30,518 nt of DNA, taken from positions 1-30,518 of the IMG/VR virus record IMGVR_UViG_3300022927_000079. One strand, given 5' to 3'. Below, in pieces: positions 1 through 30,518 of this stretch. The stretch's first letter is position 1. Each line of letters opens with the position of its first letter. The notes under the pieces were generated by a model. The model did not search any database. It worked only from the letters and a program-made list of their open reading frames with translations, and had not been told where the DNA came from. The DNA is from a virus. The position numbers were made by a program, and so were the translations under genes.

Positions 1-26
1 AGAAGTTTGATATTCACTTAGATGAA

Positions 27-683
27 TTAGGACATTCCACCGGCGTCTTCATTTGATATATCTTCTATCATATTACGCCATATTTCAAGATGAGGGACAA
101 CAAACCCTAAAGTGATTCGAGGCTCATAGGACCCGGCACAGTGATAATACACTTTGTCGGGTTCTCTACCTCTGCCGTAGTAACCTACTTTACAAGTCCA
201 GCCTGGTTTGTCAGGCATATTAACTATTTCTTTTGTAAGAGGATCCATGTATCTAAAGAAGCCATTACCTGTGGGTGAATAAGACAATAGTATATTGTAT
301 CCGTGAGCATTCCAGTTATTGTGCCAACCCATAAATCCTTCTTCAGGATAAAACACGTTTACTGCCTGGTTACGTGCACCAAGATAAGCACATAGTTCTT
401 CTGCTAATGTATTTCTTTTTTCTTTATGATCTTGTGGGCAATCATCTGAAGTTCCTATATCAACAGATAATGTTTTTTCTGGGAAACCAATATGCTCACC
501 ATCTTTTTCTATGATTTCTTTTAAATATTCTTCACCACACGCTTCTTCTAATTTCATGCCCCCGTGTCTTTCTTCACTGTGAGCAATTTCTATAAGTTTA
601 GATAAGTCAGATTGAAAGAACCAATCACTATACTCGTTTAATATATCTAATACTTCATTATTGTTAATTTCTATCCACTTCAT
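27..683 (-). CDS. 2OG-Fe(II) oxygenase-like protein
   Basis: A 218-aa protein that looks like a viral 2-oxoglutarate/Fe(II) oxygenase of the prolyl-hydroxylase type. The double-stranded beta-helix part runs from about residue 105 to 198. GWHNNW (119-124) gives the first candidate metal ligand, H121. YYHCAGSYEPR gives the distal His (H181) and a 2OG-binding Arg (R189), with the usual H-x8-R spacing. The Asp of the HxD motif is replaced by Asn (H121-N-N123), so either the metal site is altered or another residue supplies the ligand. The start overlaps the stop of the glycosyltransferase as ATGA, so the two are translationally coupled. It is the last gene of a three-gene cassette. Its substrate is unknown; neighbouring fibre proteins are candidates by position only. 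Confidence 0.7.
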   Translation of the reverse strand: MKWIEINNNEVLDILNEYSDWFFQSDLSKLIEIAHSEERHGGMKLEEACGEEYLKEIIEKDGEHIGFPEKTLSVDIGTSDDCPQDHKEKRNTLAEELCAYLGARNQAVNVFYPEEGFMGWHNNWNAHGYNILLSYSPTGNGFFRYMDPLTKEIVNMPDKPGWTCKVGYYGRGREPDKVYYHCAGSYEPRITLGFVVPHLEIWRNMIEDISNEDAGGMS

Positions 684-1387
684 TTTAATTGATCCTGAGG
701 AATTGTATGATGGTATAATACTATATCAGTTCCTTGTAATTCTTCAAAATGATACCCGTTTATAAAGTTCCAACGAGCATCTGGTTCTTCTACATAACCC
801 CATTTAACATTATGATCACCGTATGTTAAAAGTTTCCACATAGTAAACGTATCCCATTTGATAGCATCTTTTGGATAGTGTGCTAGGTCATAATCAGGTT
901 CCCATTGTTTTAGGTATTCTGTATACCAAGCTCCCATGAGATTCATTGTAGCTTTATTTTTTCTATAGACGAAAAAACCACAATGACAAGTCATTTCCTC
1001 TGTAGCAGAAAGTTTGGTTAATTTAGAATTGTAGGGTCTATTTTTAGTGAATACGATATCTTTATTACTAGGTAAAATATCAAAAACATTTTGTATATCT
1101 TCATGCTCACACATCATATCAGCATCAAGATATGTTGTAATATCATAGGGAGTTTTGTTTAGAGCCCAGAGTTTTGCTCTGATATGGTCAGGTATACCTT
1201 CAGTAACTATGTTATCAAACAAGTTATAATCTTCAGGTTGAACCCAATGTTCATGTGTGAAGAATGTGATATTTGCTTCTGGCCAAAAATCTTTTACTGA
1301 TTCTGCTAATAATTTAGCGTGTCTGTAGAATCCTTTTTGTACTGTAGCAACAATTACAAAGCCTTTACTCAGATTCTTTTTCGGCAT
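680..1387 (-). CDS. GT-A type glycosyltransferase-like protein
   Basis: A 235-aa protein with the layout of a short nucleotide-sugar glycosyltransferase. Near the N-terminus a beta strand (FVIVATV, 10-16) is followed by a helix with YRHAKLLAESVK, as in the Rossmann-like half of GT-A enzymes. YLDADMM (86-92) holds the DxD metal/nucleotide-sugar motif (D88-D90). An HCGFFVYRKN segment (135-144) and YHHTIP near the C-terminus (H226/H227) fit the acceptor and late metal-binding positions. The gene overlaps the upstream 165-aa gene by 23 nt and the downstream oxygenase by 4 nt. It could glycosylate a virion protein or a host surface component; the sequence does not say which. The GT-A fold is fairly sure, the substrate unknown. 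Confidence 0.7.
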   Translation of the reverse strand: MPKKNLSKGFVIVATVQKGFYRHAKLLAESVKDFWPEANITFFTHEHWVQPEDYNLFDNIVTEGIPDHIRAKLWALNKTPYDITTYLDADMMCEHEDIQNVFDILPSNKDIVFTKNRPYNSKLTKLSATEEMTCHCGFFVYRKNKATMNLMGAWYTEYLKQWEPDYDLAHYPKDAIKWDTFTMWKLLTYGDHNVKWGYVEEPDARWNFINGYHFEELQGTDIVLYHHTIPQDQLK

Positions 1388-1862
1388 TATCTAGTTCCCT
1401 CATCAATACAATAGTTACATAAGCATTAACTTCCATAGGGCTTTTTGCTTTTCGTATAAGTCTTTTGACCTCTACGTTTTTAGAATTTTTTACTGCGGGA
1501 ATTTCAAACGCTTCTAATTTAGTATTAAATAAAATTTCTTGCTTTGCCCTAGCTGCTTGTGATTCCCTTCTCTCTGCTGCCTTTTTAATATTTTCATTTC
1601 TTCTACGCAAACCTTCTTCTGTGTTTGCTTCAATTTCTTCCTCAGTGTACTGTTCTAATACGGCTAGCATGTCCGGATTAGTTCCTTCCGGATCCATAAT
1701 AGATACTAGATTAGTTTTGCCGTTAGGGTACTCAACGGTAACAATAAGATGACGTCTTTCCCTATTAGACCAATAGGGATACAGATATTTTTTTGTTTTC
1801 GGGGTATCTTCTGCCTGCGTTACAGGGGTATCAATACTGACTTCCATCAGTTCTTCTGACAT
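1365..1862 (-). CDS. Hypothetical protein, first gene of GT/oxygenase cassette
   Basis: A 165-aa protein not recognised as a known family. The N-terminal third is polar with a short aromatic stretch (KKYLYPYWSNRERRHLIVTVEYPNG) that looks like beta structure. Residues 65-115 are highly charged (EEEIEANTEEGLRRRNENIKKAAERR) and should be a long helix or coiled coil. The C-terminus is mixed alpha/beta. It has no signal peptide or membrane segment. The ATG at 1862 has GGAGA about 7 nt upstream and sits about 20 nt below the predicted start of a consensus sigma70 promoter. The gene overlaps the glycosyltransferase by 23 nt, so the three downstream genes form one unit. A role in fibre assembly or modification is a guess from position. 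Confidence 0.75.
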   Translation of the reverse strand: MSEELMEVSIDTPVTQAEDTPKTKKYLYPYWSNRERRHLIVTVEYPNGKTNLVSIMDPEGTNPDMLAVLEQYTEEEIEANTEEGLRRRNENIKKAAERRESQAARAKQEILFNTKLEAFEIPAVKNSKNVEVKRLIRKAKSPMEVNAYVTIVLMRELDNAEKESE

Positions 1863-1888
1863 ACATAATCTCCATAATTTAAAATAAT

Positions 1889-1917
1889 ATTATATTAGTA
1901 TATATTCAATCTGTCAA
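1889..1917 (-). promoter_or_regulatory. Perfect sigma70-type promoter
   Basis: On the minus strand TTGACA (1917-1912) is followed by exactly 17 nt and then TATAAT (1894-1889), an exact consensus match at both boxes and optimal spacing. It lies in the 62-nt gap between the Y/F-x-G repeat fibre gene and the 165-aa gene, pointing at the cassette. Transcription would start near 1882, giving a leader of about 20 nt that contains the GGAGA ribosome site. It differs from the TATAAATA late promoters seen elsewhere in this window. Confidence 0.8.
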
Positions 1918-1924
1918 GCAAGTA

Positions 1925-3247
1925 TTATGCTGTTCTTAACCAAAGTTTCATTGTAGAGACTGTTTCTTTAGAAGCTTGTACAGTATCACCAGTATAATTT
2001 CCTGTAAACTGTCCTGTATATGCACCAGAATATGCTTTTGTATAAGAACCGGTGTATGTGCCAGCAAAGTTTCCTGTGTATGTCGAGGTTCCTACAAACA
2101 CACCTGTATATGCTTGGTTAAATTCACCGGTGTATGTACCGGTATATGATTTAGCACCAGTATAATAACCTGTGAAATAGCCAACATATGTACCGGTATA
2201 TGCTTTTGTATAGTTTGTTGAACCGCTACCATAACCAGCATAGTAAATAGGACCTGCGTATGCTCTTGAGTAAGTGCCTGCAAAGTTTTGTGAATACGCA
2301 CCGGCATATGCTGAAGTTCCTACAAACGCACCTGAGTAGTTACCAGAATATGCTTTTGTGTAAGACCCTGTGTAGTTTTTAGCGCCAGTGTAAGTACCCG
2401 AGTAGTTACCTACATATGGGCCAGTATATGTTGTGTTAAATGCACCAGTAAATGCTTGGTTGTATGTTCCTGCATAACCAGTTCCGGAAACAACCTGCCT
2501 TGTATCAGATATTGCATCACCCATCTGTGCCCAAGTACCGGCAGCTGCAGGAGTTGCTGAATCGAGCAAATATGTACCAACACCGTTGCCTACAATTCTG
2601 TTTCTGAAATTAGGAACCTGCTGTTCAATTTCAGCAGCAGTCATTTGTTTAACATTAGTACCATCTAATTTAAGTGAAGTCAAATCACTATTAGCAGAAG
2701 AAGTCGGTGCAGTTTTTTGCCACAAATAATAGGTTGTGTTTCCGCCCAATGCAGTATCTGTGATTGTATATCTAGAAGTCCATGTGCCGCCTGCTGGTGC
2801 TGAAGAACCCAATTTATACTGACCTACTGTATAATTAGATTCAGATACCATATCATCAATAACTGTATCTAAAAGATCTGTATCTAATTGTCCGTCTGTA
2901 AATTCTTTAACGGCACTATCCCAACCCACAGGACGGTTAGTGATACTTTCAGCTGCTGCTGAAGTGACTTGTTTAAATGTATATGTAGTTGAAGATGTTG
3001 CACCATCTGTGGGGTGAGTGCCAATAGCATCATCTCTAACAGTATCAGTGAAAACCCCTATGGATGTTCCGCTAGCTTCATTAACATTAAGTTCAGCAGT
3101 TCCGGTACCATCGGTATCCGATGCAAATTTATTGGTTATGACGTAAGATACATATTGCTGTATCTCAGGATCAGTCAGTTCCTGCAAACCCTGAAAATTG
3201 GCAGATGTTATTGGGCTTCCGGATGCTTTAATTCTTAATGGGCGCAT
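1925..3247 (-). CDS. Tail-fibre-like protein with Y/F-x-G tandem repeats
   Basis: A 440-aa structural protein. The N-terminal part (from MRPLRIKASGSPIT, with NFQGLQELTDPEIQQYVSYVITNKFAS at about 18-42) resembles the conserved head of fibre-type proteins in marine T4-like phages. Residues about 80-250 look like beta-rich domains. Residues about 254-420 consist of close to thirty Y/F-x-G triplets (YTG, YSG, YAG, FVG, FAG) spaced mostly every four residues. A short conserved end follows (TVSTMKLWLRTA). The start is ATG at 3247 with a GAGGA site upstream. It is the last fibre gene before the sigma70-driven cassette. An adhesin or fibre shaft exposed on the virion is the best reading; no receptor can be named. 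Confidence 0.72.
   Translation of the reverse strand: MRPLRIKASGSPITSANFQGLQELTDPEIQQYVSYVITNKFASDTDGTGTAELNVNEASGTSIGVFTDTVRDDAIGTHPTDGATSSTTYTFKQVTSAAAESITNRPVGWDSAVKEFTDGQLDTDLLDTVIDDMVSESNYTVGQYKLGSSAPAGGTWTSRYTITDTALGGNTTYYLWQKTAPTSSANSDLTSLKLDGTNVKQMTAAEIEQQVPNFRNRIVGNGVGTYLLDSATPAAAGTWAQMGDAISDTRQVVSGTGYAGTYNQAFTGAFNTTYTGPYVGNYSGTYTGAKNYTGSYTKAYSGNYSGAFVGTSAYAGAYSQNFAGTYSRAYAGPIYYAGYGSGSTNYTKAYTGTYVGYFTGYYTGAKSYTGTYTGEFNQAYTGVFVGTSTYTGNFAGTYTGSYTKAYSGAYTGQFTGNYTGDTVQASKETVSTMKLWLRTA
1985..2485 (-). repeat. Coding tandem repeat (Y/F-x-G units)
   Basis: This in-gene array encodes near-regular four-residue units with an aromatic residue and a glycine in each. A higher-order period is visible: two blocks carry the order GAK(N/S)YTG ... 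FVGTS(A/T)Y, and the DNA segment around the two FVGTS copies (near 2088 and 2312) is nearly identical. Such arrays can change length by recombination or slippage. Confidence 0.85.
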
Positions 3248-3264
3248 TTACTTAAATCCTCAAA

Positions 3265-3747
3265 TTAGTTTAATTGGGTGCCGGATGAATCATAAATTAT
3301 TACTGGATTCAAACTTTTCCATGTTGTACCAGAAGAAGCGATTAAAGAAAGGGTTGCTCCTGCTGGCAGGGTTTTTGAAATATCAATTGCCAAGTTATCA
3401 ATATTTTCAGAAGTTGAGGGATAAACTTTAATATCAGCTGATGTTAAATTCACAACCGTACAACGCTTTCCAGATATAGCATCTGGCAACAACACACCTT
3501 GGTTTGCAGAAGCAGTAGTAACTAAATTGTATGTTGATGATAAGGCAGTCGCAGTCCCCTGTGTAGATCCTGAAGCTGCAACGGATACTGAAGCGCTAAC
3601 AACCAATTCACCTCCAACGGACAAATCACCGGAAGTAATATCATTACCTGCTTCATACTTGTCGTTGTCTAGATTTGAAAAGTTGCTATCAACCTCGTTA
3701 TTGGTTAATGGACTACCTTTAGTCCCTCTTAGAGTAATTGTCGACAT
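3265..3747 (-). CDS. Fibre-like structural protein
   Basis: A 160-aa protein opening with STITLRGTKGSPLTNNEVDSNFSNLD. The 'xLTxxEvDxNFxNL' head is common at the N-terminus of marine T4-like phage fibre and structural proteins. The rest is Ser/Thr/Val/Ala-rich beta-type sequence with a compact C-terminal domain (VLLPDAISGKRCTVVNLTSADIKVYPS, then SGTTWKSLNPVIIYDSSGTQ). That domain resembles small jelly-roll or beta-prism caps seen on phage fibres. It lies between the 79-aa coiled-coil gene and the repeat fibre, with 17 nt separating it from the latter. The start is ATG at 3747 with AAGGGAT upstream. The fibre assignment is good; its exact place in the virion is inferred. Confidence 0.6.
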   Translation of the reverse strand: MSTITLRGTKGSPLTNNEVDSNFSNLDNDKYEAGNDITSGDLSVGGELVVSASVSVAASGSTQGTATALSSTYNLVTTASANQGVLLPDAISGKRCTVVNLTSADIKVYPSTSENIDNLAIDISKTLPAGATLSLIASSGTTWKSLNPVIIYDSSGTQLN

Positions 3748-3758
3748 TTAAATATCCC

Positions 3759-3998
3759 TTAGTTTATTTTATTAAGAATCAGTTTTAGTGATTCCTTAAT
3801 TTCTGAAACTTCATTTCTTAATGTATTTATATCATTTTCATATTGTAAAATTCTTTTTTTAGAATTTTTTGCACGTTCTTTGTCTAATTTATACTTGCTC
3901 AAAGCTTTATTATCTACTGCGAGTAGAGCACTGTTTTTAAGATCTCTAATAATACTAGAATCATCTTTTATTTTTGCAAATTTAGGTTGCGTTTCCAT
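3759..3998 (-). CDS. Small coiled-coil protein between baseplate and fibre genes
   Basis: A 79-aa, highly charged protein. The N-terminus (METQPKFAKIKDDSSIIRDLKNSALL) is followed by a basic stretch (KERAKNSKKR). A C-terminal heptad region (ILQYENDINTLRNEVSEIKESLKLILNKI, about 50-78) should form a coiled coil. Small proteins of this style sit at the same place in other marine T4-likes as far as I recall; no function is known to me. The start lies 3 nt after the stop of the giant protein gene, with no strong ribosome site, so translational coupling is likely. It could be a fibre-attachment or assembly factor, but nothing in the sequence proves that. Confidence 0.72.
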   Translation of the reverse strand: METQPKFAKIKDDSSIIRDLKNSALLAVDNKALSKYKLDKERAKNSKKRILQYENDINTLRNEVSEIKESLKLILNKIN

Positions 3999-4001
3999 CT
4001 A

Positions 4002-7000
4002 CTATGCCTGTAAAGCGTATACTCTGAGATTCTGTGTTTTAGGTATTCTATATGTTCTCGGTGATAGATGAACTACTTTCACAGAAAATTCTTTAAATCC
4101 GGTATATGTAACAGTGTCTGTTGTAACTGCTCCTATTACTGCCGGTGTTGTTTCATATGTATCGTCTACTGTAACTGTAATAGTGCCACCAGAATAACCT
4201 CTGCCCGGATTCAATACTTCAATACTATCAATAGCAGTACCATTCATATGTGCCACGGCAGTAGCACCAGAACCATCTCCGCTGTGTGTGATAATAATAT
4301 CTGGTGTTCCTGAATAATTACCGCCTGAGCTAACAGGAATTGTGTTTATTCTAGTAACATCATATTCAAATATTCCGGAACTGTTTACACCCCAATCAGT
4401 AGAGCCTTTGTTAGGTATTGTGTAAACATACTCACCAAAATCGTTTGTTGTTTCAAACGGTGAATCTTCTACGGTCAATTTTTTCCAATATACATCTTCT
4501 AAGTAATCACCATCATCTGATAGATTTTTAAGTTTAGCATAAACCTCAACATCACATCCTGGCGGTATTTGATTGTCTAACCAAACCTTCAAGTCTTCAG
4601 CATCTTGTCCGGGTGCTAAAATAACCTTACGAGAAATATATTTAGAATTAGCTGTACCACCGTTTTGCGTTTCCTCACCTGAAGAATCATCATTAATATC
4701 ATTTGTCATAATGTTAATCAAAATACGATCAACATCTACCATCGGAGAAATATTGTTTCTATCTGTTCTCAGAACATATTTCATGGTCATTGATTTTTCT
4801 GAATCAAGATCAGCTACTTCATTTGAATAACTATATATTGTTCTCTGACTGGAGAATCCTTCAACAATACGTTTCGTAGGTATTGGTGTAGTTGTGGTGC
4901 TGCTAGGTCCTCCTGTGGGTGTCCAAGCAATTTCTGCGTTCAATTTAGTTGTGCCATCAGGCTCCATTGTATGGTCATTAACATAAAAAGCATCAACAAC
5001 ACGATTGTATACATTTGAAATAGTTGCTGATTGTCCGTCTACACCTAAAATGTCACCCGCGGTAAAGTAACCGTCGGTAACTTTTATATAACCCGTGTCA
5101 TATAAGGTATCCCAATATTTAACATATCCTCTATTCAATCTAACATGAACATCTGCATCTGTTACAGGAGAACCACCGTTTATTGTTAGTGTCGGTATAT
5201 CAGTATAATCATACCCAGGATTAGTTACTGTAATTGCTGTAATTGCCCCTGTGACTGAATCCCAAGTTACATCTGCAGCCAGTCCCGTACCGTTACCACC
5301 GCTAAATGATACAGTAGGAGCTGAACCATATTCACCGCCATCATTGATTGTGAAAGTAAATCCATTAATGAAGTCACCAGGAGTAAAGGAACTACCTGTA
5401 CTCCAACTTGTAAATCCTAACCAATCAAAGTTATCGTTGTTTAGAACTACAGTGTAATCTGTATCAACATCAAATACACAGCGTTTAATACTAAACATTA
5501 AATCTTCACCCTGATGAGGTGTCCAGGTTCTATTATTTGCTGAACTAAACAACACACCGGTGTGTGCCTGCTTATCAATTTTCTTTGTTGTTCCTATTTC
5601 ATTTTGTCCTAATTCAGCAACCCAGCAAGCATAACCGGTATCATTGTTGTGTGGTACAGGAATGATACAGTATTCTTTATTGTTCTCTAAATAAACAGGG
5701 TTGTCAAACTTGAATATCGTGCCATTGAAGGTTACAGTACCGTCCGAGTTTGTTGTGGATACCATACAATCTGATCTACGTTTAGTAGATTTAGCATTGG
5801 GTAGTACCATAGGACCAGGTACTCCGTTTATGACTTCTCTTATTTCTAAAGTTATGCCGTTGTTATCTTCTTCTGATGACAATTCACTAAAGTAAAGATC
5901 TACCTCTGTAACAAAAATACCACCAGGTAAACCTTCGATCAAAAAGGTTTGTGCTAATGGATCGTAGCCGCCACACGCACCCCAACCACCATAACCTCCT
6001 GTATTATAAATTGCTGAGGCCAGTTGTATATCATAAATGGCTTGCATTTCAGCAGCTGCCGCCGCAGCAGTCGCTGCTGCTTGAATTACAGCAGAGTCAT
6101 CATAAGGATTGATCATTGTGTGACTTGCCTGTGAATCTATAACCGCCGGCTGAGTATTTACATTTTTCTTTACTACAGCAGAAACAACCTGAGGAGCAGG
6201 TGTTTGTGCTGGAGCGGTTGTAGTTGTGGGCGGCTTAGTCGTAGCTATCGTTTTGTAAGTATTTTCCGAGAAAAAGTTTGATATCGTGTTAGTGAGATCG
6301 TCATAAGGATTAAACGACTGGCCAGCAAAATTATAATCACCCGGATTTGCCGTTGTTTTCGGTGGTTGTTGTGGAGGTGTTGTAGGCTTAGGTGGTGCCG
6401 CAGTTGTTGCTGAATATCCAGCATATGAGTTTCCGTATCTACCAGACCATTGTTCATTTTCTATTACAGTAGGTAATGTTTCTGATTTAAAGAATTGTGC
6501 TACTGTCCTAGTTTCAGTTGGAGGTTCAGGCCAACGTGTTGTTATTACTTTGTAAGTGCTGTAATAACCACCACCGCCAGTGAAATATGTCTGTGCAGTT
6601 GATAACCCGTTAGAGTCTGCAATCTGAATAGTGACTGTTCCAACACCTACAGTATTAGCAGGTATTAATAATGAACAGGTACCATTGCCCGCCCCGTTGG
6701 TTGTGAATGTAGTGGAATTTACAGGAGAACTTGCAATAGTTGCTGTGTGTGATCTATTAGGTGCAAGATCTCTTACAGTAATCTGTAATGACTGTGACCT
6801 AATATAGGTGTATGCTTTTTTACCACCCCAAGTTGATTGTGTAGTATCCTCAGGTTTCATCCCATTCCAAGTACCAGTAAATTGTTTATTTTTCTTATAT
6901 TTTACATCATAGGAGACTTCATCCCAAGAATATTCTGACCATGGATAGTTTATACCTGAATAATAGTCAAAATACCAATCATCATAGTGTTCGAGAAGCT

Positions 7001-10000
7001 CAGACTTTTTAACTCTAGAGGTTTCTTTTTTGTCGGATACCCATTCTTCCCCTACCCATTCCCACGATACGTTATACGCATCAGGTCTTTCATCATATGT
7101 AGGATATGAACCAGTTACATCCGATGAATCCACAGTTGCCAATGAAGTATCTTTGTCGTAGTCTAAGTCTTGATCTGGACTCACATTAGCAGAACCATTA
7201 TATACTGGCGGGTTAGTAGTTGGGGATCTTGTAATAACAGGAGTAGTAGAAGTATCCACTAATGTAAATGACATTTCCTTAGTGCCCAATCCGCTTCCAC
7301 TAAAATCAATAGTAATTGCAAAATTTTCATTACCTTCCGTTGTAGAATCTTCTGCTACATCCCAAGTTAATAAACAGTCACCTGCTGAATCTATTGTTCC
7401 TGTCCCTGCTGCATAACTAGTAGCACCTACAGGAATACTATCAAAGTCAGCAGCAGTTACACCCAACCCAGTGGAATACCAGTCAAAAGTTGCTCCCTCT
7501 GGTAGGTTAGTGGTTTCAACCAATATCTGCATCCGGTTTCCTTCACCAACATTTTTCTTGCACCCATATCTAATCAAGTTAAATGATTCCTGTGCTACAG
7601 GAGGCCTATTGGTACTTGTAACCGGCGGTGGTGCAGGTGTTGTGGAGGTCGTAGAAGATGTACTAGACGAAGTAGTTGTAGTAGGAGGAGAAGCAGTTGA
7701 AGATTGCTGCGGGGATTGTACTGGTGGTACTAACTCGCCTGCAACAATTCTGGATTTACTTGCTTGTAATTGCTCTTGATAAACGGCCTGATAATAAGGT
7801 ACATGAAACATTGTTCCTGTTTGACCTGTTGTTGTTCCGGCAGCTATAGAAGCAGGGGTCAATCTAATAGATTCCTGATTGAAGTATGCTCTCAGATGTC
7901 TCTTTTGAGTATCTAAAGAACAGTGATTGTCAGGGTGAGCTACATCATTAATGTTGTGTCCGGTAAACGGATCAACCAATATACCACTTTTAAATCTATC
8001 AACACCGTTGCTATCTGGAATAGGTTGATCTTTAGCATCCTTTTCCATCATACTCAATGCAGTATAATATTCAAGACTTGAAATTCTTTTTTCAAGCCCC
8101 TGAATGTCCTGCATTGTATACCTACGATTTGTTTCATTTTCATAAGAAACTTTTAAATCTGGTCTTTTATAATACTTAGAAGAAGCAGGTGCTAAAGAAG
8201 GATATGGGGGTATATTACCCACAGCCATTGTCATAGCATCATCAGGTTCAGCCGGTATACGAGGATTTGTTCCTGATGCTGATTCTAGTATTCTAATTTC
8301 ACCTGTGTTATCTAAAACAACACGGAAAGCTTTACCTAGATAATAATCTAACCCTAACGCAAATTCTTCAACAGGGACCGGCACCTGTAAACCACCACTA
8401 GGTCTATCAATTTCTTGTCTACTATTCGGATTTACAGTTGCACTTGATAATATTGAAGTTGTGGTTGCAGTATTGGTCGTATACGGTCTAAAGTCAAGGG
8501 CACTACGTAGATCTATTTTTCCAAAAATTTTGGATCTATAAATTGGGATTTCTTGTGTTAAAATACCTGAAGCGCCGGTGTCGTCAACAGGATATGAATT
8601 CACACAAGAAAATTGTGCTGTGTTTGGTGATCTTGAGAAATGATCTACAGTTACTTTTAAATATCTATAAGTTGCTAAATCTAAAGTGCTGTTGTTTTTC
8701 TTTCTAATTGAAGCAAATTCATACAAGTTATCAGTTTGCCCATTGACAAATCTAAATTGATTTGTTACATCTATTGCACCTGTAGTATAATCAGCATTTG
8801 AAGATGCTGTAATACTAGTTACTCTAAGAGCGTCACATATACCTAAAGTAAAAGTTTTTGTTGAAGAAGTATAAGGTGTTGTACCTGCATCTAATTTTAC
8901 TAAAGTACCTTCTTCTAAAGTTTTACCTATAGGCGTTTCATCATTAAGTTGTACAGTAGTATAAACTCTTATACGTCTATTTGTATAGGTAGTAGTGTTT
9001 ATAGTGTTGCCTAAATCTATTGTCAGATCGGTATTGCTACTTACTGAAATGTGTCCAGAAAGATCAATATATTCTCCGGCAGAATAACTAGTTTCACTAT
9101 CTGTGAAATCATCTTTAACCAATACTTGAACATTTGCTGCAATTTGTGTATTTGTTAAGGACCCATTAAAGGGAAATGTGTAATTGCCTGTTAAGGATAA
9201 TGTGACAGACGAATTACCATCTAATTCGGTATCCCACTCTTTAACGTATTTAAAACTATAATTAGTGTCATCTACAGATTTTACCGAGTTGTAAGGAAGC
9301 TTCCACAATAACTTATTGTAATTTTGTTCTTTAAGAACGGCCGAGCCACTCTCTAAAACACAATCCGCAATACCGTCAACGCCAGCGTCTCTGTCGTAGT
9401 AAATAGCTCTAACATCTTCGACACCACCTGAACGCATTTTTAAATCATACAAGTATAAACGATATTGAGCTGAGGATGTTCCTGCAGTTCCGTTATCTAA
9501 AACTAGGTGTCTTACTTTTGCTGTTCCGACTACATTTCCGGAAATAGCATTACTGCTAGTATCAGAGAAATACCCAGAGCTTACTCTATCTTGTGCGGTG
9601 TCATATAATGTTACTGTAGTTGATCCGTCAACATCCCAAATACCTGTCATTTCATCTACAAGAAAATAATTACCATACGCTGTAGCTATTGCAGCGTCTG
9701 TTACAGAAATATAGGATGTAGCTTTATCAATATAGTTGTAAGCCGGTGCACCCAGCTCTCTCATTCTACCGCCGGTTACTGCGCTACCCGGATCCATGAT
9801 GACAGCTAGTTTTGTAGCATCTCCGCCATTGCCAGCTAAAAATAATCCATTGTTATTACCATCATTCAGGTGTTCTTTAATTGAAATTCTACACCCATTG
9901 ATAACATAGTTGCCGTTAGTTAAGTATGCTTTTTTCGCAATAGAATCACCAATACCTGCTAAAGGATCAACCTTCTGCTGTGATCTAGAAATCCTGCCCA

Positions 10001-10832
10001 TGTCATAGATAGCATATTGATAAAAATCATCTGAAGGCACTACGTTATAATCGTAGGAATCTAAATAGACACCTAAAGTATATCTATCAGCACCGGGAGC
10101 ATTGTAGTTATATGAACCGGTTGCAGGATCAAGTAAAGTTTCATCATCTCCTGAAGTCGTAACAGATTCTACAACCGTAAATCCTATTTTTTTCTTCTTT
10201 GTTTTAGTATATCTGTCAACGAAACAAGACATATCGCCTGTACGAATAAAGGTGTCATTCAAATAAATGATAGCCGGAGTCATTGAAAAAGTAGAAGTTT
10301 CACCGTAGTATTTCAAACTAGGTAAATTTCCGTTTCCAGAGTCTACAACAAAAGTTTTACCATTATTTAGATCTGCTGATCTAAGAGTTAATGTTTCGCC
10401 TGCTCTAAAATGATCGTCTGTTTGACTGTTAAAATCTGTATAAGAAATATAAAAAGTTTTTAGATTGGGTGATTCAGCTGAGCTACCGGTAGCTACATCT
10501 ACTATTGTTGCTTTGATTCCGGTAGTTCCACCGACAAGAGTATATCCGATGTAATTAACTAAATCGTCATTATCTATGGCAACACCATCATAATCAGAAT
10601 CTGTGATTTTGATGAATTTTATGTCTTTGATCTTTTCGGCACCGCCACTAATGACAGTACCATTTAAAAGACTATAGCTACCTAATTGAGATAACTGATC
10701 CTGAATAGCAGTTTGTAGCTGAGTTAATTCTCTAGCCTGAACCGCCACACCCGGTTTAAATAGAATTCTATTGTAATTTTTAGACGGATCAAAATCGTCA
10801 AAATAAGGTGAAGAATTTAAATTAAGTGCCAT
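4002..10832 (-). CDS. Giant DUF4815-type baseplate/fibre structural protein
   Basis: A 2276-aa virion protein. Its N-terminus (about 1-64, with NYNRILFKPGVAVQARELTQLQ) is typical of the DUF4815 tail proteins of marine T4-likes. Beta-rich domains run to about residue 1040. A Thr/Ser/Pro linker (about 1045-1075) leads to a Calx-beta-like domain (about 1081-1187). Two more Thr/Pro linkers follow (about 1475-1500 and 1529-1547), then an Ala-rich helix (AAATAAAAAAEM). A conserved domain starts with YDPLAQTFLIEGLPGGIFVTEVDLYF (about 1605-1795). The C-terminal third carries two pairs of G-x-G-Y repeats. It follows gp8, where T4 places gp9-gp12, so it probably replaces those peripheral baseplate/fibre connectors. 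AGGAAA precedes the ATG. The family call is firm; the virion position is inferred. Confidence 0.83.
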   Translation of the reverse strand: MALNLNSSPYFDDFDPSKNYNRILFKPGVAVQARELTQLQTAIQDQLSQLGSYSLLNGTVISGGAEKIKDIKFIKITDSDYDGVAIDNDDLVNYIGYTLVGGTTGIKATIVDVATGSSAESPNLKTFYISYTDFNSQTDDHFRAGETLTLRSADLNNGKTFVVDSGNGNLPSLKYYGETSTFSMTPAIIYLNDTFIRTGDMSCFVDRYTKTKKKKIGFTVVESVTTSGDDETLLDPATGSYNYNAPGADRYTLGVYLDSYDYNVVPSDDFYQYAIYDMGRISRSQQKVDPLAGIGDSIAKKAYLTNGNYVINGCRISIKEHLNDGNNNGLFLAGNGGDATKLAVIMDPGSAVTGGRMRELGAPAYNYIDKATSYISVTDAAIATAYGNYFLVDEMTGIWDVDGSTTVTLYDTAQDRVSSGYFSDTSSNAISGNVVGTAKVRHLVLDNGTAGTSSAQYRLYLYDLKMRSGGVEDVRAIYYDRDAGVDGIADCVLESGSAVLKEQNYNKLLWKLPYNSVKSVDDTNYSFKYVKEWDTELDGNSSVTLSLTGNYTFPFNGSLTNTQIAANVQVLVKDDFTDSETSYSAGEYIDLSGHISVSSNTDLTIDLGNTINTTTYTNRRIRVYTTVQLNDETPIGKTLEEGTLVKLDAGTTPYTSSTKTFTLGICDALRVTSITASSNADYTTGAIDVTNQFRFVNGQTDNLYEFASIRKKNNSTLDLATYRYLKVTVDHFSRSPNTAQFSCVNSYPVDDTGASGILTQEIPIYRSKIFGKIDLRSALDFRPYTTNTATTTSILSSATVNPNSRQEIDRPSGGLQVPVPVEEFALGLDYYLGKAFRVVLDNTGEIRILESASGTNPRIPAEPDDAMTMAVGNIPPYPSLAPASSKYYKRPDLKVSYENETNRRYTMQDIQGLEKRISSLEYYTALSMMEKDAKDQPIPDSNGVDRFKSGILVDPFTGHNINDVAHPDNHCSLDTQKRHLRAYFNQESIRLTPASIAAGTTTGQTGTMFHVPYYQAVYQEQLQASKSRIVAGELVPPVQSPQQSSTASPPTTTTSSSTSSTTSTTPAPPPVTSTNRPPVAQESFNLIRYGCKKNVGEGNRMQILVETTNLPEGATFDWYSTGLGVTAADFDSIPVGATSYAAGTGTIDSAGDCLLTWDVAEDSTTEGNENFAITIDFSGSGLGTKEMSFTLVDTSTTPVITRSPTTNPPVYNGSANVSPDQDLDYDKDTSLATVDSSDVTGSYPTYDERPDAYNVSWEWVGEEWVSDKKETSRVKKSELLEHYDDWYFDYYSGINYPWSEYSWDEVSYDVKYKKNKQFTGTWNGMKPEDTTQSTWGGKKAYTYIRSQSLQITVRDLAPNRSHTATIASSPVNSTTFTTNGAGNGTCSLLIPANTVGVGTVTIQIADSNGLSTAQTYFTGGGGYYSTYKVITTRWPEPPTETRTVAQFFKSETLPTVIENEQWSGRYGNSYAGYSATTAAPPKPTTPPQQPPKTTANPGDYNFAGQSFNPYDDLTNTISNFFSENTYKTIATTKPPTTTTAPAQTPAPQVVSAVVKKNVNTQPAVIDSQASHTMINPYDDSAVIQAAATAAAAAAEMQAIYDIQLASAIYNTGGYGGWGACGGYDPLAQTFLIEGLPGGIFVTEVDLYFSELSSEEDNNGITLEIREVINGVPGPMVLPNAKSTKRRSDCMVSTTNSDGTVTFNGTIFKFDNPVYLENNKEYCIIPVPHNNDTGYACWVAELGQNEIGTTKKIDKQAHTGVLFSSANNRTWTPHQGEDLMFSIKRCVFDVDTDYTVVLNNDNFDWLGFTSWSTGSSFTPGDFINGFTFTINDGGEYGSAPTVSFSGGNGTGLAADVTWDSVTGAITAITVTNPGYDYTDIPTLTINGGSPVTDADVHVRLNRGYVKYWDTLYDTGYIKVTDGYFTAGDILGVDGQSATISNVYNRVVDAFYVNDHTMEPDGTTKLNAEIAWTPTGGPSSTTTTPIPTKRIVEGFSSQRTIYSYSNEVADLDSEKSMTMKYVLRTDRNNISPMVDVDRILINIMTNDINDDSSGEETQNGGTANSKYISRKVILAPGQDAEDLKVWLDNQIPPGCDVEVYAKLKNLSDDGDYLEDVYWKKLTVEDSPFETTNDFGEYVYTIPNKGSTDWGVNSSGIFEYDVTRINTIPVSSGGNYSGTPDIIITHSGDGSGATAVAHMNGTAIDSIEVLNPGRGYSGGTITVTVDDTYETTPAVIGAVTTDTVTYTGFKEFSVKVVHLSPRTYRIPKTQNLRVYALQA
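4165..4350 (-). repeat. G-x-G-Y repeat pair near C-terminus of giant protein
   Basis: This encodes two consecutive units of about 35 residues: SSGGNYSGTPDIIITHSGDG followed by GAT-rich sequence, then DSIEVLNPGRGYSGGTITVTV. The pattern is a short strand, GG or PG, GY/NY, a P-x-I/V-x-I strand, then GDGSGA. It is shared with gp7, gp8 and another place in this protein. Confidence 0.8.
5150..5370 (-). repeat. G-x-G-Y repeat pair inside giant protein
   Basis: This encodes NDGGEYGSAPTVSFSGGNGTG followed by AITAITVTNPGYDYTDIPTLTI, the same unit as in the gp7 and gp8 homologues. It lies just after the large conserved DPLAQTF domain. Confidence 0.8.
7595..7700 (-). other. Thr/Ser/Pro-rich linker in giant protein
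   Basis: This encodes a low-complexity segment made almost only of T, S, P and A (around residues 1045-1079), separating the DUF4815-type N-terminal half from a Calx-beta-like domain. Related but shorter Thr/Pro stretches occur near 6330-6400 and 6190-6245. They look like flexible spacers. Their composition would also suit O-glycosylation or prolyl hydroxylation, but that is inference. Confidence 0.75.
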
Positions 10833-10841
10833 TTAATTTTC

Positions 10842-12464
10842 CTAAAATCTAATAATTGCTTTTATAGTTTCTACTTGGTCTTCTTGTCGGTTAATACTAG
10901 TTCTATTTTCCATGTAAATAATATCACCGGTGGTGACATCTACTTCAGGATTCGACACACTATTTATAGTAAGAGAACCAGATGGATCCTGCGTTTCATT
11001 CGTTAATATACTACTAGATGAAATAATACCTACATCAGCTCTCAAGTATATATTAAAAGTACCGTCTGTTTGTTCTACAATTTGTGCTACAACAAATTGT
11101 CCACCTCCATCAGTGGTTATTACATCATCCTCAGCGTAATATAATTCTTGTCCTGCATCTACGTTTGCAACAAAACTAGCAGTACCTGTTGTAGTGGAAA
11201 AAGGTACACTTACATTATTGTAAACACCCGCATTTTTCAATAAACCAATTTGCCTAAAATCATTATTTAAAATTAAATCGGGGTTAGTAACATCAGACAA
11301 GCTAATTACTAAACCTAGGTTACTTGCAAATAATTCTTTAACTGGATTAGATCCATGACCTGTTAGGGGAGCAATAGTTGCTCTAGCAGTAGCCCCGGTG
11401 CCTATACCTAATTGTGTAAATGAAATGTCTGCATATGTATACCCTGAACCAACAGATGTTAAGACAATACCTGTTATAGATCCTGTACCTTCAGCTATTA
11501 CTGCGGAAGCCGCAGCGCCAGTTCCATCACCGGTGATTTTTACAACAACATCACCTTCTATATAGTCCTGTCCCCCGGATGTTACTTCTATTCTATCAAT
11601 ACCGCCCGGGATTGCTGAGGCTTCTACGTTGCTTTGATCTGATGGCGCGGAGTCTGGACTTCCCAAAGAAACAGTAGCTTGGGCATCTGTACCGCCACCA
11701 CCCGAGAAGGTTACAAACGCAAAAGAATATCCTGTACCTGAATTGTTTATTGTGATGCTGTCTACAGCATCACCACTCATAACAGCTGTTGCTGATGCTC
11801 CGGTACCATCACCGTTAATTATAACGCCAGGAGCTGAGGTATATCCCGAACCACCCGCAGTGACAGAAATTGAATCAATCTCACCGTTAACATCAAATGT
11901 AGGATTGCCTGTAAGTTTTCTAACAGGTATCCAGCTAGAGTCTAAGAATTTAGTTTGATCTGCGGCTGAAACTGAAAACATAAATTTCCATTGATAGCCA
12001 TCAGCAGTTACCTCAACCTCATCATCTGTAGTCTGAGGAAATGAGGTGCTTGGCGAATTGTTATTATTGTATATACACTTGTATACACGATAACTATCTG
12101 TCATTACGTAAAAATTACTATCAGCTAGGGTAGTGACACCACTATAAGCCTGTATAACATTTCCATCTGAATCTAGTTCTCCATATCTATCATCATACTG
12201 GTCATATACAGTACCACTTTCCCAATTTATCCTTCTACAAAGATTAACAGTATCTGCACTGGTTACTTTCTGCACAAACATGATTTGGCGTCTAAAGTCA
12301 TTTACGGCTCTTTCACTATCAACAGGGTTAGGAGGAATTTCCTCGTCACTCCAAGGAAGTGTCCTGCCTATAGAAAAATAATAGTAGTCGTTTTCATTAA
12401 CAATATCCCTGCGTAAGGATCTTGCTAATTCTGCTCGACCTACTTTTGTTAGAACCAGTGCCAT
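10842..12464 (-). CDS. 8: Baseplate wedge subunit gp8
   Basis: A 540-aa homologue of T4 gp8, a wedge protein of the baseplate. Two landmarks match T4 gp8 from memory: YYYFSIGRTLPWSDEE (27-42) against the T4 FITFGRSEPWS segment, and the C-terminus GDIIYMENRTSINRQEDQVETIKAIIRF (513-540) against T4 IYMENRPP...QTEEINILF. YQWKFMFSV (157-165) matches the conserved Y-x-WEYLFE segment. T4 gp8 has 334 residues; much of the extra length here is four G-x-G-Y repeat units at about 194-365, inserted between conserved parts. It lies between the 149-aa gene and the giant protein gene, 9 nt before the latter. The homology is clear. Confidence 0.9.
   Translation of the reverse strand: MALVLTKVGRAELARSLRRDIVNENDYYYFSIGRTLPWSDEEIPPNPVDSERAVNDFRRQIMFVQKVTSADTVNLCRRINWESGTVYDQYDDRYGELDSDGNVIQAYSGVTTLADSNFYVMTDSYRVYKCIYNNNNSPSTSFPQTTDDEVEVTADGYQWKFMFSVSAADQTKFLDSSWIPVRKLTGNPTFDVNGEIDSISVTAGGSGYTSAPGVIINGDGTGASATAVMSGDAVDSITINNSGTGYSFAFVTFSGGGGTDAQATVSLGSPDSAPSDQSNVEASAIPGGIDRIEVTSGGQDYIEGDVVVKITGDGTGAAASAVIAEGTGSITGIVLTSVGSGYTYADISFTQLGIGTGATARATIAPLTGHGSNPVKELFASNLGLVISLSDVTNPDLILNNDFRQIGLLKNAGVYNNVSVPFSTTTGTASFVANVDAGQELYYAEDDVITTDGGGQFVVAQIVEQTDGTFNIYLRADVGIISSSSILTNETQDPSGSLTINSVSNPEVDVTTGDIIYMENRTSINRQEDQVETIKAIIRF
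11370..11885 (-). repeat. Four G-x-G-Y repeat units inserted in gp8
   Basis: This encodes about 170 residues with four related units: SISVTAGGSGYTSAPGVII, SITINNSGTGYSFAFVTFS, RIEVTSGGQDYIEGDVVVKI and GIVLTSVGSGYTYADISF. Each except the last is followed by a G-D/G-G-T-G-A-x-A turn or a variant of it; the last has GIGTGATARA. The block is absent from T4 gp8 and matches units in gp7 and the giant protein. Confidence 0.85.
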
Positions 12465-12475
12465 CTATTTACCTA

Positions 12476-12925
12476 TTAAGAAATAGTAATTGTCCAGGTT
12501 ATAGTCATACTATCTGACGCACCTTTGTTTACTACTGAATATACAGTACGACAAAGCATTGTGCCGGCAGAAGAATCATTAAAAATACCTGCTTCTGTTA
12601 ATGCGCCACCACCAACACCTGCACCAAAAGTTGCTACATATGCAACAGCATTATCGGTAACAGTAGTTGAGGTTAAAACTGTTCTAGAAGCAGCTACTGC
12701 AGCGCCTAGAGAAGCGTCACCTGCAGCGGCAGCAGTGTTGTCAGTGCCTACTTCCATATGAGACATTACTGCTTCAGAAGTTCCTGCCATGCGAGATGCG
12801 ATAAAGTCTAAACCAGTATCAACAACCAGGTTAGAAATATGGCGTTCATCTTTAATACGACCTTCGGAATCGCGGATAATAATATCTACTTTACCGGTCG
12901 CTTTCATTTTTTCTTTGTTAAACAT
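12476..12925 (-). CDS. Small virion-type protein between gp7 and gp8
   Basis: A 149-aa protein. The first 35 residues (KATGKVDIIIRDSEGRIKDERHISNLVV) form a beta-type head, followed by DTGLDFIASRMAG and an Ala/Thr/Val-rich body. A glycine-rich turn (GAGVGGGALTEAGIFND) and the C-terminal strand SMTITWTITIS complete it. The pattern 'x-N-x-V-x-D-x-G-L-x-x-I-A' together with 'LTEAGIFN' is common in small phage tail or fibre-associated proteins. There is no enzyme motif or membrane segment. GGAGA stands 7 nt before the ATG. T4 has no gene between 7 and 8, so this is an addition. A decoration or fibre-attachment role is inferred from its neighbours. Confidence 0.62.
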   Translation of the reverse strand: MFNKEKMKATGKVDIIIRDSEGRIKDERHISNLVVDTGLDFIASRMAGTSEAVMSHMEVGTDNTAAAAGDASLGAAVAASRTVLTSTTVTDNAVAYVATFGAGVGGGALTEAGIFNDSSAGTMLCRTVYSVVNKGASDSMTITWTITIS

Positions 12926-12940
12926 TATTGTTCTCCAATA

Positions 12941-15442
12941 TTAGAATGAACCCAAAGATATTGTTTCAATGTAATCTTCAGCAAAATATGTAAGATCTGA
13001 ATAATCTTGAGGTCCTGTTATTGTTCCTGTGTCAGATACTGTGGCAGTATTAGACACTGGAGTTGTAAAATTCATTTGTATTGTTTCACTAGTTTCGCTA
13101 GAATCTGAAACAATCTTACTAGTATTTATAACAAAATCTTGACTTGTTAAAATATTATCTTCTTTATTGAGTCCGATATTTAATGTAGTTGTATCAGCAT
13201 TTGTTGTAGTTTCTGTAAATACTTTTCCTACCTCTATAGCTAATGCGTCTGTTATATTACTTATATTGTCAGATAATAATGTTAAGTTTACTATTAACTG
13301 AACATCGACAATATCTGAGACAGTTGCTACATCTGAAAATTCTCTGTACCAGGTAATATTTGTTACAAAATCTTCTGACGTTTGAGCAACATCCTCATTA
13401 GAAATAAATTTGTGAAGTTGGATAAAGAAACCACCCTCTGACACATAATCCTTCCCGCCGTTTTCTAGATAATCCTCGGCAAAGTAAGTTTGCTCTCCTA
13501 CATCTGATACACCGACTAAAGCATTCGGACCAGACTCAATTGTATTATCTTCAAATACAAGTTTGGGGTGTAAAGAAATATCATCTGATACTATTACTTC
13601 ATCTTCAAAAGGTTTTGTTATATGGAATGTAAAAGCATCAACCGTTGTAATTAGTTCGTCATTTTCAAAATATCTTATAACCAATCCAGAGGTTTCTACA
13701 TCAATACCTAATCTATAATCAAGCTCATTGGTGACAACTAGCTCACCAAATACCTGCATACCTGCAGGGTGCATAAGATCTTTATATTTTTTATCCCAAG
13801 TGTTTTGTGATATACCGGATTTAATAACATATGAATAGCTTTGATATTTTCTATTATCTTGTAATCTATTAACATCAGATAATTTACCTCTGTCATCTAA
13901 CCATCTACCCTGAGGTAAATATAGATAACCTGTGGTTATTGTAACAGTAACATCCTCTCCGGTGGGAGAAGACATCAGAATATTAGTCGTAGTATTTAGG
14001 AAGTTTCTTCCTGCATTTACAATATCCCACGTTAAAGGAACTCCGGAACTGTTTACAGTTTTAACTCTGATGTAGGCACTGTTTGAACCGCCAATATACA
14101 CATAATCTTCAGCAAAATAATCTAAAGCGTAACCTCTACCATCATCCCCAGATTCAGATATAGAATAAATTTGACCTACACGAAATCCTGCGTCGTCTTC
14201 GCTACCGGAATAAGTTCCTTCAGATATTGTAGATAATGTTCTAGTAAGGTATGCCTTAGCGTTTTCTTCACCGCCTAATTCATTTCTTAAAACAAGATAA
14301 GTTCTAGTGTTATGTGTTTCAAATGCAACAGTAGGTGTTGCAGAATAGCCTGAGCCGCCATCCAAGATTGTAATAGATTCTACCTGAAATGAGGAATTTA
14401 TATTTGCTCTTGCTACTGCTCCCTCACCTGTTGCGTCATAAAGTATAACTTCAGGTGCTGCATGGTATTGTTCACCATTTGAAGTTAGTGTTATTTCTGT
14501 GATCTCTCCCGCAACTACGGTTGCAGTGCCTGCTGCACCTGCACCGGGACCATATATTTCAGTTACACTTTCCGGTAAACTTATAGAAAGATCATATACT
14601 TGAGGTACTGTATTAGCAAGCTTGGACGCACGGTTTACTGTAATTGGAATAAACTTTTCTATGGTTACAGAACCAGTAGTTTCAAAATATCTTAAATCAC
14701 ATAAAGTGCCATCTAAATTTAGTACCTCATAATTATTATAACCGTTAAGGGCTTTAATAGCTTTTTTCTCAACCCAACGACCATCTGAAGCACGTAAAAC
14801 ATATTTACTTGTATACTCAACATCTATTTCAATGTCGTATACTATTCTAAAAAATGCTTTTATAGCTCTTTGTGAACCTTTACTTTCGTAAATATCTTTA
14901 GCATGCTTATATAAATTCTTTTTTTCTGTTTCCACAACATAAGGGAAATCTCTAACTAACTGCAATGCCCACTTATCTAAAAGCTCATCATCAGCCTCAT
15001 CTATATCATAAAAATGTTGATTATATAAAATATGATTTGGTTTACCTTCTTGATCCATATAATCAAAATATTTTTCAATGAATGTAGCGAAGGTTGTATA
15101 CTCTGTACGAATAAACTCTGGGATGGAATACTTAGCATCCAATTTTAAATTTTCAGTATATTCGGTTGAAACAGAAGTGGCAAATGATAGGTTAGCTGTA
15201 AGGACTGCTCCCCCAGACCCGGACACTGTTACTGTTGGTGCTGTTACATAACCAGTACCTACGTTTGTAACGGTTACGGATTGAATTGCACCATTAACTA
15301 TTGTACAAGTTGCAGCTGCACCTGTACCGCTTCCCCCAGATATGGTAATGGTAGGTGAACTACCATCAATGTAACCAGAACCTGGATTGACAATGGTTAT
15401 TGAAGATACATACCTATATTGACTAGGTATCTGATGGGACAT
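12941..15442 (-). CDS. 7: Baseplate wedge subunit gp7-like
   Basis: An 833-aa protein in the gp7 position between gp6 and gp8. The part that matches the C-terminal region of T4 gp7 runs from about 105 to 212. FIEKYFDYMDQEGKPNHILYNQ is followed by LLDKWALQLVRDFPYVV, then AKDIYESKGSQRAIKAFFRIVYDIEIDVEY, against T4 SYDFYSTKGIEASYKFLFKVLYNEEVEIE. HPAGMQVFGEL (near 560) matches the HPVGFGF segment. The long N-terminal part of T4 gp7 (1032 aa in all) is missing, replaced by two G-x-G-Y repeats. The C-terminal 250 residues are Asp/Ser/Thr-rich with YFAEDY motifs. The start overlaps the gp6 stop by one base (TAATG). The gp7 call rests on the middle region and gene order. Confidence 0.75.
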   Translation of the reverse strand: MSHQIPSQYRYVSSITIVNPGSGYIDGSSPTITISGGSGTGAAATCTIVNGAIQSVTVTNVGTGYVTAPTVTVSGSGGAVLTANLSFATSVSTEYTENLKLDAKYSIPEFIRTEYTTFATFIEKYFDYMDQEGKPNHILYNQHFYDIDEADDELLDKWALQLVRDFPYVVETEKKNLYKHAKDIYESKGSQRAIKAFFRIVYDIEIDVEYTSKYVLRASDGRWVEKKAIKALNGYNNYEVLNLDGTLCDLRYFETTGSVTIEKFIPITVNRASKLANTVPQVYDLSISLPESVTEIYGPGAGAAGTATVVAGEITEITLTSNGEQYHAAPEVILYDATGEGAVARANINSSFQVESITILDGGSGYSATPTVAFETHNTRTYLVLRNELGGEENAKAYLTRTLSTISEGTYSGSEDDAGFRVGQIYSISESGDDGRGYALDYFAEDYVYIGGSNSAYIRVKTVNSSGVPLTWDIVNAGRNFLNTTTNILMSSPTGEDVTVTITTGYLYLPQGRWLDDRGKLSDVNRLQDNRKYQSYSYVIKSGISQNTWDKKYKDLMHPAGMQVFGELVVTNELDYRLGIDVETSGLVIRYFENDELITTVDAFTFHITKPFEDEVIVSDDISLHPKLVFEDNTIESGPNALVGVSDVGEQTYFAEDYLENGGKDYVSEGGFFIQLHKFISNEDVAQTSEDFVTNITWYREFSDVATVSDIVDVQLIVNLTLLSDNISNITDALAIEVGKVFTETTTNADTTTLNIGLNKEDNILTSQDFVINTSKIVSDSSETSETIQMNFTTPVSNTATVSDTGTITGPQDYSDLTYFAEDYIETISLGSF
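14318..14512 (-). repeat. G-x-G-Y repeat pair inside gp7-like protein
   Basis: This encodes two units at residues about 311-375: EITLTSNGEQYHAAPEVILYD and SITILDGGSGYSATPTVAFE, the same type as the N-terminal pair of this protein and the block in gp8. Confidence 0.75.
15188..15409 (-). repeat. G-x-G-Y repeat pair at N-terminus of gp7-like protein
   Basis: This encodes SITIVNPGSGYIDGSSPTITI and SVTVTNVGTGYVTAPTVTVS (residues about 12-85), joined by a GGSGTGAAA turn. It is the cleanest example of the unit in the window and stands where T4 gp7 has an unrelated N-terminal domain. Confidence 0.85.
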
Positions 15443-17346
15443 TAATCGACCTCTACCTGTACAGATGCTGTAATTTTAACTCCCGATCTCGCACCTGATA
15501 GTGCATTTAAGGAAGAATCATCCAACTTTAATACTGTGTTTTTACTTGGAGCGGGTACAATAGCTGAAGTAGATTCAGGAGAGATTCTAGTTAATATACT
15601 AGTTTTAATATCTTTTGTATCATCATGGAGGCCTGTTGTAACACGAATAAAAGTATCACCACCGTAAAACCCTGAAATATAAATTTCTGATATTGATACT
15701 TTACCCGTATCATAGTCTATAGTACCTATTTTTCTTAATTTAGTACCATCTGCTTTTTGTAATCTAATGTCACCTATACCTGAATATAGTGGTCCAACTA
15801 CTCCGCTTCTAGGTTCATCAATTAATTTAACCTTAAATGTTGCTCGATTGATAACCACATTGAACCAAGTGCTGTGCAATTCTCTAGGTTGTACTTTAGT
15901 ATTAAAAGTAAAGTTTAAACTATCTTGTCTAGTGGTAGTCGGTGTTATTCTTTTTTGTACATAAGGAACTAGATTAACAGAAACTATAGAGGCTGAGCTA
16001 TTATATATTGCATTATGTAATCTACTATAATAAAAGTTTTTATTTAAACTATTTAAATTATTATTAAAATACTCTGTTATTGCATTATTTGCTGCAAGCT
16101 CAATTTGACCTCTAGTTAATGTTGTTATTTTGTTATTATAAACAATATTAGCTCTCAGAGAAATGAATGTATATTCTGGATCTACAAATTCAGGAATAAT
16201 AGCAACCGGTGCTTTAGGTGTAACCACTCTATTAATAATGTCATCTTTAATAGTTTGAGTTATAGATGTTCCTGTGACAGGATTTAAGGAGATAAAAACT
16301 TTTCCGTAAATAGGAGGATCGTTTTCTTCTCCTCCCCATACCGTTACAGATTCAATAGCACTGGGATATAATTCTTTTATTAGTGATGAATAGTCTGATG
16401 AAGTTACTGCTCTATTTTTTGTCTGATTGTATCTCGGAGCGTTTTTTCTAATACTAGCGATTGTTTCTTTAACAGTACCACCTACAGCAGGTGCTGTTGC
16501 GGTTATTCTAACTGTTTCCGATGCTGAAGTAATTACTCCAGATCGACTAAAAGTAGAAATACTATTTGGTGCAGAAGCTGAACAGGTTAAATAATCTATA
16601 GTAACAATATTGCCATTTGCTAATGCTCTACCCAAAACACCATCACCAAATTTTACAACAAATAACCCGTCCACATTTTCTTCCAACCAATATGCTTTAG
16701 TTGTTGAAGTTATATCTAAAATGGTTGTATTTAAGTTGTATGTTTCAAATACAGCAGAAGTACCAGAACTTCTAACACGCACACGAATACTTGTAGTATC
16801 TATGTTCGGGTTGGGTAAAACAAAAGGACCTGATATATTAGTTGAAACAATAAAATTATTAGAAACCCTAGTACCCTCTTTGATAACAATATCATCAAAG
16901 TAAAAAGCATCTACACCGTTCCTAGTTTCCAAGGAAACAGTATGATCTGTTTCAGGATAAAATGTATATGTTTTGCCATCTCTGGTACCCGAAAAAGAAT
17001 AAGATCTAGGTAATACCGCTGTAGTTGAATTGTAAGTATTTCCCGGAACAACATACAATGAAATAGTAGAAAATGCTGAACGTCTGGAACGAGGAGTGTA
17101 TCCAAGACTTTTAGCTATAGAAACAACAGAGGTTCTTTTTATTGCAGTATCTAAAAAAGCTTCATTGGCCAGCATATGTGATAACATTGCGTTATAGTGT
17201 GTATTGTATGCAAGAATATCCAGCAGTACACTTAACGCAGAACCTTCAAAGTCATAATCAGAAAATTCTGCTTGACCTTGTAGATACTCTTTTAGATCTT
17301 GTTTTATGTTGTCAAAATCTAATTCTGTTAAATTAGCTTGAGCCAT
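15442..17346 (-). CDS. 6: Baseplate wedge subunit gp6
   Basis: A 634-aa homologue of T4 gp6 (660 aa), the core wedge protein that dimerises into the inner ring of the baseplate. The N-terminus is the clearest match: FDNIKQDLKEYLQGQAEFSDYDFEGSALSVLLDILAYNTHYNAM (about 11-54) against T4 EIKQNLIEWLNGQNEFLDYDFEGSRLNVLCDLLAYNT. NEAFLDTAIKRTSVVSIAKSLGYTPRSRRSA follows, as in T4. The rest has the baseplate J-like beta-domain character, with EELYPSAIESVTVWGGEEND-type sequence in the middle. AAGGTT precedes the ATG at 17346, directly after the gp25 stop. It assembles with gp25, gp53, gp7 and gp8, all encoded here. Very sure. Confidence 0.95.
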   Translation of the reverse strand: MAQANLTELDFDNIKQDLKEYLQGQAEFSDYDFEGSALSVLLDILAYNTHYNAMLSHMLANEAFLDTAIKRTSVVSIAKSLGYTPRSRRSAFSTISLYVVPGNTYNSTTAVLPRSYSFSGTRDGKTYTFYPETDHTVSLETRNGVDAFYFDDIVIKEGTRVSNNFIVSTNISGPFVLPNPNIDTTSIRVRVRSSGTSAVFETYNLNTTILDITSTTKAYWLEENVDGLFVVKFGDGVLGRALANGNIVTIDYLTCSASAPNSISTFSRSGVITSASETVRITATAPAVGGTVKETIASIRKNAPRYNQTKNRAVTSSDYSSLIKELYPSAIESVTVWGGEENDPPIYGKVFISLNPVTGTSITQTIKDDIINRVVTPKAPVAIIPEFVDPEYTFISLRANIVYNNKITTLTRGQIELAANNAITEYFNNNLNSLNKNFYYSRLHNAIYNSSASIVSVNLVPYVQKRITPTTTRQDSLNFTFNTKVQPRELHSTWFNVVINRATFKVKLIDEPRSGVVGPLYSGIGDIRLQKADGTKLRKIGTIDYDTGKVSISEIYISGFYGGDTFIRVTTGLHDDTKDIKTSILTRISPESTSAIVPAPSKNTVLKLDDSSLNALSGARSGVKITASVQVEVD

Positions 17347-17751
17347 TTATCGTAACCTTTCTAAATTAAAATTAAATACCGCTGGTTTAGTTATACCTAC
17401 AGTATAAAAATATATTTCTATGTTATAACCATCTTCTGAGCTATTCGGTAGTACCTTAACTTCTTGTATTTTCACTCTGCGCTCAAAATTTTGTAATACT
17501 GTCTCAATTTGTTTTTTGATTGCTAAAGCTGTTAGAGGAGACATATTTTCAAATAAAAGACCTCTAATATTGCCTGCTATTTCAGGGTGAAAGGGCCTTT
17601 CATACGTATTTGTTAGTAACAAAATACGAAGGGCCTGTTTTACCGCGGCAACATCTAGTGCTTTAGAAACGTCACCGGTAACAGGATGCGCAACAAAGTT
17701 AAGATCTATATCTTTGTATATTCTTGTTATTTCTTGTTTTAATTCGGCCAT
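17347..17751 (-). CDS. 25: Baseplate wedge subunit gp25
   Basis: A 134-aa homologue of T4 gp25 (132 aa), the small GPW/gp25-family wedge protein that helps anchor the sheath to the baseplate. The family signature is plain: ALRILLLTNTYERPFHPEIAGNIRGLLFE (40-68), including the conserved ERPFHP / IRGLLFE core. VKIQEVKVLPNSSEDGYNIEIYFY forms the expected C-terminal strands. The stop abuts the gp6 start. No Shine-Dalgarno is visible; instead a TATAAATA late-promoter box ends 5 nt before the ATG. Very sure of the identity. Confidence 0.95.
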   Translation of the reverse strand: MAELKQEITRIYKDIDLNFVAHPVTGDVSKALDVAAVKQALRILLLTNTYERPFHPEIAGNIRGLLFENMSPLTALAIKKQIETVLQNFERRVKIQEVKVLPNSSEDGYNIEIYFYTVGITKPAVFNFNLERLR

Positions 17752-17756
17752 ACACT

Positions 17757-17764
17757 TATTTATA
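17757..17764 (-). promoter_or_regulatory. Candidate T4-type late promoter for gp25
   Basis: TATAAATA on the minus strand lies in the 20-nt gap before gp25. It ends 5 nt before the ATG. T4 late promoters start about 6 nt after this box, so the transcript would begin at or next to the A of the start codon. No other ribosome site is seen. An all-AT 8-mer is expected a few times per strand in this AT-rich window, so placement is the main argument. Confidence 0.5.
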
Positions 17765-17771
17765 ATGGTTT

Positions 17772-18413
17772 TTAAATATCTGGTAGATCAAACTGAATAA
17801 ATTTCTCGCCAGCTTCTCTCGCTCTTCTTTGTAAATTTACAGTAGCTCTGGGTTTCGGTAACTCAGGTAGTTTATGTCCTGCAATTATAGCTTTCGGTGA
17901 AATTTTAGGAAATGAAATTGGTACTGCCTTCAGTACAAAAGTAGTTCCCTCTTCTTCAAAGTTTGGTATTTTTTGACATAAACTTGCTAAGTCTAGTTGC
18001 CCCTGTCTCAATAACTCAGGTATTTGATCTATTTTTAACTCACCTAAATCTATTCCGGAATATTTGGTTTGTAATTTCTTAATCTCATCTGCAACCTGTT
18101 TGCCTGCAAGTGCCGTAGTTACAAGATTTTCAGCAAACCCTGAAACGTCTTTTAATAGACCATCATTAAATGGGGATATGTCTTCTAAATTCAAACCTAT
18201 ATCAGGTACTAAAGCCTCTAAATCATTTTTAATAGTAGCCATTTTTGCAGTAATTTCAGCATACTCGGTAGACAACCCAAGAGCACTTGCCACACCCGCT
18301 CCAGTAGTAGGAACAGGAATATCTAACAACGATAAAACACCAAGAGGCCCTTCCTCTAAGACGTCTAAAGAATCTAGTAGTTTTTGCGCTTCTGGAGGTA
18401 TTCCGCAAGACAT
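17772..18413 (-). CDS. Unrecognised structural-module protein between gp5 and gp25
   Basis: A 213-aa protein I do not recognise. The first 130 residues are predicted helical with several amphipathic or hydrophobic stretches (LDSLDVLEEGPLGVLSLLDIPVP, then GVASALGLSTEYAEITAKMATIKNDLEAL). The middle (LRQGQLDLASLCQKIPNFEEEG) leads to a Pro/Lys-rich C-terminal third (VPISFPKISPKAIIAGHKLPELPKPRATVNLQRRAREAGEKF). It has no signal peptide or enzyme motif. AAGGGG precedes the ATG. In T4 the genes between 5 and 25 encode small spike-associated proteins (5.1, 5.3 and the PAAR tip 5.4). This protein has the position but not the PAAR sequence. A hub or assembly role is inferred from location. Confidence 0.7.
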   Translation of the reverse strand: MSCGIPPEAQKLLDSLDVLEEGPLGVLSLLDIPVPTTGAGVASALGLSTEYAEITAKMATIKNDLEALVPDIGLNLEDISPFNDGLLKDVSGFAENLVTTALAGKQVADEIKKLQTKYSGIDLGELKIDQIPELLRQGQLDLASLCQKIPNFEEEGTTFVLKAVPISFPKISPKAIIAGHKLPELPKPRATVNLQRRAREAGEKFIQFDLPDI

Positions 18414-18424
18414 TTTTTATCCCC

Positions 18425-20020
18425 TTAAATGACTGAAGGTGTGCCTGTTAGCGCACCGCCAGATGTAACACCTGTGTGTTTGTGTGTGCCGAGTATGATG
18501 CTACCTTGACTTACAACACTACCACTAACAGCACCGCCGGTAACAGTAACAGTACCACTAATAGCCGGAGCAGTAACACTAACTGTAGAAGTCATAGGAC
18601 CAGCCACATTATACGCTCCAGTATGTGTTGTGATACCTGTAATGAATCTTGTCGGTGCAGTAGTATTCTGTGTTACTGCTGCAAGATTTTGTATTGCCCC
18701 CGCTTCAACCAACTGATTAATACCCGCAGCTATTGTTTGATTTGTTACCGCAGTTAAAGACATAGTTGTACCTGACGCTTTAAATGCACCAATAGCTGTA
18801 GCTGTAATATTACCAATACCTGTAGTAAGATTCATATTACCAAGAACAGAATTTAAACTAATGTCTGTTATGGCACTTAAACTAATTTTTCTACCCACTG
18901 TAGCTGAATAATTACCACCAACAGAAAGCACATTGGCTTTCATAACAGTTGTATTGGCCTGTCCGCCTACACGTAAACCACTATCACCTGTGATATTTGT
19001 GTTACTACCCGTACCAACTTCTAAACAATCGTTACCCTGAATCTTAGTATGTCTAGATCCGGCGGTTTCTTCATCTCCAATTGTTGTAAACTTATTACCC
19101 TTTATTTCTTCGTAATAATCACCACCTACTCTAAGTCTTAAATCTTTCTCAACAGTAAGATTACAATTACCTTGTACAAAAATATTTTGATTCTGTATTA
19201 CGATCTTGTAGTCATCACCTACAATTTTTGTGACTTTAGTTCCGTCTGCCTGTACTTCATAAAAAGTACCCGAGTTATGATACTCATGTATTCTTCCGTT
19301 ATTGGGAGTATCGTCTACTTCAAACACATGACCGGATTCTGTTTCTGTTACATTGTTATACGGATAAACAGAGGTTGTACTATCCTCAAATGTTGGAAGC
19401 TGACCTGGTTCCTGATATGACCCTGTTTCGTTTTTACCAAAACGAGGATGAGGCTCTTCCCAAAATTCTGTTTCGTATGAGGCGCCATTAACAGGACTAG
19501 TAACTGAATCCATTTCAGGTGCTTTAGCTATCGGTATTTTTGTGTCGTTTGCTAATCTACTTTCTCTTTTTTGTACTAAACTTGCATGATCTTCAGCAGC
19601 AGCTCCACGAGCCAATCTAGAAATATCGGGTTCATTTAATTCGTTATAGCCTGGTTCCTCACCGTTTCTAGGAAAAATATTGAAAGGATCATTAAAACCT
19701 ATATTAGGATCTTCTTCTCGTTCCTCAGGTCTGCCATTTAAACTTCCCATTATAATAGGTTGTTGTTCATCTTTACCGTCGGCAAAGAATCCTATTACGG
19801 TACTACCTTCAACAAGAACATGATTGCTACCTACACCTGAAACACTTGCGCTTGTAACGGGCATCATAGGAGTTGCCCAAGGCAAATCTGCTGTGGGCAA
19901 AGTTTGTTTATTTGCAGTATGATACCCAAATATTCTTACACGGCATCTACCCATATTGTAGGGATCCATTCTATCCTCTACAATACCTATCCACCAATTA
20001 AATGTAGGTAAAATCTTCAT
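18425..20020 (-). CDS. 5: Central spike gp5 without lysozyme domain
   Basis: A 531-aa homologue of T4 gp5, the trimeric tail spike that punctures the outer membrane. NWWIGIVEDRMDPYNMGRCRVRIFGYH (8-34) through EGSTVIGFFADGK (about 70-83) and the following QQPIIMGSLNG form the N-terminal OB-fold. Residues about 100-205 are a linker (FNDPFNIFPRNGEEPGYNELNEPDISRLARG...). SVYPYNNVTETESGHVFEVDDTP (about 217-240) starts the C-terminal beta-helix, with GN/GG-turn repeats up to about 500 and a GTHKHTGVTSGGALTGTPS end. The T4 lysozyme domain, normally between OB-fold and helix, is absent. The ATG has a GAGGT site 7 nt upstream. The homology is certain; loss of the muralytic domain is seen directly. Confidence 0.92.
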   Translation of the reverse strand: MKILPTFNWWIGIVEDRMDPYNMGRCRVRIFGYHTANKQTLPTADLPWATPMMPVTSASVSGVGSNHVLVEGSTVIGFFADGKDEQQPIIMGSLNGRPEEREEDPNIGFNDPFNIFPRNGEEPGYNELNEPDISRLARGAAAEDHASLVQKRESRLANDTKIPIAKAPEMDSVTSPVNGASYETEFWEEPHPRFGKNETGSYQEPGQLPTFEDSTTSVYPYNNVTETESGHVFEVDDTPNNGRIHEYHNSGTFYEVQADGTKVTKIVGDDYKIVIQNQNIFVQGNCNLTVEKDLRLRVGGDYYEEIKGNKFTTIGDEETAGSRHTKIQGNDCLEVGTGSNTNITGDSGLRVGGQANTTVMKANVLSVGGNYSATVGRKISLSAITDISLNSVLGNMNLTTGIGNITATAIGAFKASGTTMSLTAVTNQTIAAGINQLVEAGAIQNLAAVTQNTTAPTRFITGITTHTGAYNVAGPMTSTVSVTAPAISGTVTVTGGAVSGSVVSQGSIILGTHKHTGVTSGGALTGTPSVI

Positions 20021-20028
20021 TCATAACC

Positions 20029-21402
20029 TCATGTAGCACTAGGTGTTCCTAAGTCTAAGGACACCCCATTCTTAACAACTTCTGCGTGTATTGTATGTCT
20101 CATAGCTGTGATTCTGTGGTGTAACGCTGTCACTAAATATCTACCTGTTAAAACAGGATCCATGACCTCATCTATATCTACTTCACCATTAACCTTGACG
20201 GAATTGCCGGGATATAAAATATAAAGTAATACACCGACTTCAATATCAGTTCTTCCGGGTATTTTTATATCAAATTTAATTTGATCTAATGAATTTAAAT
20301 AAGACCGTCTTTTCAAAAAAGGCAACCCAGTATTTTCATCATCTATACCGTATTTTTCACCGTCCTTTAGATACAAACATTTATTATATGAGAAAAATAT
20401 TTCATTTGAAAAGGGGTTGGTTAAAGCTTCGGAAGGAAAAGGATACCCCTTATCTGTAGTCCAAAATCTACCAGTTTCAGGATTAAATAGATTCAAAGTT
20501 TTTTCAGACATTTTTTTACTTAAAAGATCATATCCTCGTATTGAACCACCGTAGTATCCTGAACTTTGTCCATCCATTGAGTTAAAAGTTTTCTTAGCTT
20601 GCATTGATTCTATTCTTGTATTTTCCGGGGGCATTCCAACAGAAGTATAATTTACACCGGTTTGTCTTCTCGGTATTTCAAGGCTATTCGGTTCAAATAC
20701 ATATTCATCAAAAACAATATTTGCCTCAACAGAACTTTTAATTATATTTTCTATACTAGCAACATAGAATGCTTTGTTGCCTTCAAAAAATAAAAAATCA
20801 GATGCAGATGTATTGGCTCCAATACATCTTCTACTAATAAATGCTAAATTTTTTATAGGAGACCAAAAATTTGAAGTATATGTTATATTACTAATATGCG
20901 GCGTGTCTGTCACAATGAGAGGTTTACTATCCGTGCCATCAATTCTTTTTGCCTTTATAAATTCAGGAATTATCTTGCTTATTATCTCATCCGTGGATCC
21001 TTTATACGTTTGAGAAAGTGTTGTGAGCTGATCCTGATAACCTTCAAGTGAAATAAAGTGTAATGAATATACCTGTTCTGAATCTCCTGTAGGTATTCTA
21101 TCTTCAATTGAAAATACGTGAAAGGATCTTTCTATAATATTTTCTGGAGCATCTTCTAAACTAGGAGTTCTTAATTTAACTGTTAAAAACTCATGGCCGA
21201 TAATTGGTGCATTATTGATTAGGTTAACTGAGTCTGCAAGTACAAGAGTTCCGTGCATTACAGGCGAAAAGATATCCTCATAGATATTAATTTCTACAAG
21301 AAAATTATTTAAGTCAATATTTTCACCGGCATGATTTGTTAAAAATAATTCTTCAACATATACTCTACCCGCATTTGATATATCTTCAGATAATCCAGCC
21401 AT
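20029..21402 (-). CDS. 27: Baseplate hub subunit gp27-like
   Basis: A 457-aa protein immediately upstream of gp5, where hub proteins of the gp27/gpD type sit. The N-terminus (VYVEELFLTNHAGENIDLNNFLVEINIYEDIFSPVMHGTLVLADSVNLI, about 14-62) is the tube-like beta domain that starts gp27-type hubs. YSLHFISLEGYQDQL (about 127-141) and the later part with TGRYLVTALHHRITAMRHTIHAEVVKNG (about 417-445) fit the second tube-like domain. It would form the trimeric cup that joins the gp5 spike to the tube. T4 gp27 has 391 residues. It starts one base after the gp53 stop, with no strong ribosome site. The call rests on domain character and gene order. Confidence 0.8.
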   Translation of the reverse strand: MAGLSEDISNAGRVYVEELFLTNHAGENIDLNNFLVEINIYEDIFSPVMHGTLVLADSVNLINNAPIIGHEFLTVKLRTPSLEDAPENIIERSFHVFSIEDRIPTGDSEQVYSLHFISLEGYQDQLTTLSQTYKGSTDEIISKIIPEFIKAKRIDGTDSKPLIVTDTPHISNITYTSNFWSPIKNLAFISRRCIGANTSASDFLFFEGNKAFYVASIENIIKSSVEANIVFDEYVFEPNSLEIPRRQTGVNYTSVGMPPENTRIESMQAKKTFNSMDGQSSGYYGGSIRGYDLLSKKMSEKTLNLFNPETGRFWTTDKGYPFPSEALTNPFSNEIFFSYNKCLYLKDGEKYGIDDENTGLPFLKRRSYLNSLDQIKFDIKIPGRTDIEVGVLLYILYPGNSVKVNGEVDIDEVMDPVLTGRYLVTALHHRITAMRHTIHAEVVKNGVSLDLGTPSAT

Positions 21403-21403
21403 A

Positions 21404-21904
21404 TTATGATCTTAATAGTTTTTTGTATTCGGACACAAACCTAGGTATGTATTCTTCTTTTAACAAACTAATTTGTCTTTTGCTTTCATTCTTTTCTCTT
21501 TCATATGTCAAGTTGGAAACACTGAAAATAGAGGAGTCAGAAGAATCAGGATCTACAATAATATTTTCATCATTTATGGTTTTAGCATAATGATGAATGT
21601 CTGTAGCATTACCAATACCATATTTATTTTCAACATACTCAAACAATCTACTGTCACTTTTTGGCCATTCTTCATGTACATTTATAATTTCATTTACAGC
21701 AAGAATTACCCAATGATATTTGGGTGTATTATAAACTCTTTGTGATAATATCTCAGGTGTTTCTCCGTCTTTAATATAATATTTTATCAATCCAGTTTCA
21801 TTTATTTGAGGAATAGTAAGACCGACCATACGGAATATATCTTTTACAACAGTTATATTTCCGTTGAAATCATAAGTAATATTAGGCATGAGTTTAAAAT
21901 ACAT
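21404..21904 (-). CDS. 53: Baseplate wedge subunit gp53
   Basis: A 166-aa homologue of T4 gp53 (196 aa), the wedge protein that links neighbouring wedges to each other and to the hub; its N-terminal part has LysM-like features. The core KYYIKDGETPEILSQRVYNTPKYHWVILAVNEI (about 41-73) matches T4 TYYIKGSPRPEELANAIYGNPQLYWVLLMCN. The following HEEWPKSDSRLFEYVENKYG is also conserved in style. The C-terminus (KNESKRQISLLKEEYIPRFVSEYKKLL) is a helix, as in T4. The start codon overlaps the gp48 stop (TAATG), and an AAGGA site lies upstream. It is slightly shorter than T4 gp53. Sure. Confidence 0.9.
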   Translation of the reverse strand: MYFKLMPNITYDFNGNITVVKDIFRMVGLTIPQINETGLIKYYIKDGETPEILSQRVYNTPKYHWVILAVNEIINVHEEWPKSDSRLFEYVENKYGIGNATDIHHYAKTINDENIIVDPDSSDSSIFSVSNLTYEREKNESKRQISLLKEEYIPRFVSEYKKLLRS

Positions 21905-23205
21905 TAGTACGATCCTTTAGTATCTTGGAACTTCTCATTAGTAAGAAGTTCTAATTCGAGGAATGTCATTTCCATATTTATTTCAGAAGGTGCACCATCT
22001 GTTCCCCTGAAACTATTGAAACTGTCCGGACTACCATAAGTTACTTTTAAATCTGTTAATGCACAGTTTGCTACTTTAAAAATATTTTCATTTACTTTTC
22101 CCTTATAATGATACTCAATATTAAACTCTGATGGATATTTTAAAAAGTATAATTCTTTTTCCGGGTGCATATGATATTTAAACAGTTGTATAATTTTTTG
22201 TACTTGGCGAAGTTCAGGATCACTTCTTGGAGCAAATTTATAAGTGAAACCAAACTTTCTAAATCCCATAGATTTAAATAATTGTTCTTTATATGGGTTA
22301 GCTACCTGTCTAGTTGAAGCCTCAATACCACCAATAATGTCACCGCCGCCTAATTGTTTTGGTATTTGCGCTGCACCGGAAATGAGTGCCCTCAAAGTAG
22401 CCTCACCTACTCCTCCACTTTTAGTAATAGTTGCACCCAATCTATCTAAAGAAAAATCATCAAATATTCCATTGTTGCCGGCGCCACCTGCAAAACCGCC
22501 AACTAATGTACCTAAACTAGTTTCATCCCAGGAAGCACTATAGTTTGCTTGAGGTGGTTGATTGACATGAAGTTGTACCATATCATTTAATTTTACATAA
22601 GGTACGGGTTCAAAAAATGTTCTCGCTGCAGCTATACCACCAACAGAAAGCACAGCCATTGCGCCTCCTTTAGCTATAGCTCCTAGTTTTCCATTAGCAG
22701 CAGCCACACCCTGGTTTACTGTATATACGGCTCCAGTAATTCCAATGCCGGCAGTAGCAACATTTTTTGCTGCATCCTCTGATATTCTACCTGACGTTCT
22801 TTCCTCGGTCTCTGCCTGACGTGCTCTCACATCTTTAGCACTTCTGCCACCCAGTAGTTCTTCAATTTCTCTACCTAAATTAGCTTTATCTTGTGCAGCA
22901 CCGGCGGCGGTATTTGCCTTTGTATATATTGAAAAGACTATTGTGTGTGGTTGATATTTTTCGCCACCTGGATTGTATGAAAAAGTTCTGGGTCCGTTTC
23001 CAACATCATAGTTTATTTCAGGGTCTTCAGGCAAGGATATCTCATAAGGTTCAGGATCAAGTATTTCGGTTACTTTTTCTTTGGCCGCATCAAAAACTTC
23101 AGTAATTGCTGTCCACCAGGTATCACCACCGTCAGATGGAGCAGATGGAGTCGTTGATTGCTCTGTAGTTTTTACATCGACGGAACTATCAGTCACATCA
23201 GCCAT
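21904..23205 (-). CDS. 48: Baseplate-tube junction protein gp48-like
   Basis: A 433-aa protein with a tail-tube-related C-terminal part. GFRKFGFTYKFAPRSDPELRQVQKIIQLFKYHMHP, then LKYPSEFNIEYHY, NCALTDLKVTYGSPDSFNSF and EINMEMTFLELELLTNEKF (about 305-430) form the strand-helix-strand pattern of T4 gp48/gp54 tube initiators. The N-terminus is Ser/Thr-rich with an acidic ITEVFDAAKEKVTEIL helix. The middle (about 145-200, GIGITGAVYTVNQGVAAANGK...GGAMAVLSVGGIAAARTFF) is an Ala/Gly-rich hydrophobic insertion. T4 gp48 has 364 residues. It is the first gene of the leftward block, with a GAGG site and a TATAAATA promoter upstream. It could instead correspond to gp54; gp48 is the more likely choice. 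Confidence 0.75.
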   Translation of the reverse strand: MADVTDSSVDVKTTEQSTTPSAPSDGGDTWWTAITEVFDAAKEKVTEILDPEPYEISLPEDPEINYDVGNGPRTFSYNPGGEKYQPHTIVFSIYTKANTAAGAAQDKANLGREIEELLGGRSAKDVRARQAETEERTSGRISEDAAKNVATAGIGITGAVYTVNQGVAAANGKLGAIAKGGAMAVLSVGGIAAARTFFEPVPYVKLNDMVQLHVNQPPQANYSASWDETSLGTLVGGFAGGAGNNGIFDDFSLDRLGATITKSGGVGEATLRALISGAAQIPKQLGGGDIIGGIEASTRQVANPYKEQLFKSMGFRKFGFTYKFAPRSDPELRQVQKIIQLFKYHMHPEKELYFLKYPSEFNIEYHYKGKVNENIFKVANCALTDLKVTYGSPDSFNSFRGTDGAPSEINMEMTFLELELLTNEKFQDTKGSY

Positions 23206-23217
23206 TTTTTTAACCTC

Positions 23218-23225
23218 TATAAATA
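23218..23225 (+). promoter_or_regulatory. T4-type late promoter, rightward operon
   Basis: An exact TATAAATA box in the 69-nt gap between divergent genes. Transcription would begin near 23231 and run into the adenylate-forming enzyme gene with a leader of about 43 nt. It is the left half of a 10-bp inverted repeat whose right half is the leftward late promoter. Confidence 0.75.
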
Positions 23226-23239
23226 AATAGAATTTACTT

Positions 23240-23247
23240 TATTTATA
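23240..23247 (-). promoter_or_regulatory. T4-type late promoter, leftward structural block
   Basis: An exact TATAAATA on the minus strand. Transcription would start near 23234 and reach the gp48-like ATG at 23205 after about 29 nt, with the GAGG site included in the leader. It is the mirror image of the rightward box at 23218-23225. Confidence 0.75.
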
Positions 23248-23274
23248 AAGGATTACTGAGCAAAAAACTATAAT

Positions 23275-25902
23275 ATGAATATTAGTCGTCACATCATTAA
23301 TAAAGACATTGATTATGATGGTTATAACTACAATCAATTGTGTAATCTCATAGATCGCTGGAAATACTTATTAGTATCTAAAAATGTCAAAAAGGGTAAT
23401 ACACTTGCTCTTTCTATATCCATCGTCAATCCAAACCAAATTGCGCTCACAATAGCAGCAGCTGAGTTAGGATTACAATTGTTTATCATAGACTGGCCAA
23501 TAAGTATAAAAACAATGAGTAAAACAAAACTAGGATTATTTGGTCCTGTTGATTTTACGGTTGAATGTGAATCCTTAAGAAGTATTGAAATACATCATAA
23601 AATGATTACAGAATACTCACTGAATGTTATTGCGGAAAACGAAATTGATAGTATACACGATACATATACTCCAATCTGGGGAAGGGCAAGTTCTCCTTTT
23701 CTAATAGCATCTACAAGTGGTACAACCGGTGAAGCTAAACCCATAATTTTTACACAAAAAGAAATTTACGAAATGTCTAAAAGAAATATAGATATTTTTA
23801 AATTTTATAAAGATAGTAGAGTCGGTCATACTAAAAATATGCACCATGCGAGCAGTCTTATTACAGATTTAATACCTTCTCTCATGGCATCTGACTTTCA
23901 CAGGTCTTGTTTGTATTCAGTATTGGACCCAAAAACATTTGAAAATAATGTTATACCGATTGTTAAAAAATACAAACTTGACCGATTATTAGTATATAAT
24001 ATGTTTAGTATGTTTAAGTTTTTAGAAGCACTGGGTGAAGATAACGATTATAAAATAGTAATAAACATGAGTGGGTTTAGTGCTCCAAAGAATTTCCCGG
24101 ATATTTGTAGAAAATTTAATATTGAGATTGTATCTCACTATGGTTCAATTGATACAGGTATCCCACTGCTAGTAAACTATATTACAGAGCATAGTAAATA
24201 TATTCCTAACAGTTTAGGTATATTACCTGATAAATTTTATAAGATGGAGAAACAAATGCTAATAACAAAAGATTTAATTAACAAAGATATTGATTATGAC
24301 GGTTACAATTATGAGAAGCTGTGTAGTCTTATTGATCGTTGGAAATCTTTATTTAAGAAATATGGCGCAAAGAGAGGCGATAGTATGGCCGCATCTTTGC
24401 CGGATGCAAGTATCAATCAAGTAGCACTACATTTTGCTGCAGGTGAATTGGGATTACAAATGCTTATCATTGACTTCCCCGTTTCACCAGCAACAATACA
24501 CAAAACAAAAATGGGTATGTTTGGACCTGTTGACTTTACTGTAGACAGTCCGGATATGAAACAAATAACTGTACATAGGAATATGGTTGAAAAATATTCT
24601 AAAAGAGTCATTGAGCTAGAAGAAATAGATTCTTGGTTTGAGGAGTATTCAGCCATTGAAGCCGAACCTGAGGATCCCTATTTAATTTGTTCAACAAGTG
24701 GCACTACAGGTGATGCTAGAAAAATTTTAATGTCACAGAGAGAAGTTTTCTTAACGGCAAAAAGAAATATTGGTATGTTTAGATTTAAGAAAGAACACCG
24801 CTGTGGGCATACTAAAAATATGCACCATGCAAGTAGTTTTTTAACAGACCTATTACCCTCTTTGATAGTATCTGATTTCCATAGGTCATGTATGTACACT
24901 GCTTTGGATCCTAATTCATTCGTAAACAGTGTAGTGCCTGCAATTGAAAAAGAAAAACTAGATAGAATATTAGTTTACAACACCTACAGTATGTATAGAC
25001 TGTTAGATGCTCTAGGTAAACGTGGTCCGGACACACAAAAAATTATTGTCAATATAAGTGGCTTTACCGCACCTGAAACCTTTATACAGGTATGTGAAGA
25101 TTATAACATAGAAATCTTATCCCACTATGGCTCTGTGGATATTGGATCACTTCTTGTAAATTATATAACAAAGGACAGTGTATACACTCCGGACAGTCTA
25201 GGAAATCTACCTGATGATTTTCATACATTTGAAGTAATAGACGGAGATATCTATGTAAGTAATGAGATACTTTGGAATAGTAATGAAAAAAGAAAGCTAC
25301 AAGATAACTTAGTGTATGATGAAGAAAATAAAGTGTGGCTTCACAAAGGTCGTAAGGATAGAAATCCATTAGAAGATGAAGTAAGAAAAATGTATTCAGG
25401 AGACTTTACAATAGTACAGGATAAGGATAAAAGATATCTTGCTCTTTGGGACGACACCGAAATACCTGAACAGTTTAAAATTATGTTTGATCAAATTGAA
25501 AGGTTGGACAAAGAAGTGTTTATGCCCGAGACTAAGGTTAGTGTTGACCAACTTAGGGGACACTTTCAGTATCATAAAGAGAAAAACCAAGAGATATTTT
25601 CTGTTTCTTTAAAATTCAAAAGAATCAATGAACAAGGTGAACACCCATGGAATATCATTGACCAAGAACAATTATTCGGACTATTGCGAGGTGCGTATAA
25701 CAAGTATGATATTGATCACATTCCTTTAATTGAAGAACACGATCCAATATTCGCAGCATTTACTATTGCGTCTTGTAACAAAGAATCCTTAAAAGATTTT
25801 TTTGATAACGAAGGGGCTGTTATTTACAGCATGGAAAAGATACTAGAAGAAAAATTGTTTTCTCCTAAAATTGTTTATAACGAAATTCATGCTGTATCGT
25901 AA
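23275..25902 (+). CDS. Tandemly duplicated ANL-type adenylate-forming enzyme
   Basis: An 875-aa protein of the AMP-binding (acyl/aminoacyl-adenylating) superfamily, with two copies of the N-terminal domain. Copy 1 spans about 7-326 and copy 2 about 334-652; each opens with INKDIDYDGYNY and they look about half identical by eye. Core motif A3 is STSGTTGEAK (146-155) in copy 1 and STSGTTGDAR (473-482) in copy 2. The A5-type motif is HYGSID (288-293) and HYGSVD (617-622), with Asp in place of the usual Glu. Only copy 2 continues into a C-terminal subdomain, with A8-like HKGRKDR (690-696). Residues 740-875 match nothing I know, and no clear A10 lysine motif is seen. It is the first gene of the rightward late operon and overlaps gp4 by 14 nt. 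The substrate is unknown. Confidence 0.85.
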   Translation: MNISRHIINKDIDYDGYNYNQLCNLIDRWKYLLVSKNVKKGNTLALSISIVNPNQIALTIAAAELGLQLFIIDWPISIKTMSKTKLGLFGPVDFTVECESLRSIEIHHKMITEYSLNVIAENEIDSIHDTYTPIWGRASSPFLIASTSGTTGEAKPIIFTQKEIYEMSKRNIDIFKFYKDSRVGHTKNMHHASSLITDLIPSLMASDFHRSCLYSVLDPKTFENNVIPIVKKYKLDRLLVYNMFSMFKFLEALGEDNDYKIVINMSGFSAPKNFPDICRKFNIEIVSHYGSIDTGIPLLVNYITEHSKYIPNSLGILPDKFYKMEKQMLITKDLINKDIDYDGYNYEKLCSLIDRWKSLFKKYGAKRGDSMAASLPDASINQVALHFAAGELGLQMLIIDFPVSPATIHKTKMGMFGPVDFTVDSPDMKQITVHRNMVEKYSKRVIELEEIDSWFEEYSAIEAEPEDPYLICSTSGTTGDARKILMSQREVFLTAKRNIGMFRFKKEHRCGHTKNMHHASSFLTDLLPSLIVSDFHRSCMYTALDPNSFVNSVVPAIEKEKLDRILVYNTYSMYRLLDALGKRGPDTQKIIVNISGFTAPETFIQVCEDYNIEILSHYGSVDIGSLLVNYITKDSVYTPDSLGNLPDDFHTFEVIDGDIYVSNEILWNSNEKRKLQDNLVYDEENKVWLHKGRKDRNPLEDEVRKMYSGDFTIVQDKDKRYLALWDDTEIPEQFKIMFDQIERLDKEVFMPETKVSVDQLRGHFQYHKEKNQEIFSVSLKFKRINEQGEHPWNIIDQEQLFGLLRGAYNKYDIDHIPLIEEHDPIFAAFTIASCNKESLKDFFDNEGAVIYSMEKILEEKLFSPKIVYNEIHAVS
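24246..24258 (+). promoter_or_regulatory. Internal ribosome site and ATG for second ANL copy
   Basis: GGAGA at 24246-24250 stands 5 nt before an in-frame ATG (24256-24258, codon 328) at the junction of the two copies. Translation from here would give a 548-aa complete enzyme. Its N-terminus, MLITKDLINKDIDYDG, lines up residue for residue with that of copy 1, MNISRHIINKDIDYDG. This suggests that the ATG is the ancestral start of an originally separate gene. Confidence 0.6.
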
Positions 25903-26341
25903 GGATACATATCAGGGAAAATTTATTCCAAGAAATCCTGCAAAGTATATTGGCAATATAACAAACATCATATATCGTTCAGGATATGAATTGAAGTTTA
26001 TGAATTGGTGCGATTTAAATTCAGATATACTAGAATGGGGGTCTGAAGAAGTTGTTATACCTTATCGTTCGCCTTTGGACAATAAAATACACAGATATTT
26101 TGTAGATTTTTTTGTAAAAATACAAACTAAGGAATCAGTTAGAATGTGTTTAATTGAAGTCAAACCCTTTAGATTTACACAAGAACCAAAAATACCAAAG
26201 AGAAGAACAAAAAGATTCATACAAGAAGTTAAACAATGGGGTGTAAATTTAGCTAAATGGGAAGCTGCTAAAAGTTTTTGTGAAAATCGTAACTGGGAGT
26301 TTATAATTATTACTGAAAAAGATTTAGGAATTTCCTTATAA
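25889..26341 (+). CDS. 4: Head completion protein gp4 (nuclease-fold)
   Basis: A 150-aa homologue of T4 gp4, which completes the head after DNA packaging and is related to TnsA-type nucleases. KYIGNITNIIYRSGYELKFMNWCDLN (about 18-43) and VIPYRSPLDNKIHRYFVDFFVKI (about 56-78) are followed by CLIEVKPF (about 88-95). The D in RYFVDFF and the E-x-K of IEVKP are the expected catalytic pair. KRRTKRFIQEVKQWGVNLAKWEAAKSFCENRNWEFIIITEKDL closes it. The ATG at 25889 is chosen over an upstream TTG because it gives the same length as T4 gp4. The start overlaps the ANL gene by 14 nt with no ribosome site, so translational coupling is likely. Very sure. Confidence 0.92.
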   Translation: MLYRKDTYQGKFIPRNPAKYIGNITNIIYRSGYELKFMNWCDLNSDILEWGSEEVVIPYRSPLDNKIHRYFVDFFVKIQTKESVRMCLIEVKPFRFTQEPKIPKRRTKRFIQEVKQWGVNLAKWEAAKSFCENRNWEFIIITEKDLGISL

Positions 26342-26344
26342 ATA
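26337..26344 (+). promoter_or_regulatory. Candidate late promoter overlapping gp4 stop
   Basis: TATAAATA contains the gp4 stop codon and ends 5 nt before the ATG of the 191-aa gene, the same arrangement as at gp25. The predicted start is at or next to the ATG, and no Shine-Dalgarno is visible. It may be chance in AT-rich DNA. Confidence 0.4.
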
Positions 26345-26349
26345 GTGAT

Positions 26350-26925
26350 ATGGCTAATCCATTTGATAATATAAGAGCAAAAGCAGGAGACCAGGATAGA
26401 TCTTTTAACTGGTATATGACTGCGGTTAAAAAACTGAGCGGGAACTTTGATTCTTTTTCTAGTGTATCTAAAACTGATTTAGGTGAACTGACAAATCAAT
26501 TAGAACCCGGTGGAATGTATCTTTTCATTTACGATCCAAAATATGCTAGTACATTACCATACTATGATAGACTTCCTCTGTGTTTTCCATTTGATGACAT
26601 ATCAGGGGGTTTCGCAGGTCTCAATTTACACTATTTGCCTCCCCTGCTTAGAATGAAATTAATGGGTAGACTCTTAGATTATAGTGATAGAGAAATTAGT
26701 GATAAAAGTAAAATTGAAGTGAGTTGGAATATGTTAAAAGGATTCAGTAGTTTTCCTGAAGCCAAACCAACGGTAAAAAAATATTTGTATTCCCAGGTTA
26801 AAAGTAGATTTTTAAGAATAGATCCTACACACTGGAAGGCATCAATATTTTTACCACTACAATCATTTCAAAATTCAAATGCTACAGGCGTTTGGAAAGA
26901 CAGCAGAGAGTTAATAGATGGCTAG
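26350..26925 (+). CDS. Conserved-looking T4-like protein downstream of gp4
   Basis: A 191-aa protein whose style I associate with marine T4-like phages but cannot name. After a polar head (about 1-50), GGMYLFIYDPKYASTLPYYDRLPLCFPFDD (about 54-83) and GGFAGLNLHYLPPLLRMKLMGRLLDY (about 85-110) form the core. A helical region (VSWNMLKGFSSFPEAKPTVKKYLYSQVKSRFLRID) is followed by IFLPLQSFQ and GVWKDSRELI. This looks like one compact alpha/beta domain without enzyme motifs. It overlaps the next gene by 8 nt (ATGGCTAG). Gene order places it with head-completion and tail-tube genes, so a neck, tail-completion or tube-initiation role is plausible but unproven. Confidence 0.7.
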   Translation: MANPFDNIRAKAGDQDRSFNWYMTAVKKLSGNFDSFSSVSKTDLGELTNQLEPGGMYLFIYDPKYASTLPYYDRLPLCFPFDDISGGFAGLNLHYLPPLLRMKLMGRLLDYSDREISDKSKIEVSWNMLKGFSSFPEAKPTVKKYLYSQVKSRFLRIDPTHWKASIFLPLQSFQNSNATGVWKDSRELIDG

Positions 26926-27529
26926 CGCAGACAAAAATATAAACGATTTTCGTGCTCATATAAGAGGGTCATTCACTCCCCGTTCGGATAGGTTTGAAGT
27001 TCTCATAAATTTTCCGCAACCAGTACGTGATATAATACAGAGACCGGATTTTTCTAGAAATGGCCCTGATGGTATGTTTTCTTTACGGTGTGAAGAATGT
27101 CAAATACCGGGACTTGCTGCAACAACTTTACCTGTTAAATTTGGCACGTGGACGGAATACAGAGCTCAAAATGTTGAATTCCTATCACAAGAAGTTCCAT
27201 TTACTTTTGTGATGGATAGTAGATGGTCTGTACGTGAAGCATTTGAAGCCTGGATTAACTTGTGTTCTAATATGGTAAATAAAGAAGTAGAATTCCAGGA
27301 TAATGTAAAATCTGAGATGCACGTAAAAGCATTAGACTTACAGGATAAAGTAATAGGACATTGGAAGTTTTGGGATTGTACTCCGAAACTTATTAACTTA
27401 ACTCCTATGTCTTGGAGTAACAATAATCTTGTAAGAGGTTCAGTTACAATGGTTGCCAAGTATTGGACAAATGAATTTGCAACTTATAATGGCACAAATA
27501 CAGAAAGTGTTAAAGTGCAAGAAACTTAA
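26918..27529 (+). CDS. Tail-tube-fold protein (gp19/gp54-like)
   Basis: A 203-aa protein with the layout of T4 gp19-type tube proteins. FRAHIRGSFTPRSDRFEVLINFP (about 11-33) is the usual first strands. The conserved loop RCEECQIPGLAATTLPVKFG (about 57-76) corresponds to the tube-family 'PIPG' segment. EVPFTFVMDSRWSVREAFEAWINLC (about 91-115) is the strand plus helix. WDCTPKLINLTPMSWSNNNLVRGSVTMVAKYWTNEF (about 148-183) is the final strands. The sequence suits the gp19 family in general. With gp48 across the promoter region and the tape measure just downstream, a tube-initiation (gp54-like) or auxiliary tube role is more likely than the main tube, but this is not settled. Confidence 0.65.
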   Translation: MASADKNINDFRAHIRGSFTPRSDRFEVLINFPQPVRDIIQRPDFSRNGPDGMFSLRCEECQIPGLAATTLPVKFGTWTEYRAQNVEFLSQEVPFTFVMDSRWSVREAFEAWINLCSNMVNKEVEFQDNVKSEMHVKALDLQDKVIGHWKFWDCTPKLINLTPMSWSNNNLVRGSVTMVAKYWTNEFATYNGTNTESVKVQET

Positions 27530-27545
27530 TTAATTGGAGAATATA

Positions 27546-28238
27546 ATGGCTTTACCTAAAATAGATGTCCCAACATTCGATTTAGAATTGCCGGGAACAG
27601 ATACAAAATATAAGTTTAGACCCTTTTTAGTTAAAGAGGATAAACTTTTAACTTTGGCATTATCATCAGGTGAAATTCCTGATATGTTAAACGCTTGTAG
27701 ACAGATTATTGAAAATTGTTCTTTCAATAAAGTGGATACAAAAGAATTACCAATGTATTTGATACAATGGATATTTTTACAATTGAGAGCCAAATCAGTC
27801 GGTGAAACTTTTAGTTTTTCATTAAGGTGTGGCGGTTGTGAAGAAACAATGAATTATGAATGTAAAACATCTGATTTTGAAGTTGTAAATCTAGACTCAG
27901 ATATTTCAAATAAAATCGAGTTAAGTGAAAGTGCTGGTATTGTTTTAAAACATCCGACGTGTATGGTAGAAGCAGAATTAGAAGAAATGGAAGACATTGA
28001 AGTTATTAGATGTTGTACTAATTATATCTATAACGGAGATGAAATCATACAAAGTGAGGATATTCCTTCTGAAGAATTTGTTGAATTTATTGAAAGTATG
28101 CCAATACACGTGAAAGATAAAATTGTAGAATATTTAGGAAACAAACCATATCTAGAGCATATGGTAAACTTTAAGTGTAAGGGGTGTGATACTGATAACC
28201 AAGTTAGCATCAATGGTTATGAGCATTTTTTCGTTTAA
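27546..28238 (+). CDS. 26: gp26-like baseplate hub assembly protein
   Basis: A 230-aa protein of the T4 baseplate gp26 type (T4: 208 aa), needed for hub assembly. ALPKIDVPTFDLELPGTDTKYKFRPFLVKEDKLLTLAL (2-39) is the typical opening. The middle is helical (LPMYLIQWIFLQLRAKSVG). Two CxxC pairs (C95/C98 and C211/C214) look like a zinc ribbon, and a helical insertion lies between them. The start is ATG at 27546, with GGAG 6 nt upstream that matches far better than the earlier TTG. The zero-frame stop TAA (28236-28238) falls just after a T6C slippery run; a -1 shift there would extend the protein by 60 residues. It sits two genes before the tape measure, the usual place of tail assembly chaperones. 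Confidence 0.88.
   Translation: MALPKIDVPTFDLELPGTDTKYKFRPFLVKEDKLLTLALSSGEIPDMLNACRQIIENCSFNKVDTKELPMYLIQWIFLQLRAKSVGETFSFSLRCGGCEETMNYECKTSDFEVVNLDSDISNKIELSESAGIVLKHPTCMVEAELEEMEDIEVIRCCTNYIYNGDEIIQSEDIPSEEFVEFIESMPIHVKDKIVEYLGNKPYLEHMVNFKCKGCDTDNQVSINGYEHFFV
28226..28232 (+). promoter_or_regulatory. -1 frameshift slippery heptamer
   Basis: In the gp26 frame the codons read CAT TTT TTC, so the heptamer T TTT TTC fits X XXY YYZ exactly. Both tRNAs can re-pair after a one-base backward slip. The zero-frame stop follows after one more codon. The -1 frame is open from here to TAG at 28412-28414. Confidence 0.78.
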
Positions 28239-28414
28239 CTCTTTCCCAGGATTCGATCGAGAACTATTATAAGACGAATTTTTTACTTTTACAGGAGCAT
28301 CATTGGAGTTTAACAGAAATTGAGAATATGATGCCCTGGGAAAGAGAAGTATATATTAGTATGTTAATTACACACATTAAAAAGAAGAATGAAAAACAAA
28401 AACAGAGTAATTAG
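28233..28414 (+). CDS. 51: gp51-position extension in the -1 frame of gp26
   Basis: Sixty codons in the -1 frame relative to gp26, entered after the slippery site, encode RLTLSQDSIENYYKTNFLLL followed by QEHHWSLTEIENMMPWEREV and a basic helical tail ending KQKQSN. This frame has no ATG, GTG or TTG near its beginning: the preceding in-frame codon group starts after a TGA, and the first ATG lies deep inside. It therefore cannot be a normally initiated gene of this length. The W-S-L-T-E-I-E / PWERE-x-Y pattern looks like a conserved helical domain, not random sequence. In T4, gene 51 (baseplate hub assembly catalyst) follows gene 26. The fusion would be 289 residues. Naming it 51 rests on position and a partial recollection of homologues. 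Confidence 0.72.
28239..28346 (+). repeat. 12-bp inverted repeat downstream of the slippery site
   Basis: CTCTTTCCCAGG (28239-28250) and CCTGGGAAAGAG (28335-28346) are perfect reverse complements separated by 84 nt. The 5' arm begins 6 nt after the slippery heptamer, the usual spacing for a frameshift-stimulating structure. A further 5-bp hairpin is possible directly inside it (ATTCG 28251-28255 with CGAAT 28275-28279), which could stack on the long stem. Confidence 0.85.
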
Positions 28415-28417
28415 TAT

Positions 28418-30055
28418 ATGTCAAATTTAGAGGAAATAGCAGGAAGAATTAAAAACAAATCGGTTCAGAGGAATATTCAAAATAGTCCTGTGTATCGTAT
28501 TGCATCTAACCTGCAAAACAGTTCCGAAACTCTTAGCACTTTAGAAATCTCTAAAGAATCCTTAAAGGAACTGCAAGATATCCTGAAAAAAATGGGTGAC
28601 GCCCAAATTCAACAAATGAATAACGGTAAAGCTAATGATAAGCTGATTGACCGTATAATAACTGGTATTGAAAAGTTAAAGCTGGCAGGTGAAGTAGAGC
28701 TTGAAGTTATCCAAAAATTAGACCTTGAAGCTGAAGTAAAAAATGTAAAGAAAGGTAACTCAACATTAAGTTTATTAAAAGATAATTTAAGAAAATCAGC
28801 AGGTATTGATAAGGGCGCAACACCTCTACAGGGATTGGGACAATTCTTAAATCCATTGCGTCAGATGGGTATTATAAAACGTAAGGATTCTGATCCAGAA
28901 ACCGAAGCAGCTGGACTGGCGATAAAAGATGCATTAAAACCACCTGTTTCAGATAATAGTAATAATGACACCGAGGTTGAACAAAGAGAAGAAACAAGAC
29001 AAAAAGTTAAAGCTGATATTGAGTCTAGCGAAACTAATACGCCCGGTGAATCTGGTATTGAAGTAGATTCATACCAAGAAAAACAAGCTGATCATTTAAA
29101 AAGTATAGACGATACTTTAAAAGACATTAAAACTCTCATTGAACAAGGAATGGCAGGGGGCGGGGGTTTTGGCTTACCAGGCACGCCACCATTGAGGAGC
29201 AGAACACCTACTCCCGGTACACGAGGTACACGAGGTACGGCAGCTAGAAATCTGAAACCTGGCTACCGGTGGAATACTAAGTTAAATCGGTATCAAGCCC
29301 CGAACGGCCGAATTGCAAGCGCAACAGATGCACTTATTAATTCAGCAGATGATGCTTCACGTGGTAGTAGATTCTTAAAGGGTAGTGGTAGGATGTTAGG
29401 AAAAGTTGCAACACCTCTTATGGTAGGAATGGCAGCTGCGGACGCTTATGGTGGTTATCAGGAAGCCAATTCTTTAGAAGCATCAGGAGAAATAACAGGC
29501 GAACAAGCCACTGTTATGAGAAGTGAATCTGTTGGTGGTGGTGTTGGTACTGTTGGTGGTGTTCTTGCAGGTGCTGCATTGGGACAAATGCTGATTCCAA
29601 TACCATTTGTTGGAGCAGCTATAGGTGGTTTGGTAGGTGGTTTTTTAGGAGACAAAGCAGGTTCTGCTGGGGGAAATGTAGTTGGTAATATGATAAATGC
29701 CTCAAGAGAAGCTGAAGATTCAGCTGAATTGTCTGACAGATTAGACAATTTAAATATTAATGCTTCGAATGTTAATCTAAATCAATATGCACCTGAATTC
29801 AGCGGAAACGCAAATAACATAGAAACATGGTCAGCTAATGTATTACCTACAGCCGATGCTGTAGAAAATATGGGATATGACTCTGTCCAAACATCACCTA
29901 CAATTATTAATAATGTAACAAACAATAACACCTCAACAGGCGGTGGCGGTAATAGTTCACCTCTTGTCGGTGTTCCTTCTATCGGCACCAGGACCGATGA
30001 TTCTTCTATAAGACGCTTTCAGGATAATGTTTTAGGAACTAATTTTGGGTTTTAA
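28418..30055 (+). CDS. 29: Tape measure protein, gp29-like
   Basis: A 545-aa protein in the T4 gp29 position (590 aa), the ruler that sets tail length and is stored inside the tube. The N-terminal 245 residues are mainly charged helix (SKESLKELQDILKKMGDAQIQQM; IDRIITGIEKLKLAGEVELEVIQKLDLEAEV; HLKSIDDTLKDIKTLIEQGM). A Gly/Pro/Arg-rich hinge follows (245-275), then KPGYRWNTKLNRYQAPNGRIAS (280-301). A Gly/Ala-rich hydrophobic region (about 330-345 and 372-424) suits membrane insertion during DNA entry. The C-terminus is Asn/Ser-rich and ends RRFQDNVLGTNFGF. The start lies 3 nt after the stop of the gp26 frameshift extension, the classic chaperone-tape measure order. The role is well supported by features and position. 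Confidence 0.78.
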   Translation: MSNLEEIAGRIKNKSVQRNIQNSPVYRIASNLQNSSETLSTLEISKESLKELQDILKKMGDAQIQQMNNGKANDKLIDRIITGIEKLKLAGEVELEVIQKLDLEAEVKNVKKGNSTLSLLKDNLRKSAGIDKGATPLQGLGQFLNPLRQMGIIKRKDSDPETEAAGLAIKDALKPPVSDNSNNDTEVEQREETRQKVKADIESSETNTPGESGIEVDSYQEKQADHLKSIDDTLKDIKTLIEQGMAGGGGFGLPGTPPLRSRTPTPGTRGTRGTAARNLKPGYRWNTKLNRYQAPNGRIASATDALINSADDASRGSRFLKGSGRMLGKVATPLMVGMAAADAYGGYQEANSLEASGEITGEQATVMRSESVGGGVGTVGGVLAGAALGQMLIPIPFVGAAIGGLVGGFLGDKAGSAGGNVVGNMINASREAEDSAELSDRLDNLNINASNVNLNQYAPEFSGNANNIETWSANVLPTADAVENMGYDSVQTSPTIINNVTNNNTSTGGGGNSSPLVGVPSIGTRTDDSSIRRFQDNVLGTNFGF

Positions 30056-30079
30056 AAAAGGGGGCCTAAGCCCCCTTTT
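30056..30079. terminator. Bidirectional intrinsic terminator
   Basis: A 10-bp perfect stem, AAAAGGGGGC / GCCCCCTTTT, with a CTAA loop lies between the convergent tape-measure and gp32 genes. Read rightward the G/C stem is followed by TTTT; read leftward it is followed by TTTTTT. It therefore ends transcription from both sides. Confidence 0.92.
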
Positions 30080-30093
30080 CGTCTGACTAGTTA

Positions 30094-30518
30094 TTAGTCA
30101 TCATTTGCAAGTTTAGCAAAGTAGGATAGTGTATCATCCTCGTCATCCTCTGAAACAGTAGTCTCAGCCTTTGACATCTGGGTTACCTTCTCCATGAAGT
30201 TATCATCAGCAGCATCTCCAGTCTGACTAGAAATACTTTCTGCTGTGCCTACCTTGGCACTGTTACCCAATACAAAATCCAACTTCTTCTTCAATTCTTC
30301 ATACGACTTGAAGTTGCTGGGGTCTACAATTTTAGCAAGTGAATGCTGTTGTGTCCAAATAGCTTCAATAGCAGCATCATCATCTGATACGGCACTTGGA
30401 GCCGCAAACTCAGACTTGTCATAGTTTCTGTAACCTTCTACCTGACGAATCTTAAGTTTGAAGTTAGCACCATCCCAAAAGTCAAAGGGATTCATTGGTG
30501 CTTCGTCTTGGAACTCAG
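30094..30518 (-). CDS. 32: Single-stranded DNA-binding protein gp32, C-terminal part
   Basis: The frame is open to the right edge of the window, so only the last ~141 residues are present and the true start lies outside. The segment EFQDEAPMNPFDFWDGANFKLKIRQVEGYRNYDKSEF matches T4 gp32 [24 protein letters not shown], the end of the OB-type DNA-binding core. SNFKSYEELKKKLDFVLG matches T4 DKFKSFEELNTKFGQVMG. The tail is Ser/Asp/Glu-rich, with EDDEDDTLSYFAKLANDD at the end, the acidic C-terminus that recruits replication partners. The ATG at 30495 is an internal methionine. gp32 coats ssDNA during replication, recombination and repair. It is transcribed toward the terminator, convergent with the tape measure gene. 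Confidence 0.92.
   Translation of the reverse strand, partial: EFQDEAPMNPFDFWDGANFKLKIRQVEGYRNYDKSEFAAPSAVSDDDAAIEAIWTQQHSLAKIVDPSNFKSYEELKKKLDFVLGNSAKVGTAESISSQTGDAADDNFMEKVTQMSKAETTVSEDDEDDTLSYFAKLANDD

Follow-up and report, generated by a model that had tools for sequence, protein, structure and literature searches.

Genes 26 and 51 of marine T4-like phages as a probable single tail assembly chaperone gene, with a conserved slippery heptamer and a covarying downstream stem

The tail assembly chaperones of the lambda G/GT type, reportedly described by Xu, Hendrix and Duda in 2004, comprise a short protein and a -1 frameshifted long form that share their N-terminal part, the slip site lying before the stop codon of the short form and the gene directly upstream of that for the tape measure protein. 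The gp26/gp51 locus reported here appears to be laid out in the same way. It departs from lambda in that no sequence relation to lambda G/T is shown, gp26 being a PF12322 protein which at 230 aa is larger than G, and in the candidate stimulator, which is either a stem closing a loop of 84 nt or a hairpin formed locally. The tail assembly chaperone (TAC) genes of Vandenendeviridae and Andersonviridae, which frameshift by -1 on a poly-T signal, GTTTTT (PMC12846349), likewise carry such a signal at the 3' end of TAC-N, with a long stretch of open -1 frame ahead of the tape measure gene; they belong to other phage families, and the heptamer here is T TTT TTN. T4 gp26 and gp51 have been listed as hub assembly chaperones (PMC3004832), and their genes were named T4-like TAC genes by Vladimirov, Gautam and Davidson (2022), as that work is cited in PMC10885494 and PMC12846349; the latter (2025), again citing Vladimirov et al., has poly-T frameshift signals in T4-like TAC-N genes as known. 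The principle is already known from lambda G/GT, and the T4-like case is probably known too. What is added here is the breadth of the conservation, a covarying stem within the codons of a PWERE motif, the existence of two types of stimulator, and an SD-like motif; among the papers searched we found none on any of these.

The window, the whole stretch of DNA analysed, comes from a marine T4-like virus and is 30,518 nucleotides long (positions 1 to 30,518 of IMG/VR virus record IMGVR_UViG_3300022927_000079), and the features of the junction all lie on its plus strand. The gp26 frame (27546-28238), corresponding to a short form, TAC-N, of 230 aa, ends in CAT TTT TTC GTT TAA: the slippery heptamer T TTT TTC, in gp26 phase at 28226-28232, is separated by one sense codon from the TAA stop at 28236-28238. 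A spacer of 6 nt, GTTTAA, leads from the heptamer to the 5' arm (28239-28250) of a perfect 12-bp inverted repeat, termed P1, whose 3' arm (28335-28346) lies 84 nt further on, within codons of the conserved PWERE motif. Folding of 28233-28350 gives -32.3 kcal/mol (z -3.96) and adds an inner helix in which CATCAT (28298-28303) pairs with ATGATG (28328-28333). The -1 frame is open from 28223, just after a TGA at 28220-28222, and the C-terminal extension annotated as 'gp51' occupies 60 codons of it plus the closing TAG (28232-28414, TAG at 28412-28414), ending 3 nt ahead of the next gene, whose ATG is at 28418; the frameshifted long form would be of 289 aa. The earliest ATG in the -1 frame, at 28328, falls inside the conserved MMPWERE motif, and the frame is therefore without a start of its own. 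The heptamer, the 6-nt spacer, the perfect repeat and the startless 60-codon frame ending 3 nt before the next ATG are thus all as the original prediction had described them. T TTT TTC is in itself not rare in the AT-rich window, with 16 copies against 12.6 expected; it is the placement and conservation of this copy that carry weight, not its mere presence.

At the protein level, gp26 is a full-length match to the PF12322 T4_baseplate family (5e-46; 157.6 bits against a curated cut-off of 24.5), and its residues 1-229 align with positions 5-232 of the 282 in the phrog_150 profile (6.1e-49). The -1 frame matches phrog_634, 'baseplate hub assembly catalyst' (1.6e-26), and takes up the phrog_150 match again over profile positions 232-277; since phrog_150 spans both frames, the database profile itself treats them as one protein. 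The preceding gene (26918-27529, plus strand) encodes a tail tube protein (phrog_45 tail tube, 5.4e-24). Directly downstream of gp26/gp51, as for G/GT-type chaperones, is a gene for a probable tape measure protein of 545 aa (28418-30055, plus strand), whose match to phrog_794 tail length tape measure (2.8e-10) covers part of the protein only.

Three other reading frames of the window gave observations of their own. An 875-aa ORF in the structural cluster (23275-25902) has an internal duplication, with two AMP-binding (PF00501) stretches (6.7e-13), an acyl-adenylating-like enzyme being unusual for a phage structural region; a 156-aa ORF (25871-26341) has a TnsA-like N-terminal domain (3.6e-22) and is probably a T4 gp4-type head completion protein; and a 235-aa ORF on the minus strand (680-1387) has a sub-threshold match to glycosyltransferase family 2 (0.0046).

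An AlphaFold2 model of gp26 made from 58 gp26 proteins reached a pLDDT of 92.9. VIA-align over the Foldseek list placed 3fgx at the top (Z 8.1, 85 of 96 residues) and 3klu, YqbN, second (Z 6.8), the remainder scoring 4.1 and lower; 3fgx and 3klu are both called tail assembly chaperones (PMC9603447). Foldseek alone found no significant match to the gp26 model in the PDB, searching the PDB sequences with a gp26 profile returned chance matches only, and the best viral models matching the gp26 fold were gp26-type baseplate hub proteins. The modelled N-terminal domain of gp26 is predicted to have the TAC fold.

Because the window protein as lone query found only near-identical contigs, alignments were used as queries. 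Scans of viral and genome contigs, together with isolates, yielded 265 loci carrying both parts, or 194 once near-copies were removed, shared descent inflating all junction, stem and SD-like counts drawn from them. The gp51 frame is the -1 frame of gp26 in all 194 of these junctions, and in 191 the gp26 stop is closely preceded by T TTT TTN in phase (N being C in 143, T in 35, A in 10 and G in 3). The stop comes 0-9 nt past the heptamer in most and 24-27 nt past it in 12 (L051, L058, L061, L064, L067, L073, L080, L087, L096, L124, L149 and L176), so that the short form of these 12 has a longer tail of its own. Among 505 control ORFs from these loci, 2 had T TTT TTN in phase no more than 9 nt from the stop, as against 192 of the 211 gp26 ORFs. 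At 148 distinct heptamer sites the codon before TTT varies (GAT, AGT, AAT, CAT, TCT or GCT, for D, S, N, H or A) and always ends in T, and the first Phe codon is TTT at every one; these sites were picked partly by presence of the heptamer, yet only 3 of the 194 junctions lack it. Of 136 FF pairs in other parts of these genes, 70 begin with TTT and 26 follow a T. Conservation of the heptamer, which the original prediction had proposed as a check, is thus extensive.

The -1 frameshift cassette of the E. coli dnaX type consists of an upstream SD, an X XXY YYZ heptamer (A6G) and a downstream stem. The present junctions resemble it in their X XXY YYZ heptamer, in a stem 5-6 nt downstream and in that roughly half of the relatives have an SD-like motif some 10 nt upstream; they differ in that the heptamer is T6N, not A6G, and that the window itself has no SD-like motif upstream of its heptamer. 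GGAG, GAGG, AGGA or GGGA is found 8-18 nt upstream of the heptamer in 54% of relatives, compared with 4-16% for other positions scanned; GAGG most often leaves exactly 10 nt to the heptamer, and the Glu codon at the SD-like site is GAG in 58 of 94 cases against a background of 24%.

On the downstream side a canonical -1 signal has a structure 5-9 nt past the heptamer, and the 12-bp stem of the window begins after 6 nt. Scanning of 125 junctions of less than 85% identity showed the 60-nt folding z-score to be lowest at +5 to +65 (mean -1.27, with 29% below -2), other 60-nt segments giving means of -0.70 to +0.06, bar the overlapping one at +10. The stem had originally been given a chance probability of around 1 in 10^5, a figure that ignores the coding in both arms. 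The 3' arm of P1 encodes the near-invariant PWERE, and even with a real frameshift the stem might be a mere by-product of the coding constraint on LSQ and PWERE. Across 148 junctions aligned without gaps, a mean of 9.47 of the 12 P1 pairs are formed. Redrawing codons synonymously lowers this to 7.78 +/- 0.10, whereas permuting codons among sequences that share the residue at that site keeps much of the pairing, at 9.04 +/- 0.045; the observed value nevertheless lies above all 500 of these position-specific shuffles (maximum 9.17). Columns 20-125 alternate between C-G (65) and U-A (33), columns 23-122 between U-A (62) and C-G (36), and P1 cells changed on both sides number 102, against 49 +/- 5 in the shuffles: the compensatory changes anticipated from a functional stem are there, and the stem passes the codon-aware test that the first estimate had lacked. 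P1 is thus kept beyond synonymous-codon expectation and covaries, despite overlying protein-conserved codons. Also at odds with a by-product is the behaviour of the 62 of 148 junctions without P1, where local hairpins are stronger (mean -10.3 versus -6.7 kcal/mol over 60 nt), and overall we consider that explanation of the stem improbable. RNAalifold on the 148-junction alignment gave no single consensus structure; the stem is therefore not universal and the stimulator heterogeneous, and the P1-less relatives with their local hairpins may be the reason for the missing consensus. S-PM2, for one, has a hairpin of 14 bp (z -3.84), and L046 has the hairpin GCGTTAATGC. The inner helix is weakly conserved among relatives, with 57.5% of cells paired, and Rfam gave no match.

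The reading we hold to be very probable, on sequence grounds, is that of one tail assembly chaperone gene with two products, made by a programmed -1 frameshift on T TTT TTC, as originally predicted; the constant -1 relation, the near-constant heptamer and the covariation of the stem all support it. Most ribosomes would end gp26 at the TAA at 28236 to give the short form. A minority would slip back one base on the heptamer, two tRNAs re-pairing on TTT TTT with the aid of the stem that starts 6 nt later, and would read the 60 further codons to give the long form, TAC-NC. If lambda G/GT is a guide, the short and long forms would join in a mixed polymer that holds the tape measure protein and brings in subunits of the tail tube or hub. 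The analysis shows sequence, conservation, covariation, homology, copy number and fold similarity; the slippage, its rate and the function of the two products are inferred.

Public annotations tell another story for many relatives, in which gp51 is entered as a separate gene; in the isolate records examined the two parts are mostly separate genes, or the second part is without annotation. Such a gene would have its own start and be translated by coupling or re-initiation past the gp26 stop, and a few distant phages do have an overlapping TAATG at the junction (L013, L017 and L019, the last with the heptamer besides). We find this very unlikely as the general explanation: no ATG, GTG or TTG precedes the conserved block in the second frame of 178 of the 194 junctions, bearing out the expected absence of a start; the -1 frame opens merely 7-13 nt before the gp26 stop in many relatives; translational coupling has no need of T TTT TTN; and T4 gp51 contains a gp26-like domain. 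The conserved homopolymer run, 7-9 T long in 36 of 191 cases, could also point to RNA polymerase slipping on the T run, to yield some transcripts with a base added or missing. In 155 of the 191, however, the run has just six T, which is short for polymerase slippage, the X XXY YYZ phase is always kept though polymerase slippage does not call for it, and both the stem downstream and the SD-like motif upstream are stimulators of ribosomes; transcriptional slippage seems to us less probable again. As to the possibility that the two frames are really continuous, through a sequencing or assembly error or decay of the gene, a homopolymer run in a single contig is where a miscounted base might be suspected, and a T too many or too few in the run had been named at the outset as a ground for refutation. 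The junction is identical in two other IMG/VR assemblies (L001, L002) and is therefore not a read error, and the frame relation is the same in 194 of 194 junctions; we regard error or decay as refuted.

The slip site has its exceptions. The T6 run is absent in three distant isolates (L013, L015 and L016), though their second frame is again the -1 frame. At the TAATG junctions, those of L013 (Cygsa01), L017 (Vibrio D532) and L019 (Vibrio F86), the last with T TTT TTC as well, coupled initiation is possible. The Ackermannviridae L015 and L016 read GAG ATT TTC ATT TAA at the junction, with neither T6 nor ATG, nor TAATG. Some lineages, those without T6, would use another route to the long form.

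T4 has the same family of proteins in a different arrangement. Its genes 26 and 51 are neighbours, as stated in the original prediction, but lie on opposite strands and have no slip site; both products are PF12322 proteins. The match of T4 gp26 (208 aa) to phrog_150 runs as far as position 235, and that of gp51 (249 aa), a single uninterrupted ORF, covers 13-280 by hmmscan and 3-281 when the genome was searched; the window's long form matches T4 gp51 between residues 19 and 273. T4 gp51 is accordingly a whole long form that includes this C-terminal extension, and not just the extension, as had been supposed. Judged by their sequences, T4 gp26 and gp51 are paralogues, one the short form and the other the short form fused to the extension, and T4 and its close relatives would obtain from this pair the two products that frameshifting would provide elsewhere. 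Among 16 isolate genomes PF12322 occurs twice in T4 and once in each of the other 15; the window record, a fragment, has one copy. The window is without the two-gene arrangement, which is a T-even trait and no condition of family membership. At least 80% of gp51 is matched in 1334 records, and the rows sampled from these are single uninterrupted pieces. At the position of the slip site T4 gp26 reads GAG TTC TTT GAG, which is not slippery, and the other T-even gp26 ends are likewise without T6. T-even gp26, T-even gp51 and the frameshift family separate in an unrooted tree, each well supported; the tree cannot be rooted, and does not itself prove the T-even split to be the derived state. T4 gp26 (L004:503-1129) also weakly matches the gp28 family phrog_1140 (9.4e-4), and gp28 may be a third relative of gp26 and gp51.

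The tape-measure-like neighbour, the chaperone-like fold of the gp26 model and the short and long paralogues of T4 all support the proposed equivalence of gp26/gp51 with G/GT. We lean towards the view that genes 26 and 51 of T4-like phages outside the T-evens are one frameshift gene whose two types of downstream stimulator are interchangeable, the one a long-range stem with its 3' arm in the PWERE codons and the other a local hairpin, and that in the T-evens this gene split into short and fused long paralogues, with loss of the slip site. In most marine T4-like phages, what is called 'gene 51' would then be the final part of the gp26 long form rather than a gene. This would tie the long-standing T4 hub proteins gp26 and gp51, of hitherto unclear role, to the G/GT chaperone mechanism, and would offer a natural comparison of frameshifting and gene duplication as ways to set the ratio of short to long form.
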